In this document: piece by piece, positions 1-58,522 of the stretch
Layout of the letters: every line of letters starts with the position of its first letter
How positions within the stretch are numbered: the stretch's first letter is position 1
Program-made: the position numbers and the translations under genes
Origin: Chloroflexia bacterium
GTDB taxonomy: Bacteria > Chloroflexota > Chloroflexia > Thermomicrobiales > CFX8
Length of the DNA stretch: 58,522 nucleotides
Direction of reading: 5' to 3'
NCBI GenBank assembly: GCA_030431755.1
Contig: JAUIIK010000013.1
Span: 1 to 58,522 of the forward strand
Notes under the pieces: generated by a model
Database searches by the model: none
Seen by the model: the letters and a program-made list of their open reading frames with translations, nothing else
Told to the model about the DNA's origin: nothing

Positions 1-2
1 TC

Positions 3-533
3 CCGCCCTACGAGGTGCTGACGAACAACGGCCCCGCGCTGAAGGGCTTAACCCAGTTCCAGCAAGCCGTGCGCTTCGGCGACTCCCCGCTCACAAGGCT
101 GCAACGCGAGATGATCGCGACGCTCACCAGCGGCGCGACCGGCTGCGTCTTCTGAACCCTCTCCCACCGCCGGTGGATTCGCCGGCTTGGTCGGGCCCAG
201 GATGAGTACAGCCGCAGCGAGATCGAGCAAATTGCCGACGATCTCTCCCAGGCAATCTGGGATTCACCGCCGCTCAACGCCGCCGACCGCGCCATGCTGC
301 GCTACGTCTACAAGCTGACGAGGCAACCCGGCGACGTGGGCGAGGCCGACATCCAGCCGCTCCGCGACGCCGGCTTCGACGACCAGGCCATCGGCGACAT
401 CGCGACCAACTGCGCGCTCTTCGCCTTCTTCACCCGCATCGTCGACGGTCTCGGCGCAACACTCGAACCGGGCATGGTCGCCGAAGCGGAACGCCTCGGC
501 CTCTCGTCCCACCTGGGCGTAGCAGCGGACTAG
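3..533 (+). CDS. AhpD-like peroxidase (CMD family), probable selenoprotein, 5' partial
   Basis: The first complete codon is at position 3, so the N-terminus lies outside the window. One frame runs to the TAG at 531-533, broken only by a TGA at 153-155. Around it the protein reads ATGCVF-[TGA]-TLSH. AhpD-like/peroxidase-related enzymes carry a C-x-x-C-x-x-x-H redox motif here, so the TGA replaces exactly the second catalytic cysteine (CxxU). Both sides match the family: REMIATL before, and RAMLRYVYKLT, DIQPLRDAGFDD and FFTRIVDGLG after. Known for the family: a thiol or selenol hydroperoxide reductase, alpha-helical. Inferred: TGA is read as selenocysteine. A plain nonsense mutation or sequencing error is the alternative, but substitution at precisely this residue argues against it. 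Annotation without recoding would leave only the fragment 294-533. Confidence 0.85.
153..186 (+). other. TGA (Sec) codon with downstream SECIS-like hairpins
   Basis: The in-frame TGA is at 153-155. Two mutually exclusive hairpins follow. One is CCACC (164-168), loop GCC, GGTGG (172-176). The other is GCCGG (169-173), an 8-nt loop, CCGGC (182-186). Each loop has a G in its first two positions and lies roughly 16-22 nt from the TGA, as is usual for bacterial SECIS elements. Short stems are common in GC-rich DNA, so this supports the recoding call but does not prove it. Confidence 0.5.
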
Positions 534-573
534 ACGCTGATCTCTTCCTGGGCATTGGTCACTCGTCGCGCGT

Positions 574-649
574 CGTAGGGGTGGAGTTCATCTCCACCCG
601 GCTGCGGGATCGAAGACGGTACCGGGTGGAGATGAACTCCACCCCTACG
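574..649. repeat. Nested inverted repeat, GTAGGGG family
   Basis: Two perfect 28-bp arms (574-601 and 622-649) face each other across 20 bp. Each arm is itself a palindrome, GGTGGAG-TTCAT-CTCCACC, flanked outside by GTAGGGG or CCCCTAC. It lies between the convergent ends of the AhpD-like and SRAP genes. The same design with a different palindrome core recurs at 38144-38231, with simpler relatives at 10875 and 47941. Confidence 0.8.
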
Positions 650-734
650 GCCTTGCGCGTTAGTTGCACGGTCGATAGACTATTGCCAGTCCACGCAAGC
701 TTGCAATGCCACAACGTCCCGAGAAGATCCGGCT

Positions 735-1430
735 CTAGAACAGCTTGCCCTGAGCCAGTGGCTCAATGAGGTCGGGCCGGTTGTTGCGGACGTTGCCGAC
801 ATCCGCGCCGACCGGGTGGTACGCGATCACCCCGTCGCCAGGTGGGTCGAGCAGATCGGCGAGCGGCTCGGCGTCGGTGATCTCGGGATCGAGCCAGCGG
901 TCCCAGTCATCAGGTTCCAAGATCACCGGCATCCGGTCATAGAGCTGCCCCATCTCGCAATTGGCGTTCGTCGTGATGATCGCGCAGCTCCGCAGCGGAG
1001 TCTGTAGCTCACCCTCGGGATCGCGCCACTCTTCCCAGATTGCCGCCATCGCCATCACCTCACCGTCCCCGCGGTGAACGAAGAATGGCTGTTTACCGGA
1101 GCCTTCCTGCTTCCACTCGTAGAAGCCATCGGCGGGCACAAGCGCCCGGCGGCGGCCAAAGGCGCTGCGAAACATGCCGCTGGAAGCCACAGTCTCGCGT
1201 CGGGCGTTGATTGGCCGCGGTCCATCGCGGCGGGCTTTGGCCCAACTCGGCGTGAAGCCCCAGGAAAGACCAGTCAGGACGCGCTCGCCATCCTCGGTGA
1301 TGACGGCCGGCACTATGTTCGTCGGCGCGACGTTGTAGTTCGGTTCGATTGGATCCACGCGAATCTGGCCGGCCTCAAAAAGCCGCGCAAGCTCCTCAAG
1401 CTGCTTGACAATCGCAAATCTCCCGCACAC
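735..1430 (-). CDS. SOS response-associated peptidase (SRAP, HMCES/YedK family)
   Basis: A 231-residue protein of normal length for the family. SRAP proteins form a covalent thiazolidine cross-link with abasic sites in single-stranded DNA through Cys2 after removal of Met1. The sequence opens MCGRF (Cys2), with NYNVAPT at 31-37, PINARRET around 73-80 (Asn75) and ADGFYEW around 100-106 (Glu105). Odd: the usual I-H-x-R-M-P-V-I-L motif reads LYDRMPVIL near 163-170, so the conserved histidine is a tyrosine. Family identity is firm, but the histidine-dependent reversal chemistry may differ. It lies 3 bp downstream of the VOC gene on the same strand, probably as one transcript. The link to DNA damage is family knowledge. 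Confidence 0.93.
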   Translation of the reverse strand: MCGRFAIVKQLEELARLFEAGQIRVDPIEPNYNVAPTNIVPAVITEDGERVLTGLSWGFTPSWAKARRDGPRPINARRETVASSGMFRSAFGRRRALVPADGFYEWKQEGSGKQPFFVHRGDGEVMAMAAIWEEWRDPEGELQTPLRSCAIITTNANCEMGQLYDRMPVILEPDDWDRWLDPEITDAEPLADLLDPPGDGVIAYHPVGADVGNVRNNRPDLIEPLAQGKLF

Positions 1431-1433
1431 GCG

Positions 1434-1796
1434 CTAGCCCTCTTCGCTTCCCACAAGCTCGATCGTGTTGTTGTCCGGGTCGCAGACGCAGGCATACTGC
1501 CGCCCATTGTTGTCGGTCAGCGGTGTGTGCAACCGGCCACCGTGCGCAACTGCCCGCTCAACGTGGGCCGCGACGTCATCAACATTGAACTGCAGCTGGT
1601 GACGGCTGCGGTTGGCCACGACATCAGCCATCGTCGACGGACAGATGACCATGCCCAACCCGGCGAGGCTGCCGCGATAGAGCGTTTCGCCCTCAATCTC
1701 CATCGCCGCGAACTCTTCTCCGAAGACCTCGCGATAAAAGCGTTCGGCTACGCCGGTGTCCTCGGTCGCCAGCGTGAAATGCACGAGTTGTGTCAA
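1434..1796 (-). CDS. VOC (glyoxalase/bleomycin-resistance) family protein
   Basis: A single-domain protein of 120 residues with the two beta-alpha-beta-beta-beta halves of the vicinal oxygen chelate fold. It begins with VHFTLATEDTGVAERFYREVF and ends with the typical CDPDNNTIELVG. Likely metal ligands are His7, His67 (in SRHQLQF) and the terminal Glu of NTIELVG. The family includes glyoxalases, dioxygenases and resistance proteins, and the substrate cannot be read from sequence. It is the first gene of a two-gene minus-strand unit with the SRAP gene and lies divergent from the TPP-enzyme gene. Confidence 0.85.
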   Translation of the reverse strand: MTQLVHFTLATEDTGVAERFYREVFGEEFAAMEIEGETLYRGSLAGLGMVICPSTMADVVANRSRHQLQFNVDDVAAHVERAVAHGGRLHTPLTDNNGRQYACVCDPDNNTIELVGSEEG

Positions 1797-1825
1797 GGTT
1801 GTGTCCTATTCATTCGAATACCGGA

Positions 1826-1863
1826 TGTACGTACATATTGTACTCTGTTCGACACTCTATACT
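1826..1863 (+). promoter_or_regulatory. Palindrome and putative -10 in divergent intergenic region
   Basis: Between the VOC gene (minus) and the TPP-enzyme gene (plus) lies the perfect palindrome TGTACGTACA (1826-1835), followed by a good -10 element TATACT (1858-1863) about 45 nt before the GTG start. No clear -35 at standard spacing is visible. The same 10-mer precedes the LysM gene (32904-32913), suggesting a regulator site. Confidence 0.4.
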
Positions 1864-1908
1864 TGGCCGCTGGTGGCTGGGTGACATGAATTCTGGAGGC
1901 AACGACTG

Positions 1909-3558
1909 GTGTCAGGCTCGACGGCAACTCAAGTGATACGCGGCGGCGACGCCGTCGTCCGTGCATTGAAGGCAAATGGCATTGATGTCGTCTTTGGAAT
2001 TCCCGGCGTCCACACGCTCGACATCTACGACGCTCTGATCGAAGACCCGGAGCTCACCCACATCCTCGCCCGCCACGAGCAGGGCGCGGGCTACATGGCG
2101 GATGGTTACGCGCGCGCCACCGGCAAACCCGGAACGGCCTTGATCGTCACCGGACCGGGCCTGACGAATATCTCGACAGCCGTCGGCCAGGCCTACGCCG
2201 ACTCCGCCCCGATCTTCGTCATCGCTACCAACCAGGAGCGCCGTCACCTCGACATGATGGTCGGCAACCTCCACGAGCTGACCGACCAGATGGCCTTCAT
2301 GAAGCCGATCACCAAGTGGAGCCAGCGGGCCCTAGAAGCCGCCGACCTCCCAGAACTCGTTGCGCAGGCGCTCGAGGCGCTGGCGTCCGGCCGCCCACGG
2401 CCCGTTCACCTTGAGATTCCGCTGGACCTCCTCGCAGAGCCGGTCAACGCGCCGGAGGTGCGCATTGCGGCCGCGCAGCCATCCACACCGAATGACGCCG
2501 ACGTCCAGGCGGCAGCCGACTTGATCGCAGGCGCAGGCCGCGTCATGATCTTCGCCGGCGGTGGTGGCAGCACAACCGAAGCCGCGCCGCTCATCGCCCA
2601 GCTCGCCGAAGAGCTTGGCGCACCGGTCGTCACCTCAGTGACCGGCAAGGGCGCGATTGCCTACGACCATTCCTACTGCGCTGGAGCCTTTGGCTACCGC
2701 TGGTCAGCCGACAACCCGACCGTTGCGTTGATGGAAGGCAGCGACCTCGTGATCGCCGTCGGCACCGGCCTCGGCGTCCGCACCACCGGCGAAGGCGCTA
2801 TGCCGCTGCCGGCCAACCTCGTCCACATCGACATCGACCCGGCGGAACACGCGGTAGGCGATTACGAACGCACCGTCAGCATCGTCGCCGACGCGGCGGC
2901 CAGCCTGGAAGCCCTGCTCGCGAAAGTGCGCGCCGGCTCGAAGCCTGGCGAACGCTGGTCGGAGGCCGAGGTCGCCACAGTACGCGAGCAGCTACTCGCA
3001 CCCGCCGATGAACGGGCAGCGCGGTACCTGCCCTATGTCCAGGCGCTGCGTGACGGTATGGAGCGTGACGCGATTCTCGTCAATGATATGACCATGCTCG
3101 CCTATGAAGCCGTGCGCTACTTCCCGGTCTACGCGCCGCGCAGCTATTTCTTCCCGCGCGGATTCGGCACACTCGGTTCGGCCATGCCGACCGCGCTTGG
3201 CGCGAAGGTCGGCTGCCCGGATCGCCAGGTCGTCTCGATTGCCGGCGACGGTGGCTTTCAGTTCACGCTCGAGGAGCTCGGCGCGGCCGTGCATCATCGC
3301 ATCCCGGTTCAGATCATCATCTTCAACGATGGGACACACAGCGCCGTGAAGGCAGCCCAGCACCGCACATACCCCGGCCGCTTCATCGCCGTTGATCTAG
3401 TCAATCCAGATTACGTCAAGATAGCCGACGCCTACGGGATGCAAGCGCGCCGGCCCGAGACGCCGGAAGCGTTGGCAGAAGCCCTCAAAGAGACACGCAA
3501 CCTCGATGAGCCGGTGTTGATCGACGTGCCAGTCGACTTCGAACGCTACGACTCCTAG
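1909..3558 (+). CDS. TPP-dependent acetolactate synthase-like / 2-oxoacid decarboxylase
   Basis: A 549-residue three-domain thiamine-diphosphate enzyme of the acetolactate synthase superfamily. Visible: the activating glutamate (RHEQGAGYMADGYARATG, Glu57), a central Rossmann-like domain, and the TPP/Mg motif GDGG at 446-449 running to FNDG near 472-475. The start is a GTG preceded by TCTGGAGG. Genuine ALS is normally followed by a small regulatory subunit gene. Here the next gene, 3 bp away, is a spermidine-synthase-like protein. I therefore favour a catabolic 2-oxoacid decarboxylase such as 5-guanidino-2-oxopentanoate decarboxylase (AruI-like), but sequence alone does not settle the substrate. 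Probably first gene of the plus-strand run reaching 7517. Confidence 0.85.
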   Translation: MSGSTATQVIRGGDAVVRALKANGIDVVFGIPGVHTLDIYDALIEDPELTHILARHEQGAGYMADGYARATGKPGTALIVTGPGLTNISTAVGQAYADSAPIFVIATNQERRHLDMMVGNLHELTDQMAFMKPITKWSQRALEAADLPELVAQALEALASGRPRPVHLEIPLDLLAEPVNAPEVRIAAAQPSTPNDADVQAAADLIAGAGRVMIFAGGGGSTTEAAPLIAQLAEELGAPVVTSVTGKGAIAYDHSYCAGAFGYRWSADNPTVALMEGSDLVIAVGTGLGVRTTGEGAMPLPANLVHIDIDPAEHAVGDYERTVSIVADAAASLEALLAKVRAGSKPGERWSEAEVATVREQLLAPADERAARYLPYVQALRDGMERDAILVNDMTMLAYEAVRYFPVYAPRSYFFPRGFGTLGSAMPTALGAKVGCPDRQVVSIAGDGGFQFTLEELGAAVHHRIPVQIIIFNDGTHSAVKAAQHRTYPGRFIAVDLVNPDYVKIADAYGMQARRPETPEALAEALKETRNLDEPVLIDVPVDFERYDS

Positions 3559-3561
3559 ACG

Positions 3562-5169
3562 GTGACGAGCGCGCAAGGAGACATCGGCGGCACACCGGTC
3601 GCGACCAATCAGATCGGCATCGACCCGCGCGGACGGGCCCTGGCGCTGCTCGTCTTCGCCGGCGGCATCTCCAGCATCGCGGTTGAGGTGGCCGCGTCCA
3701 GGCTCATCGGACCCTTCTTCGGCTCGTCGACCTTCATCTGGGCCAACCTGATCGGCCTGACGCTACTCTACCTGACCATCGGCTACTTCCTCGGGGGCCG
3801 GCTGGCGGACCGGCGGCCGGAACCGCGCGTCCTCTTCACGATCACAACCATCGCCGGCCTCGCGGTCGCCGCGACACCCTACCTCGCCGGTCCGATTCTC
3901 CGGCTCTCGCTCGACGCCTTCGACGATGTCAACGTCGGCGTCTTCATCGGGTCGCTATTCGGCACAATCCTGCTCTTCGCCGTGCCGATCACCTTTCTCG
4001 GGATGATCTCGCCTTTTGCCGTCCGGCTGCGTACCGCCGATATCAGCGCAGCCGGCAACACTGCTGGTTCGCTCTACGCGCTATCGACCGTCGGCTCGAT
4101 TCTCGGGAGCCTGTTGCCGGCCTTCGTCCTCATCCCGCTCTTTGGCACGCGCGACTCATTTCTTGTCCTGGCAATGGCCATCCTCATACCGTCAGTCATC
4201 GGGTTGCTTGCGACAACCGACTGGCCGCGGGTGGCGTTCGCGGGCGTCGCGCTCGCCGCCGTCGTCGCGCTACCGTTCATCGACAACGATGGGCTGATTC
4301 GACCGGCCGACTACCGCAACTCGACAGTCATCTACGAGACCGAATCGCAGTACAACTACATCCAGGTACTCCAGCGTGGAACCGAAACGCTGCTCATCCT
4401 CAACGAGGGCCACGCGATCCATTCGATCTACGACCCGACCGAGCCGCTCACGCGCGGTCCCTGGGACTACTTCATGATCGCGCCCTACTTCGTGCCCGAG
4501 ACAGCGCCCGAGGATGTCAACAGTCTGCTGATGATCGGCCTGGCAGCCGGCACCGTGCCGCAGCAATTCACCGAAGCCTATGGGCCAATCGACATTGAGG
4601 GCGTCGAGATCGACCCCGAGATCGTCGAGGTCGGGCGCGAGTACTTCGACATGAACGAGCCGAACCTCAACGTCATCGTCGCCGACGGCCGCTACTACCT
4701 CGAAGAAACGGACAATTCCTACAGCGTCATCGGGATCGACGCCTACCGGCAGCCGTATATTCCGTTCCACCTCACAACAGTCGAGTTCTTCGAAGCCGTC
4801 GAGGATCATCTCGATGAGAGCGGCGCGGTCGTTGTCAACGCCGGCCGCACCGACGACGACTTCCGATTGGTCGAGGTCATCGCTGCGACAATGGACGAAG
4901 TCTTTGACGACGTCTACCTGATTGATGTCGAGGACTTCAACAATACGATGGTCATCGGTGTCAATGGCGAATCCAGCGTCGACGCCTTCTACCGCAATGT
5001 CGAGGTCAACATGCCGGCGGGTTCGATCCTCCGCGCGGTCGGCGACTCGTCGATCCAGTTCGGCACACCGCGCCGCTGGGACGGCGACGCGATGGTCTTC
5101 ACCGACGACCGCGCTCCGGTCGAGCTCGTCGTCGACCAGATCATTCTCGAGGAAGCACAGGACCGCTAG
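3562..5169 (+). CDS. Membrane-fused spermidine synthase-like protein
   Basis: A 535-residue fusion. Residues about 22-240 hold roughly seven hydrophobic segments (for example LALLVFAGGISSIAVEVAAS) of the type found in spermidine synthase-like MFS fusions. The remainder is a class I methyltransferase-fold aminopropyltransferase domain. This has a glycine-rich cofactor loop (LLMIGLAAGTVPQQF), the acidic strand-2 pattern GVEIDPEIVEVGREYF, and ADGRYYL. The catalytic strand reads GIDAYRQPYIP, where soluble synthases have an Asp-rich DxxDP motif, so polyamine synthesis is not assured. The GTG start lies 3 bp after the upstream stop, with no strong ribosome site, suggesting translational coupling. 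Function with the preceding decarboxylase is inferred only. Confidence 0.8.
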   Translation: MTSAQGDIGGTPVATNQIGIDPRGRALALLVFAGGISSIAVEVAASRLIGPFFGSSTFIWANLIGLTLLYLTIGYFLGGRLADRRPEPRVLFTITTIAGLAVAATPYLAGPILRLSLDAFDDVNVGVFIGSLFGTILLFAVPITFLGMISPFAVRLRTADISAAGNTAGSLYALSTVGSILGSLLPAFVLIPLFGTRDSFLVLAMAILIPSVIGLLATTDWPRVAFAGVALAAVVALPFIDNDGLIRPADYRNSTVIYETESQYNYIQVLQRGTETLLILNEGHAIHSIYDPTEPLTRGPWDYFMIAPYFVPETAPEDVNSLLMIGLAAGTVPQQFTEAYGPIDIEGVEIDPEIVEVGREYFDMNEPNLNVIVADGRYYLEETDNSYSVIGIDAYRQPYIPFHLTTVEFFEAVEDHLDESGAVVVNAGRTDDDFRLVEVIAATMDEVFDDVYLIDVEDFNNTMVIGVNGESSVDAFYRNVEVNMPAGSILRAVGDSSIQFGTPRRWDGDAMVFTDDRAPVELVVDQIILEEAQDR

Positions 5170-5180
5170 CGAGGCCACGG

Positions 5181-5957
5181 ATGTATTTTCAGTTTGCGAG
5201 CTTCGCCAGCTTCCCGCTCCGCCACGCCATGTCCCGCCGTCGCTCGGACGCGCCCTCCGAGGGCGATGTCGGCTACGCCAGAGACACTATCACCGAACAC
5301 ATCACAGCCAACCGCAGCGCGTTTCTCGACGCTGCCGGGTTCGCTCTGGCAGATGTCGTCCTCGGACGCCAGGTCCACGGCGAGACGGTGAGCCTGGTCG
5401 AGGAGGCGGATCGCGGCCGCGGCCAACCGCCAGGCTTCGACGCCATTCCAGCGACCGACGGGCTGGTGACGGCATCGCCCTCGGTCGCGCCAGCGATCAT
5501 CGTCGCCGACTGCGTGCCGGTGTTGCTCTACGATCCGACGCAGCATGCGCTAGGCGTCGTCCACGCCGGTTGGCGCGGCACCGTCGCAGGCATCGCGGCG
5601 CGCGCCGTTGCGAAGCTGACGCAAGAGTTCGGCACGAACCCGGCAGATATCCGGGCCGGCATCGGGCCGTCCATCGGCGTCTGCTGCTATGAGGTTGGCA
5701 ATGAGGTGATCGACGCCTGGGAAGCACGCGGTGTCGTTGAGAGTGCGTCTGCCTGGGAGGAACGTCAGCCGCGACCCCACTTTGACCTCTCGACCGCCAA
5801 CGAGCTGCTGCTCGAACAGGCCGGTGTACCGGCGGCAAACATCGAGACGGCGCGCATCTGTACCCGCTGCCACGGCGACGACTGGTTTTCCCACCGCGCC
5901 GCAATGGCCGGAGAACGCCCCCGAGGGCGTATGATTATGGTAGCGCAGTTGACTTGA
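5181..5957 (+). CDS. pgeF: Purine nucleoside phosphorylase LACC1/YfiH family (PgeF)
   Basis: A 258-residue protein of the polyphenol oxidase/YfiH family. Members phosphorolyse or deaminate purine nucleosides, and E. coli YfiH also edits misincorporated residues in peptidoglycan precursors. The zinc-site residues are clear: QVHG (His66), ADCVPVLLYD (Cys111) and VVHAGWRGT (His128). The C-terminal CTRC...FSHRA also fits. It lies 11 bp after the spermidine-synthase-like gene and 43 bp before the YggS gene. A pgeF-yggS order is common in Gram-positive-type genomes near division genes, though no ftsZ is seen here. The first ATG is used; the unusual Phe-rich N-terminus is ordinary for this family. 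Confidence 0.92.
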   Translation: MYFQFASFASFPLRHAMSRRRSDAPSEGDVGYARDTITEHITANRSAFLDAAGFALADVVLGRQVHGETVSLVEEADRGRGQPPGFDAIPATDGLVTASPSVAPAIIVADCVPVLLYDPTQHALGVVHAGWRGTVAGIAARAVAKLTQEFGTNPADIRAGIGPSIGVCCYEVGNEVIDAWEARGVVESASAWEERQPRPHFDLSTANELLLEQAGVPAANIETARICTRCHGDDWFSHRAAMAGERPRGRMIMVAQLT

Positions 5958-6000
5958 AGACACGCTGCGGCACAGCATCGGAAAGGAACAACTGAATCAG

Positions 6001-6723
6001 ATGACCAGCACCTACCACGCCGCCCTCGATAGCGGCCTCGGCAAACGCCTCGCACGTATCAACGACCTGATCGACGAAGCCGCAAAGAAATCCGGGCGTA
6101 GTGGTCGCAACGTCCGGCTGGTCGGTATCTCGAAGACCGTCACCCGCGCCTCGGTCAATGCTGCCTATGCCGCCGGGTTACGGGAGTTCGGCGAGAATCG
6201 CGTCGAGATGGCGATTGAAAAGTTCGCCGAGAACGTGCCCGACGACCTGATCCTGCACATGGTCGGCCCCATGCGAGACGACGAAGTCGGCCAGATTGCC
6301 GGCCGCTTCGCCCTCATCCACTCGCTGGGAGAGGCCAGCCTCGCCAACGCGCTTGACCGACAGTGCGAGAAAGTCGGCGTGGTCCAGCCCGTCCTCCTCC
6401 AGCTCAATGTCGGTCGCGAAGTACAGAAACACGGCTGTGCGGTCGAAAACGCACCGGCGCTGGTCGAGCACGTTCTCGGGCTGGAGAATCTGGCGGTCAA
6501 GGGCTTCATGACGATGGCGCCGTATCATGCCGAGCCGGAGGAAACCCGCCCGGTCTTCGCCGAGATGCGCGAGATCGCCGAGAAGTTGCGCGCGGCCTAT
6601 CCCGAAGCAACGCTCGACACGCTCTCGATGGGCATGACCAACGATTTCCCGGTGGCCGTCGAGGAAGGCTCGACGATGGTCCGCGTCGGCCGGGCGATCT
6701 TCCACGCCGAGCACGCGATCTAG
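6001..6723 (+). CDS. YggS/PLPBP family pyridoxal phosphate homeostasis protein
   Basis: A 240-residue alanine-racemase-like TIM-barrel protein. The PLP lysine lies in LVGISKTVTRA (Lys45). Other family signatures are FGENRVEMAIEKF, MVGPMRDDEVGQI (equivalent to the usual HxIGxLQxNK) and LSMGMTNDFPVAVEEGSTMVRVGRAIF at the C-terminus. The family has no catalytic activity of its own; it buffers PLP and affects amino-acid and keto-acid pools. The start is preceded by GGAAAGGAAC. Its stop codon overlaps the GTG start of the next gene by one base (TAGTG), which indicates translational coupling. Confidence 0.93.
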   Translation: MTSTYHAALDSGLGKRLARINDLIDEAAKKSGRSGRNVRLVGISKTVTRASVNAAYAAGLREFGENRVEMAIEKFAENVPDDLILHMVGPMRDDEVGQIAGRFALIHSLGEASLANALDRQCEKVGVVQPVLLQLNVGREVQKHGCAVENAPALVEHVLGLENLAVKGFMTMAPYHAEPEETRPVFAEMREIAEKLRAAYPEATLDTLSMGMTNDFPVAVEEGSTMVRVGRAIFHAEHAI

Positions 6724-7517
6724 TGCGCCTCATCTCCTTTGGCTCCGGCAGCAGCGGGAATTCGTTCCTGCTTGACACCGGCGAAGTGCGGATCGTCTTC
6801 GACTGCGGCGTCGGCATCCGTCGGGTGCGCAAGGAGATGGTCGCGCTCGGCGTCGCCGGCCAGCTCGACGCCATCCTGATTAGCCACGAGCATTCGGATC
6901 ACATCAAGGCGCTCGGTTCGCTTACCCGCTACGAGGACTGCCCGGTCTATGCCAGCGACGGCACACTCGACGCGATAGGCCGCAAACCAGGCTGGCAGTC
7001 GATTCGCTCCGGCGAGGCGTTGACGCTTGCCGGCGTCCGGATCGATCCGATCGGCGTCTCGCACGACGCCGCCGAACCGCTCGGCTTCTTCATTGATGCC
7101 GGTGACGAGCGGATCGCCCTCTTCACCGACCTCGGCACGCCGCAGGCTGAGGTGTCGGACGCGGTGCGTGAGGCGACGGTGGTTGTGCTGGAATCCAACT
7201 ACTGCGAGACGATGCTGCGCAACTCGCCCTACCCCGCCTTCCTCAAGCGCCGCATCCGCAGCCAGAACGGCCACCTCAGCAACGACGACTGCGCGGCAAC
7301 CCTCGTCGACGCCCTACGGCCGTCTAGCCACACCGTCTGGCTTGCCCACCTCTCCGAGAACAACAACGCCCCCGAGGTCGCCGAGGCAGCCGTCCAAGAG
7401 GCGCTGGCCGTGCGCGGCATCCGCCTCCCGGTCCGCTCCCTCCCACGCCACGCCTCGGAAAACCTGCTGGTGCCGCCGGCAGACATCCCCAGCTGGCAAG
7501 CGCCGCTGATTTCCTGA
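6723..7517 (+). CDS. MBL-fold metallohydrolase, WalJ/YycJ type
   Basis: A metallo-beta-lactamase-fold protein of 264 residues when started at the GTG overlapping the previous stop. It opens LISFGSGSSGNSF, the signature of the YycJ/WalJ group. The metal motif is SHEHSDH (His55, His57, Asp59, His60), followed by FTDLG and LESNY strands and a late AHLSENNN. Members act as 5' to 3' exonucleases or are linked to cell-wall and division control in Firmicutes. The same frame is open further upstream, but that part overlaps the YggS gene and is not protein-like. It is the last gene of the plus-strand run, followed by an 836-bp gap. Confidence 0.9.
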   Translation: MRLISFGSGSSGNSFLLDTGEVRIVFDCGVGIRRVRKEMVALGVAGQLDAILISHEHSDHIKALGSLTRYEDCPVYASDGTLDAIGRKPGWQSIRSGEALTLAGVRIDPIGVSHDAAEPLGFFIDAGDERIALFTDLGTPQAEVSDAVREATVVVLESNYCETMLRNSPYPAFLKRRIRSQNGHLSNDDCAATLVDALRPSSHTVWLAHLSENNNAPEVAEAAVQEALAVRGIRLPVRSLPRHASENLLVPPADIPSWQAPLIS

Positions 7518-7850
7518 CGCTCATCGACAACGCAAGGTCCAAGTGTGTGTTGTCTTGCATCTGTCCCGCACGACGTTGGATCGCCTTCGCAGACCTTGCG
7601 CGTCTGGTGTGGGGACGTGGCTCATCGCTCCTCATCACGCATCAAGCCAAGCGTTGGAGATCGAGCATCGAGCCCGGATGTTCCGTGGTACGGCGCCAAC
7701 CAGTACTCGCCTCAAGCGACCCGGTACCGCACGTGGGATCTTCGCACGCAACACCAGTGGTTCAGCCAGTGGTTCAGGGACACAGAGCCCTGGCGCTACC
7801 GCGTTGTTGTCAGCATTCCGTCCCGTTGGCAAGTGACACGCTCACGACAA

Positions 7851-7970
7851 GATCCCTCCTGCGTCGGGATGCCTCGGTTGTTGCTGTGGCGTCTGCTGCC
7901 TGGTGCTGCGTGCGCACCACATCCGGGCAACCGGCAAGCGAACGGCTCACCTTGACGCATGAAGGACAAG
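7851..7970 (+). repeat. GATCCCTCGGG-family dispersed repeat, copy A
   Basis: Begins GATCCCTCCTGCG and continues with TTGCTGTGGCGTCTGCTGCC, ending near CTTGACGCATGAAGGACAA. It is a degraded relative of copies at 8169 and 38372, aligned over roughly 120 bp with copy B, including the shared tail CCTTGA...CATGAAGG. Confidence 0.6.
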
Positions 7971-8019
7971 TTGCGCCGGATCTCTCCGTCACGTGCCGCC
8001 GAGCACCTTCGTTTAGGAA

Positions 8020-8070
8020 CGCCCCGCTCCGAATCTGGCATCCCGAGGAAGGCGTCGCGCCCGAGGGATC
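8020..8070 (-). repeat. GATCCCTCGGG-family repeat, copy D (reversed)
   Basis: On the minus strand this reads GATCCCTCGGGCGCGACG, then CCTTCCTCGGGATGCCAGA, then TTCGGAGCGGGGCGTT. The ATCCC and GGGAT ends can pair as a hairpin. The copy at 38060-38110 is nearly the same in the same relative orientation, including the CGGAGCGGG tail, so D and E form one subfamily. Confidence 0.65.
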
Positions 8071-8168
8071 GTGTTGCGAGCGTGCCGCCCGCCGTTGCAG
8101 GACACGGCGATTGAGCGTACCGCAGCAACCGTGACCGACTTCGTCGGCGCGCGGCGCAGCCGGTCGAA

Positions 8169-8301
8169 GATCCCTCGAGCGCAAAGCCCTCCTCGGTATG
8201 ACCGTGTTGCTGTGGTGGGGTCTGCTGCATAGCGCTGCGTATCAACCGATCTCGGGCGCATCGCTAGCGAATGCGTTGCCTTGATCCATGAAGGGCACAA
8301 T
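8169..8301 (+). repeat. GATCCCTCGGG-family dispersed repeat, copy B
   Basis: Begins GATCCCTCGAGCGCAAAG, continues TGCTGTGGTGGGGTCTGCTG and ends CCTTGATCCATGAAGGGCA. It matches copy A in the same orientation and the copy at 38372. It ends about 50 bp before the stop codon of the nucleoside hydrolase gene. Confidence 0.65.
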
Positions 8302-8353
8302 GAATCACGCGCCGCATTGGTGAGACTCTGTCCCCAGTATCCGTGGGAACCGC

Positions 8354-9280
8354 TCAGCAGAGCGTCCGGTACAGGGTTTCTTTCCAGCGCGGGACGTCGA
8401 TCTCCCAACAGACCTCGATGTTCGGGTCGCGCTGGAGAACGCCGCGTTGGTCGACGACGGTCATTCCGCGAGTGACGTCCGACAGCACCTCGACATCGAC
8501 GTAGTGGGCGGACCGGCGCGTACAGACATCGGGATCGAGGGCGATCGCCATCGTGACCGGGTCGGGCAAGCCGATTCCGGACTCCTTGAACCAATCGCGG
8601 TTGGCCTTCAGCGCAAACAGATTGCAGTCGATCGTGAAGTGGGCCAGCGGCGTGTCGAACGACCGCACCAGCGCAATGTCGTCGTCATCGAGGTTGGCGT
8701 TGTCGCGGGAGTGCTCCGCGCCGACCATCAGCAACGGCAGCCCGGAGTGAAAGACGATGTGAGCGGCTTCGGGATCGACCCAGATGTTGTACTCGGCGGC
8801 TGGCGTGATGTTGCCGAGCGTCACCGCCGCGCCGCCCATCACGTAGGTCATCGGGATCTTGGCCGCGATGTCCGGCGCTTTACGGAGCGCCAGCGCGATA
8901 TTCGTGAGCGGGCCAAGCGTCACGAGAGTGACCTCGCCGGGATTCGCCCGCACACAGTCAATCAACGCATCGACGCCATGCTCCGGCTGCGGCTCGGCGG
9001 CCGGCGCAGGGTAGTTCATCCCGCCCATGCCGTCCGGACCGTGGAAGAACATTGCGTCGGCGATCTCGCGCACCAGCGGCCGCTCCGCACCGTCATAGAC
9101 CGGCGTCGACGCGCCGCACAGCTCGACGGTGTAGCGCGCGTTGATGCTGGCCTGCTCCAGCCCGACGTTCCCGCTGACCACCGAGATGCCAAGCACCTCG
9201 ACGTCCGGCCAGCGTAGCGCCATCAGGATCGCGACGGCATCGTCCGACGCCGTATCGGTATCAATCCAGAACTTTCTCAT
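8354..9280 (-). CDS. Inosine/uridine-preferring nucleoside hydrolase family protein
   Basis: A 308-residue protein of normal length for the IU-nucleoside hydrolase family, which cleaves the N-glycosidic bond of ribonucleosides with a bound Ca2+. The N-terminal metal site [13 protein letters not shown] (Asp7, Asp9, Asp13, Asp14) is intact. Also present are [27 protein letters not shown] and a late [11 protein letters not shown] carrying the last calcium ligand. It is the third gene of a minus-strand unit. Its ATG overlaps the DUF2071 gene by 4 bp, so the two are translationally coupled. A second family member sits at 22995-23951; the two are diverged. Substrate preference (purine, pyrimidine or other riboside) cannot be assigned. 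Confidence 0.93.
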
Positions 9281-10053
9281 CGACTCGCCTGCCCAGCTCC
9301 CGTGCCCATCGCCAACTCCTCCGGTCGCCAGACGTAGACATCCTGAAAGCGGGCGAAGCGCACGTGATCCGGCTGGGGCTTAAGGTCGATGCCCAGCCAC
9401 TCGCACATCGTATTGACGTGGATCTGGGCATCCGCTCGCTGGAGTGGCCACGGTCCGTGGTGAACCTCGCCGGCGAGAATCGCGCCGTCGCGCCGTTCCG
9501 CCAGGAGACGGTAGCGCTCGGTGAGCCAGTGCTCCAGCGTACCCGGTTGCGGCAGCTCGACCGGCCCGGTAGGGCGGTAGGAGATGGCCAGGTGGGCCGG
9601 TTCCACGCCGCGATGCGTCCGCCGCGACTGGTAGTCAATACGGTCGGCGCGCTGCCGCAACTCCATCCGCGCATTGAAATAGGGCAGGTGGAACCAGCGC
9701 CGCGCTGCCGCGACCGCCGCCCGGCTGGCTGCGTCCAGGCTGAAGAAGAAGACACCGTCCGTGTCGCCCAGGCGCGCATAGGTCCGCACATTGAGCTCCA
9801 GGAAGCTGGAGATCTGCGGAAAACCAGGTAGTCCGCGTGCCCGAACATCGGTCATCGCGAAGGGCACGACGGCGAGCCAGGCGGACCCGTCGAACGTGTC
9901 TACCTCCAACGCCGGTGGCAGCAACGCCTGGATATCCTCCGGCGGCACCCTCCAGTGGGCGAAGAGCAGGTCATGCCAGCGCTGCGCCATCGCCCAACGG
10001 CCCGCCGCCAGCGGGTACGGACGATGGTCAATGACGTCGAGTGTGTCAATCAC
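9277..10053 (-). CDS. DUF2071 (YqjF-like) family protein
   Basis: A 258-residue protein with the DUF2071 pattern. Examples are [21 protein letters not shown] near the N-terminus, [17 protein letters not shown], the [11 protein letters not shown] strand, [29 protein letters not shown], and a conserved H-x-GPWPLQ near the end. Family members form an acetoacetate-decarboxylase-like barrel, and their biochemical role is not established. It is coupled by 4-bp overlaps to a small acidic protein upstream and to the nucleoside hydrolase downstream, so the three are probably co-expressed. What a DUF2071 protein would do beside a nucleoside hydrolase is unknown. Confidence 0.88.
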
Positions 10054-10358
10054 CGCCTGGACGATTCCTCGTCCTCACGGCTCACCTCGTCGGTCGTCTC
10101 CTCGAACGCTTCGCGGTCCTGGACGGCGCGCTTGGCCGAACGAGCCGCGCTCTGGCCCGCATCCTCGGCCGCGCTCGCGCCTTCGCGGGCGACCTCGCCT
10201 GTGGCATCTTCGAGCTCGGCGACTTCATCGGGTGTCATCTCGACATACTGGCCGTAGGATCGGGCCTTCGATTCGCCGCCGTCATCATCGCCATCCTCGC
10301 CACGGCGCTTCGGGGGACGCCGCGGATCAATCTCTTTCGGAATCCTGCGGAAGGACAT
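10050..10358 (-). CDS. Small charged, probably disordered hypothetical protein
   Basis: A 102-residue protein of no recognised family. The N-terminus is basic (MSFRRIPKEIDPRRPPKRRG), followed by an acidic cluster (GEDGDDDGGES), a moderately conserved-looking patch (YGQYVEMTPDEVAELEDA) and an Ala/Glu/Arg-rich tail likely to be helical or disordered. There is no signal peptide, membrane segment or cysteine. It is kept as a real gene because its ATG has a GAGCGAG upstream, its stop overlaps the DUF2071 start by 4 bp, and codon use is like the neighbours. It would be the first gene of the nucleoside hydrolase operon. Confidence 0.65.
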   Translation of the reverse strand: MSFRRIPKEIDPRRPPKRRGEDGDDDGGESKARSYGQYVEMTPDEVAELEDATGEVAREGASAAEDAGQSAARSAKRAVQDREAFEETTDEVSREDEESSRR

Positions 10359-10383
10359 ACTCGCTCCTCTGTACTAACGGTTC

Positions 10384-10830
10384 TCAATCATCGCTGAACT
10401 TGCACAACCGCACGAAGTCCTGCCGGGCGCGATCACGACGAAAGACCGCTTCCTCACGCCAGCCGCGCCGGCGGTAAAACTCGTGCGCGGCGCTGTCCTG
10501 GACAGTATGCACCGAAAGTTTATGACATCCGGCGTTCCAGCAGAAATCTTCGAATTGCCTGACCAGCTCATTGCCGACGCCACTGCCTCGAGCAGGTTCG
10601 GCAACCATCAGCTCGCTGAGATGGCCGACACCAGCGCCGTACCGTCCGCGCCCAATACCGACGATTGCGCCAACCACATCGCGTGCAACTAAGCACATCG
10701 TACCTCCGGACCAATCCGCGTCAGGATCGTGGCCCGCGCCCATGTGCCAGGCGTCCCAGGCGACGTCCAGAAACGCCTCGATCTCGTGGTCGTCCGCGCC
10801 AGTGTGGGCCGCGATCGTGAATTGCGCCAT
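10384..10830 (-). CDS. GNAT family N-acetyltransferase
   Basis: A single GNAT domain of 148 residues that transfers an acetyl group from acetyl-CoA to an unknown amine. The fold's markers are the beta-4 strand LSELMVAEPARGSGVGNELVRQF, with the CoA loop R-G-S-G-V-G, then a strand and helix CHKLSVHTVQDSAAHEFYRRRGW ending in the usual G-W/F-x-E pattern. No substrate-specific features are recognisable. It is transcribed alone on the minus strand, 25 bp upstream of the small acidic protein gene, and could be the leader of that operon. Confidence 0.88.
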   Translation of the reverse strand: MAQFTIAAHTGADDHEIEAFLDVAWDAWHMGAGHDPDADWSGGTMCLVARDVVGAIVGIGRGRYGAGVGHLSELMVAEPARGSGVGNELVRQFEDFCWNAGCHKLSVHTVQDSAAHEFYRRRGWREEAVFRRDRARQDFVRLCKFSDD

Positions 10831-10874
10831 GTTGTCCTTTCATACTATTTCACGGTCAGTGAGTCCGGTTGAGT

Positions 10875-10950
10875 GTAGGGGCACCCTCTGGGTCCACGCC
10901 CCTACCAATGTCACCAATTTCCTGCCATCGACTACCTGAATCAGTATCAG
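10875..10950. repeat. GTAGGGG-family dispersed repeat
   Basis: Inverted arms GTAGGGGC (10875-10882) and GCCCCTAC (10898-10905) enclose 15 bp. They are followed by a tail containing TGTCACC, CTGCCATCGAC and CCTGAATCAGTAT. The same tail follows the repeats at 38231 and 47965, so it belongs to the element. Confidence 0.7.
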
Positions 10951-10954
10951 ATGC

Positions 10955-10984
10955 AGAGGAGCGTCCCCGAAGGAACGCTCCTCT
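10955..10984 (-). terminator. Hairpin terminator candidate downstream of NHL gene
   Basis: Perfect 10-bp stem AGAGGAGCGT (10955-10964) with ACGCTCCTCT (10975-10984) and a 10-nt loop, 27 bp beyond the stop of the minus-strand NHL gene. There is no U-rich tail, so termination is only likely. Confidence 0.5.
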
Positions 10985-11011
10985 CGTTAGCTATCTGCTC
11001 CAACGGTCGCG

Positions 11012-13801
11012 CTAGGCGGGGCTGAACATCTGTACCCGCGCATTGTCTCCATCAGCCACGATGACGTTGCCCATCGCGTCGATCGCGATGCCGAGGGGGT
11101 TCATCAGTTGGCCGTCACCGCTACCGAGCGTGCCGAACTGGGCGTAGTAGCCGCCGGTCGGCGTGAACTTCTGGACCCGATTGTTGTTCGCATCGGTCAC
11201 GTAGACGTAGCCGGCGGAATCGACCGCCACGAACGCCGGGACATCGAACTGACCATCGCCGGTTCCGAAGCTGCCCCATTGGCGGATGTAGTTGCCATCG
11301 AGGTCGAACTGCTGGACACGGTGGTTCAGCTGGTCGGTGACGTAGACCGACGTGCCCCAGACCGCGACGCCGCCAGGCTGGTTGAATTCGCCATTGCCGT
11401 TGCCCATCGTACCCCAGGCGGCCATGTAGACGCCGGATGAGCTGAACTTCTGGACGCGGTGGTTGAACTCATCGACCACATAGATGTTGTCGTTGCCGTC
11501 AACCGCGATCCCGAGCGGCTGGTTGAACTGGCCGTTGCCGCTGCCGATCCCGCCCCAGGTCATCATCTGCTGGCCCTGCCGGTTGTACTTGACGACGCGG
11601 TCATTGGCGGAATCGCTGACATAGATGTTGCCCATGCTATCCACGGCGGCGTCCGTAGGAATCGCCAGCGGGATATTCGGCGCCATCTGCGATCCCGGCT
11701 CGCCCCACTCGGTGATGTAGGCGCCGGCGGCGGTGAACGATTTGACCTGGTTGAGGCCATCGTCCACGACCAGGATGTTGCCAGCCGGGTCGAGCGCGAC
11801 ACCAACCGGTTCGATGAAGCGGCCCCGGCTGTCGCCGAAGATCTGGCCGGCATAGGAACCGTCGGCGGTCCACAGCGCCTGGATACGGTTGTTGTTGATA
11901 TCGGCAACGTAGATCATGTCGGCTGACTTCAGCGCGATGATGCCCGGATTGGCCAGCTCACCTGCGGCAGCGCCGGGCATGCCCCAGGCCGCTATGTAGT
12001 TGCCCTGGGTGTCGGTGACCTTCACCCGGCCGTTGTTCGTGTCACCGCTGTAAATGCGCGTGCCATCGGGGCTGATCTCGATACCTGTCGGACGATCATA
12101 CTCGTCCTGCCCCGTTCCGAAGCTGCCCCACTTGCGCTGGTAGACACCGTTCTGGTCGAACACCTGGACGCGGTCATTGCCGGCATCGGTTACATAGACG
12201 ATGCTCCCGGCACTGATCGCGATATCGAGCGGCTGGTCGAATTGACCGTCCGCCGCGCCAGCCGTGCCCCACTTGGTCAGGTAGCTGCCGGTGCTGTTGA
12301 ACTTCTGAACGCGGTGATTGGTCGCGTCTGCGACATAGACATTCCCTGCCGGATCAATGGCGATCCCGGCGGGCTGGTTGAACTGACCATCGCCAGCGCC
12401 CAGGGAGCCCCACTGCGTGATGTACTGCCCGTTCTGGTCGAACTTCTGAACCCGATGGTTGTTGACATCCGAGACGTAGACGTTATTCGCCGAGTCAACG
12501 GCGATGCCGACCGGGGTCATAAACTGCCCGTTGTTCGACCCGTTGCTGCCCCACTGGGTCAGGTACTGGCCGAGCGGGTCGTACTTCATGACACGGTCAT
12601 TGGACGAGTCAGTCACGTACATGTTCCCGGCCGAGTCGAACGCGATGCCTGAGGGCTGGATGAGCCAGCGGGAGGGCTCGCTCGGCTCTCCGAACTTGCC
12701 GGCGTAGTTGTAGGTCGAAGCCGGCACCTCGGTCGCCGTCGGTGTCAGGGTCGCGGTCTCCGTGGCAGTCGGGCTGGCTGTTTCCGTCATCGTGACCGTC
12801 TCGGTCGTCGACGGCGACGCGGAGGCGGTTGGCGAGGAAGTCGGCGTCGTTTCCGTCGGGGTTGGCGTGACAACGATCTGTTCGTAGCGCCAGGCGTAGT
12901 AATGCTGGCCGACGTTGCCCTGCTCGACCTGCCATTGCGGCGCGTTCGACGGCGTATAGGTCAGACAGCGTCGCTCGAAGCACTGAATCAGCACCGACTT
13001 GACGACGTTCGCGACCTTGATCTCGGCCCAATAGGCTTCGGTCGTCGGCAGTCCGGTCGCAAAGTACGGATTCTCGAAGAGCGGCGCGGTCGTCGTCTGG
13101 CCATCTTCGACGACGAGCCCGGTTGAGTTCATGAAATCCCAGAAGGGCGCGGCCACGACATGGTCGATGCCCGGCGCTTGGACCCGGTTCGCGGCGGTGA
13201 TGTTGTACTGGGCGTAGCTCTGGTCGTCGCCGACGTTGCCAGCACGGTCGACCGTCTGGGTGATCATCGTACCGGTCGCCAGTGGCGGCAGGCTGCGGAG
13301 ATTCGACATCGAAGCGTAGGTCGGGCCGAGCACGTCGTCGGCGTCGCCGGCAACGTTGACCTCGGCGGCGGTGTACTGCTGGAAGCTGTTGTCACCAGCC
13401 TGGAGCTGGCCGGTCATGAGCTCATTGACGAGCAGTCCGTTGGTGACGTACCAGATCGACTCCGGGTCGCCGGCTGTCGGGTGGGTGATCTCCATCCGGG
13501 ATTTGTCGTAGTACTGGACCTCGCGCTGCCCGCCGGGTGAGTCGGCGTAGGCCTCCATCATAGACGTCGTAAACGCGTCCGGACCCCAGTTCCAGGTGCG
13601 GGTAACGAGCCCATCGCGCACTGGTTGGTCAGTGCGTTCCCAGACCCGTTGGAAGTACTGATTGCCGGGATCTTCGGCAGCAACGCCGAGATAAACGGCA
13701 AGCATCAGCACCATCGCGCCGAGCACTGCAACGATCTTCAGATGCCTCGAACGAACCACGCCGCCCCCTGTCATCGTGTCAATTGGTCTGCCTTCGGTCA
13801 C
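11012..13801 (-). CDS. Membrane-anchored 12-repeat NHL protein with lineage-specific N-terminal domain
   Basis: A 929-residue surface protein. One transmembrane helix (about 20-42) is followed by an extracytoplasmic domain to about residue 310, ending FERRCLTYTPSNAPQWQVE and then GNVGQHYYAWRYE. The same domain occurs in the CAP protein at 53139-55031. Next comes a Thr/Pro/Ser linker rich in PTxT, then twelve NHL repeats to the end (each V/IYVxDxxNxRVQxF...WG), enough for two six-bladed propellers. NHL propellers bind proteins, RNA or glycans, or act as lyases; no catalytic set is recognisable. The start is GTG; an ATG nine codons later is the alternative. It has no neighbour on its strand within 180 bp and a hairpin behind it. 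Confidence 0.85.
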   Translation of the reverse strand: MTEGRPIDTMTGGGVVRSRHLKIVAVLGAMVLMLAVYLGVAAEDPGNQYFQRVWERTDQPVRDGLVTRTWNWGPDAFTTSMMEAYADSPGGQREVQYYDKSRMEITHPTAGDPESIWYVTNGLLVNELMTGQLQAGDNSFQQYTAAEVNVAGDADDVLGPTYASMSNLRSLPPLATGTMITQTVDRAGNVGDDQSYAQYNITAANRVQAPGIDHVVAAPFWDFMNSTGLVVEDGQTTTAPLFENPYFATGLPTTEAYWAEIKVANVVKSVLIQCFERRCLTYTPSNAPQWQVEQGNVGQHYYAWRYEQIVVTPTPTETTPTSSPTASASPSTTETVTMTETASPTATETATLTPTATEVPASTYNYAGKFGEPSEPSRWLIQPSGIAFDSAGNMYVTDSSNDRVMKYDPLGQYLTQWGSNGSNNGQFMTPVGIAVDSANNVYVSDVNNHRVQKFDQNGQYITQWGSLGAGDGQFNQPAGIAIDPAGNVYVADATNHRVQKFNSTGSYLTKWGTAGAADGQFDQPLDIAISAGSIVYVTDAGNDRVQVFDQNGVYQRKWGSFGTGQDEYDRPTGIEISPDGTRIYSGDTNNGRVKVTDTQGNYIAAWGMPGAAAGELANPGIIALKSADMIYVADINNNRIQALWTADGSYAGQIFGDSRGRFIEPVGVALDPAGNILVVDDGLNQVKSFTAAGAYITEWGEPGSQMAPNIPLAIPTDAAVDSMGNIYVSDSANDRVVKYNRQGQQMMTWGGIGSGNGQFNQPLGIAVDGNDNIYVVDEFNHRVQKFSSSGVYMAAWGTMGNGNGEFNQPGGVAVWGTSVYVTDQLNHRVQQFDLDGNYIRQWGSFGTGDGQFDVPAFVAVDSAGYVYVTDANNNRVQKFTPTGGYYAQFGTLGSGDGQLMNPLGIAIDAMGNVIVADGDNARVQMFSPA

Positions 13802-14057
13802 CCCCAGACTAACACGGCGCTACCGTGAGCGCATACTCATGATGGTCGCAGCGCTGGAGATCATGCGCAGCGGCCAAGTGTCCGTGTTGGAGGGGGCTGC
13901 GGCACATCGGCGTCGAAGGTGCGGTATCTGGTCTCCAGCAGGTGGTCGGGCAGTGAACGTTTGCGGGGGCCAACGGACGACGTAGTTTCCGGGGCACGTG
14001 GTGTGTCGGGAATTGCCGGCGCACGGTGAACGTTAACTGTGTACGGAAGGAGAATGG

Positions 14058-16049
14058 ATGAACGAACCAGAACTGAACTTGACACGCCTCATCGAGGTCG
14101 CCCAGCGCGGCGGCATGTCGCGACGCGAGGCACTGAAACGAGCTACCGCGCTGGGTCTGTCAGCGCCTCTCATCGCAGGACTGCTTGCCGCCTGCGGTGA
14201 CGACGATGATGACGATGACGACGCAGGCGAGCCCACCGCGACGTCTGCCGGCGGCGGCGAGGAACCAACGTCAACCGCCGAAACGGGCGACGCCACCGCA
14301 ACTGAAGCCGAAGAGGCGGCGACCGAAACGCCCGGCAACGAAGGCGGAGGCGAATCAACGGCTACCGATGAGCTGTCGGACCCGACAGCTACCGAGGAGT
14401 CAGCGCCGGCTGCCGGCGGCGGTGGCCGTCTGGACATCATCGCCTGGCAAGCGGCGACGATCCTCAACGCGCACCTCGCCCAGGGCGGCAAGGACACCTT
14501 CGCCGCGCGCATCTGCGCCGAGCCGCTTGCCGACATCGACCCCGATGGCCAGCTCGTTCCGATCCTGGCGCGCGAGATTCCGTCGCTCGAGAATGGCGAT
14601 GTCGCGGCCGACGGCACGAGCGTCACCTGGCGGCTACGCGAAAACGTTGCTTGGCACGACGGCGAGCCATTCACTGCCGACGACGTCGTCTTCACCTGGC
14701 AGTACATCACCCACCCGGACGCATCGACCTCGACGGCGGGCACCTACGCCGCGATCGAGTCGGTCGAGGCGATCGATGACGTCACTGTGCAGGTCACCTT
14801 CAGCGAGCCGATCCCCGATTGGTTCAACGCCTTCACCGCCACAACCGGCATCATCCTGCCCGAGCACGTCCTCGCCGACTGGATCGGCGCGGATGCCCAG
14901 GACGCCCCCTACAACATGGCGCCTATCGGCACAGGACCATTCCAAGTTGTCGACTTCAAGCCCGGCGATACCGTCAGCTATGAGCTCAACCCGTCATATT
15001 GGGATCCTGGCAAGCCCGGATTCGACGCCGTCGAGCTCAAGGGTGGCGGAGACGCTGCCTCGGCTGCACGCGCCGTCCTCGAAACCGGCGACTTCGACTT
15101 CGCGCCTTTCCTACAGGTCGAGCCGGAGCTGCTGGCCTCGATGCAAGATGCCGGCATCGGGTCGATTGGCTCGACCAGAGCCTCAGTCGTCGAGCGGGTC
15201 GTGCTCCAGTTCAGCGACCCCAACGAAGAGGTCGACGGCGAACGCGCGCATATCTCCACCCACCATCCGGCTATCTCCGAACTCGAGTTCCGCCAGGCGA
15301 TGGCGCTGCTGGTGGACCGCGAATCGATCGCTACTCAGCTCTACGGCCCATCCGGTGAGGCAACCGCCAACACGCTGCCGGGACCGCCGCGCTTTGCATC
15401 GACAAACACATCCTTCGAGTTTGATGTCGAACAGGCAATGGAGGCACTGGACGCCGCCGGCTGGGAACTCGTCGACGGCCTCCGCACGAAGGGCGAGTAT
15501 CAAACCGACTTCGTCTTCCAGACAACGGTCAACAGCGTCCGCCAGAAGTCGCAAGAGATCATCAAGCAATCGTTCGAGGAGGCCGGCATCCGGGTCGAGA
15601 TCAAGGCCATTGAAAGCAGCGTCTACTTCTCCGGCGATGTCGGCAATCCGGACACCTGGACGAAGTTCTACGCCGATATGGGCATGTGGTCCTCGGGCGG
15701 CACGCTCTACCCGCTCCAGTACATGGGACTCTACAAGTCAACGAACATCGAGACAGACATCCCACAGCAGTCGAACGACTGGGTGCGCGGCAATTCCTCA
15801 CGTTGGTTCGGGACGCCCGCAAGCGACGAGTACAACGAACTGTGGCTACAGGCTGAGAGTGAGCTGGATCCGGAGACGCAGAACGAGCTCTTTATCCGGA
15901 TGAACGACATCATCGTCGACAACGTCGTCGAGATTCCGCTCGTCTGGCGCTTCCAGACCTACGCCGTCAAGAACGACATCGCTGGCCTCAACCCCTCGGG
16001 TTGGTCCAACGAGATCTGGAACATCCAGGACTGGACTCGCGAGGAGTAG
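14058..16049 (+). CDS. ABC transporter substrate-binding lipoprotein, family 5 (peptide/nickel type)
   Basis: A 663-residue solute-binding protein. The leader has a twin-arginine-like SRREALK (Arg22-Arg23) and lipobox LLAAC (Cys46). An eight-aspartate run and an acidic, Thr/Glu/Ala-rich linker follow to about residue 118. The family-5 (DppA/OppA) fold comes next: VTWRLRENVAWHDGEPFTADD, MAPIGTGPFQV, ISELEFRQAMALLVDRESIA and a final EIPLVWRF. The ligand (peptide, metal chelate or sugar) is undetermined. No permease or ATPase gene is nearby, so it is an orphan or works with a distant transporter. The ATG is preceded by GGAAGGAG, and a strong hairpin follows the stop, so it is a monocistronic unit. 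Confidence 0.92.
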   Translation: MNEPELNLTRLIEVAQRGGMSRREALKRATALGLSAPLIAGLLAACGDDDDDDDDAGEPTATSAGGGEEPTSTAETGDATATEAEEAATETPGNEGGGESTATDELSDPTATEESAPAAGGGGRLDIIAWQAATILNAHLAQGGKDTFAARICAEPLADIDPDGQLVPILAREIPSLENGDVAADGTSVTWRLRENVAWHDGEPFTADDVVFTWQYITHPDASTSTAGTYAAIESVEAIDDVTVQVTFSEPIPDWFNAFTATTGIILPEHVLADWIGADAQDAPYNMAPIGTGPFQVVDFKPGDTVSYELNPSYWDPGKPGFDAVELKGGGDAASAARAVLETGDFDFAPFLQVEPELLASMQDAGIGSIGSTRASVVERVVLQFSDPNEEVDGERAHISTHHPAISELEFRQAMALLVDRESIATQLYGPSGEATANTLPGPPRFASTNTSFEFDVEQAMEALDAAGWELVDGLRTKGEYQTDFVFQTTVNSVRQKSQEIIKQSFEEAGIRVEIKAIESSVYFSGDVGNPDTWTKFYADMGMWSSGGTLYPLQYMGLYKSTNIETDIPQQSNDWVRGNSSRWFGTPASDEYNELWLQAESELDPETQNELFIRMNDIIVDNVVEIPLVWRFQTYAVKNDIAGLNPSGWSNEIWNIQDWTREE

Positions 16050-16058
16050 CACTGGACA

Positions 16059-16091
16059 GACCGCGGCCTGCGCGACCGGCAGGCCGCGGTC
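16059..16091 (+). terminator. Hairpin terminator after substrate-binding protein gene
   Basis: Perfect 12-bp stem GACCGCGGCCTG (16059-16070) with CAGGCCGCGGTC (16080-16091), a 9-nt loop and a short TTAAA after it. It lies between convergent genes and may work in both directions. Confidence 0.7.
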
Positions 16092-16149
16092 TTAAACGTG
16101 GGCTATGCTCGCGCTGTGAAGTTGGCCAGATGCACGGACGGAACGCAGG

Positions 16150-17358
16150 CTAGTGCGAGCCCACCAACGTGCGGATCCGATTGGCGATGATCTCTTCCTG
16201 ACCGGGCTGCAAGACCATCGGGTTAATGCCGATGGCTGACTCCTGGAGGAAACCCTGGGAGACGGCGATGCCGGGGTCGCCGTCCATCAAGCGGTTGACA
16301 ATCTCGACGACTGGCATCTCCAACAAGACCTCGTCGAAGCCAATCTGGGCCACCGGCACCGCCTCGGGCTCGTTCTGCTTCATGCGGATCTCGACGGTGA
16401 CGCCGGGCAGGTCCGCGAGCGACTCCTGAATCGTCTCCAGCATCGCATACCAGCGCTGCCACTCGGCCTGGTGGTCGCGTTCGACATATTGCTCCAGTGC
16501 CACCATCAGGCCGGCGATCTCCTCCTTGCCGACCTTCATCGGCCGCCCCAGCCCGTGATGTGGCGGACCGGGCAGCACGTGGTTCTCCAGGTAGCGCGTG
16601 CGCCAGGTCCAGGTCTCCGTCTCGACATCCATGTCCTGATGCTGCAAGGCGACCGACGCGATCAGCTCGGCACGGCCCGCGAGAATGCCCGACGCCTGCG
16701 GACCGCCGAGCGCTTTGCCGCCACTGAAACAGACGAGATCCGCGCCTTCGGCGATGAAGCGCTGGAGGTTACGCGCCGGCGGTAGTGTCGCCGCGGCATC
16801 GACGATGACCGGTAGATCGTACCGGTGGGCCAGCGCGACGAGCTCCGGCAGCTCGACCATGCCCGGCATCGCGCCGACCGAGTAGAAGATCGCCGCCGTG
16901 CGGTCGTTGATCGCAGCCTCGACCTGCCAAGGCCAGGTGCGCCCCTGGCCGGGATAGCCGACGTAGCCGACGTCGACCAGCTTCGCGCCCGAGACGCGCA
17001 GCGCGTGCGAGTAGGCGGTGACATGGCCGCGCTGGACGATAATCTCGTTCCGCAGACCGGCTGTGTCCGGCAGCTGGTCCATCGCCGCGAGGTCCAGCCC
17101 GGCAATGGCTGCGGCCGCCGACATCGTTAGGCCGGCTGCCGCGCCGGCGGTCACGTAGCCTGCCTCAGCGCCGGTTACGCGCGCGATCAGCTCGCCCGCT
17201 GCTTCCTGGAGATCCTCGATGCGGGCACAAGCAGCACCAGCGGAGGCCATCGCCTCGCGCACCTCCGGCGAGAGCACATGGCCGCTCAGCTTCGTCATCG
17301 GGCCGGCGGCATTGATGATCGTCTTGATCCCGTAGCGTTCGTAGAAGGATGCCGTCAT
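16150..17358 (-). CDS. SelA-like/DgaE-like PLP-dependent enzyme
   Basis: A 402-residue fold-type I PLP enzyme of the SelA-related group that includes D-glucosaminate-6-phosphate ammonia lyase. Key points are TIINAAGPMTKLSG at the N-terminus, the cofactor aspartate in LPVIVDAAATLPP (Asp187), and the Schiff-base lysine in CFSGGKALGGPQASG (Lys215). It lacks the long N-terminal domain and signature segments of true selenocysteine synthase, so it is not counted as the SelA needed for the selenoprotein at the window start. I prefer the ATG at 17358 (GTGGAGC upstream) over a GTG five codons earlier. It is divergent from a creatininase-family gene with a symmetrical inverted repeat between them. The substrate is unknown. 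Confidence 0.85.
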   Translation of the reverse strand: MTASFYERYGIKTIINAAGPMTKLSGHVLSPEVREAMASAGAACARIEDLQEAAGELIARVTGAEAGYVTAGAAAGLTMSAAAAIAGLDLAAMDQLPDTAGLRNEIIVQRGHVTAYSHALRVSGAKLVDVGYVGYPGQGRTWPWQVEAAINDRTAAIFYSVGAMPGMVELPELVALAHRYDLPVIVDAAATLPPARNLQRFIAEGADLVCFSGGKALGGPQASGILAGRAELIASVALQHQDMDVETETWTWRTRYLENHVLPGPPHHGLGRPMKVGKEEIAGLMVALEQYVERDHQAEWQRWYAMLETIQESLADLPGVTVEIRMKQNEPEAVPVAQIGFDEVLLEMPVVEIVNRLMDGDPGIAVSQGFLQESAIGINPMVLQPGQEEIIANRIRTLVGSH

Positions 17359-17447
17359 CGCTGCGCTCCACACTCTCTAGCAGGTCACGGCGCTTCGACA
17401 AGGAAGCGCGCCTGACCACGGGTTCCAATTGCCCATCTGACTGGCTA

Positions 17448-17477
17448 TCCTAGCCCGTCGCCGCCTGGGCTAGGATG
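17448..17477. promoter_or_regulatory. Symmetrical inverted repeat in divergent promoter region
   Basis: Perfect 10-bp arms ATCCTAGCCC (17448-17457) and GGGCTAGGAT (17468-17477) separated by 10 bp, centred between the SelA-like gene (minus) and the creatininase gene (plus). TAGGAT in each arm resembles a -10 hexamer pointing away from the centre in both directions. This could be a bidirectional promoter, a dimer operator or a hairpin. Confidence 0.5.
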
Positions 17478-17514
17478 AGCGCATCGGGAATCAGGCTAAG
17501 CGGGGAGATCCAGC

Positions 17515-18348
17515 ATGGATACGAATGTCGCCGTCTTCGGGGCCGGTATGCGCGAGTCGCATGGCCGGACCATCCACTGGCAGGAGATGCTGCGCCACGA
17601 ACTGCTCGCCGCGCTTGAGGACGACCCGGTCGTCATCCTGCCGGTGGGTTCCGTCGAGCAGCACGGCCCGCATTGCCCGATGGACGTCGACATCAGTCAC
17701 ACCCAGGCACTGGCGGTCGAGACGGCGCTGGCGATTGACGACTTCCCGGTCATCGTCGCGCCCCCGATGTGGATGGGGCTGACGCACTACAACATGGGCG
17801 AGGTCGGGACGCTCACGATCAGCGTCGAGACCTATATCGAGTTGCTCTCGCAGCTCTGCCGGAGCATCTGGGCCAACGGTTTCCGGCGTATCGTCGTCGT
17901 CAACGGCCACGGCGGCAACCGCCAGATCATCAAGGTCGTTTCGATCAAGCTGGCCGAGGAGAACATCTGGATGCTCCCGATCACCTTCTTCGAGATGGTC
18001 GACGACATCATCACCGAGCAATCCGACACCGACAGCACAATCGGCCACGGCGGCGAATGGGAGACGTCGCTACAACTCTACCTGCGCCCAACCCTGATTG
18101 ACCGCGACCTCCAAGTCGCCGATCCCGAGCGCGAGGACAACTTCACCGAGGACATCCTGAAGTACACCGGCTTCCCGGAGCGGCGGCGCGAGCGCGAACA
18201 CGGGGTACACGGCGATCCGACGACGGCATCGGCCGAGAAAGGCCAGCTGCTCTTCGAAGCTGCGAAGGCACGTCTGATCGAGGTCTGCCGGCAGTATCAC
18301 GCGCTACCCGAGTGGGACTACCGCCAGTTCGGCTCTCACTGTCCCTAG
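17515..18348 (+). CDS. Creatininase family amidohydrolase
   Basis: A 277-residue protein of the creatininase family, binuclear-metal amidases acting on cyclic or linear amides (creatinine, formamides and maturation substrates such as mycofactocin). Motifs in order: VVILPVGSVEQHGPHCPMDVD, PPMWMGLTHYNMG, VVVNGHGGNRQII (the metal-site NGHGGN) and IGHGGEWETSLQL. The start is well supported by CGGGGAGAT. The substrate cannot be named. It faces the SelA-like enzyme across a shared regulatory repeat, and a small uncharacterised gene follows after 44 bp. No mycofactocin cluster is present in the window. Confidence 0.92.
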   Translation: MDTNVAVFGAGMRESHGRTIHWQEMLRHELLAALEDDPVVILPVGSVEQHGPHCPMDVDISHTQALAVETALAIDDFPVIVAPPMWMGLTHYNMGEVGTLTISVETYIELLSQLCRSIWANGFRRIVVVNGHGGNRQIIKVVSIKLAEENIWMLPITFFEMVDDIITEQSDTDSTIGHGGEWETSLQLYLRPTLIDRDLQVADPEREDNFTEDILKYTGFPERRREREHGVHGDPTTASAEKGQLLFEAAKARLIEVCRQYHALPEWDYRQFGSHCP

Positions 18349-18392
18349 CCCACGTAGGAGCATCCGGCTTGAGCACGCTACGGAGGAAGAGT

Positions 18393-18716
18393 ATGCAGCG
18401 CTCGACAATGACGACCGCCGACCAGGCCCGTGCCTTCTACCAGCAGGTGCGCGAGGCGACCGCCAGGGCGATCCTCGACCACCTGATCGACCACCCGGAT
18501 GAACGCTTCGAGGGCGCGGACCTCGTCAAAGAACTCGGGCTCGATGAGCACAGCGATGTTGCACGCGCCACCTACCGGATGGGCCTGATCGCGGCCGAGT
18601 TGCATCTCGACCGCCCCTGGAACGAGGCTCAGCGTGGTTATCTCATGTCTGGCAAGCAGGCTGAGCTGCTGCGCCAAGCGCGAGCGAAGGTCGAAACCTC
18701 CGCAACAACCGCCTGA
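18393..18716 (+). CDS. Small hypothetical protein, possible winged-helix fold
   Basis: A 107-residue protein starting at the ATG after GGAGGA; the same frame is open further upstream, but that part overlaps the creatininase gene. The core (ATARAILDHLIDHPDERFEG, then ADLVKELGLDEHSDVARATY, then LIAAELHLDRPW) has the helix-turn-helix spacing of small winged-helix or effector-associated domains. It ends with an alanine-rich helix. There are no cysteines, signal peptide or membrane segment. I do not recognise a named family with certainty. It may be cotranscribed with the creatininase gene 44 bp upstream and ends 27 bp from the convergent LLM oxidoreductase gene. Confidence 0.7.
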   Translation: MQRSTMTTADQARAFYQQVREATARAILDHLIDHPDERFEGADLVKELGLDEHSDVARATYRMGLIAAELHLDRPWNEAQRGYLMSGKQAELLRQARAKVETSATTA

Positions 18717-18743
18717 TCAGATAAGGCAGCAACCACCGGCAGA

Positions 18744-19598
18744 TCAGCCGTCACGCAACGACGGCAGCGTGTCGATCACGACCTGTTGCAGCACCTCGTA
18801 CTGCGCCTCATCACGCGGCCATGGGATCTGAAAATCGGTGAAGCCGACGGCTTTGTAGGCTTCGGTCCACTTCGCGAACGCCTCCGACGACTCCAGAAAC
18901 GTCGCAGCCGGGCTGACCGAGCGCACAATCTCGCCCGGATCGCGGCCAATCTCCCGGCAGAAGTCGTCAAGCTTCTCGTTGCCGGCCGCCGCTTCGTCGG
19001 GCATGCCACGCGCATTCCAGATGTCCGCGTGCCGCGCGGTCAACCGGAGCATACGCGGTCCCGACGCGCCGATCAGGACCGGCAAGCGCGGCTGCTGGAC
19101 TGGTTTCGGCTCGAACGGAGCATCGAGCAACTGGTAGTAACGGCCATCGTAGGTCGTGCGCTCCTCTGTCTGGAGTAGATCCCAGACCTCCAGCGCCTCG
19201 GCGAGGCGGTCGACCCGCTCGCCAGCCGACGGGAATGGGAATCCGTAGGCCTCATGTTCCCGCTCGACCCAGCCGGCCCCGACCCCGAAGTCAACCCGCC
19301 CACCTGAGACGTGATCGACGGTCACCGCTTGTTTGAGCAGGAACGCCGGATTGCGGTAGGTATTGCCGCAGACCATCACCCCGAGCCGGACGCGCTCGGT
19401 GAACGGCGCAAGCGCCGCCAGCATCGTGTACGCCTCGTGGGTCGGCTCCATGACATCGAACAAGCCGTAGAAATGGTCGACGACCATGAACGAGTCGAAG
19501 CCAAACGCCTCCGTCTCCTCCGCCCGCCGCACCATTTCCGCAAACGTAGCCCGCTGCCCGACCACCAACCCAAAGCTCAACCCGCGCCCCTCAACCAT
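18744..19598 (-). CDS. LLM-class flavin/F420-dependent oxidoreductase
   Basis: A 284-residue luciferase-like TIM-barrel protein. Signatures include GFDSFMVVDHFYG at the second strand, RVRLGVMVCGNTYRNPAFLLKQA, DHVSGGRVDFGVGAGWVEREHEAYG (the family's SGGR...G.G) and LPVLIGASGPRMLRLTARHADIWNARG. The GNTYRNP segment and overall pattern are those of F420-dependent members (F420-1 type), more likely here than FMN-dependent monooxygenases. The substrate is unknown. It is transcribed alone. Its 3' end is 27 bp from the convergent small hypothetical gene, and a 200-bp featureless gap separates it from the restriction-modification pair. Confidence 0.92.
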   Translation of the reverse strand: MVEGRGLSFGLVVGQRATFAEMVRRAEETEAFGFDSFMVVDHFYGLFDVMEPTHEAYTMLAALAPFTERVRLGVMVCGNTYRNPAFLLKQAVTVDHVSGGRVDFGVGAGWVEREHEAYGFPFPSAGERVDRLAEALEVWDLLQTEERTTYDGRYYQLLDAPFEPKPVQQPRLPVLIGASGPRMLRLTARHADIWNARGMPDEAAAGNEKLDDFCREIGRDPGEIVRSVSPAATFLESSEAFAKWTEAYKAVGFTDFQIPWPRDEAQYEVLQQVVIDTLPSLRDG

Positions 19599-19799
19599 CG
19601 CCCACCTCCCCGATCCCGCTCAATGTTCCACACACCGACTGTAGCGCTATTGGACGCTATGGTGCGGATTCATCCGAGGTTCTATGCGCACCAGATGCGC
19701 GTCGAACGCTGGCGCATGTGACAAGTCCTGACATTGAGTTTTGGGAGTGGCAGCATGTGCGATGGCCAATGATTACCGGACGCACATGTCAGATGATTG

Positions 19800-20609
19800 C
19801 TAGGGTGTCCGCATCTGGTAGGTTCGTAGATCCTCATGCGATATCTCGTCTGCGCTAGTGAGACGATAGTGCTTCTCGGTGACGATCTTAACCCCCTCGC
19901 CAGCACTTTCCATTTCAAACAGAGCTATCAGGTCGTCCCCCATGAACTGGGATGCTATTGGCCTACAGATCAGTGCAGGGAAGCGAGCAGCGCTTAGTGC
20001 TATGTCCTGCTCAATCTGCACAACGCTCAGGATATCCGTCCCGCCTTTGGCTTGAACCGGCAAGACATACTGAGCCCCATGTTTGTCTACACCGACATAC
20101 AATTCGTCTGTTTCGACCTGGCCCATACCTTTGACATAGGTACGTAAGTGACTTTGTAGCGAGTAGCAGGCTACTCCAGAAAAGATGTCAATGAGTCGGT
20201 TGTAGCGCAGCTTCGCGAGTAGTGCTTGTTCATCTCCAAGCGCATATCGAGTAATGATGCTTGGAGTTGCATCAGGCACTTTTGTTTCAACGAGTCCCTG
20301 GGTCGGAAGTATGTGAGCAAGTGCGACCGCATCAAAGCGATATGTACTCCGTCCGGCCAGGCGGATAATCCAATTTAGCGCCCCTGGAGCCGCTTCCCGT
20401 ACACGATCCGGCAGTAGCCGACGAAATCGGTAAGTGTAGACTACATCGCCGAGATTACTTGGTCGTTTCAGACCCAATGTTCTTGCAGCGTCGACTATCT
20501 CTTGGCGCTGGAATACGACACTGTCGACACCAGGCTCGAAGTGTTGAAAGAAGATGTGCTCGATGATCTGGTCGTAATCTCCAACTCGACCGCTCACTTT
20601 CCTGGCCAC
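19800..20609 (-). CDS. Probable type II restriction endonuclease (PD-(D/E)XK-like)
   Basis: A 269-residue protein overlapping the 3' end of a DNA methyltransferase gene by 16 bp, the usual arrangement of a restriction partner. A nuclease-like signature is visible at about 165-188: VETDELYVGVD...YVLPVQAKGG. An acidic residue (Asp168 or Glu169) precedes a beta hairpin ending in Q-A-K (Gln186-Lys188), a Q-for-E form of the D...ExK motif. The N-terminal 130 residues may hold the target-recognition part. I do not recognise the isoschizomer family. Base composition is clearly lower in GC than the surroundings, suggesting horizontal transfer together with the methylase. The start is GTG. Confidence 0.65.
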   Translation of the reverse strand: MARKVSGRVGDYDQIIEHIFFQHFEPGVDSVVFQRQEIVDAARTLGLKRPSNLGDVVYTYRFRRLLPDRVREAAPGALNWIIRLAGRSTYRFDAVALAHILPTQGLVETKVPDATPSIITRYALGDEQALLAKLRYNRLIDIFSGVACYSLQSHLRTYVKGMGQVETDELYVGVDKHGAQYVLPVQAKGGTDILSVVQIEQDIALSAARFPALICRPIASQFMGDDLIALFEMESAGEGVKIVTEKHYRLTSADEISHEDLRTYQMRTP

Positions 20610-21919
20610 CGGAGCACTACCACTTCCTCACGAAGCTGCTGGCGTGTCGCCGTTGCGAGACGTGTTCGAAAGAGATCGATACTCTCGCACTCGTACCCTA
20701 TTGACTCCGCCAGCTCCGCTAGAATCTGGCCGGTGCGAATCATGATCCGCAGGTAGGATGCCTGGTCCCCCACAACATAGGCAAGGCGTGCTCCGGGTCG
20801 CAGGGCGGCTTTGAGAGTCTCGAGGTGACGCAACATGCCGCCGAAGTAGAGCTTGGTTACACGTGGATAAAGCCGTTCAAAACCTGAGGTCTTGCCCAGT
20901 TCAACGCGCCGGGCTTCAATCTCTTCGGCTATGCGATTGATCTCGGGATGGTCCGCAATGAGATCGTCATCGCGATCGGCCTTGTACACACCACGTGTGT
21001 TGGAGCGCACCAACCCTTTCTTGATGCGTTGAAGGTCTGTACGATCCCGCATGTAGCCCAGTAGTACCGTCTCCAAGCGCGTTGTCCGAGAGTAGTCCTT
21101 CTCGTTGGGGTAGGGCGGTGAAGTAATGATGGCATCGATACTCTCCGGCTCCAACACATCGAGAATATCGCGTGCGTCCGCCTGATGAACTAGTGCGGGC
21201 GTGCCATTCTGGTCCTGCAGGACTCGCAAGTCACCAGCCATGCGTTTGACACCGAGATACCAGGGCGCGATCACAGCCGCGTCCGGTTTTGGTTTACCAA
21301 CGCCGACTTCCGGACCAAAGTGCAAGTTGCCGATCGGTCCGGTCAATGCCGTTGCCAGGGCGAGTCGTTCATGGTCATAGTAGCTATCATCCCGGCAGGC
21401 CTCGATACACTCGAGGAGCACTAGTGTCTTGTGGAGCGGACGTGGACTGATCGAGTTCTTGAGGAGTAGCCGAGCGGTTTCCGGCGGCAGTTCACGTAGT
21501 ACCGCTTCGCTTGGCGTCAATAGCGCTGCTTCATCCGGCACCCCATCGGCCTGTAGTCGTTGCCATGCGCGATCACGAATTCGCGCAGCGTGTTCGAGCA
21601 ATCCATCGGGGTCAGGCGACCAGTCGACTTTGACCTTGCTCGCCAAATAGGCGGCAGGGGTTGCTTCGATGCCCACACTCGGGATGCCGTTCTTCTTAGA
21701 CTCTACCAGTGTGGTGCCTGTCCCACAGAATGGATCTAGCACGCGCTGCTCAGACGTCAGCGCAAATCGTCGCAGATACTCACGCACGAGGTGCGGGGGA
21801 TACGAAAGCACAAAGCGATACCACTCATGCGCGGGAGCATCCTGCGGTTCAAGTTTGTTGATTGCGCCGTTGCTTCGACGCTTGCGCTGAGGCTCTGCTG
21901 TTGAGGACAATCGCTCCAC
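20594..21919 (-). CDS. Site-specific DNA methyltransferase (N4-cytosine/N6-adenine type)
   Basis: A 441-residue amino-methyltransferase. Motif I (SAM binding) is RVLDPFCGTGTTLVESKKNG at 59-78; the catalytic motif IV is IITSPPYPNEKDY at 264-276. Motif I comes first, with about 195 residues between the two, which probably contain the target-recognition region. The final part GARLAYVVGDQASYL supplies further cofactor-fold strands. TSPPY can occur in both N4-C and N6-A enzymes, so the modified base is not assigned. The gene precedes and overlaps the probable endonuclease. It has a GTG start with AGGTGGAG nearby, and GTACGTAC lies 41 bp upstream. GC content is lower than in neighbouring genes. Confidence 0.85.
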   Translation of the reverse strand: MERLSSTAEPQRKRRSNGAINKLEPQDAPAHEWYRFVLSYPPHLVREYLRRFALTSEQRVLDPFCGTGTTLVESKKNGIPSVGIEATPAAYLASKVKVDWSPDPDGLLEHAARIRDRAWQRLQADGVPDEAALLTPSEAVLRELPPETARLLLKNSISPRPLHKTLVLLECIEACRDDSYYDHERLALATALTGPIGNLHFGPEVGVGKPKPDAAVIAPWYLGVKRMAGDLRVLQDQNGTPALVHQADARDILDVLEPESIDAIITSPPYPNEKDYSRTTRLETVLLGYMRDRTDLQRIKKGLVRSNTRGVYKADRDDDLIADHPEINRIAEEIEARRVELGKTSGFERLYPRVTKLYFGGMLRHLETLKAALRPGARLAYVVGDQASYLRIMIRTGQILAELAESIGYECESIDLFRTRLATATRQQLREEVVVLRWPGK

Positions 21920-21959
21920 CTACTCACATGTGCCGGTGACTCACCTCACGAATCATAGC

Positions 21960-21967
21960 GTACGTAC
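21960..21967. promoter_or_regulatory. GTACGTAC palindrome upstream of methyltransferase
   Basis: An 8-bp palindrome in the leader of the restriction-modification operon. The same 8-mer is found within TGTACGTACA at 1826 and 32904, each in an upstream region. Whether it is a regulator site is untested. Confidence 0.3.
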
Positions 21968-22147
21968 AAACACGCGCGATACAAGGGGTGGATTGCTTGA
22001 TCGAGGCCTCATTTGCCAATGCGTGATTGGTGAGTTCTCAACACAATTGCGATAGTTTGCCGCAAGACGCAACGCGAACCACTCACACAGATAGAACAGG
22101 TAGCACCGAATCCACCGGATCCCATATTGACACTTAAGGATCGAAGG

Positions 22148-22230
22148 TGCCGAAGGTGGGAGTCGAACCCACACGCCCGTGAGGGCAACGGTTTTTGAGA
22201 CCGTCGCGTCTGCCATTCCGCCACTTCGGC
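22148..22230 (-). tRNA. tRNA-Leu (anticodon CAA)
   Basis: On the minus strand the acceptor stem GCCGAAG pairs with CTUCGGC-type CTTCGGC at the 3' end, with discriminator A at 22148. The anticodon stem ACGGT/ACCGT encloses the loop CTCAAAA, giving anticodon CAA. A long variable arm (TGCCCTCACGGGCGT) marks a class II tRNA, as expected for leucine. The T arm GTGGGTTCGACTCCCAC is normal. A full CCA is not encoded (ACCT follows). It decodes UUG. Confidence 0.95.
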
Positions 22231-22281
22231 TCTGTGTGGCACCCTAGCCGTCCCGGTCCAGGCCAGTACGGGTAGCGGTCT

Positions 22282-22311
22282 AGTATAAGAAGCTAGACCG
22301 TCACGTTACAA
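22282..22311 (-). promoter_or_regulatory. Promoter of tRNA-Leu
   Basis: Reading the minus strand: TTGTAA (22311-22306) as -35, an 18-nt spacer, and TATACT (22287-22282) as -10, about 52 bp before the tRNA 5' end. The -10 lies inside an inverted repeat CGGTCTAG/CTAGACCG (22276-22283 and 22293-22300). Confidence 0.6.
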
Positions 22312-22437
22312 CCCGTCAACGCGAGCCGTGACATATCTCCCAGGCCGGGTACAACCGTATCCACGCCACTGGCCGTATGATTAGTGTAGGCAACGGGATG
22401 AGGTGGCGCGTCGTCGCCGCATTGTGGTTGGAATAGT

Positions 22438-22998
22438 ATGGCCAGACGAGGCTCCAACTCGAGGACTGCTGTCGCAACCCGCTCGGCACTGAACGCGCGC
22501 GAGGTCTATCAAGCAACTCGCCGCAGCGCCTACGGATCGTCGCCGGACGACCTCTTCGCGGTCAACCCGCTGCGCCGGTCCGCCGCGATCTCATTCGGCT
22601 CCTGGGCGTTGCTGGTGATCCCGGCCGCCTTCATGAATGGCGATCTCCAGGCGCTCTTCCTGATCGGCTTCGGCTGGATGGCCGCCGCCGGGGTCGTCTT
22701 CGTCACACCGATCTTCTTCTGGTCGCTGGCCGAGGTCGGCTGGCGCGCCTACCGGCGCAAGAAGCACCCCGGCATCGAGGAGCTCGACATCAGCCAGCGC
22801 GTCTACAACCTGCTCATCCGCCACGGCTTCGAGACGATCGAGCAGATCGACCGCACCCCGGACTCGTCGCTGCTGCTGCTCTCGAACGTCGATGCCAGGA
22901 CGCTCCACAACATCCGCCGGGCCGTCAACATCTGGAAGTATCAGCGCTGGCAGGAGCGCGGCTTTCCGCTCGGCGAAACACCAGACAAGATCAGCTAG
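22438..22998 (+). CDS. Two-TM membrane protein with RNA-polymerase alpha-CTD-like C-terminal domain
   Basis: A 186-residue protein. The N-terminus is basic and cytoplasmic (about 1-48). Two hydrophobic helices follow at about 49-66 and 72-96, then a basic stop sequence (RAYRRKKH). Residues about 112-163 (GIEELDISQRVYNLLIRHGF, then ETIEQIDRTP, SNVDARTLHNIRRAV) match the alpha-subunit CTD pattern: IEELD-hydrophobic-S-x-x-x-YN-x-L, G-x-x-T-x-x-x-L/I, and a second helix-hairpin-helix ending in an I-R-R-A helix. Alpha-CTD binds UP-element DNA and activators. A membrane-tethered version would have DNA-binding potential at the inner membrane face. The function is inferred. Its stop overlaps the convergent nucleoside hydrolase stop by 4 bp (CTAG). 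Confidence 0.75.
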   Translation: MARRGSNSRTAVATRSALNAREVYQATRRSAYGSSPDDLFAVNPLRRSAAISFGSWALLVIPAAFMNGDLQALFLIGFGWMAAAGVVFVTPIFFWSLAEVGWRAYRRKKHPGIEELDISQRVYNLLIRHGFETIEQIDRTPDSSLLLLSNVDARTLHNIRRAVNIWKYQRWQERGFPLGETPDKIS

Positions 22999-23951
22999 CT
23001 GGCCTGGCCCGGCACGTTTCGCGCCGCCTCGACGAGGTAGCCGAGCATCGCCTCCGGATCCAGGCCGCGCGCGACGGCGACACCGTGACCCGGCTCCGAT
23101 GGCGTCGCATGAATCGTGCCCTGGTGCTCGTCACTACAATCGACCGACATGGCGTGCCACTCCCAGCGCTCTGGCTGGACACCGGCCGCACCGAGCGCCG
23201 CATAGAGATCGTGGACGGCGACGCCGGCCCGTCCGTAGACCTTGTTCGCGTACTCCCAGAGATGGCGCAGCCAGCCCTCGACATAGGCGCCAACCGGCGA
23301 ACCCACAGCATCGGCAACGCCGGCGAGCGCGTCCACCGGTATCTGGCACGAGGTCGTGACGTCGTAGTCGTAGAGGCGGACATCGACGCCGGAACGGACA
23401 ACAATGTCCGCCGCCTCAGGGTCGCTATGAAAGTTGAACTCAGCCGTCGGGCTAACACGCGTCGGGATGCGTCCGACGGTTCCGCCCATGACATAGAGCG
23501 ACTCGATCCCGGCCAGCGCGCCGCCATCCTCGCTGAGCAGCCGGGCAACATTCGTCAACGGGCCGATCGCGACCAAGCGCTTCGGCACATCCGACGGCTC
23601 GCGGCACCAGTCGCGCAGTGGCGCGTGCGCGCTACCAGCGACCGCCTGCGACGGCTCCGGCAACGGCGGGTCACCATCGGCCATGTCGCCGTGCAGCGCT
23701 GAGCCGGGCACGAGGACGCGGTTGAGCGGCTCGGATGCGCCGGCATAGACCGGCACATCCTCCCGTCCGGCGACCGCCAGCACTCGCAAGGCGTTGGCGG
23801 TCCCGCGCTCCAACGACACGTTGCCGGCAACCGTCGTGATGAAGTCGACCTGAACATGCGGCGTCCCGAGCAGCGCCAGGATCGCCAGCGCGTCGTCGCG
23901 GCCGGGGTCACAGTCGACGACGACGCGGACGGGCTCGGTGGCCTGGGTCAT
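22995..23951 (-). CDS. Nucleoside hydrolase (second copy)
   Basis: A 318-residue member of the IU-nucleoside hydrolase family with an intact metal site VVVDCDPGRDDALAI (Asp13, Asp15, Asp19, Asp20), FITTVAGNVSLERGTANALRVL, AIGPLTNVARLLSE and TAEFNFHSDPEAADIVV. The usual late H-D-x-(L) motif reads AVHDLYAALG, supplying the final calcium ligand. It shares family features with the copy at 8354-9280 but differs in length and loops. It is probably cotranscribed with the 197-residue hypothetical protein gene that ends 12 bp upstream of its start. The natural riboside substrate is not predictable. Confidence 0.93.
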   Translation of the reverse strand: MTQATEPVRVVVDCDPGRDDALAILALLGTPHVQVDFITTVAGNVSLERGTANALRVLAVAGREDVPVYAGASEPLNRVLVPGSALHGDMADGDPPLPEPSQAVAGSAHAPLRDWCREPSDVPKRLVAIGPLTNVARLLSEDGGALAGIESLYVMGGTVGRIPTRVSPTAEFNFHSDPEAADIVVRSGVDVRLYDYDVTTSCQIPVDALAGVADAVGSPVGAYVEGWLRHLWEYANKVYGRAGVAVHDLYAALGAAGVQPERWEWHAMSVDCSDEHQGTIHATPSEPGHGVAVARGLDPEAMLGYLVEAARNVPGQAS

Positions 23952-23963
23952 GTGCTGCGCTCG

Positions 23964-24557
23964 CTACTGCGCGTCGAGGTCGATCCAGGTTTCGGAGAAG
24001 GCCAGGAAGCAGGAGCTGCCCGGCTTGCCGTCGTCGCCAGTGCTGGTTCGTACCTCGCCGGTGACCGCCTGGTTGTTGACCATCACCGTCGCCTCGTTGC
24101 AGGGACAGATGACCGTCATCAGATCCCAGTGTGTGCCGCCCAGCTCGTAGTCCTGTCGCAACACCTGCTGATAATCGGCAACATCCCACCAAACAAGCTC
24201 AACGACGCCACTGCCGTCGTTGCAGACGACGCGGTGGTACCAGCGGCTGTCGGACTCCTGGAAAAAGCGCGCGTGGGTCGGCTCAATGTCCTCGAAACCG
24301 AGTTCGTTGAAGCCGCCGAAGTGGCGCGTGAAGCGCTCGGTGACAAGCTTCGCCATCGCCGGGTTGTCGGTGTAGATCGCGTGCGGCGCGAGCTCGCCGA
24401 GACCCGAGCCGTCGGGATCGGCCCAGATCAGCATGGCGTTGCCCTCGCCGTGCTCGGAGTAGACACAGCGCCAGTAGCTGACGGCAGCGACACGGTCATC
24501 AGTGCCCGGTTTGAACAGGGTCAGGCCGGGGTTCTCGCCGGAAAAGACAACGGTCAT
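23964..24557 (-). CDS. Conserved-looking hypothetical protein upstream of nucleoside hydrolase
   Basis: A 197-residue soluble protein of no family I recognise. It begins MTVVFSGENPGLTLF, has several Trp-containing strands (AAVSYWRCVYSEHGEGNAML, SRWYHRVVCNDG, VVELVWWDVADYQQVL) and ends with a serine/glycine loop and FLAFSETWIDLDAQ. The pattern suggests an all-beta sensor or lyase-like fold, but this is only an impression. The ATG has GGAGCACC upstream. It lies 12 bp before the nucleoside hydrolase start, so a shared role in nucleoside use is possible. It has four cysteines and no signal peptide. Confidence 0.7.
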   Translation of the reverse strand: MTVVFSGENPGLTLFKPGTDDRVAAVSYWRCVYSEHGEGNAMLIWADPDGSGLGELAPHAIYTDNPAMAKLVTERFTRHFGGFNELGFEDIEPTHARFFQESDSRWYHRVVCNDGSGVVELVWWDVADYQQVLRQDYELGGTHWDLMTVICPCNEATVMVNNQAVTGEVRTSTGDDGKPGSSCFLAFSETWIDLDAQ

Positions 24558-24864
24558 GGGGTGCTCCTTCGCGTTTGCATGTGAAACGTCGATCCGTGCT
24601 CATCGTAGCCGACGAGCCGTGTCGCACGCTGCACTCTGTACTGCGATGCGATTGACGGCGTAGCGAGTGCCGTCCCGTCACAAAGCCTCCGTGTGGGATG
24701 CTGATCTCGTTTGGTTGAGTGCCCGTCGCAGCTGAAAGTGCCGAGATCGCGGTTGGAACTGGGTCCGTTGCTCCACGGACCGACATCACAGTCATCGACA
24801 GGCTCGCGTCCAACGCAACAGGCCCGCGCCGGTTGACGCGAGCCTGTTAGCAGCTTGGACGAAA
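24558..24864. other. Intergenic region without a gene
   Basis: A 307-bp gap upstream of the 197-aa gene and downstream of the L,D-transpeptidase gene, both on the minus strand. Apart from a hairpin at 24817-24848 I see no gene or repeat. The promoter of the hypothetical/nucleoside hydrolase pair should lie near 24560-24640, but no strong hexamers stand out. Confidence 0.5.
24817..24848 (-). terminator. Hairpin downstream of L,D-transpeptidase gene
   Basis: Imperfect stem: AACAGGC (24817-24823) pairs with GCCTGTT (24842-24848), with one mismatch and then CGCG/CGCG around an 8-nt loop. It is located 17 bp past the stop of the minus-strand gene. There is no U tract. Confidence 0.45.
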
Positions 24865-26274
24865 CTAGAAGTGGATCGCGACGACTGAGCCGACGCCGAG
24901 GTGATTCCAGAAGTAGAAGGCGTCGTTCTCCATCAGGCCGACACAGCCGTTCGAGCTGAACTGGCCAAAGGCCGCTTCCGAGGTCCAGTAGTTGCCATGC
25001 ACCGCGAACCCACCGGAGAGGAAGTACTGCGTGTAGCGGACGTTCTCCAGGTAGTAGTACTCGGGATGGCCGGGCGGGAAGCCGACCGTGGCCGAGTCCA
25101 TCGTCTCGTTCTCGACCCGGTACTGCACCTCGAAGACGCCCTTCGGCGTGCGGTCGCCACGGCCGGCGGTGATGATCGCGACATAGGTCGGCGTGTCCCA
25201 GCTGTAGGCGACGGCCCAGAACTCAGAGAGGTTCACGTCGATCCAGGTTCCGGCATACGTCTGCGGCGGCGCGGGGACGATCAGCGGATCGACATAGACG
25301 GCGGGCACATAGCCGCCGGTCTCCAGCGCATACCAACCGGCGACACCCTTGACCTCTTCACCGGCCACCAGCTCGGTCAGCTGCAGCGGGCGGCGGTGGT
25401 AGACGACGTCGACGATATCGCTGCTCGTGTTGGGTTGCGCGCGTATATTGAGCACGTCGGCCTCAACGAATGCCCAGCGGCCGTCAGCGCCATTCGCCAG
25501 CGCCGCGCCCCAGCTGCGGTCGAAGAGTCCAGTATCGAACTCAACGGCGTCACCGGCACGGTCGAAGCCCTCGGTGTCGACGTCGTTCACTTCGGCGTAC
25601 TCACGGCCGAGATGGCCGAGCAGGACCTCGTACTCCGTCCCGGCATTCTCCGGATGCCATTCGAGACGGGCACGCTCGAAGTACTGGACGGTGTAGTCGC
25701 CCTCTTCAAGCTCCTCGGAGATCGGGAAGCCAAAGACGGCCACGCCGCCGTTCTCGTCCCAGTATTCCTTGAACCCGTTAGCGAGCGTGTGGCGCGTCTC
25801 CTCGAAGTAATAAAAGTCATCATTCGGCTCGTAGCTCTCAAGCACCACCGGCAGGAACGGGCCGCGGTCGTCGACCTCCTCGGCCTTCCATACGCCGACC
25901 AAGGTGCCCTGGACTACCCAGTCCGGGTGGTCCTCGGCGTTCTCGGGCCAGAGCTCGAGCCGGGCGCGCTCGAAGTACTGCACGATGCGGCCGTTTTCAA
26001 AGACAGGGTCGGTGATCGGGAAGCCGTAGATCGTAAAATCGCCGTGGTCCTGCCAGTACTTGAGCAGGTCACCGGAGAGGTGGTGGCCTGTTTCCGGGAA
26101 GAACGCTTTGCGTGGGGTAAAGTCCGGCGACTGCCCGATGGGAACAGTCTGAGCGCTTGCGTTTTGTGGCGGGATCGCGAACGCGACGGAAGCGACCACC
26201 ATCGACAGGGCCGCAAGTGCGAAAAAGATCCGGCGAGCAGCCAGAGTGAGTACAGCATGTGCGCGACGATTCAT
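24865..26274 (-). CDS. Secreted L,D-transpeptidase (YkuD) with two ETGH-FGFPIT wall-type repeats
   Basis: A 469-residue exported enzyme. A signal helix (about 16-34) is followed by two repeats (about 58-130 and 150-225) of the form FPETGH...YW...FGFPI...VQYFERARLE.HPEN...LG. An SH3-like segment follows (NIRAQPNTSSDIVDVVYHR), then the YkuD domain from about 325. Its catalytic set is HGNYW and SSNGCVGL (Cys444). YkuD enzymes make 3-3 peptidoglycan cross-links or anchor proteins. The repeats resemble actinobacterial LGFP wall-binding repeats in outline and recur in the amidase at 49106. The start chosen is MNRRAHAV because the signal peptide begins there and GGGGGAAGG lies upstream; the frame is open for 19 more codons. 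Confidence 0.9.
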   Translation of the reverse strand: MNRRAHAVLTLAARRIFFALAALSMVVASVAFAIPPQNASAQTVPIGQSPDFTPRKAFFPETGHHLSGDLLKYWQDHGDFTIYGFPITDPVFENGRIVQYFERARLELWPENAEDHPDWVVQGTLVGVWKAEEVDDRGPFLPVVLESYEPNDDFYYFEETRHTLANGFKEYWDENGGVAVFGFPISEELEEGDYTVQYFERARLEWHPENAGTEYEVLLGHLGREYAEVNDVDTEGFDRAGDAVEFDTGLFDRSWGAALANGADGRWAFVEADVLNIRAQPNTSSDIVDVVYHRRPLQLTELVAGEEVKGVAGWYALETGGYVPAVYVDPLIVPAPPQTYAGTWIDVNLSEFWAVAYSWDTPTYVAIITAGRGDRTPKGVFEVQYRVENETMDSATVGFPPGHPEYYYLENVRYTQYFLSGGFAVHGNYWTSEAAFGQFSSNGCVGLMENDAFYFWNHLGVGSVVAIHF

Positions 26275-26387
26275 CCGGTGTTGACACCTTCCCCCTAGCT
26301 TAGACTCACGGGCAAGAATTGGCCCCGTCACCGCGGGAAATTGTATCGTAGCGTTGGCTTATTACCGTAATCTGACATACTGAAAGC

Positions 26388-26459
26388 CACTATCAATCAA
26401 TGGAATAGATAGTGCCATTGGGCTGTTTACTTTAGTGATACTTGATGGTTTAGTATAAT
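26388..26459 (+). promoter_or_regulatory. AT-rich promoter region of MFS gene with inverted repeat
   Basis: A perfect -10 TATAAT lies at 26454-26459 with a weak -35 TTTAGT (26431-26436) at 17-nt spacing. Just upstream is an inverted repeat CACTATC (26388-26394)/GATAGTG (26408-26414) that could be an operator. The leader to the ATG at 26572 is about 105 nt. The region is strikingly AT-rich for this genome. Confidence 0.5.
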
Positions 26460-26571
26460 TGTAATGTGCACGGTGCTGGCAACATCTGTCCGGCAAGCCA
26501 ACTCGCCACATCGAACGCCACGCAAGCATGCAGCCACAACTGATTCCGGTAACCGAGGAGAATTGCGCCAT

Positions 26572-27894
26572 ATGGCAGTTAGACATGAATCTTCCGCTGT
26601 CGCGGAACTGGAACGCCCGCCCACAGTCACCGCGCCCGATGCGTCGGCCCAAGCGGTCGATCCCGTCGAGCCGATGCCGTGGTGGCAGCGCACCTTTGAC
26701 TCGCTCAAGGAGCGCGATTTCCGGCTGCTCTGGTTCGGCATGTTGCCGAGCACCTTCGCGATGCAGATGGGCATGGTGACCAACGGGTATCTCGCCTATG
26801 AGATTACCGGCTCAGCTGCCGCCGTCGGGTTCGTAACGCTCGGCTTCGGTATCCCGATGCTCTTTCTCTCGCTGATTGGCGGCGTCGTTGCCGACCGCTT
26901 CTCCAAACGCCAAATCCTGATGCTGACCCAATCGGTCGTCGGCATCGCCGCGCTGATTCTGGCGGTCCTGGTGCTCACCGACCTCATCCAGATCTGGCAC
27001 ATGACCCTCGTCGCCTTCATGATGGGCACGGCCTTCGCCTTCAACATGCCAGCGCGTCAGGCGTTCGTCGCCGAGCTTGTCGGCAAGGAGCGGCTGACCA
27101 ACGCGATAGCGCTGAACAATACCGGCATGAACATGGCGCGCGTCGTCGGACCGGCAATGGCCGGCGCGTTGATCGGCATCGCGTTCATCGGCATCGGCGG
27201 CGTCTACCTCATCATGACGGTGATGTACGCCATCGTCGCCTTCACCATCTCGCGACTACCCGATAAAGGTGTGCAACCGGGAGCGAACGCGCAGCGCGGC
27301 TTCGACTCGCTGGTGGACGGCTTGCGCTACATCCGCAATAACAGTGTCCTCTCAGCGCTGATGCTGCTGGCCTTCGCGCCGACGCTGCTGGGCATGTCCT
27401 ATCAGGCGCTGATGCCCGTCTTCGCCGAGGATGTCTTCAACGTCGGCCCGAGCGGCCTGGGTCTGCTCATGACGGTCAACGGTGTCGGCGCGCTGGTCGG
27501 ATCGCTGGCTGTCGCGACTTTCAGCGGCTTCCGGCGGCGCGGGCTGCTCCAGGTCGGCCTGGGCATCATGTTCGGCCTGTCGCTATCGCTCTTCGCATTC
27601 AGCCAGTCATTGCCGATTGCCGTGCCGGCGCTAGTGCTTATCGGCGCAGCCTCGGCGGCCTACATGGCGCTCAACATGTCGCTCGTCATGGGCTATGCCG
27701 AACCGAAGTATCACGGCCGCGTCATGTCGATCAACATGATGACCTTCTCGCTCATGCCGCTCTCGGTCGTGCCGACAGGCATTTTGGTCGACATCTTCGG
27801 CGCGCCGGTGGTCATCGGCTGTGCCGGCCTGCTCCTGGCAGCCATCGTCGCCGTCTACGGCACGCTGCACCCTTCCTACCGCCGCGTGGAGTAA
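26572..27894 (+). CDS. MFS transporter
   Basis: A 440-residue major facilitator of the enterobactin-exporter/DHA3-like type with about twelve transmembrane helices. After a 50-residue cytoplasmic N-terminus, TM1 begins with FRLLWFGMLPSTFAMQMG, typical of this group. The loop 2-3 signature reads GGVVADRFSKRQILM, and the internal repeat NARVVGPAMAGALIG-like segment reads MNMARVVGPAMAGALIG. It probably exports a small hydrophobic compound or siderophore; no substrate is indicated. The ATG with CCGAGGAG 11 nt upstream is chosen over an open frame starting 108 nt earlier, which would place the start only 5 bp after the -10. No regulator gene is adjacent. Confidence 0.88.
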   Translation: MAVRHESSAVAELERPPTVTAPDASAQAVDPVEPMPWWQRTFDSLKERDFRLLWFGMLPSTFAMQMGMVTNGYLAYEITGSAAAVGFVTLGFGIPMLFLSLIGGVVADRFSKRQILMLTQSVVGIAALILAVLVLTDLIQIWHMTLVAFMMGTAFAFNMPARQAFVAELVGKERLTNAIALNNTGMNMARVVGPAMAGALIGIAFIGIGGVYLIMTVMYAIVAFTISRLPDKGVQPGANAQRGFDSLVDGLRYIRNNSVLSALMLLAFAPTLLGMSYQALMPVFAEDVFNVGPSGLGLLMTVNGVGALVGSLAVATFSGFRRRGLLQVGLGIMFGLSLSLFAFSQSLPIAVPALVLIGAASAAYMALNMSLVMGYAEPKYHGRVMSINMMTFSLMPLSVVPTGILVDIFGAPVVIGCAGLLLAAIVAVYGTLHPSYRRVE

Positions 27895-28011
27895 CCCCAC
27901 GACAGCGGCCATTGGCATCGAATCCGTAACGAGGGCGCCGCCAGCGCCCTCGCTTCGGTTAAGCTGGTTGCCGGCAATGGACGCGCACGGACGTGGAAAA
28001 GGACGGCAGGG

Positions 28012-29364
28012 ATGTCCCCAATCAGCGACGCCGATCTCGATCGCTTCGAAGGTCATCTGGAGAGTTGGGACTGTAGCAACCTCTGGATCATCTTCCACGA
28101 CTACAGCGCGCGCTCATGCGCCAAGTGGATCCCGCAATCGACGATCCGCAACGCGGTCCGGCGGGGTGGCATCTTTGCCCGCGCAAACCTGAATTTCACG
28201 ATCGACGACAACCAGGTACCGGACCCTCGCTTCGGGGCAGACTCGGGCGACTTCTTTGCGATCCCCGATCCCGACACGCTCGTGCCGGTGCCGTACCGGC
28301 CGGGTCTGGCGCGGGTCCACAGCTGGATGCGGACCGAGTCAGGCGAGCCGTGGGAGGGCTGTCCGCGCACCCAGCTGGCGGCTCAGCTGGACCGACTCGC
28401 CGAGCACGGGTTGAGCGCCCGTGTTGCCTTCGAGCCGGAGTTCTCGCTCTACCACGCGGGCCCAGATGGGTCCCTCATACCGGCAGATCAACACGCGATG
28501 TACAGCGTCGACCGTGTCAGCGACGACTTCGACCTGCTGGCACGGATCGAGCAAGCGCTCGTCGCCCAGAATGTCGAGGTGATTCAGATTGGCTCCGAGT
28601 ACGGCAAGGGGCAGGTCGAGATTAATATCGATCACAGCACGCCGATCAAAGCCGCGGACGATCTCCTCATCATGCGCGACACCGTCCGGGCCATCGCCCG
28701 GGACGCGGGTCTCGTCGCGACCTTCATGCCAAAGGTCGACGCGGCGGCGGCCGGCAATGGCCTGCACGTCCACCTCTCGCTTTGGGACGCCGACGGCGAG
28801 GAGGATCGCTCAACTGGCGATGGCCCGCTGGGCCTCTCGGCCGAGATGAGCCACTTCATCGGCGGTGTGCTGGCCCACGCGCCCGCCATCTGCGGGGTTG
28901 CGGCGCCAACTGTCAACTCCTACAAGCGGCTCCAACCCGCCTCGTGGGCGCCGGCGCACATCTCCTACGGCGAGGGCAATCGCTCGGCGCTGGTGCGGAT
29001 TCCGGGGTCGTCACGCCGGCGGCTGGAGTTCCGCTCCGGCGACAACACCTCCAACCCCTACCTGCTGCTCACTGCGCTCATCGGCGCGGGCCTCGATGGG
29101 CTCGACAACCAGCTTGACCCCGGCCAACCAGCCGGCGAGGATCTGGGCCACGCCTCGCAACAGGAGCTCGACGCCGAAGGCATCCGCTTCCTGCCGCGCT
29201 CGGCGGGCGAGGCGCTCGACGCCATTGAGCATGACGAGACGGTCATGGCGGCGCTTGGCCCGGTCTGCGGCCCCGAGCTGCTGAGGGTCAAGCGCTACGA
29301 ACTCGCGCGTTACGAAGTCGAAGTGACGGACTGGGAACGCAACGTATACATGGAGCGCGTATGA
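28012..29364 (+). CDS. Glutamine synthetase-like gamma-glutamyl ligase (FluG C-terminal type)
   Basis: A 450-residue type I glutamine synthetase-family ligase that would join glutamate's gamma-carboxyl to ammonia or an amine using ATP. Catalytic motifs are intact: FEPEFSLYH, GKGQVEINIDHS, ATFMPKVD with GNGLHVHLSLWD, and ALVRIPGSSRRRLEFRSGD with the phosphate/glutamate-binding arginines and glutamate. The N-terminal ammonia-site aspartate region of true GlnA is not conserved, so an amine acceptor (gamma-glutamyl-amide or polyamine ligase) is more likely. It overlaps the next gene by 4 bp (ATGA). The partner is an amidohydrolase; in fungal FluG and plant NodGS both domains are one protein. Confidence 0.9.
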   Translation: MSPISDADLDRFEGHLESWDCSNLWIIFHDYSARSCAKWIPQSTIRNAVRRGGIFARANLNFTIDDNQVPDPRFGADSGDFFAIPDPDTLVPVPYRPGLARVHSWMRTESGEPWEGCPRTQLAAQLDRLAEHGLSARVAFEPEFSLYHAGPDGSLIPADQHAMYSVDRVSDDFDLLARIEQALVAQNVEVIQIGSEYGKGQVEINIDHSTPIKAADDLLIMRDTVRAIARDAGLVATFMPKVDAAAAGNGLHVHLSLWDADGEEDRSTGDGPLGLSAEMSHFIGGVLAHAPAICGVAAPTVNSYKRLQPASWAPAHISYGEGNRSALVRIPGSSRRRLEFRSGDNTSNPYLLLTALIGAGLDGLDNQLDPGQPAGEDLGHASQQELDAEGIRFLPRSAGEALDAIEHDETVMAALGPVCGPELLRVKRYELARYEVEVTDWERNVYMERV

Positions 29365-30515
29365 CACTGATCGACGAGATTCGAGCTATCCCATTCGAGG
29401 ACCACCACGTTCACGCGCCGGAGAAAGGTCACGAGCTCGACATCCCGCACTTCCGGCGACCCTTCACTGAATCAGCGCTGCCGGAGGTCTGGGCCGGACC
29501 CTACGGCTCCCAGCTCGCCTACCGCTGGATGATCCGCGAGCTCGCGAAGCTGCTTGATGTCGAGCCGGACGAGGCGACGGTGCTCGCAACGCGCAACGCC
29601 TATAACGAGACCGCCTACCACCGCATGCTCGCCGAGTCGATCAACCTGGGGGACTCCTACGCCGACTATCTCTTCGCCCTCGATGCCAGCTTCTCGCCGC
29701 TGGAATGGTCGGAGCTGCTCGGCCGGCGCGTCCACAAACTCCTGCGCGTCGAAGTCTTCGTTGAACAGCAGTGGGAGTCCTGCCCGACGCTCGACGACGC
29801 CCTGCAACAGCTGACCGACGAGATCACCAACGCGCCGCCGGCAGAGCTCGTCGGCCTCAAGAGCATCGCCGGTTACCGCGTCGGCCTGGACATCGAAGCG
29901 CCGTCCGCCTCTCAGCGACGCAAGGCGGCATTGAGCTACGCGCGCTTCAGGCAGGACAAGGCAGACGGCAGGCCGGCACGCATCGACGACAAGGTGCTGG
30001 TCGACACGATCGTCTGGACGGCGTTCGAGGCGGCTGCGCCGAAGGCGCTCCCGGTGCAGTTCCACGTCGCGTTGGGCGATGACGACATCGTGCTGACGAA
30101 GAACGACCCATCGCTGATGCGGGCGCTCCTCAAGCACGAGCCCTTCCGGAGCGTTCCCATCGTCCTGCTGCACTGCTATCCCTATCACCGGACGGCGGGG
30201 TACCTGGCCACGCTCTACCCGAACGTCTACGTCGATCTCGGCCTGACGATCCCGAACATTGGCCATGGCTCGGCGCGGGTTCTGGCCGAGACACTGGAAC
30301 TCACACCGGTCGAGCAGCTATTGGCATCGACCGACGGCCACATGATTCCGGAGTTTCAGTGGTTTGGGGTACACGTCTGGCATTGGGCGTTGGATAAGGT
30401 GCTGACCGAGCTGATCGACGACGGCGTCATCGACGCGTCAGAAGCTCTCGGCATCGCCTCGGCGGCAATGCGAGACAATACACGGAGAATCTACCCGGTC
30501 AGCGCGAATGGCTAA
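29361..30515 (+). CDS. Amidohydrolase family protein (FluG N-terminal type)
   Basis: A 384-residue TIM-barrel metal-dependent hydrolase. Metal and catalytic residues are visible in FEDHHVHAPEKGHEL (the H-x-H of strand 1), PVQFHVALGDDD, VLLHCYPYHRTAGYLA and LLASTDGHMIPE (the late Asp). The pattern is that of the Amidohydro_2 group found at the N-terminus of FluG and NodGS. It is coupled to the glutamine-synthetase-like ligase by an ATGA overlap, so the two act on related compounds, perhaps releasing an amine or processing a gamma-glutamyl product. Its stop codon interlocks with the stop of the convergent csoR-like gene (4-bp overlap). The reaction itself is unproven for any bacterial member I know of. 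Confidence 0.88.
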   Translation: MTLIDEIRAIPFEDHHVHAPEKGHELDIPHFRRPFTESALPEVWAGPYGSQLAYRWMIRELAKLLDVEPDEATVLATRNAYNETAYHRMLAESINLGDSYADYLFALDASFSPLEWSELLGRRVHKLLRVEVFVEQQWESCPTLDDALQQLTDEITNAPPAELVGLKSIAGYRVGLDIEAPSASQRRKAALSYARFRQDKADGRPARIDDKVLVDTIVWTAFEAAAPKALPVQFHVALGDDDIVLTKNDPSLMRALLKHEPFRSVPIVLLHCYPYHRTAGYLATLYPNVYVDLGLTIPNIGHGSARVLAETLELTPVEQLLASTDGHMIPEFQWFGVHVWHWALDKVLTELIDDGVIDASEALGIASAAMRDNTRRIYPVSANG

Positions 30516-30823
30516 CCGACGCTCTTCGTAAAGCGCTCGATCGCCTCGATCAGCTCCGTGGCGGCGGCTTCCTTGTCGTCGGCGTTAATGACGCAGCCGT
30601 TGATGTGGTCTTCCAGGATCACCAGGCCGATGCCGCGCGCGGCAGCGATGATCGACGAAAGTTGCGTCAACACATCGACACAGTACTTCTCGTCCTCGAC
30701 CATGCGCTGGACGCCGCGCACCTGGCCCTCCATACGCCGCAGCCGGGCCAGGATCTTTGCTTTGTCAGCCTGGTAGGAGTCGCTGTGCCGTTCTCCCGGC
30801 GTGGCCGTCGTGCCACCTGTCAT
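30512..30823 (-). CDS. CsoR/RcnR-family metal-sensing repressor
   Basis: A small all-helical repressor of 103 residues. The family core is ILARLRRMEGQVRGVQRMVE followed by the metal ligands of CsoR type: Cys48 (KYCVDVL), His73 and Cys77 (LEDHINGCV). This C-H-C set is that of Cu(I) sensors, so copper is the likely signal. Known members bind operator DNA as tetramers and release on metal binding. No copA, copZ or other metal exporter is adjacent, so the regulated gene lies elsewhere or the regulon is dispersed. The ATG after GGGAGC is preferred to an upstream in-frame start 8 codons earlier. It ends at interlocking stops with the amidohydrolase. Confidence 0.92.
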   Translation of the reverse strand: MTGGTTATPGERHSDSYQADKAKILARLRRMEGQVRGVQRMVEDEKYCVDVLTQLSSIIAAARGIGLVILEDHINGCVINADDKEAAATELIEAIERFTKSVG

Positions 30824-30868
30824 TTCAATTGCTCCCTTCACACACAAGCCCGGTGGGCGCGTGAGCTG

Positions 30869-32074
30869 CTAGCTCTGCTTGCTTGCGCGTCGAATAGCTT
30901 CCGCCAGCCTGCCGATGCCTGTCTCGATCCTCTCGTCCGGGAGCGTCGTGAAGCCGAGTCGCACGGCTGTTGACTCCCTGCGATCGGGGTAGAAGAAGTA
31001 GCCGGGCAGGAACCCGACGCGCTCGGCGACAGCATGCGGCAACAGTGCGCGCGACGGTAGATCATTCGGTAGTGATAACCACAGGAAGAAGCCACCGGCA
31101 GGGTCGCGCCAGCGCACGCCGGCCGGCATCTCACGCTCAAGCGCCGCCGTCATCACTGCCGCTTTCGCGCCGTAGAGCTTGCGCGACTCGGCAATGTGCT
31201 GATCCAACCAGCCGTCGCTGGCAGCGCCAACGATCATGCGCTGCACGAAGCGGTCGGACTGGATATCGACCGCTTCCTTCGCGTCGATCAGGACGTCGGC
31301 CAGCGCCGACGGGTAGACCGTCCAGCCGATCCGCAACGCCGGCATGATCGTCTTCGAGAATGTCCCGAGGTAGATGACATTTGGATCGTCTGCGGCGAGC
31401 GGCTTCGGCGGCTCATCCTCGAAGGTCAGTTCGCCGTAGGGGTCGTCCTCGATGATGGCGACACCGGCCGCGCGCGCAATGTCAATGATCTCGCGACGAC
31501 GGTTCTCGGCGATGGTCGCCCCGGTAGGGTTCTGGTAAATCGAGACGGTGTAGATCGCCTTGACGCGCTCGTGTGTCACTAGCAGATCTTCGAGCGGCTC
31601 CGGGATCAGCCCGTGCTCGTCGACCGGCGCAACGAGGTACTCGACCTCGAAGGGATCGAAGGCCTGCAACGCGCCGAAGTAGGTCGGCCCCTCAACAATC
31701 ACACGGTCGCCCGGGTCGAACAGCGCCCGCGCAACGAGATCGATGCCCTGTTGCGAGCCATTGGTGATCATGATCCGGTCGGCAGGCGCGTCGACTCCGC
31801 GCGCTGCCATCCGCTCAGAAATCAGCTCGCGTAGCGGCATGTAGCCGTCGACCTCGGCGTAGGCGAATATCTCGCGCGCGTCCTCCCAGACATCCATGGC
31901 TGCATGGCGCAGGCGTTCGACCGGCACGCGCTCGGGCGGCGGCGTGCCGCCGCCGAAGAAGATGAGGTCGTCGGCCGCCATCATTGGCCGCAGATCGGCG
32001 AAGGGTGATGGGCGCAGGGCAGCCGCTCTGCCCGCCTTGAGGTGATTCCAGTCAAGTTGCGTTTCGATCGCCAT
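30869..32074 (-). CDS. PLP-dependent aminotransferase, fold type I (LysN/MocR-like)
   Basis: A 401-residue aminotransferase of the class I/II group resembling 2-aminoadipate or aromatic aminotransferases. Motifs: LRELISERMAARG, ITNGSQQGIDLVARAL (PLP phosphate loop), YQNPTGATIAENRRREI, GVAIIEDDPYGEL (the PLP Asp and Tyr), and the Schiff-base lysine in YLGTFSKTIMPALRIGW. It lacks an N-terminal GntR domain, so it is an enzyme and not a MocR regulator. Its ATG directly follows the stop of the alanyl-tRNA editing gene with no gap. The amino-acid substrate cannot be set from sequence. Confidence 0.92.
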   Translation of the reverse strand: MAIETQLDWNHLKAGRAAALRPSPFADLRPMMAADDLIFFGGGTPPPERVPVERLRHAAMDVWEDAREIFAYAEVDGYMPLRELISERMAARGVDAPADRIMITNGSQQGIDLVARALFDPGDRVIVEGPTYFGALQAFDPFEVEYLVAPVDEHGLIPEPLEDLLVTHERVKAIYTVSIYQNPTGATIAENRRREIIDIARAAGVAIIEDDPYGELTFEDEPPKPLAADDPNVIYLGTFSKTIMPALRIGWTVYPSALADVLIDAKEAVDIQSDRFVQRMIVGAASDGWLDQHIAESRKLYGAKAAVMTAALEREMPAGVRWRDPAGGFFLWLSLPNDLPSRALLPHAVAERVGFLPGYFFYPDRRESTAVRLGFTTLPDERIETGIGRLAEAIRRASKQS

Positions 32075-32803
32075 CTAGCTGTCCAACACCTCGATCTCGA
32101 TACGCTTGTTGCTGCGCCCCTTCGAACGCGTGCCGACGACCTTGATCGATCCGATCTCGGACGTGTTGCGGACGTGTGTCCCGCCATCGGCCTGGAGATC
32201 CAGCCCCTCGATCTCGACCACACGAACCTCGCTGATCTGCGGTGGTAGAAGATTGATCTTCGTCCGGATGAGGTCGGGAATCTCGAAGGCTTCCTCGCGC
32301 GGCAGCGTCCGCCAGCTCACCGGTCTGCCCGCCGCGATCTCCTCGTTGACGCGCTGCTCGATATGCGCCACGCGCTCATCATTAAGATCCTCTAGCTCGA
32401 AGTCCATGCGAGACTTGGCGGGCTGGATGTTCGCGCCGGTCACGGACGCGCCATACTCCCGGAAGATCACCCCGCAGAGCACGTGCAGCGCGGTATGACT
32501 CCGCATCAGCTTGTGCCGCCGCTCCCAATCGACTGCGCCGCGCACTTCATCCCCAACTGTTGGTGTGATCTCGCCTTCTAGCGTGTGCTCGACAACCGGG
32601 CCGCGCTTGCGGACGTTTGTGACGGCCAGCTGCTGACCGCCGAACTCGATTGTGCCGGTGTCGTTCGGCTGCCCGCCACCGGTCGGATAGAAGAGTGTCT
32701 GGTCGAGCACGACTGCGCCATCATCAGTCACATTGACGACGGTCGCGGTGAACTCGGTCGCATAGGAGTCATCCATGTAGAGTAGTTCGGTTTCGGCAGC
32801 CAT
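32075..32803 (-). CDS. Alanyl-tRNA editing protein (AlaX family)
   Basis: A 242-residue freestanding editing domain related to the second half of alanyl-tRNA synthetase; it hydrolyses mischarged Ser- or Gly-tRNA(Ala). Signatures are TLFYPTGGGQPNDTG, the zinc motif SHTALHVL (His103, His107) and LDLQADGGTHVRNTSEIG. In the last, the usual C-x-x-x-H reads D-x-x-x-H (Asp206, His210), so one zinc ligand is changed. Such variants occur in some AlaX groups as I recall, so activity is still likely. The start MAAETE has GAGGGG upstream; the open frame begins 10 codons earlier. It is first in a unit with the aminotransferase. Confidence 0.9.
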   Translation of the reverse strand: MAAETELLYMDDSYATEFTATVVNVTDDGAVVLDQTLFYPTGGGQPNDTGTIEFGGQQLAVTNVRKRGPVVEHTLEGEITPTVGDEVRGAVDWERRHKLMRSHTALHVLCGVIFREYGASVTGANIQPAKSRMDFELEDLNDERVAHIEQRVNEEIAAGRPVSWRTLPREEAFEIPDLIRTKINLLPPQISEVRVVEIEGLDLQADGGTHVRNTSEIGSIKVVGTRSKGRSNKRIEIEVLDS

Positions 32804-32903
32804 GTGCCCCTCTCTCCGCTGCGTCTGCCTCATCCATTGTAAGGATTGAGCGTGACGCGCCTTGCCATTCAGTCACAACATTGATACGATCTCGGAATCA
32901 GGG

Positions 32904-32913
32904 TGTACGTACA
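32904..32913. promoter_or_regulatory. TGTACGTACA palindrome upstream of LysM gene
   Basis: A 10-bp palindrome 46 bp before the ATG of the LysM gene, identical to the one at 1826-1835. It is placed where an operator overlapping the promoter would be expected. No clear -10 hexamer is visible. Confidence 0.35.
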
Positions 32914-32958
32914 CACTCGGGACGGGCTCGAATGCCTTGGTGAAAGGAGCGGAGCCTC

Positions 32959-34293
32959 ATGGCAAGCCGCATCACACCCCCAATTCAACTCACAGAGGAT
33001 ACCGCCAGCGGCGGCAAATCAACGAACCGCAGGCGCAAATTTGCGCTCGCCGGTGTCGTGGCGCTTCTGGCGCTCATCGTTGCGTCGACGGCGACAGGCG
33101 CTGCCACCAGGGTCTATTCGATTGTCTACGGCGACACGCTCAACGACATCGCCGCCCGTCACGGCACCGACATCGCGACGCTGACCGGGCTCAACGACAT
33201 CGAAGATCCCGACATGATCGTCGCAGGCGACGAGATCAACGTGCCCGACGGCGACCTCACGTCGTACACCGTGCGCGAGGGCGACACACTGGCCGACATC
33301 GCGGCGGCGTTCGGCGTATCGCTCAATGAGATGGTCGTCGTCAACAAGGTCGCTGACGCCGACCTGATTCACCCGGGCGAGGTCCTGCTGATCTACGTCC
33401 CGCTAGATGGCGCGGCAGAGACAACGGATACCGACGAGACTGCCGACGAGTCGGATACGGTCGACGAGACAGCGGCTGAGGAACCAGCCGCCGAAGAGCC
33501 AGTTAATGAAGAGACCGGGTCCGATCCGGTTGAAGAGACGGCCGACGAAGCGCCAGCGGAGTCCGCCGATGACGGCTCGCAATCCGGTCGCTTGCACCTC
33601 GTGGAGTCCGGCGAATCCCTGGCGGATGTCGCCGCCGCCTATGGCGTGACGGTCGAACAACTCGTAGCCGCGAACGCACTGGATTCTCAGGAGATCTCGG
33701 CTGGCATGATCCTCAAGATCCCGGTCGCCGCCAGCGCCGGCGTCGAGCTGATCGGCATGCCGAGCGCCAAGGAGCAGTGGCCCTTGATGAGCGAGCTGGC
33801 AGCCACCTCGGCCGCAACCGCCTACTGGGGCGCGCCGGTCTCCGCTGAAGACCTGCTGGCGAGTCTCGACCGCTCCGAGAACCCGCACCTCGGCTTCCGC
33901 GGCGACCCGCAGGGCATGTTTGGGACCACCGTCGACTATGGTGTCTACTCGGGTCCGCTGGCCGATGCGCTAGCCGGGTACGGCTTCACCGCCGACGCCT
34001 TCTACGCCGACGGCGACCGCAGCGCCCTGACGGCACGCATCGACGCCGGTCTGCCGGTCGTCGTCTGGGTCACCTACAACCTAGAAATCCAGGATCGCAA
34101 CGTCGTCGAGAGTGAGCTGGGCCGCTATTCTCTGATCGCCGGGCAGCACGCCGTGGTCGTCTACGGCTACGACGAGGCGGGTGTGAAGGTCATGGATGTC
34201 GGCGCCGGCGCGAGCGCGACCTGGAGCTGGGACGAATTCATGGCGTCCTGGTCTCTTTTCGACGGCATGGGGCTGGCCATTGCCCTGCAATAG
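32959..34293 (+). CDS. Membrane-anchored LysM protein with degenerate C39-like domain
   Basis: A 444-residue surface protein. One TM helix (28-47) is followed by LysM modules at about 52-96 and 103-148 (YTVREGDTLADIAAAFGVS is typical). An acidic linker spans 150-208, a third LysM 212-257, and a Peptidase_C39_2-like domain 262-444. LysM binds N-acetylglucosamine polymers, so the protein is held on peptidoglycan. The C39-like part keeps NPHLGFRGDPQG, a VDYGVYSGPL strand, and the histidine in GQHAVVVYGYD. At the nucleophile position, where relatives have CE-x-A/T-S, it reads MSELAATS (Ser278), so the cysteine is absent. It is probably a non-catalytic binding domain, or a serine variant. crcB follows after 9 bp. 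Confidence 0.88.
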   Translation: MASRITPPIQLTEDTASGGKSTNRRRKFALAGVVALLALIVASTATGAATRVYSIVYGDTLNDIAARHGTDIATLTGLNDIEDPDMIVAGDEINVPDGDLTSYTVREGDTLADIAAAFGVSLNEMVVVNKVADADLIHPGEVLLIYVPLDGAAETTDTDETADESDTVDETAAEEPAAEEPVNEETGSDPVEETADEAPAESADDGSQSGRLHLVESGESLADVAAAYGVTVEQLVAANALDSQEISAGMILKIPVAASAGVELIGMPSAKEQWPLMSELAATSAATAYWGAPVSAEDLLASLDRSENPHLGFRGDPQGMFGTTVDYGVYSGPLADALAGYGFTADAFYADGDRSALTARIDAGLPVVVWVTYNLEIQDRNVVESELGRYSLIAGQHAVVVYGYDEAGVKVMDVGAGASATWSWDEFMASWSLFDGMGLAIALQ

Positions 34294-34302
34294 CTACCAG
34301 CC

Positions 34303-34695
34303 GTGGAACTGACGCTCCGGGCACTAGCACTGGTGAGCATTGGGGGCGCGCTCGGCGCGCCCTCTCGCTTTGCCCTCTCGGTCCTCATCACCCGCAACCT
34401 CGGCAGCCCATCATTCCCCTACGCGACGCTGGGAGTAAACATCCTTGGCAGCTTCCTGCTGGCATTCATCACCTGGACGGCGGCCGGTAGATTCGGACTC
34501 ACCTCTTCGACCCGCCTGCTCCTGGGAACCGGCGTGATGGGCGCATTCACGACCTTCTCGACCTTCTCCGTCGAAACCGTCCTCCTGCTAGATGAATCAC
34601 GGCAGCTCGCGGCGCTCGTTTACGTGCTGGCGTCCGTTGTCTGTTGCGTGACAGCAGCGTTACTTGGTATGCAACTCGCAAGGACTTTTGGCTAG
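34303..34695 (+). CDS. crcB: Fluoride ion channel CrcB/FluC
   Basis: A 130-residue four-helix membrane protein that exports fluoride as a dual-topology dimer. Conserved features are IGGALGAPSRFALS in helix 1, YATLGVNILGSFLLAF (the pore asparagine) and GVMGAFTTFSTFSVE in helix 3, with the TTFSTF fluoride track. Length is typical. The start is GTG nine bases after the LysM gene's stop, so it may be read from the same transcript. No fluoride riboswitch is visible directly upstream because the LysM coding region occupies that position. The second subunit gene of the heterodimeric type is not present, so this is the homodimer type. Confidence 0.93.
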   Translation: MELTLRALALVSIGGALGAPSRFALSVLITRNLGSPSFPYATLGVNILGSFLLAFITWTAAGRFGLTSSTRLLLGTGVMGAFTTFSTFSVETVLLLDESRQLAALVYVLASVVCCVTAALLGMQLARTFG

Positions 34696-34774
34696 CTAAT
34701 CAGTACATCTGATGCTGGTAGAGTTCCGTAGTAATGTCGGGCATGGACACATAGCAGGATCGAATTGACCGGGA

Positions 34775-35599
34775 ATGCACGACGACAGACACGACAATCA
34801 GCCGGACGGCGAATCGGACGCCCGCAACGACATACCGGCCCTGGCGCTCGGCGCCCTCGACACTGACGTAGAGCAGGCCGCGCTCGCTAGCGTGCGTGAC
34901 TCGGACGCGGCCCGAAACGAGCTGCGCGAGATCGAGGAGCTCGTTGGCGACCTGGGTCTGGCCGCGCCGCGTGCCGAACCACCCGCTGCCTTGCGCGAGC
35001 GCATCCTGAGCGCGACCGCGCCGCAGGCCGAACCAGTTTCGCTGGCGGCGGAGCGCGAACGCCGTATGCCGGTCATCGCCTGGGCCGGCTATGCCGCGGC
35101 GGCGCTGCTGATTCTGGCCCTCGGGGCCTTCGCCTTCTCCCAATGGTCAACGGCATCCGACCGCGGCGAACGCATCGACGACCTGGAAGCTGAGCTCGTG
35201 GCCCAGGATGAGCGCATCGCGACGCTCGAACAGGCGGCCACATCCGCCGGCGCGTTCGTCAACTTCGAGCAACCCCTCGTCTGGACTCCACTCGCGGCCG
35301 CCGAAGAAGGCGCGCCGTCGCCCGGCTACCTCGCTCGCACGCCCGACGGCAGCGTCGCTTACCTCGTGCTGAGCGGCGTCGAAGTCGATGACGCGCACGT
35401 CTTCCAGGCCTGGCTCATCGAGGACGCGCCAATTCCGGTCGGCACACTGCGGCCAAGCGCTGACGGCCTCGGCTTCCTGATCCTTAACCACTCCGGCGAA
35501 CCGGTCCAGGACTTCAGCCTGATCGGCGTGACGGTGGAGCCGCCCGGCGGCAGCCCGCAGCCCACGACGGATCCGATCATTGTCGCCGAGATCGTATAA
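34775..35599 (+). CDS. Anti-sigma-K factor RskA-like membrane protein
   Basis: A 274-residue single-pass protein. The N-terminal 98 residues form an anti-sigma-like helical region (PALALGALDTDVEQAALA, then SELREIEEL-type helix ELREIEELVGDLGL). One TM helix lies at about 99-120 (VIAWAGYAAAALLILALGAF), then a short coiled coil (DDLEAELVAQDERIATLEQA) and an extracytoplasmic RskA C-terminal domain (PDGSVAYLVLSGVEVDDAHVFQAWLI). Family members hold an ECF sigma factor inactive at the membrane. The usual adjacent sigma gene is missing, and no zinc-binding H-x3-C-x2-C is present. The partner must be elsewhere, or the protein has another role. It starts at an ATG with a poor ribosome site. Confidence 0.82.
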   Translation: MHDDRHDNQPDGESDARNDIPALALGALDTDVEQAALASVRDSDAARNELREIEELVGDLGLAAPRAEPPAALRERILSATAPQAEPVSLAAERERRMPVIAWAGYAAAALLILALGAFAFSQWSTASDRGERIDDLEAELVAQDERIATLEQAATSAGAFVNFEQPLVWTPLAAAEEGAPSPGYLARTPDGSVAYLVLSGVEVDDAHVFQAWLIEDAPIPVGTLRPSADGLGFLILNHSGEPVQDFSLIGVTVEPPGGSPQPTTDPIIVAEIV

Positions 35600-35693
35600 C
35601 CGCTTGCCCATCCCGACGCTTCTGATTTAATCAACGGCGGTCAGCCGTTCGAACCGTGCTTGTCTCTCGCCCATCGAGAAGGGGTCCAAGACT

Positions 35694-36602
35694 GTGCTTC
35701 GCCGCCTCGCCTGGCTCGCCGTTGGCGCGCTTACAATAGCTATCGTTGTCTCCGCCTGTTCCGTCTCGGTCGGCGGCGATGACGAGAGCGACGACTCCGC
35801 GCCGACCGCTACCGAGGCGTCCCAACCGGACCTGGAGGACGGCACGCCAACGGCTACGGAAGCGCCAGCGCCGACCGATGAGCCGCAAGCCACCGCAACG
35901 GCAACCGGCACGCCCGAACCAACAGTAACCAGCACGGCGACCGCAACATCGACACCGGAACCAACGCTAACGCCAACTCCCTCAGCGACCCCGACGGCGA
36001 CGCCGATTCCGATTGTCGAGAATCCGTTCGCGAACGCGCCGGCGGCGGACGCCGTGCTTGAGAACTACACCGTCGAGTACTCCGGGACGTTCGAGACGCC
36101 GGAGGATGGCATTGAAACGATTGAGCTCTTCATCGAGCAGTCGGACCCGACACACTACCACCTGCGCGCCGGCGCTGAGGTCGAGATCTGGGTGATCGAC
36201 ACGACAACGTATTTCCGCAACCCGGACGACGGCTCCATCTTCCCGATTCCGGCGGCGGTCGACGCGGGTCTCGTCTCACCGGCGGCCTACCTCATCCAGG
36301 TGCCGAATCCGGCCAATGTGCCGCAGGCGCTCGCCGTGGGTGAAGACGACATCGACGGCCGGCCCGCCACCCACTACAGCGTCACCGCCGAACAGATCGA
36401 GCAGCTCGGGCTGGCGGACGATCAGCAGATCACCGATCCCGAAGGCGACTTCGATGTCTGGATCGATCAGGAACTCGGGTTCATCAGCCAGATGGCCATC
36501 GACGCTGAGTGGACCGACGAGGCCGGCGTGCGGCAGTCTGCCGTCCTCGATCTGGTGATTACGCGTGTCAACACCACCCCGGAGATCGTCGCGCCGGTGT
36601 AG
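35694..36602 (+). CDS. Lipoprotein, LppX/LprG- or LolA-like carrier fold (tentative)
   Basis: A 302-residue lipoprotein: signal peptide with lipobox VVSAC (Cys22), then an acidic and Thr/Pro-rich linker of PTAT/TPTP repeats to about residue 105. The C-terminal part (about 115-302) has alternating strands such as ENYTVEYSGTFETPEDG, WVIDTTTYFRNPDDG, DGRPATHYSVTAEQ and FDVWIDQELGFISQM. This pattern is like the lipid-binding half-barrel of LppX/LprG/LolA proteins. That fold call comes from the pattern only. The GTG start has AGAAGGGG upstream. It might carry a hydrophobic ligand across the cell envelope. It stands between the RskA-like and esterase genes, with gaps of 94 and 32 bp. Confidence 0.72.
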   Translation: MLRRLAWLAVGALTIAIVVSACSVSVGGDDESDDSAPTATEASQPDLEDGTPTATEAPAPTDEPQATATATGTPEPTVTSTATATSTPEPTLTPTPSATPTATPIPIVENPFANAPAADAVLENYTVEYSGTFETPEDGIETIELFIEQSDPTHYHLRAGAEVEIWVIDTTTYFRNPDDGSIFPIPAAVDAGLVSPAAYLIQVPNPANVPQALAVGEDDIDGRPATHYSVTAEQIEQLGLADDQQITDPEGDFDVWIDQELGFISQMAIDAEWTDEAGVRQSAVLDLVITRVNTTPEIVAPV

Positions 36603-36634
36603 CATGGGCGAGCAGCGACGGGGATGGCCTAGAC

Positions 36635-37555
36635 GTGACCGACACGACCAGAGTAACCGCGATGCTCGACGCGATGCGCGCCGCCTGGAGTTCGGACGGT
36701 CTTGGCGTTGAGTCCGAGCGCGAGGCGTTCCGAGCTGTCGCGCGCCAGTTTCCGGAGCCGACCGGAGTCGACGAGCAACGGATCGAGCTCGGCGGCGTCC
36801 CGACGCACTTGACGTCTCCTGCCACGAGCGCCGCAACGCCTGGCCGCGTCATCCTCTACTTCCACGGCGGCGCGTTCCTGATCGGCGCGCCGGACATCTA
36901 CCGCTACCAGTCAGCCAAGCTTGCCGCTACCGCAGAAACAAGCGTCTACAACGTCGATTATCGGCTGGCCCCGGAGCACCCGTTTCCGGCTGCGCCCGAG
37001 GATGCACTGGCCGCCTACCTCGGCTTGCTGGATTCTGGGGTGGACGCCAGCAACATCGTTGTCGCTGGTGATTCCGCCGGCGGCAACCTCGCGCTCGGTC
37101 TGGCCATGCAGCTACGCGACCAGAGCCAGCCGCAACCAGCCGGCATTGTCGCGATCTCGCCCTGGGTGGACCTGACGTGCAGCGGGGAGAGCATGGTGAC
37201 GAACGCAAACGAGCGGCATCTCGCGCAACGCGAGGGCCTGCTTGGGGCCGCCGGCGTCTACCTGGCCGGCGCGGACCCCAACCTGCCGCTTGCGTCACCG
37301 CTAGCCGGTGAGCTCGCGGGCTTGCCGCCGACGCTCATCCAGACCGGCTCGCTCGAAACGCTGCTCGACGACAGTCTAGAGCTGGAACAGCGCATGAACG
37401 CCGCCGGCAGCCCGGCGCGGCTGACGATATACAGCGGCATGGTCCACGAGTGGCATCTGCTATCGGCCCTGCTCGAACCACAGGAACAGCTCGCAGGAGC
37501 GGAACGCGCCTTCGTTGAGATCGCGACCTTCGTCGAGGAGTTGATACCGGCATGA
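36635..37555 (+). CDS. Alpha/beta hydrolase, hormone-sensitive-lipase (HSL) family esterase
   Basis: A 306-residue carboxylesterase of family IV. The oxyanion motif is ILYFHGGAFLIG, the nucleophile lies in VVAGDSAGGNLALG, and the late part supplies the acid and base residues (HEWH near the C-terminus, preceded by a TGS-LE-TLLDD segment). Such enzymes hydrolyse short-chain esters or acetylated natural products. The GTG start at 36635 is chosen; an ATG nine codons later is possible, and the same frame is open upstream into the lipoprotein gene. Its last codons overlap the next gene by 4 bp (ATGA). Confidence 0.9.
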   Translation: MTDTTRVTAMLDAMRAAWSSDGLGVESEREAFRAVARQFPEPTGVDEQRIELGGVPTHLTSPATSAATPGRVILYFHGGAFLIGAPDIYRYQSAKLAATAETSVYNVDYRLAPEHPFPAAPEDALAAYLGLLDSGVDASNIVVAGDSAGGNLALGLAMQLRDQSQPQPAGIVAISPWVDLTCSGESMVTNANERHLAQREGLLGAAGVYLAGADPNLPLASPLAGELAGLPPTLIQTGSLETLLDDSLELEQRMNAAGSPARLTIYSGMVHEWHLLSALLEPQEQLAGAERAFVEIATFVEELIPA

Positions 37556-37968
37556 GCACGTCTCACAGATTCTCGATCAGCGTCATTCCATGGACACGAC
37601 CGCTGCTCGTGCTCTTCACCGCCACGGCCTCGCGGTCCTGGGTAGAGCTTGGGGCGCACGGCATCGACATCCGCTTCGGCTGGTACACGTCCACCGTGCC
37701 GTATGGGAGCGTCAAAGCAGGGCGGTCCGCCCACTGGCCCTGGTACGCCGGCCTCGGCTGGCGCACGAATTTCCGCTCGGTCATTGGTCTAATCGGCGCG
37801 TACCACGGCGTCGTTGAGATTGAGCTCGACCCGCCCCACCACACGCGCCTGCTCGGCATTGGCATGAACCTGCGGCAGCTCTACATCTCACTCGACGAGC
37901 AGGAGCGCTTCTTGCGCGCGCTGGAGGAGCGTGTCGTTGCTCCGTCGCAACCAACCGCCGCCGAGTAA
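37552..37968 (+). CDS. Hypothetical protein, PH-like membrane-associated family
   Basis: A 138-residue protein of a family seen in actinobacteria-like genomes but unnamed as far as I know. One hydrophobic N-terminal strand is followed by LGAHGIDIRFGWYTSTVPYG, WPWYAGLGWRTNF, GVVEIELDPPHHTRLLGIGM and a final helical part DEQERFLRALEERVV. The strand pattern and FGW...VPY resemble bacterial PH-like (DUF304-type) domains, but transmembrane helices are not evident. It is coupled to the esterase by a 4-bp overlap. After its stop the intergenic repeats begin. Function unknown. Confidence 0.7.
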   Translation: MSTSHRFSISVIPWTRPLLVLFTATASRSWVELGAHGIDIRFGWYTSTVPYGSVKAGRSAHWPWYAGLGWRTNFRSVIGLIGAYHGVVEIELDPPHHTRLLGIGMNLRQLYISLDEQERFLRALEERVVAPSQPTAAE

Positions 37969-38059
37969 CCCCGCCTGACAGGTGCCAAGGTGGGTGTAGG
38001 GCAGGGAGGCTGCGCTCGTTCTCTCCGCCCTACGTCGCCAGACACTGTCCATAACGCAC

Positions 38060-38110
38060 GGCCCGCTCCGATCCTGGCATCCCGAGGAAGGCTTTCCGCC
38101 CGAGGGATTT
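38060..38110 (-). repeat. GATCCCTCGGG-family repeat, copy E (reversed)
   Basis: The minus strand reads AAATCCCTCGGGCGGAAAG, then CCTTCCTCGGGATGCCAGG, then ATCGGAGCGGGCC. It closely matches the reversed copy at 8020-8070, including the tail beyond the hairpin core. Confidence 0.65.
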
Positions 38111-38143
38111 ATACGGATTTACGGTGAGGATGTCGCGATCGAT

Positions 38144-38277
38144 GTAGGGGCGTGATTCATCACGCCAGCGCTGCGATCCATGCGTACGTTCGAGGGATGC
38201 GACTGCCGGGCGTGATGAATCACGCCCCTACCGACGTCTGTCAGTTCATGCCATCTACAATATGAAACAGTATTACG
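38144..38277. repeat. GTAGGGG-family nested inverted repeat with tail
   Basis: Two perfect 23-bp arms (38144-38166 and 38209-38231) are separated by 42 bp. Each arm contains GGCGTGAT-TC-ATCACGCC, a palindrome on its own, next to GTAGGGG or CCCCTAC. The tail GTCTGTCAGTTC...CCATCTAC...AACAGTAT matches tails at 10906 and 47966. Confidence 0.8.
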
Positions 38278-38371
38278 ACCAACAGCGCCCCGCTCAGTGG
38301 AAGAGGGTCACGGCCATTGCAGTGGAGTCGATCACCGACTACTGCACCGGCGGGTAGCACGCACGCAACAA

Positions 38372-38450
38372 GATCCCTCGGGCGCAGAGCCTTCCTCGGG
38401 ATGACCATGTTGGTGCTGTGGTGTCTGCTGTATGGCGCTACGCGCCGGCC
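38372..38450 (+). repeat. GATCCCTCGGG-family repeat, copy C
   Basis: Begins GATCCCTCGGGCGCAGAG, then CCTTCCTCGGGATGACCATG, then TGCTGTGGTGTCTGCTG. The repeat runs into the 3' end of the FAD oxidoreductase gene, whose stop codon (38438-38440, minus strand) lies inside it. Confidence 0.7.
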
Positions 38451-39694
38451 AAATCCGCAACCGCAGCTTCAGCCGCGCGCCGGCTCGATGCCAGCGCCCC
38501 GTTGATTGACGCGTTGTCGCGATGATCGCCGCAGACATAGCGGCCGCCACCAAGCCGCACCGGCCGGCGTGGCAGCGAAAGCCCCGGCGGCTCCTGGATC
38601 GGCAGCGCTTCCGGGATACGGTAGATCTTCAGCAGCTCCCACGCCGCGACCTGCTCGCCCCACCAACCGGTCATCTGCGCCCGCGCTTGTTCGTCGAGCG
38701 TCTCGTCGTCCGCCGCCGGTATCCCGACCGTCGAAGCAGAGACAAGCGCCGCGCCGGGTGGCGCGTAGAGCGGCGAGATGTTGCTGGGCACGACAGCGTT
38801 GTTGATCGGTCCTGCCGGTTCCGCGTCAAGCAGCAACGCTGGCTCCCGCATCGGCGGCGTCGGCGCTGCGTAGTAGAGGCATGCCGTTCCATAGGAGCCG
38901 GGATAGACAAGCTCCGGCAGGAGCTCTTGGGCAGCCTGCCCGTCCGTCGCGACAACGACGGCCCGCGCCGGGAGCGTCTCGCCACTGTCGAGCGTGACCG
39001 ATCTACTGGAAATCGTGGCAACCGGTGAGTTGAGCCGGAGCACGCCATCCGGCAGGTGCCCCGCCAGTTGCCGCGGCAGTGCCTCGATTCCGGTCGCCGG
39101 CAGGGCCGTGTCACCGGACGCGAACATTCGAAAAACGAACTCCAGCATCCGGCTGGATGTCCGCAGGTCCGGCTCAAGGAATATCCCGGCGAAGAATGGC
39201 CGGAGGAAGCCCTCGATCATCGCAACTGAGAAACCGGCATTGCGGACGTAGTTGAGCGATGTCGTCTCCGGGCGCTGCCAGAGGTCTTCGAGCTCGCCGC
39301 GGCCGACGTTGTAGCGCAGCTGTCCGATCCGTGCTTTGTCGAGGAACGAGCCGACCGGCGCGGCCAGCGTCCGGCTGCCGCCGGCGACATCGCGAAACGG
39401 GTCTGCGATCTGGTGGAAAGCCCCGCCTTTTCGCACGAACGCGCCTGGGAAGAAAGCGTGCAGATCCAGCGCCTCGTAGTCGAACGCGGCGCGCGCTTCC
39501 GGGTAAGCGGTAAGCAGCACCTGGAAGCCGCGGTCGAGCTTGAAGCCATTGACGGTTTCGGTCCGCACCCTCCCACCTGGAGCGTCAGCCGCTTCGAGCA
39601 GCGTCACGGAGACGCCAGCCTCGGCCAGATGGTGGGCGCAGTTCAGCCCCGCCAGCCCTGCGCCAACAACGATCACCTGCTCTTGCTGTTCCAT
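38438..39694 (-). CDS. FAD-dependent amine oxidase/protoporphyrinogen-oxidase-like oxidoreductase
   Basis: A 418-residue flavoprotein of the NAD(P)-binding Rossmann/flavin amine oxidase superfamily. The FAD motif is VIVVGAGLAGLNCAHHLAEA (GxGxxG 11-16), followed by LLEAADAPGGRVRTETVNGF and LDRGFQVLLTAYPEA, typical of phytoene-desaturase/PPO relatives. The second cofactor signature is ARAVVVATDGQAA, and the C-terminal GGRYVCGDHRDNASINGALASSRRAAEAA closes the FAD site. The substrate is unknown; carotenoid, amine and porphyrin precursors are options. The chosen ATG follows GAAGGGAATC; the open frame extends 31 codons further up without protein-like character. Its stop codon is contributed by dispersed repeat copy C. 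Confidence 0.88.
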   Translation of the reverse strand: MEQQEQVIVVGAGLAGLNCAHHLAEAGVSVTLLEAADAPGGRVRTETVNGFKLDRGFQVLLTAYPEARAAFDYEALDLHAFFPGAFVRKGGAFHQIADPFRDVAGGSRTLAAPVGSFLDKARIGQLRYNVGRGELEDLWQRPETTSLNYVRNAGFSVAMIEGFLRPFFAGIFLEPDLRTSSRMLEFVFRMFASGDTALPATGIEALPRQLAGHLPDGVLRLNSPVATISSRSVTLDSGETLPARAVVVATDGQAAQELLPELVYPGSYGTACLYYAAPTPPMREPALLLDAEPAGPINNAVVPSNISPLYAPPGAALVSASTVGIPAADDETLDEQARAQMTGWWGEQVAAWELLKIYRIPEALPIQEPPGLSLPRRPVRLGGGRYVCGDHRDNASINGALASSRRAAEAAVADLAGA

Positions 39695-39836
39695 GTCGCG
39701 GATTCCCTTCACCTGCCTGCGAATGCCTGTCATGACCAGAGCGGTCGAGGTTTCCGGGCCGCGCGCTCCAGGCAGCGATCTTACCAACGACGATCAGCCC
39801 TGCTCGGGTATCATCGGCGCGTCGGAGGGAGCGCGA

Positions 39837-40550
39837 TTGAGCGACAAGAGCGGCTACAAACCCATTACGGCCCGCAGGTTGCAGCGCATGGCAGCGGTCC
39901 TTGCCCGGCGGCAACCGGGCATCGCCGTGGCGCTGGAAGATGTGCACGACCCGCACAATGTGAGCGCCGTCCTGCGCTCTTGCGACGCGACCGGCGTGCC
40001 GGATATCCACCTTGTCTATGACGTCGATGAGCCGCCCGAGCTCAGCACCGGGGTTGCGGCCGGCACACAGCGCTGGCTGACAACGACCCAGCATCCCACT
40101 ATCGACGAGTGCTACGAACGCCTGCGGGCCGAAGGCAAGACGATCTACGCGACGGCTCTGGCTGGCGACACGCTGGATCTCTATGACGTTGATCTGACCG
40201 CGCCCTGTGCCCTCGTCTTCGGCAACGAGAGCCGGGGTCTGAGCCAAGCGGCAATCGAGGGCGCTGACGCGACGATCCGTATTCCAATGCTCGGCATGGC
40301 CGAGTCCCTGAATATCTCCGTTGCCTGTGCTGTCGTGCTTTTCGAGGCGATGCGCCAGCGCCGGCTGGCCGGGTTGTTCGATGGCCCCCAGCTGCCAAAC
40401 GAGGAGATGCGCGCGACGCTCGCCGGTTGGCTTGAGCGCGACGAGCGCGATCCAGCGACCGTGGCGCAGGCGGACTTTGACCCGGCGTCGTTCCCCCTCG
40501 TCTGGCCGCGCACGCAACCGATGCCGGATGCGCCCGACAATCACGGTTGA
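39837..40550 (+). CDS. trmH: TrmH-type tRNA/rRNA 2'-O-methyltransferase (SpoU family)
   Basis: A 237-residue SPOUT methyltransferase. The three knot motifs are AVALEDVHDPHNVSAVLRSC (N and R of motif 1), CALVFGNESRGLS (motif 2) and IPMLGMAESLNISVACAVVL (motif 3). The short N-terminal helix ITARRLQRMAAVLARRQ and lack of an L30e-like domain are those of TrmH, which makes 2'-O-methyl-G18 in tRNA. The start is TTG with an excellent GGAGGGA 6 nt upstream; the open frame continues 297 nt earlier but overlaps the FAD gene antisense. It is transcribed divergently from the FAD gene. It could act on rRNA, but TrmH is favoured. Confidence 0.88.
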   Translation: MSDKSGYKPITARRLQRMAAVLARRQPGIAVALEDVHDPHNVSAVLRSCDATGVPDIHLVYDVDEPPELSTGVAAGTQRWLTTTQHPTIDECYERLRAEGKTIYATALAGDTLDLYDVDLTAPCALVFGNESRGLSQAAIEGADATIRIPMLGMAESLNISVACAVVLFEAMRQRRLAGLFDGPQLPNEEMRATLAGWLERDERDPATVAQADFDPASFPLVWPRTQPMPDAPDNHG

Positions 40551-40678
40551 GTCGGCGTTGGTAGGGTACGATTGCCTCGCCAGCAACCCGATCAGACAAT
40601 CTGAGACGTAAACCGAGAGAACCGCCTGTGCCACGCGGCAATCCAGGCACAGGGGCATGGAAAGTAAGCGGGAGCAGG

Positions 40679-41635
<957 letters not shown>

Positions 41636-41640
41636 CCGCG

Positions 41641-42951
41641 ATGTCGTCGGCGCTGGAGCGGCTCAAGGTCTCCCGTTCGACCTTCTTCAATCATGTCTGG
41701 ATCTACGGCGGCGTCTTCATGGTGCTGCTCGGCATGATGCTGCGCGAGCGTGCCGTGACGCTCCTCGGTGTCATTCCGCTCGTGACCGCCGGCGGCTCCT
41801 ATCTCTGGGCGCGTTACTCGCTGACGAATGTCGAGTATGAACGCGAGCTGTCGGAATCGCGCGTCTTTTGCGGCGATAGCGTCAAGATGCATGTGCGGCT
41901 CACCAACCGCAAGCTCCTGCCGCTGGCCTGGCTCGAAATCGAGGACAGCGTCGCGGACCGGCTGCGTATCAGCGACCGCGACGTCTTGCCTAGCGGCACT
42001 CCCGGCGTCGCTGTGTTGCGGATGACAACGGCAATGCGCTGGTTCGAGCGCGTGACCTGGAACATGACCGTTGAGTGCCCGGCGCGCGGCTATTTTCCAA
42101 TCGGTCCGGTGCATCTCAGGTCCGCCGACGCCTTTGGGTTCTTTCAACAGCGCGAGCGCATTCCGGACATCGACCACATCACCGTCTACCCGGCAATCGC
42201 CGACCTTGACAGCATCGTGATTCCGGCCCGGCATCTCTTCGGCGATCAGCGCATCGTCCGGCCGATCATTACCGACCCGATGCGCACAGCCGGCATCCGC
42301 GACTACCGCCCCGAGGACTCATTCCGCCATATCCACTGGAAGGCGACGGCCAGGACACAGACGTTGCAAACAAAGATCTTCGAGCCAACCACATCGATCC
42401 AGTTCGGCATCTTCCTCAATCTCGATACCTTCGAGCGCTACTGGGAGGGACTCGATTTCGAGCGCGCCGAGGGCGCGATCATAACCGCCGCGACGCTGGC
42501 CTCCCAGGCGGTCGAGGCCGAGCACATGGTTGGTATGTACGCCAATGGCGTTGTCGGCGGCTCCGACCAGGCCTTGCGCGTCCGGCCGAGCCGCGACGAC
42601 CGGCAGCTCGAGCAGATCCTGACCGGCCTGGCCAAGCTCTCGCCCATCGCGTCGCTCGACTACGCCTCGATCGTGCGGGCCGAGACGTCGCGCTTCCCTA
42701 TCGGCAGCACCGTCGTCCTCGTCACGGCGATCATGACCGAGCGGCTGCGGAGCGTCCTCGAGTCACTGGTCCGCGCCAACCACCGCATCGTGATCGTCAC
42801 TGTCGGCGACGTCGATCTCCCGCCGCACCCGCGCATCGAGGTCGTCCCGATCAACCAGGACGCGCTTCGCAAATACATCCCCGACCATCATCACTACGCC
42901 GTGCGCATGACCAATGTGCCGGTGCCGCCGCTCGAAGTGCCAGCGGAGTAA
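41641..42951 (+). CDS. DUF58 domain membrane protein
   Basis: A 436-residue protein. Two transmembrane helices near residues 15-60 (FMVLLGMMLRERAVTLLGVI, then TAGGSYLWARYSL) are followed by beta strands, and then the DUF58 hallmark IRDYRPEDSFRHIHWKATART around 219-240. A VWA-like beta-alpha fold follows to about residue 420 (FGIFLNLDTF, VVLVTAIMTERLRSVLESL). DUF58 proteins are partners of MoxR ATPases. In such operons they are thought to help assemble or mature secreted or membrane complexes, but the reaction is not established. It lies 5 bp after moxR. The metal-ion-dependent adhesion site is not a perfect DxSxS (DTFER instead), so metal binding is doubtful. Confidence 0.9.
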   Translation: MSSALERLKVSRSTFFNHVWIYGGVFMVLLGMMLRERAVTLLGVIPLVTAGGSYLWARYSLTNVEYERELSESRVFCGDSVKMHVRLTNRKLLPLAWLEIEDSVADRLRISDRDVLPSGTPGVAVLRMTTAMRWFERVTWNMTVECPARGYFPIGPVHLRSADAFGFFQQRERIPDIDHITVYPAIADLDSIVIPARHLFGDQRIVRPIITDPMRTAGIRDYRPEDSFRHIHWKATARTQTLQTKIFEPTTSIQFGIFLNLDTFERYWEGLDFERAEGAIITAATLASQAVEAEHMVGMYANGVVGGSDQALRVRPSRDDRQLEQILTGLAKLSPIASLDYASIVRAETSRFPIGSTVVLVTAIMTERLRSVLESLVRANHRIVIVTVGDVDLPPHPRIEVVPINQDALRKYIPDHHHYAVRMTNVPVPPLEVPAE

Positions 42952-42955
42952 GCCG

Positions 42956-44464
42956 ATGGAATCCGAACAGCCGACCCAGAACACGCCACCGCCCCAGGTC
43001 CCAGTCTCGCTGCCGGACACGCTCCGGCGTCTGGAGTGGCGCGAGGAACTGCTAGCGATCGCCATTGTCCTGGCCGAGGCGTCGCTCGTCTGGCTCGCCT
43101 TCGGCCTCGTGATGGCGGAGACCGAGACGCGCTCGGCGTACCCCTTCGCGGTGATCGCCGTTGTCATGCTGGCTGCTCATTATGTCACGCACTTGCTGGA
43201 CAAGGCCCGCGTCTGGAGCCCCGACTATGAGATCATCATGTCGGTCTCGATCATCCTCACGCTGCTGATCGCGCTCAAAGCAGCGAGCTTCCCGCAGTAC
43301 GCCATCTACGATCTCAATTGGATCGTCGAAGCGATCAACGGACTAGCCTTCTTCGACACTGACTCGACGCGCCCGGCATGGGGCAGCGTCATCCTCATCG
43401 CCTACGCCTGGTTCCGAGGCCGCTCGCGCGAGGAACCTTCAATCGACAGCGCCTACACGATGCTGCGCTGGGGCACTCTGGCACTCGGGATCATCGTCAT
43501 CGTGGTGCTGGTCGGCGCACCGGATGAACTCGAAGTCCGCAGTCTGTTGAGCATCGGGACAGTCAGCTTCTTTGCCTTTGCCCTGGCCTCGATCGGTCTC
43601 GCCAGAATGCGACTCGAAGGCGTCCGGGCGGCCGCGCCGCTCGGCGCGCGCTGGCTGGCGACCTTCGCCACGCCAATCCTCGTCATCTTGCTTGTCGCGA
43701 TCCTCGCGGCCGGAATCTTTTCGCGGCGCTTCCTCGACACCGTCCTCTGGGCGCTTGCGCCGGTCTTTTTCGTCCTGAGCGTCGTCTTCCAGATCATCGT
43801 CCTGGCAATCGCGATTATCGCCTTCCTGATCCTGACGCCGATCTTCTGGCTCATCGGCGACTTCGAGCCGGCGTTGACCGACGTCACGGCAACGCCGCCG
43901 ACGGACCAGGCCCAGGGCGTGACGGAACAGCCGCCGCCCGAGACCTGGGTCGTCCCCGAGGCGTTGCAGTACCTGATCGCGGCGATCTTCCTCGTTGCCA
44001 TCATCTCCCTGCTGACGCGCTACATCTTCAAGCGTCGCGCCCGTAAGCGTCCGGTCACGACCGAGGAGCGCGAGTCGGTGCTCGACTGGAGCGATCTCTT
44101 CGGCTCGTTGGGCGATTCATTGCGGTCACTCTTCGAGCGCGACGGCGAGGGCGACCCGTACGCTGCGTTGCGTGGCGACGAGCGCTGGCGCTTTACGATT
44201 CGGGTGCGCGAGCGCTACCGCGACCTCCAGAACCGCGGCGGGGAGCTTGGCCGTGCGCGCCGCGAGCGGGAAACAGCCGAGGAGTACCGCCCGGTCGTCG
44301 GGAGCCGGTTTCAGTCCGAGGCGCGACCCATTGTCAATGACATGACCGCGACCTACCGGCGCGTGCGCTACAGCGGCGAGCCGGCTGAAGAAGCCGACGC
44401 CGACGGGATGGACAGCGGCTGGAGTCGGCTCAAGGACGCCGAGACGCAGGGAACCGGCGACTAG
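42956..44464 (+). CDS. Multi-pass membrane protein with DUF4129 C-terminal domain
   Basis: A 502-residue protein with about eight to nine hydrophobic segments between residues 30 and 365. One is LLAIAIVLAEASLVWLAFGL; the last ones are near 258-300 and 340-360. The cytoplasmic tail carries the DUF4129 pattern (TIRVRERYRDLQNRGGELGR and ETAEEYRPVV...MTATYRRVRYSGE). In many bacteria this domain is the tail of a transglutaminase-like protein in the MoxR-DUF58 operon. Here the transglutaminase domain is not visible, so it is a shortened or specialised form. The first ATG with GGAGTAAGCCG upstream is used. It probably functions with the two genes before it. Confidence 0.85.
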   Translation: MESEQPTQNTPPPQVPVSLPDTLRRLEWREELLAIAIVLAEASLVWLAFGLVMAETETRSAYPFAVIAVVMLAAHYVTHLLDKARVWSPDYEIIMSVSIILTLLIALKAASFPQYAIYDLNWIVEAINGLAFFDTDSTRPAWGSVILIAYAWFRGRSREEPSIDSAYTMLRWGTLALGIIVIVVLVGAPDELEVRSLLSIGTVSFFAFALASIGLARMRLEGVRAAAPLGARWLATFATPILVILLVAILAAGIFSRRFLDTVLWALAPVFFVLSVVFQIIVLAIAIIAFLILTPIFWLIGDFEPALTDVTATPPTDQAQGVTEQPPPETWVVPEALQYLIAAIFLVAIISLLTRYIFKRRARKRPVTTEERESVLDWSDLFGSLGDSLRSLFERDGEGDPYAALRGDERWRFTIRVRERYRDLQNRGGELGRARRERETAEEYRPVVGSRFQSEARPIVNDMTATYRRVRYSGEPAEEADADGMDSGWSRLKDAETQGTGD

Positions 44465-44466
44465 CG

Positions 44467-45648
44467 ATGGCAACTGCCGTCTCCCTGCCAGTGCCGTTGC
44501 CTGCCGCTGCGGCGCCCGGCCTCTACATGCACATCCCATTCTGCCGCTATGTCTGCCCGTACTGCGACTTCAACGTCTACGCCGGCCAGGGCGAGCTCAT
44601 CCCAGCCTATGTCGATGCGCTCGCCGCAGAGCTGGCGCTCTATGCGGACGCTTACCCCAATACGCGCGACGCGGCGACGATCTTCATCGGCGGCGGCACA
44701 CCCTCGTTGCTATCGCCCGGCCAGATCGAGCGCCTCATCGACGCTGCGGCCAGTACAGTTGGCGTCGATGGTGACGCGGAAGTGACCATGGAGAGCAATC
44801 CGGACAACCTGACTGTCGACTATTGCCGCGAGCTGTTGGCCGCCGGCGTCAATCGGCTCTCGATTGGCGTGCAGTCGCTCCAGTCGCCGGGGTTGAAGGT
44901 GCTGGGTCGGCTGCATGGCGCTGCCGGCGCGGCTGCGGCATACCATGCGGCGCGTGACGCGGGCTTCACCAACATCAGCCTCGACTTCATCTACGGCTGG
45001 CCCGACCAGACGCGCGCGGAGCTCGATGCCGATGTCGACACGATCCTTGAGTGGGACGCCGAACATGTGTCGCTCTACGCGCTTATCGTCGAGCAGGGCA
45101 CGCCCCTCTCGACCGCCGTCCGGCGCGGGCAGCTTCTGCCGGTTGACGACGACACCGTCGCGAGCTACTACGACCACATCGTCGAGCGTCTGGGCGGCCG
45201 CTACGAGCATTACGAGATATCGAACTGGGCCCGTGACGCCAACGCCCGCTCAATCCACAATCAGATCTACTGGCAGAACGGGCGCTACTACGGCGCCGGG
45301 GCAGGCGCGCACGGCTTTCTCGGCGATACGCGCATGAGCAACCTGCGGCTGCCGGCCAGCTACATCGAGTCCGTCCATTCCGGAGAGCTCCCGATCGCCA
45401 TGACTGAGGAGATCGACCCTGAGCTGTCCGCCAGTGAAACGCTGATGCTGGGACTGCGGCTGCTTCGCGACGGAGTTTCGGCAGTCGACTTCGAGACGCG
45501 CCATGGAACGTCGCTCCAGACACGCTTTGGCACGCTGATCGACCGATTCCTTGCCCTGGAGCTGCTCGAGTTTCGTGCCGGCCGGCTCCGCCTCACCGAG
45601 CGCGGCGCGCTGGTCTCGAACAGCATCCTGGCCGAGTTCCTACCCTGA
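44467..45648 (+). CDS. hemW: Radical SAM heme chaperone HemW
   Basis: A 393-residue radical SAM protein. The [4Fe-4S] cluster cysteines are in MHIPFCRYVCPYCDFNVYAG (Cys26, Cys30, Cys33). Other HemW features are TIFIGGGTPSLLSPGQIERL, VTMESNPDNLT, GVNRLSIGVQSLQSPGLKVLGR and the HemW-type C-terminal HTH region with LRLLRDGVSAVDFE. The tyrosine-type 'oxygen-independent coproporphyrinogen III oxidase-like' label is old; family members transfer heme. Two bases separate the stop of DUF4129 from the ATG, so it is the last gene of the MoxR unit. An interrupted 32-bp palindrome ends the operon. Confidence 0.93.
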   Translation: MATAVSLPVPLPAAAAPGLYMHIPFCRYVCPYCDFNVYAGQGELIPAYVDALAAELALYADAYPNTRDAATIFIGGGTPSLLSPGQIERLIDAAASTVGVDGDAEVTMESNPDNLTVDYCRELLAAGVNRLSIGVQSLQSPGLKVLGRLHGAAGAAAAYHAARDAGFTNISLDFIYGWPDQTRAELDADVDTILEWDAEHVSLYALIVEQGTPLSTAVRRGQLLPVDDDTVASYYDHIVERLGGRYEHYEISNWARDANARSIHNQIYWQNGRYYGAGAGAHGFLGDTRMSNLRLPASYIESVHSGELPIAMTEEIDPELSASETLMLGLRLLRDGVSAVDFETRHGTSLQTRFGTLIDRFLALELLEFRAGRLRLTERGALVSNSILAEFLP

Positions 45649-45654
45649 CACAAA

Positions 45655-45686
45655 GACACCCGGCTGCCGATCGGCAGCCGGGTGTC
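45655..45686. terminator. Perfect 32-bp palindrome, bidirectional terminator candidate
   Basis: GACACCCGGCTGCCGA (45655-45670) is followed directly by its reverse complement (45671-45686). It lies between the convergent hemW (ends 45648) and L25 (ends 45719) genes, without a loop or U tract, so the RNA hairpin would lose a few base pairs at the tip. Confidence 0.7.
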
Positions 45687-45718
45687 GTGCATCTGCATGA
45701 GTGCTGGATGAAGCGGGT

Positions 45719-46384
45719 CTACTCCTCGTCGGAGTCGTCTTCGGCAGCTTCCTCGCCCTCTTCGCCTTCTTCTCCTTCGACGCCCTCTTCGCCTTCGAGC
45801 TCTTCGTCGCCCTCTTCCGGCTCTTCGACCTCGATCTGAACCTCCATGAGCCGGACAATCGGTTCTTCTTCATCGGTGATCAGATCGACATTGTCAGGCA
45901 TCTCGAGATCGCCCACCCAGACGGTATCTTCGATCTCCTCCAGGCCGGTGACATCGACCTCGATTGCGCCGGGGATGTCCGTCGGCAGGCCGTCGACATC
46001 GACCGTATCGCGCAGCTGGGTGACGACGCCGTCGAGGTTCGGCGACTCGCCAATGAGAATGATCGGGATCGACGCCGTCATGCGGACAAGCAGGTTCGGC
46101 GCGAATAGCTCGGCATGGAGCGGGTTGCGCGACACCGGGTCTTGCTGCACCGTGCGGATGTAAACCGTGTGCGTGTCGTCGTCGAGGTGAACATCGACCA
46201 GCGAGATGTTGCCGTAGTCGATGTAGGTACGGAAGAGTTCCCGCGCATCAAGAGTGACACTGATGGGCTCGTCGACGAGCGTGCCGTAGATGACGGCGGG
46301 CACGAGCCCTTCCCGGCGTAGGCGCTTGACGCGCTTGCCGATAATCGTTCGTTTTTCTGCGGTGAGTTCGGGTCTGTCTGGCAT
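45719..46384 (-). CDS. rplY: 50S ribosomal protein L25/CTC form
   Basis: A 221-residue CTC-type L25: the L25 beta-barrel (ELTAEKRTIIGKRVKRLRRE, then GLVPAVIYG, then NPLHAELFAPN...) followed by the TL5/CTC C-terminal domain (PGAIEVDVTGLEEIEDTVWV and LPTDI). An unusually acidic tail (EEGDEELEGEEGVEGEEGEE...) ends the protein. L25/CTC binds the 5S rRNA at the central protuberance. The acidic tail is common in related bacteria. Only L25 and S21 of the ribosomal proteins are in this window, so these are isolated ribosomal genes. It has a start with GGGAGGCAG upstream and ends at a bidirectional terminator. Confidence 0.95.
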   Translation of the reverse strand: MPDRPELTAEKRTIIGKRVKRLRREGLVPAVIYGTLVDEPISVTLDARELFRTYIDYGNISLVDVHLDDDTHTVYIRTVQQDPVSRNPLHAELFAPNLLVRMTASIPIILIGESPNLDGVVTQLRDTVDVDGLPTDIPGAIEVDVTGLEEIEDTVWVGDLEMPDNVDLITDEEEPIVRLMEVQIEVEEPEEGDEELEGEEGVEGEEGEEGEEAAEDDSDEE

Positions 46385-46728
46385 CTGCCTATCTGCCTCC
46401 CTGGACCATTCGGCGCGGATGCACGCATGGCGCGACTCCGGCGGTCACGCGACCGCCCAACGCCAGACTCTATCACATTTCGGCTGCCAGACGGCTCAGA
46501 CAGGTTACGCGCAACGTGAATTTCCGGCGGCGTGTATCCGGAGCTAGACCATTTGTACTCACGGGTATACGGCCCTCGTAGAACTTTGTATCCACGATCC
46601 AAATCACGTCCCATTCCATACGGGACCAAGTTCTCATGGTCCTAATGAGTCGCCCACTCCTACACTAACGAAGACGGGTTGAGCCACCGACCTAGCCCAC
46701 GAAACCCGAAAGCCTGGAGGGACTTCAG
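46385..46728. other. Divergent intergenic region with inverted repeats
   Basis: A 344-bp gap between L25 (minus) and MarR (plus). No gene is supported. It contains overlapping inverted repeats, GTCCC...GGGAC (46608-46612 with 46622-46626) and GGACC...GGTCC (46623-46627 with 46638-46642), about 90-120 bp before the MarR start, which may be operator sites. It is moderately AT-rich from 46540 to 46680. No firm -35/-10 pair is identified. Confidence 0.45.
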
Positions 46729-47238
46729 ATGCCGGGAGGCAGCCAACTAACCCACAATGGAGTAGCGTTTGGAACCTCGAGTCGGACTGACATGATGGAA
46801 CACGCTGTCGAACTTGAGGAGCTGGCCGAACTCCTCCGCGAAACCGTCATCCGCCTGCAGCCATCCTCGGAAGAGATTTCGGCAGCCTGGTCATCGGCCC
46901 AGGTCACGATGCAGCAGCTACGGATCATGACGATTCTTTATCACGATGGCCCGACCAAGGTGTCTGACCTCGCGGTCCGGCTCGGCGTCTCGACGCCGAC
47001 GATCACCGGCATCCTGGACCGGCTGGTGCGCCAGCGCCTGTCCTTCCGGATGAGCGACCACCGCGACCGCCGCGTCGTATTGAACAATTTGACCCAGGAC
47101 GGACGCGACCTCGTCGAACGCCTGTTACCGGCCCACGGCAGCCAGGCGGAAGTCGCCCTCGGCCGGCTGAGCGTGCGCGAGCGCAATCAGCTGAGCGACT
47201 CGCTACGGGCGCTGCTCCGCGCCATGCCGGCCTCCTGA
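46729..47238 (+). CDS. MarR-family transcriptional regulator
   Basis: A 169-residue winged-helix regulator. The N-terminal dimer helices (LEELAELLRETVIRLQ, with AQVTMQQLRIMTILYHDGPT) lead to a recognition helix SDLAVRLGVSTPTITGILDRLVRQRLSF and the MarR wing DHRDRRVVLNNLTQDGRDLVE. It regulates transporters, stress or secondary-metabolism genes; the ligand is unknown. The start with GGAGGG 7 nt upstream at 46729 is used, though an internal Met22-Met23 might be the true one because the first 21 residues are not family-like. No transporter gene is adjacent, so target genes are elsewhere or only itself. A hairpin terminator follows. Confidence 0.92.
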   Translation: MPGGSQLTHNGVAFGTSSRTDMMEHAVELEELAELLRETVIRLQPSSEEISAAWSSAQVTMQQLRIMTILYHDGPTKVSDLAVRLGVSTPTITGILDRLVRQRLSFRMSDHRDRRVVLNNLTQDGRDLVERLLPAHGSQAEVALGRLSVRERNQLSDSLRALLRAMPAS

Positions 47239-47263
47239 CCAAACACTCCAACCAACGCAATCG

Positions 47264-47295
47264 AAGCGGGATGTCGGTCGATATCCCGCTTTTGC
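47264..47295 (+). terminator. Rho-independent terminator after MarR gene
   Basis: AAGCGGGAT (47264-47272) pairs with ATCCCGCTT (47283-47291), loop of 10 nt, followed by TTGCTTG. It ends the MarR transcript before the rpsU promoter. Confidence 0.7.
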
Positions 47296-47340
47296 TTGCC
47301 CGCCAGCCGGGCCGATCAGCAGCACGGTGGACGGGTAGTC

Positions 47341-47346
47341 TATACT
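47341..47346 (+). promoter_or_regulatory. Putative -10 of rpsU
   Basis: TATACT at 47341-47346, about 64 bp before the rpsU start, within GTCTATACTT. The -35 region at 17-nt spacing is unremarkable. It is placed just after the MarR terminator, where a separate promoter is needed. Confidence 0.45.
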
Positions 47347-47409
47347 TACCTGTTGGTACACGTTGATTTCATGTGGACCGTAACGAAAGCCGAGAGGGGG
47401 TGAGTCCGT

Positions 47410-47607
47410 TTGCCATTGAAGGTAGAAGCCCGCGACCATGAGGCCTTTGAGCAGTTGATGCGACGTTTCACGCGCGAGCTGCAATCGTCAGGCATCCTCC
47501 GTGAATACAGGAGCAAGCGCCGCTTTGTGAGCCGCAGCGAGCAGAAGCGTTCCAAGATCCGTAAGGCGGAGCATAAGCGTCGACGCAAGGCTGCCAAGAC
47601 CAACTAG
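47410..47607 (+). CDS. rpsU: 30S ribosomal protein S21
   Basis: A 65-residue basic protein of normal S21 length: PLKVEARDHEAFEQLMRRFT followed by ELQSSGILREYRSKRRFVSR and a lysine/arginine-rich tail (SKIRKAEHKRRRKAAKTN). S21 binds the 30S head/platform near the 3' end of 16S rRNA and helps start-site choice. The start codon is TTG at 47410 with a strong GAGAGGGGG roughly ten bases before it; GTT/ATG are absent in that position. It is flanked by terminators and forms its own transcription unit, the usual arrangement of rpsU in many bacteria outside Proteobacteria. Confidence 0.95.
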   Translation: MPLKVEARDHEAFEQLMRRFTRELQSSGILREYRSKRRFVSRSEQKRSKIRKAEHKRRRKAAKTN

Positions 47608-47664
47608 CCAGCACGTCATAGAGCAAGTAACCAGAGGATTGAATCATGCGAGTCTCTGGGAGCT

Positions 47665-47702
47665 AAACGGGGCGGTGAGCACATCTCACACGCCCCGTTT
47701 TC
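47665..47702 (+). terminator. Rho-independent terminator of rpsU
   Basis: Long stem: AAACGGGGCG (47665-47674) with CGCCCCGTTT (47691-47700), extended by GTGAG/CTCAC around a 5-nt loop with one bulge, then TTTC. It is the strongest terminator in the window. Confidence 0.85.
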
Positions 47703-47847
47703 ATGCCTGCGCGACCCCCAAGCAGACCATGTCCAAGGTAACCAGAAGAGCCTGATGATAGTGTTTCACGGTGAAGGCCGGGTACCCGTGGAGCGGGTGG
47801 TAGTCGAAGGATCTAGCTACCCCACTGTAGCTTCGGAGTGACCACTA

Positions 47848-47883
47848 GGTCCTTCCGCTGCACTCCGTTTCGCTCAGGATGAC
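47848..47883 (+). repeat. Variant of GATCCCTCGGG-type repeat
   Basis: GGTCCTTCCGCTGCACTCCG followed by TTTCGCTCAGGATGAC keeps the ends of the GATCCCTCGGG...GGATGAC family in altered form. It may be a related hairpin element. Confidence 0.4.
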
Positions 47884-47940
47884 GTCCTCGCGGACGTTGA
47901 CCGAGGATGAAACACGTTCGCACTGTCCATTAGGTGAATC

Positions 47941-48013
47941 AGGGGCGTGATTCATCGCATCCCTACTACTGTCGCTAGGTTCCAGCCATCGACGACCTGA
48001 ATCAGGACGAGCA
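47941..48013. repeat. Degraded GTAGGGG-family repeat
   Basis: AGGGGCGTGATTCATCGCAT and CCCTAC hold one arm pair in shortened form, followed by the family tail CTGTCGCTAGGTTCC...CCATCGACGACCTGAATCAG. It matches tails at 10906-10950 and 38232-38277. Confidence 0.6.
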
Positions 48014-48040
48014 TAGAGAACATCCGCCCATAGCGGCCCC

Positions 48041-48883
48041 TCAGGCGGGCGTGTTCGCCTGCACCCCGACAACGAGCTCGAGGAAGAAGCGGCTGCCCGC
48101 CAGGAGGCCGATGAAGGCGAGTGCGATGACAACTGCGAAGGTCGCCGGCTGCGCCAGCTCCAACGCCGATGTCGCGCGCTGCTCGCTGCGTGTCACCAGC
48201 AATATGAATGGCAGCAATAGCCCGGCCACGACGGCAACGGCTGAGGCCATCAGGAGATAGGTCAACGGGAGGCGCACCGGCAGCCCCGCGTACCCGACCA
48301 GGGCGGCCAGCAGTGAGCACAATACCAGCACGCCGAGCAGCTCCAGCGGTCCGCGCCACAGGGGCCGCCTGGATGCGTCCGATGGCCGGAACGCCGTCTG
48401 GCCCAACAGCATCCAGACAAAGGTCGCCAGCGACATCCCGACCATCAGGCCAGTCCAGGTCCGCAGGGCATTCTGAGGCTCGTAGAGATAGGGCAGCTGG
48501 ATGTCCTTGAGAAACGAATTTGTGCCATCGGCTGCCAAGGGCAATATCAGGAATGCCAGCAGGAGAATCGTCTTGACATCGGGCACTGCCGCGTGCCGCC
48601 AGCGTCCCCGCAGAGCAAAATAGACGCCAACGAGCGCGAATCCACTGTAGATCCCGGTCATGCGCGCATCAAAGGGGAGACGGGCTTCGCCGTAGTAGTA
48701 CGAGTGTGTCGGCTCCTGGGCGCACAGCCCGTGGAGGACCGCCAATGACTTGCCCTCGACTGTGCCCGGCGCAAGCGTAAAGAGCGCAAACGCCAGCAAG
48801 CAGAGGGCGACAAAGACCGCCGGCCAACCGAGCAGCACGGTAGGCCACTGCCCTTGTGTTCTCCTCGTGCCGGCAACGGCCAC
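48041..48883 (-). CDS. DUF2085 multi-pass membrane protein
   Basis: A 280-residue protein with about seven transmembrane segments. The DUF2085 signature follows TM1: GKSLAVLHGLCAQEPTHSYY, then GEARLPFDARMTGIYSGFAL. Later helices include LLLAFLILPLAADGTNSFL and YLLMASAVAVVAGLLLPFIL. The conserved Cys-His region faces outside or lies near the membrane; a metal-binding role is suggested by the C and H residues but no activity is established. The start is GTG, divergent from the amidase gene across a 222-bp region. The 3' end faces rpsU. Confidence 0.82.
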   Translation of the reverse strand: MAVAGTRRTQGQWPTVLLGWPAVFVALCLLAFALFTLAPGTVEGKSLAVLHGLCAQEPTHSYYYGEARLPFDARMTGIYSGFALVGVYFALRGRWRHAAVPDVKTILLLAFLILPLAADGTNSFLKDIQLPYLYEPQNALRTWTGLMVGMSLATFVWMLLGQTAFRPSDASRRPLWRGPLELLGVLVLCSLLAALVGYAGLPVRLPLTYLLMASAVAVVAGLLLPFILLVTRSEQRATSALELAQPATFAVVIALAFIGLLAGSRFFLELVVGVQANTPA

Positions 48884-49057
48884 CCGCTACACTCCCATGT
48901 TTACACGCCGACTGTCGCTGGGAGTATAGCCAACGCCGCGACAAGCCTGAAGCTTGGAGGTGGTACTTCCGGGCTGTGGGGCGTCGCGCGCCAATAGTGT
49001 TCAATTGGCGGCGGGGGACTCCGACGATCCGAACGCTGGACTTACCGGCGTCATGCG

Positions 49058-49090
49058 TGTACGGTAGCGTATGTACAGGCATACCGTACA
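49058..49090. promoter_or_regulatory. Inverted repeat in leader of PGRP amidase gene
   Basis: Perfect 9-bp arms TGTACGGTA (49058-49066) and TACCGTACA (49082-49090), spacer 15 bp, ending 15 bp before the GTG start. It may be a dimer operator or, in RNA, a hairpin just upstream of the ribosome site (GGGGGTAGG). Confidence 0.5.
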
Positions 49091-49105
49091 TGTCGGGGGT
49101 AGGGT

Positions 49106-51223
49106 GTGAATCCTCTCACGCGACGGCAGTTGCTGCGCTTAGCGAGTGGTGGGCTTGCTCTAGCGGCAACGGGACCGGCACAGCGCACATTGGCATTGCC
49201 GCAACCGGGCGGTCCCCCGGCTGCGGTCCAGGCGAACCTGCATACTGCAAGTGTCCAAACGGCTCTGCAAGATCCGGTCCTGCAAAACGGCGACGGCTTC
49301 ACCACCGTGTTCGTAGCCTGGAACGGGCCGGCCGACGCCGCGCCGGAGGCCGAGCTGCGCGTGCGCGGGCCAGCCGGCGCTTGGTCCGCCTGGCAACCGC
49401 TCCACCAGGACCACCATGTGCCCGTCTCCAGCGACGGGCCGCTGCATTTCTATCCTGTCTTCCAGGTCGGATTGGACTACGAGCTGCGGACGGCCAATCC
49501 GGCTGACCTGACTCACTTCGAGACATCGACGCTCAACTCCGCCTCAAACAGCAGCCTGCTTGGCGTTCCCGAGGAAGATGAAGAAGACGAGCCAATCGAG
49601 CTCATCGACGGCTTCATCATCCCCCGGGCAGGCTGGGGCGCGAACGAAGACTACCGCCACGACGGCCAGGACCCGGACAACCCGATCGGCTGGCCGCCGC
49701 GCTACAGCACGATTGAGCGCGTCGTCGTCCACCACACAGCTACCGAAATCGGCTGGGACGACCCGGCCGCCGTCGTCCGCTCCGTCTACTTCTATCATGC
49801 GGTAATCCTCGACTGGACCGACATCGGCTACAACTTCCTGATTGATGTCTACGGCAACGTCTACGAGGGACGCTACGGCGGCCCCGGCGTTGTTGGTGGG
49901 CACGCCCTCGAATACAATCGTGGCTCCATCGGCATCGCCTTCGTCGGCAGCTTCTCCGGCGCGAGCCCATCACAAGCCGCCCAGGACTCGCTGGTGCGGC
50001 TGATCCGAACGCGCGCGCCCGACGTCGATCCGGCCATTGCCGCCGACTGGCTCGACTGGGGCGATGTCCCAAATATCTGCGGTCATGGCGACGTCATGGC
50101 AACGGACTGTCCCGGCTCCGATCTCCAGAGCGCCTTGCCGACCGTGCGTGGCCAGCTTGCGGGCTCGACGCCGGTCTACTTCCCGGCGCCGGTGCGGCTC
50201 TACGACCCGAAGATCGTCAATTTCGAGGTCGGGCCGACGCTGGTCGACCCCGAGGGCTTGATCGAAGTACGCGCCACGATCAGCCAGGATGGCCGTGAGC
50301 CCCTCATCTCGCAGGGTCCCGACCCCGGCTTCGTCTATGACGAGCGCGAGGATTTCGACACCGCCGGCTACAGCAAGGTTGAAGGCCGCTTCAGGCTGGC
50401 CGTTGATCTGGTCGGCGCGGACGGCGTGTCGAATCCATACCGTTGGGGGTTCGGCGAGGCGATCCAATCCGGAGATAAGCGCGAGATCGTCGGCTACATC
50501 CGCGCCGCCGACCTGGGCGCAAAACGGCTCGTGCCGTCAATCGTCAGAGAGTTCGTGCGCTACTACGAGGACGAAGAGCTCTACGAGTCCGTCTTTGTCG
50601 TCCACCCGCGTGTGGCGCGGGTCGCCGAGACGCGCGAAGTCGGCGGCCACTACTTCCAAGAAACCGGTCACAACGTCCCGGCTAGCTTCTACGAGTACTG
50701 GGAGAGCCACGGCGGACTCAACCGCTTCGGTTTCCCGCTTACAGAAGCCTACGAAGAACGCTCCGAGACCGACGGTGGGCGCTACCTGACGCAGTACTTC
50801 GAGCGCGCGCGCTTCGAGTATCACCCGGAATTGGAATACAAGAACGACGCGGTAAAGCTCGGCCTGCTTGGCTTCGAGCAGACTGTCCAGCGCTATGAGG
50901 ACGAGCCCTTCTTACCGATCAAAGCGCTCGAGTCGACCGACGAGGTCTGGTACTTCCCGGAGACGGGCCACTCGACGTCATTTCGATTCCTCGAGTATTG
51001 GATCGCAAACGGCGGAGTCGAGACCTTCGGATATCCGATCTCGGAGAAGTTCGACGAGTACTCGGACACTGATGGCAAGGTCCACCTGGTCCAGTACTTC
51101 GAGCGCGCGCGCTTCGAGTACCACCCGGACGACAGCTGGGACAAACAGGTCAAGCTCGGCCACCTCGGGCGCGAGATCCTGATCGGTCGCGGCTGGCTGC
51201 CGGGACCCCGTGACATCTCGTGA
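49106..51223 (+). CDS. Tat-exported PGRP/amidase_2 protein with two ETGH-FGFPIT repeats
   Basis: A 705-residue secreted protein. The leader has the twin arginines TRRQLLRLASGG (Arg6-Arg7). An N-terminal beta domain is followed by the peptidoglycan-recognition/N-acetylmuramoyl-L-alanine amidase domain (about 165-345). Its Zn ligands are His209 (VVVHHTAT), His327 (ICGHGDVM) and Cys335 (TDCPGS), and it contains the pattern GYNFLIDVYGNVYEGRYGG. A beta-rich region follows to about 500, then two repeats (about 514-590, 613-690) of the ETGH...YW...FGFP...QYFERARFEYHPE type shared with the L,D-transpeptidase. The catalytic set is complete, so it should cleave the stem-peptide amide bond. It ends with a 4-bp overlap to the DUF427 gene. 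Confidence 0.92.
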   Translation: MNPLTRRQLLRLASGGLALAATGPAQRTLALPQPGGPPAAVQANLHTASVQTALQDPVLQNGDGFTTVFVAWNGPADAAPEAELRVRGPAGAWSAWQPLHQDHHVPVSSDGPLHFYPVFQVGLDYELRTANPADLTHFETSTLNSASNSSLLGVPEEDEEDEPIELIDGFIIPRAGWGANEDYRHDGQDPDNPIGWPPRYSTIERVVVHHTATEIGWDDPAAVVRSVYFYHAVILDWTDIGYNFLIDVYGNVYEGRYGGPGVVGGHALEYNRGSIGIAFVGSFSGASPSQAAQDSLVRLIRTRAPDVDPAIAADWLDWGDVPNICGHGDVMATDCPGSDLQSALPTVRGQLAGSTPVYFPAPVRLYDPKIVNFEVGPTLVDPEGLIEVRATISQDGREPLISQGPDPGFVYDEREDFDTAGYSKVEGRFRLAVDLVGADGVSNPYRWGFGEAIQSGDKREIVGYIRAADLGAKRLVPSIVREFVRYYEDEELYESVFVVHPRVARVAETREVGGHYFQETGHNVPASFYEYWESHGGLNRFGFPLTEAYEERSETDGGRYLTQYFERARFEYHPELEYKNDAVKLGLLGFEQTVQRYEDEPFLPIKALESTDEVWYFPETGHSTSFRFLEYWIANGGVETFGYPISEKFDEYSDTDGKVHLVQYFERARFEYHPDDSWDKQVKLGHLGREILIGRGWLPGPRDIS

Positions 51224-51714
51224 GCAGCCCGGACCTGCCGGAGGCGGATACTCTCGAATCGGTCTGGGACTATCCGCGACCACCGCGCCTGGAGCCCCTC
51301 AGAAGACGCGCGCGTGTTTACTACAGCGGTCGCAAGATCGCGGATTCTATCCGGGCCATGCGCGTCCTCGAAACGAGCCATCCGCCGACCATCTATATCC
51401 CGCAGGCTGACATCGACATGACCTGCCTGCTGCGGGTGCCACACCGTAGCTTCTGCGAGTTCAAAGGCGAAGCGCGCTACTGGGATATCGCCGTTGACGG
51501 GGATGTCGTAGACGCCGCTGCCTGGAGCTACCCAAAGCCGACGACGGACTACGAGGCGCTCACCGATCACATCGCTTTCTACCCTGGCAGGGTGGAAGCC
51601 TGCTTCCTCGACGATGAACAGGTTGCCGCCCAGGCAGGCGACTTCTATGGCGGTTGGATCACGAACGACATTACAGGGCCATTCAAAGGGCCGCCGGGAA
51701 CACGCGGCTGGTAA
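51220..51714 (+). CDS. DUF427 domain protein
   Basis: A 164-residue protein with one DUF427 domain (about 45-150): ARVYYSGRKIADSIRAMRVLETSHPPTIYIP, the C-L-L-x-V-P...FCEFKGEARYWDI segment, AAWSYPKPTTDY and IAFYPGRVEACFLDDEQV. DUF427 proteins have a small beta fold with a hydrophobic cavity, and their reaction is unknown. The start GTG overlaps the amidase stop by 4 bp. The domain is cytoplasmic with no signal peptide. Pairing with a wall amidase may be only transcriptional. Confidence 0.88.
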   Translation: MSSPDLPEADTLESVWDYPRPPRLEPLRRRARVYYSGRKIADSIRAMRVLETSHPPTIYIPQADIDMTCLLRVPHRSFCEFKGEARYWDIAVDGDVVDAAAWSYPKPTTDYEALTDHIAFYPGRVEACFLDDEQVAAQAGDFYGGWITNDITGPFKGPPGTRGW

Positions 51715-51756
51715 CTACGACGCTCATCTGCCTACAATCAGCCCGGAGAGAGGCGT

Positions 51757-52437
51757 TTGAGCAGAGACACCGAAGCAACAGCCAGAGTTGAGCAACGTCA
51801 CCGCCGTGCGCGGCATCGCCTTGTCGCGTCCGGGTTCAGCTTTCTCCTGTTCGCGCTACTGGCCACCATCGTGCGACGCAATCCGACACTCTCGGCAGAC
51901 ACGACGACGACGATCCGGCTGCAACGCCGGCAGCACCCGGAACTGACGCGAGCGATGTCGCTCATCTCCTGGCTCGGCTTCCGGCCGCAGTCGCTAGCGC
52001 TGCCGGGCGCGCTCGTCGCGCTCTACTGGCTCACGAACCAGCGCAGGAACGCCCGCTACCTGGTTGCCGCCTGGGGCGCGTCGATGGTCTCCTACACAAC
52101 GAAGCGGCTCGTCATGCGGCCCCGGCCCGGCGGCACAGAGATCACGGTCGTCGAGGCAGGCTTACGTGACTCGAGCTTCCCGAGCGGCCATGTGCTCCAC
52201 TACGTCGTCTTCTGGGGTTTCGCTTGCTACCTCTGGTACACGACCGTTCAGCTCAAGACAATCGCGCGTATCCCGGTAGCCTTCGTCGCGGCCCTCATCG
52301 GCACTGTCGGCATCTCGCGCGTCTACTTGGGCCACCACTGGCTCACCGACGTGCTGGGCAGCTACAGCCTCGGCTCCGGCATCCTGCTGACGCTCATCGG
52401 CTTGCATACCCGCGACGCCACCAACCGCAACCGCTAG
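51757..52437 (+). CDS. PAP2-family phosphatase
   Basis: A 226-residue membrane phosphatase with about six helices. The three phosphatase motifs are complete: KRLVMRPRP (Lys116, Arg121), SSFPSGHVLH (PSGH 142-145) and ISRVYLGHHWLTD (Arg188, His194, Asp198). PAP2 enzymes dephosphorylate phosphatidate, undecaprenyl pyrophosphate or similar lipids. It could recycle undecaprenyl carrier for wall synthesis, a fit with the amidase two genes upstream. The start is TTG with CGGAGAGAGG just upstream. The GDPD gene follows after one base, so the two are coupled. Confidence 0.92.
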   Translation: MSRDTEATARVEQRHRRARHRLVASGFSFLLFALLATIVRRNPTLSADTTTTIRLQRRQHPELTRAMSLISWLGFRPQSLALPGALVALYWLTNQRRNARYLVAAWGASMVSYTTKRLVMRPRPGGTEITVVEAGLRDSSFPSGHVLHYVVFWGFACYLWYTTVQLKTIARIPVAFVAALIGTVGISRVYLGHHWLTDVLGSYSLGSGILLTLIGLHTRDATNRNR

Positions 52438-52438
52438 C

Positions 52439-53170
52439 GTGCTCATCGTCGCGCATCGGGGCGGTAGTCCCGACGACATCGAGAACTCCGCAACGGCCTT
52501 CGACCACGGCATCGCACTCGGCGCTGACCTGCTCGAATGCGACCTCCAGCTCTCTGCCTCGGAAGAGATCGTGCTCTATCACGACTGCGAGATATTCGGC
52601 ACGCCGGTGCGTCAATTCACGACCGACGAACTCCGGGCGCTGATCCCGTCGCTGCTGACCTTCGACCAGTTCCTTGAACGGTTCGCGGACGCGGGCACGA
52701 CCACGCGCTTCGTCCTCGACCTCAAGACATGTGAAGTCCACCGGGCGCTCGTGCGGTATCTCGCTGATCCGGAGCTACGCTCACGGGCGCTTGTCACCAG
52801 CACCTACTCGTGGGGCCTGTGGCGGCTGCGACGGCGCTTCCCCGACTTGAGACTTGGGCTCTCCCGTGGCGCGACTTTTACCCGCGTCCCGCCCCGGCTG
52901 ATGCAGCTTACGGCCGCGACCGTGGGCAACGGGATGGCGCTGATCGCGCTTATACAGATGGTCGCGTTTCGGATCGACACGGCAGCATTTCAGCACTGGC
53001 TGCTGACGCCGTTTGTCGTCGGGGCGCTCCGCGCGCAGAAGCGGCGTCTTTACGCCTGGACCGTTGACGACCCCGATCGCACGGCCGAGCTGCAGGCTAT
53101 CGGAATCGACTACCTGACGACGAACACGCCGGCGACGATTATCCCCTCGGTTGGCGCGGGGGAGCGGTAG
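52439..53170 (+). CDS. Glycerophosphodiester phosphodiesterase
   Basis: A 243-residue GDPD TIM-barrel protein. The catalytic His and metal residues are in LIVAHRGGSPDDIENSATAF (His6, Arg7, Glu15), LLECDLQLSAS (Glu33, Asp35) and VLYHDCEIFG (His48). The end has LYAWTVDDPD and YLTTNTPATI. It releases alcohols from glycerophosphodiesters such as deacylated phospholipids or teichoic-type polymers. It starts at GTG one base after the PAP2 stop, so the pair may degrade or recycle lipid head groups. Its last 32 bases overlap the convergent CAP gene's 3' end. Confidence 0.92.
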   Translation: MLIVAHRGGSPDDIENSATAFDHGIALGADLLECDLQLSASEEIVLYHDCEIFGTPVRQFTTDELRALIPSLLTFDQFLERFADAGTTTRFVLDLKTCEVHRALVRYLADPELRSRALVTSTYSWGLWRLRRRFPDLRLGLSRGATFTRVPPRLMQLTAATVGNGMALIALIQMVAFRIDTAAFQHWLLTPFVVGALRAQKRRLYAWTVDDPDRTAELQAIGIDYLTTNTPATIIPSVGAGER

Positions 53171-55031
53171 CCGGCGGCTCGATGCCGTAGCGCCACTCGT
53201 AGTAATGCCGGCCGACATTGCCCATCTCAACCTGCCAATCCGGCGCGTTATCCGGCGTATAGGTTAGCAAGCGCCGCTCAAAGGCCTGGACGAGCACCCA
53301 GCGCGGTTGCTCGCGGACCATGACCCGCGTCCAGTAGGGCTCGGTAATCGGCAGGCCGGTGATCTCCCACCAGGCAATCGGCAGCGTCTCGAAGTAGTCC
53401 TCGAAGACAGCCGCGACATTGTGACCGGTTGCAGGATGATAAGAGCCGTAGCTAGCGACGCCGGAGAGCTGCTCATTCTTGCCGGTCGTGCCGTCGTGGT
53501 AGAGCGTGTCGACGATAAATGCGCCGAACCGCGCCTCGGCACGATTGTCATCGCCATCGACTGAAGCAACGCTGTAGAGGCTGGCGTAGGTTGGGGCGTT
53601 CTCATTGAACTCCAGCGGGTCGCCGGCAAGCGGGATCTCGGCCGGGCCAATCTCGAGGAAGGTCTCATCGCCGACCTGCGCCTCGCCGAGGATCATGTCG
53701 CGCACCAGGAGACCGGCCGTCAGCGATCCGAGGTCTTCCAGCTCGTGCGCCTCGCCGGCCTCGACGCGGGCTTTGTCGAAGTAGTAGACATCCCGCGCGC
53801 CGGCTGGCTCCTCGGCGTAGGCTTCTTCGCCGGCGGCCCAGACATCGGTGCCCAGGATCCATGAGCGGATCTCGCGCTCGTCATGCACCGCGCCGTCGAG
53901 CGCGGTCCAGAGCGCCTGGACGCCTTCCGGGCTGAATTGCAGGCCCGGCGGCATCGGCAAATCAGGGTCGGCGTCCTCGAATGGCGGCGCGGCCGGCGCG
54001 ATCTCAACCGCGGCAGTGTCGGCTGGCGCAGCCGTCGGCTCCGGCGATGGTTCCGGGGTCGCGGTAAGTTCTGGTGTCGGGGCAGCGCCCTCCTCGGGCA
54101 CCTCGTCGCCGCCACGCGCCAGTGAATCGCTGTCGTCGATCTTCGTCGTGAAGCTCCAGGTACGCGCATAGGGCTCATCGCCAGCCGTGCCGGAGGCAGA
54201 GACGGTGTAGGTCGTCCCGTACTCCAGCGGCGCGGAGGCGGTGATCAGCGCGGCCCGGCCACTGAGGAAGCCCGTGCCGACGCTCCCAAACGAGGCCAGC
54301 TCCTCGCCGTTAGCGTGAATCGACCAGCTGCTGAGGCTGATGCCGCCGTCGCCGAGATAGCTCATCGTGATCGGCAGGCCGGTTGGGAAGGTCGCGCCGG
54401 GGAACGGGTTGGGCGACTCCCCCCAGAAGGACAGACCGACACCGGTCGTGCCGTCCGGCGGCCAAACGACCCACTCGGGGTCGCCGTTGTTCGAGTACTC
54501 CGGCATCCCGAACATGATGACCTCAAAGACGATGTCGCCATCGTCAACCGTCGCCATGCCGACGTCGGTGTAGCGCGGATCGATGATCGGCAGACGGTGG
54601 TTGATCGTGTTCATGAACCATTCGAGTGACCAGATCATCGACCCGGACAGCCCGACATTCTCATTGACCGAGCCCTCGTAACCCTGCGCCCGCGCGCGGT
54701 CGCGCATCGTTGCGCCGGTGAAGCCGGGCATACCGGGCGTCTCCATGTGGAGCCCCATGCCGGCCAGGTTCGGGTCGCCGTAGTTCTGACGGTAGTAGTT
54801 TGCGTGCGCTTCGGCGGCTGCTTGCAGCGCCGGGTTGATCGCCATCTGATCCAGGCCCAGCCAGCGCCGGTACTGGTTCATCGACGCCAGCGCTTCCTGG
54901 ATCTCGGGATCGTTCTCTTGCGCGGCTTGCGTCGGTACGAACAACGCCGGAGCTAGCGTCGCGACCAGCAACAATGCCGTCGACGCGAGCACGATCAGCG
55001 ACCGTGTCCGTAGAGGTCGGATACACCCCAC
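53139..55031 (-). CDS. Secreted CAP-domain protein with Thermomicrobia-type C-terminal domain
   Basis: A 630-residue exported protein. Signal peptide (about 10-35, ending APALFVPTQA), then a CAP/SCP domain (about 40-190: ALASMNQYRRWLGLDQM, LQAAAEAHANYYRQNYG, NENVGLSG, DVGMATVDD). A beta-rich region follows to about 320, then a Glu/Pro/Ala linker and a domain (about 380-625). This starts DVWAAGEEAYAEEPAG and ends with FERRLLTYTPDNAPDWQVEM then GNVGRHYYEWRYG. The last domain matches the extracytoplasmic domain of the NHL protein at 11012-13801. CAP proteins include proteases, lipid binders and SCP-like wall factors. No function is assigned beyond surface location. Confidence 0.88.
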   Translation of the reverse strand: MGCIRPLRTRSLIVLASTALLLVATLAPALFVPTQAAQENDPEIQEALASMNQYRRWLGLDQMAINPALQAAAEAHANYYRQNYGDPNLAGMGLHMETPGMPGFTGATMRDRARAQGYEGSVNENVGLSGSMIWSLEWFMNTINHRLPIIDPRYTDVGMATVDDGDIVFEVIMFGMPEYSNNGDPEWVVWPPDGTTGVGLSFWGESPNPFPGATFPTGLPITMSYLGDGGISLSSWSIHANGEELASFGSVGTGFLSGRAALITASAPLEYGTTYTVSASGTAGDEPYARTWSFTTKIDDSDSLARGGDEVPEEGAAPTPELTATPEPSPEPTAAPADTAAVEIAPAAPPFEDADPDLPMPPGLQFSPEGVQALWTALDGAVHDEREIRSWILGTDVWAAGEEAYAEEPAGARDVYYFDKARVEAGEAHELEDLGSLTAGLLVRDMILGEAQVGDETFLEIGPAEIPLAGDPLEFNENAPTYASLYSVASVDGDDNRAEARFGAFIVDTLYHDGTTGKNEQLSGVASYGSYHPATGHNVAAVFEDYFETLPIAWWEITGLPITEPYWTRVMVREQPRWVLVQAFERRLLTYTPDNAPDWQVEMGNVGRHYYEWRYGIEPPATAPPRQPRG

Positions 55032-55238
55032 TCGACTATCCCCTTGTCAATTCGCCGCCCCACCTGCGGCAGATCCAGCCATACGGATCTAGCGTGGACA
55101 ATGCCATTGTACCGGAGGAAGCTACGCGAAACGTTTATGTTGACTAATTGGCAGTAAGGATCAGGACTTTCGGATCAGTCGCGGCCGGGCTGGTCTATGA
55201 TGACCACGGAGCGAACATCCTAAGGAAAGGGCAAAACA

Positions 55239-55640
55239 ATGAGCGATCACCAGATGTATCAACCGGGTGCCGGCGTCGAAATTGAAGCGCTACCGGCCGA
55301 CGTCGGCTTCAGCGAGATCAGTGAGCTGGCCGGCTTCGAGCCGCTCCCAGGTGTAGGCATGAGCATGCTGGCGGGCGCGCGGGCGATGCTCAACTGGGTA
55401 CGGATCGAGCCTGGCGCGAAAGTGCCAGCGCACTCCCATCCCCACGAACAGCTCGGCTTCGTCCTCGAAGGCACCATCATCCTGCGCATCGGCGACGAAA
55501 CGCGCGAGATTGGACCAAGCACCTGCTACGTGATTCCGGGTGGCGTCGAACACGAAGGCACCGGCGGCGCAGAGGGCTGCGTTGTCATGGACGTCTTTGC
55601 TCCACCGCGTGAGGACTACCTGGCAGCCGCAACGGAGTAG
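55239..55640 (+). CDS. Cupin domain protein
   Basis: A 133-residue single-domain cupin. Motif 1 is GAKVPAHSHPHEQLGFVLEG (His residues and the Glu/Gln position) and motif 2 is CYVIPGGVEHEGTGG (final His). The metal ligands are present (HSHPHEQ with the later VEH), so it probably binds Fe or Mn. Such proteins serve as sugar isomerases, dioxygenases or sensors. AAGGAAAGG precedes the ATG, and a TATGAT-like -10 lies at 55196-55201. It stands alone as a transcription unit between the CAP protein (divergent) and the ArsR gene. Confidence 0.9.
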   Translation: MSDHQMYQPGAGVEIEALPADVGFSEISELAGFEPLPGVGMSMLAGARAMLNWVRIEPGAKVPAHSHPHEQLGFVLEGTIILRIGDETREIGPSTCYVIPGGVEHEGTGGAEGCVVMDVFAPPREDYLAAATE

Positions 55641-55776
55641 CCGACGCGACCGTTCGAGTTTCAGCCACAACAAGCAGTTGCCCATTCTTATCAACCGTGC
55701 TATGGTCATAAGGTGATAGTGCGTCACTAGACGCAACCCCAGACACATTGGCCACGAAACGAAATGTCGAGTTGCG

Positions 55777-56898
55777 ATGGGCGAACTGCTAGTCGGACGA
55801 CCTGTGCTACGTCAGGTTGTGGCGGTGTCAGCGCCACTGGCGCTAACCTCCGCAATCTCCATGACCTACCGCGCCGTATCCCGCGACGGCGACCCAGTCC
55901 TCCCATCAGTCGACCCGTGGTTCGTCGAGGCCCGCGCGCGCCTGACACCGGAAGTTCAGCACGACCTCGACCTCCTGCTCGGATTCTCCGGACGCTTGCT
56001 CTACTACGCCGAGGAGCTGGTGTTCTCATTCGAGGCGCACGAACCGGACCGGCTCGACTCCAGCTACGACGAGTATCACCAGCACCTGCTGGACCTGCCG
56101 GCCATCGCCTACCAGCGCATGGCTGCCAACGCCGTCCAGCGTTATTACCGTGACCAGGAGACTCCGCTACCTCCTCCAGAGAATGGCAGCGCGGAGGACT
56201 GGCGGGCGTTCCTCGAGGGGGCCGTCATCAGCGGCAACCTGGATGAGCTCGTCGAGCTGGTCACCCATCCACAGGAACTCAAAAACCGCTCGCTACGTCT
56301 GCTCGAACAATTCTGGTCCGTCTGCTATGCCGACGAGTTCGAGCGGGACCATCAATCGCTCCAGCGCGCGGCGCGACGCGCCCAGTCGCTCGTGCACCCG
56401 GTCGTCCAGGTCTCCTTCGCGGAGCTGACCGGCCACCGGCTGCCCGAGAATATCGCGGTGCATCTGGCGGACGTCGAACGCGTCACCTACTGCCCGTCGA
56501 GCCACCTCGGGAGCTTCATCCAGTACATCTACTACGCGCCGGAGCTGATCCTGTTCTTCAACCCGGCAACGCTGCTCGACAGCCAGCAGCCGCCGGCAAC
56601 ACCGGCCAGCCCGACCGCGGTCGAGATCGCGGAAACCGCGGCGCTGGCCGGCATGAAGGCGATCGCCGACCCAACGCGGCTACGGATTCTCGGGATGCTC
56701 CAGGAGCGCGAGCACTATGCGCAGGAGATTGTCGGCAAGCTCGGCATCAGCCAGTCGGCCGTCTCGCGACATCTCAGCACGCTCGAAACCGCCGGCGTCG
56801 TCTCGGTGCGCCCCGATCAGGGAATGAAGTACTATGCGATTGACCGTGACCACCTGCGGACGCTGTCCGGCTATATTCACGGCCTCGCCGAGAAGTAG
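55777..56898 (+). CDS. ArsR-type regulator with DUF5937-like N-terminal domain
   Basis: A 373-residue regulator, much longer than a plain ArsR. The N-terminal 280 residues (SAPLALTSAISMTYRAV..., LTGHRLPENIAVHLADVERV) resemble the DUF5937-type ligand domain of actinobacterial ArsR regulators. The C-terminal 80 residues are the winged helix: MKAIADPTRLRILGMLQE, HYAQEIVGKLGISQSAVSRHLSTLETAGVVSV. The metal site of classic ArsR (C-x-C) is absent, so the signal may be a small organic ligand. The gene lies 33 bp upstream of a metallo-hydrolase gene, and they are probably coexpressed. Confidence 0.85.
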   Translation: MGELLVGRPVLRQVVAVSAPLALTSAISMTYRAVSRDGDPVLPSVDPWFVEARARLTPEVQHDLDLLLGFSGRLLYYAEELVFSFEAHEPDRLDSSYDEYHQHLLDLPAIAYQRMAANAVQRYYRDQETPLPPPENGSAEDWRAFLEGAVISGNLDELVELVTHPQELKNRSLRLLEQFWSVCYADEFERDHQSLQRAARRAQSLVHPVVQVSFAELTGHRLPENIAVHLADVERVTYCPSSHLGSFIQYIYYAPELILFFNPATLLDSQQPPATPASPTAVEIAETAALAGMKAIADPTRLRILGMLQEREHYAQEIVGKLGISQSAVSRHLSTLETAGVVSVRPDQGMKYYAIDRDHLRTLSGYIHGLAEK

Positions 56899-56931
56899 CC
56901 AGCCGCCGGACGCACTCTTAGGGAGCAGACG

Positions 56932-57870
56932 TTGTCGAACCTCCGGACCCGCTGGCTGACCGACGACGTTGGCGTCATCGACCTGAATTTCCAGGGACAC
57001 CCAGCCCTCATTGCCGTCTACATCCTGCGAACCAGCGACGGGCTCGTATTGATCGAGACAGGTCCCGGCAGCACCATTCCCGCACTAAGGCGCGGCATGA
57101 CCGAACTCGGTATCGAGCTTGCTGAGATCCGCCACATTCTCGTCACCCATATCCATCTCGACCATGCCGGGGCTGCGGGTAGCTTGCTTGCGGAGCTGCC
57201 TGACGCGACGCTGTATGTCCACGAACGTGGTCTCCGCCACATGCTCAACCCCGAACGGCTGGTGGCCAGCGCCCGGCAAATCTACGGCGCGCTCATGGAC
57301 CCGCTCTGGGGCGATTTCCTGCCGACGCCTGAAGATCGCACACGCGCCGTCACCGACGGCGACAGCCTGGTGTTTGGCGATACGACACTCGACGTGTACT
57401 ACACACCCGGTCACGCGTCGCATCACGTGTCATTCCACGAGCCGGAGCGCAACATCGTATTCGCCGGCGACGTCGCCGGGGTACGCGTGCCGCCGTCGCC
57501 GCTGATCTGGCCTCCCGCGCCGCCGCCGGACATCGACGTCGAAGCCTGGCACGCCAGTACCCAAAAGCTGCGCGAGCTCGATCCCGAGCAGCTGCTCATC
57601 GCCCACTTCGGCGTCCATGACGATGTCTGGTCTCACCTCGACGGGCTCGACACTCGTCTCGATGCCTGGGTCGCGCTCGTCGAAGGATGGCGTCGCGAAG
57701 AGCTGACGCGCGAGGAGATGATCGCGGCGCTCGAAGCACGCGTGCTGGCGGAGATCGAAGCCGACCCGGACTCGGGCTCACTCGTCCACGCATCGCAATA
57801 CGTCACACCGTCATACATGAACGTCGACGGTCTGACGCGCTACCTCGACAAACGCGACGCGCCGTCGTAG
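56932..57870 (+). CDS. MBL-fold metallo-hydrolase (glyoxalase II/RNase Z-like)
   Basis: A 312-residue metallo-beta-lactamase-fold hydrolase: VTHIHLDHAGAAGSLL (His73, His75, Asp77, His78), an internal TLDVYYTPGHASHHVSFH and a central NIVFAGDVAGV (the bridging Asp). A later LLIAHFGVHDDVW gives the final metal histidine. The C-terminal 80 residues are helical with repeated Glu, different from glyoxalase II. The substrate is unknown. The start is TTG with TAGGGAGCAG just upstream, 33 bp after the ArsR-type gene, so it is likely the regulator's main target. Confidence 0.9.
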   Translation: MSNLRTRWLTDDVGVIDLNFQGHPALIAVYILRTSDGLVLIETGPGSTIPALRRGMTELGIELAEIRHILVTHIHLDHAGAAGSLLAELPDATLYVHERGLRHMLNPERLVASARQIYGALMDPLWGDFLPTPEDRTRAVTDGDSLVFGDTTLDVYYTPGHASHHVSFHEPERNIVFAGDVAGVRVPPSPLIWPPAPPPDIDVEAWHASTQKLRELDPEQLLIAHFGVHDDVWSHLDGLDTRLDAWVALVEGWRREELTREEMIAALEARVLAEIEADPDSGSLVHASQYVTPSYMNVDGLTRYLDKRDAPS

Positions 57871-57879
57871 CTGCGGCCG

Positions 57880-58449
57880 CTAGTCGCCAACGCTGAGCCA
57901 GGCCGTGACCTGCTCGACGAGATGACGCGGGTCGACCGGCTGCTCCGCGGTCGTGTCGCAGACGATTGTCAGTCCGTCCAGATCGAGCCGGTGATCTCGG
58001 CGAAATGCCGCGGCAAGTTGATCGAGGCGCGCCGGGTCGGCGTCAAGGTGGACCGGATGCCGGCCGCCGGCTGCGTGGCGCTGCCGATAACGCGCCATCA
58101 AGGTGTCTGGATCACCGCCACACACCACCTGCACCACGTTGCTGCGAAGCGCCAACGGAAGTAGTCCAGCGCGACTCAGCTGGGGGTGGAAGTTCGCTTC
58201 CAGTAGACAGCTCCGGCCAGCCTCGACAAGCTGCCTGCCGACGAGATAGAGCTGGCCGTAGGCCGCGCCGCCCAGACGCTGTGACCACTCTAGTGAGGCG
58301 CCTGGCAGGTCTTCGGCCAGCTGCTCTTTGATCGCGTCCTTGTGGATGGCCGGGATATCCAGCAACCGCGCCAGCTCCGACGCGATGGTCGTCTTCCCGC
58401 TCGCCGGCGGCCCGGTGACGAGCACCAACAGTGGCGCTGGGCCGCTCAT
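57880..58449 (-). CDS. P-loop kinase-like AAA protein
   Basis: A 189-residue nucleotide-binding protein: Walker A VTGPPASGKTTIASELARLL (13-21), then a kinase-like motif IPAIHKDAIKEQLAE (substrate-site Asp), LLEANFHPQLSRA, and VVQVVCGGDPDTLMARYRQR (the Arg-rich lid). It resembles small zeta-toxin/chloramphenicol-phosphotransferase-type and shikimate-kinase-like proteins in the GPPASGKTT group. The substrate is not known. Its ATG overlaps the stop of the partial gene upstream by one base (TGATG), so the two are coupled. No antitoxin-like partner is visible in the window. Confidence 0.85.
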   Translation of the reverse strand: MSGPAPLLVLVTGPPASGKTTIASELARLLDIPAIHKDAIKEQLAEDLPGASLEWSQRLGGAAYGQLYLVGRQLVEAGRSCLLEANFHPQLSRAGLLPLALRSNVVQVVCGGDPDTLMARYRQRHAAGGRHPVHLDADPARLDQLAAAFRRDHRLDLDGLTIVCDTTAEQPVDPRHLVEQVTAWLSVGD

Positions 58450-58522
58450 CAGCCGGCAAACGGCTCGTCACCGCCGCCCGGATCCGGGATGAGATCGAGT
58501 GGCACGTCCTCGCCGAGCGTTA
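58449..58522 (-). CDS. C-terminal end of an unidentified gene (partial)
   Basis: The last 23 residues of an open frame that continues beyond the right edge: TLGEDVPLDLIPDPGGGDEP then FAG and a TGA stop. The proline, glycine and acidic character suggests a tail of an enzyme or regulator but gives no family. It is kept because the stop overlaps the kinase start in the TGATG pattern typical of an operon. Confidence 0.5.
   Translation of the reverse strand, partial: TLGEDVPLDLIPDPGGGDEPFAG

Follow-up and report, generated by a model that had tools for sequence, protein, structure and literature searches.

A divergent AhpD-like gene of a Chloroflexia bacterium with an in-frame UGA predicted to encode selenocysteine at its second redox-cysteine position

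We find that the AhpD-like, peroxidase-related gene at the beginning of the window, i.e., the whole stretch of 58,522 nt of Chloroflexia DNA analysed here, is interrupted by a single UGA that, judged from sequence, most probably encodes selenocysteine (Sec; probability about 0.96). Four lines of evidence lead to this reading, i.e., the unbroken homology across the UGA, the position of the UGA within the active site, the repeated occurrence of UGA at this codon in relatives, and a genome equipped with all components of the Sec machinery. The features referred to in the following are these:

Positions 3-533, + strand: AhpD-like/peroxidase-related selenoprotein gene (open reading frame plus family match), its 5' end lost at the contig end
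Positions 108-110, + strand: codon GAG of Glu36, conserved, 12 residues ahead of Cys48 (invariant column)
Positions 144-146, + strand: codon TGC of Cys48, the presumed resolving Cys of CxxU (sequence, alignment)
Positions 153-155, + strand: in-frame UGA, putative selenocysteine, residue 51 of the visible part (alignment; TGA in 98/112 homologues)
Positions 165-167, + strand: codon CAC of His55, the conserved His of C-x-x-U-x-x-x-H (invariant column)
Positions 169-186, + strand: SECIS-like hairpin with the 7-bp stem GCCGGUG/CGCCGGC and the loop GAUU

The frame 3-533 ends with the TAG at 531-533 and holds no internal stop other than the TGA at 153-155. Reading through this codon, positions 3-530 yield one uninterrupted peroxidase-related protein. 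The GC content at third codon positions is 0.92 upstream and 0.85 downstream of the TGA, such that both flanks look coding. The first ATG downstream of the TGA is found at position 294, which is indeed the start expected for the C-terminal fragment that ordinary gene callers were said to report. Since the window begins at contig base 1 and no contig overlapping its first 120 bases was found among the assembly's other contigs, the start codon and the N-terminus of the gene are missing.

The read-through protein matches the NCBIfam model TIGR01926 (peroxidase-related enzyme) over residues 3-153 with 96.7 bits, which exceeds the curated cut-off of 81.8 bits. The Pfam domain CMD (PF02627) is matched with 36.8 bits over residues 13-68, with the TGA inside the matched span. 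That is, both matches extend across the TGA, in accordance with the original prediction of one continuous CMD/AhpD-like protein on its two sides. The same prediction had placed the TGA at the second Cys of C-x-x-C-x-x-x-H. This holds when the protein is aligned with Cys homologues: in a 17-row alignment, in which it shows 34-47% identity to the other proteins, Sec51 falls into an invariant Cys column, Glu36 and His55 are invariant as well, and Cys48 is nearly so. Within the extended motif E-(11x)-C-x-x-C-x-x-x-H, the TGA thus occupies the second Cys position. The AhpD set Glu/CxxC/His is intact with the right spacing as Glu36, Cys48, Sec51 and His55, positions which we take to be those of the catalytic residues of AhpD.

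Relatives with solved structures (PDB 2pfx, 3c1l, 6k40, 2oyo and 2prr) are homologous over about residues 12-157 and cover the CMD-type domain; their names are 'uncharacterized peroxidase-related' or AhpD-like. They differ from the window protein in carrying CxxC where it has CxxU, i.e., Cys instead of Sec and no UGA.

By all sequence criteria, the genome uses selenocysteine, as had been supposed from the window gene. Family searches in the same genome recovered selA (contig C26, 506 bits vs. a cut-off of 268), selB (C202, 318 vs. 242) and selD (C13, 363 vs. 125). The gene of tRNA-Sec (selC) is located on C206 (78 bits vs. a gathering threshold of 47), and ARAGORN reports it as tRNA-SeC with anticodon tca (UCA). 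Three further selenoprotein genes accompany the window gene. The SelD gene itself (L055, G000:C13:10733-11668) has an in-frame TGA at the family's usual Sec site (...LASTAGUASKLAP...), and so does the gene of a formate dehydrogenase alpha subunit (L153, G000:C193:780-2648; ...DSCNRTUHAPSV...). The third is an AhpD-like paralogue (L010, G000:C176:34534-34941; about 6541-7079 of L059) with C-H-Y-U at the homologous site. A second Sec codon considered for this paralogue was rejected, the second TGA being its ordinary terminal stop. The paralogue lies divergent from a photolyase-like open reading frame (7209-8567 of L059), which was named by eye.

A TGA within a conserved protein might also be explained by a changed genetic code, i.e., by an organism that reads TGA everywhere as a sense codon, e.g., for Trp or Gly. 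We consider this to be next to impossible. TGA terminates 10 of the 33 long open reading frames of the window that were taken as genes; it is thus an ordinary stop here, the code is not reassigned, and the explanation was rejected. Further points against it are the presence of tRNA-Sec, selA and selB and the observation that the in-frame TGAs detected in the genome fall only at known Sec positions.

A broken gene, i.e., a pseudogene or a sequencing error in which a Cys codon TGC or TGT was turned into TGA, is a second alternative; both codons are one base away from TGA, and the gene lies at the end of a contig. To it we assign a very low probability. On either side of the TGA, the frame stays open and looks coding, the genome decodes Sec, and the TGA is found at the same codon in the paralogue as well as in close and distant relatives. 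It is this recurrence, over the paralogue and relatives from many phyla, by which a pseudogene or error was rejected.

The extent of the recurrence was assessed in two sets of homologues. Within the class, 58 of 158 genomes contain a homologue; 32 homologues were fetched, of which 21 show TGA at exactly the codon in question and the other 11 TGC or TGT. The search of named genomes used a 5-row alignment and patterns without the Sec codon. Here, TGA stands at the same codon in 77 of the best 80 relatives, a proportion that is no census since a Sec protein served as the reference for the similarity ranking. The 77 belong to Chloroflexota, Gemmatimonadota, Acidobacteriota, Planctomycetota, KSB1, Zixiibacteriota, Actinomycetota, Alkaliphilus and others. 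When both sets are pooled, 98/112 homologues show TGA at this codon and nearly all others TGC or TGT. The nearest genome of the same family (L019) also has TGA there, within C-V-Y-U. Given its recurrence in these homologues, the same-genome paralogue and L019, the TGA at this codon is not due to chance.

When mapped on a 111-row tree, Sec and Cys require 5 changes of state compared to 12.5 with shuffled labels. The deep forks of this tree are weak, and the placement of the window protein, which is found beside a Gemmatimonadota protein with an SH-aLRT of only 81%, is unsure. A Sec/Cys switch inside one order is seen where L020 (G001) stands beside L038 (G104) and L048 (G102): one of these near relatives has TGC at the codon where the other two have TGA. 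Two AhpD-like homologues from the same order, L041 (G107:C317:2079-2408) and L046 (G106:C119:1791-2159), have the form GxxU (GGAPU...H), i.e., they have TGA at the Sec site but the first Cys replaced by Gly, with a 6-bp hairpin downstream in each. In this form, Sec is retained and the resolving Cys is gone. Taken jointly, these data may mean that AhpD-like selenoproteins are far broader than the Cys-annotated records, that Sec prevails in a branch spanning many phyla, that Sec/Cys switching (including GxxU) is frequent, and that the window gene is one divergent member; we give this joint reading an even chance.

A bacterial SECIS search had been suggested as a check on the Sec reading. A SECIS-like hairpin was found at the expected distance, its loop GAUU opening with G and located 21 nt past the UGA. 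Its signal in the single gene is modest. Of the three predictions that were checked, i.e., Sec machinery, TGA at the redox Cys and SECIS-like hairpin, each was borne out, the hairpin being the weakest. Compared to dinucleotide shuffles the hairpin has a z-score of -1.46, and compared to synonymous recodings a p-value of 0.074; that is, it is unexceptional for such G+C-rich DNA and on its own only suggestive. An Rfam scan of window positions 1-600 gave chance matches only and no match to a SECIS family.

The comparison among homologues is more telling. Hairpins of the TGA group are stronger than those of the Cys group (Mann-Whitney p of 0.001, and 0.007 in a larger set), with p-values that overstate the difference because the rows are related and not independent. 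A hairpin of at least 5 bp whose first or second loop nucleotide is G is present in 85% of the TGA homologues vs. 43% of the others. We observe 62 different hairpins in the homologues in which the pairing is kept while the letters differ, e.g., ACGGAG-CGGGU-CUCCGU, CGGCCG-GUCU-UGGCCG, CUUCCUGC-GGUC-GCAGGGAG and GGCGCCG-AGUUG-CGGCGCC.

AhpD-like selenoproteins with CxxU had been described before, as was correctly stated in the original prediction. The earliest listing of an 'AhpD-like protein' with this motif, comprising 27 sequences, is that of the Sargasso Sea survey (PMC1088965). The GOS survey (PMC2398784) reports 299 sequences as 'AhpD-like 1', and Table 1 of a 2026 review (PMC13188914) gives TIGR01926/CxxU under 'predicted with high confidence'. 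With this known family (TIGR01926, CxxU; COG2128), the window protein shares a family-model score above cut-off and the placement of CxxU; a SECIS-like hairpin likewise follows downstream, though in this gene alone it is only suggestive. It differs in being divergent (34-47% identity to those aligned) and in lacking its 5' end. The alkylhydroperoxidase-related (seleno)protein family NF041238, with CFYUT, has a related domain and the same Sec position, and the window motif C-V-F-U-T is similar; the score of 44.4 bits is far below the cut-off of 175, and the window protein is thus not a member. We regard the window gene as a genuine selenoprotein gene, a divergent addition to a kind known since 2005.

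We infer the actual insertion of Sec, the SECIS function of the hairpin, the substrate and the reductant. In the mechanism we propose, SelB bearing Sec-tRNA(Sec) would recognise the hairpin just downstream of the UGA, whereby the ribosome would insert selenocysteine at 153-155. The redox centre would consist, as in AhpD, of the pair Cys48-x-x-Sec51 together with His55 and Glu36. Sec51 would reduce a hydroperoxide (or a disulfide) and, once oxidised, be resolved by Cys48 in a selenenylsulfide, from which a dithiol partner would reset the pair.

That the physiological activity is that of a peroxidase seems reasonably likely. The main functional rival, which concerns only this functional half of the explanation, is a selenoprotein acting as a thiol/selenol-disulfide oxidoreductase or as another CMD-fold enzyme. 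TIGR01926 is named by similarity, its PDB relatives bear the label 'uncharacterized peroxidase-related', and the family's listing in the 2026 review (PMC13188914) is one of prediction, not of experimental verification. The intact and correctly spaced Glu/Cys/Cys/His set of AhpD speaks against such a role, which we hold to be a tentative alternative.

With regard to the peroxidase-related selenoprotein itself, the gene is a sound but ordinary example that alters no principle. A widespread selenoprotein family, still listed as predicted (PMC13188914), thereby gains a divergent member. The gene also implies that this Chloroflexota lineage employs selenocysteine in four genes or more, including two AhpD-like ones, and that such genes would come out shortened under standard gene calling.

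The neighbouring SRAP and glyoxalase genes, on the opposite strand, show no functional link to the window gene. Just 3' of the gene, at about 576-650 of the window, we noted by eye an inverted repeat (GTAGGGGTGGAGTTCATCTCCACCCGG ... CCGGGTGGAGATGAACTCCACCCCTAC), which may act as a terminator or be an intergenic repeat.
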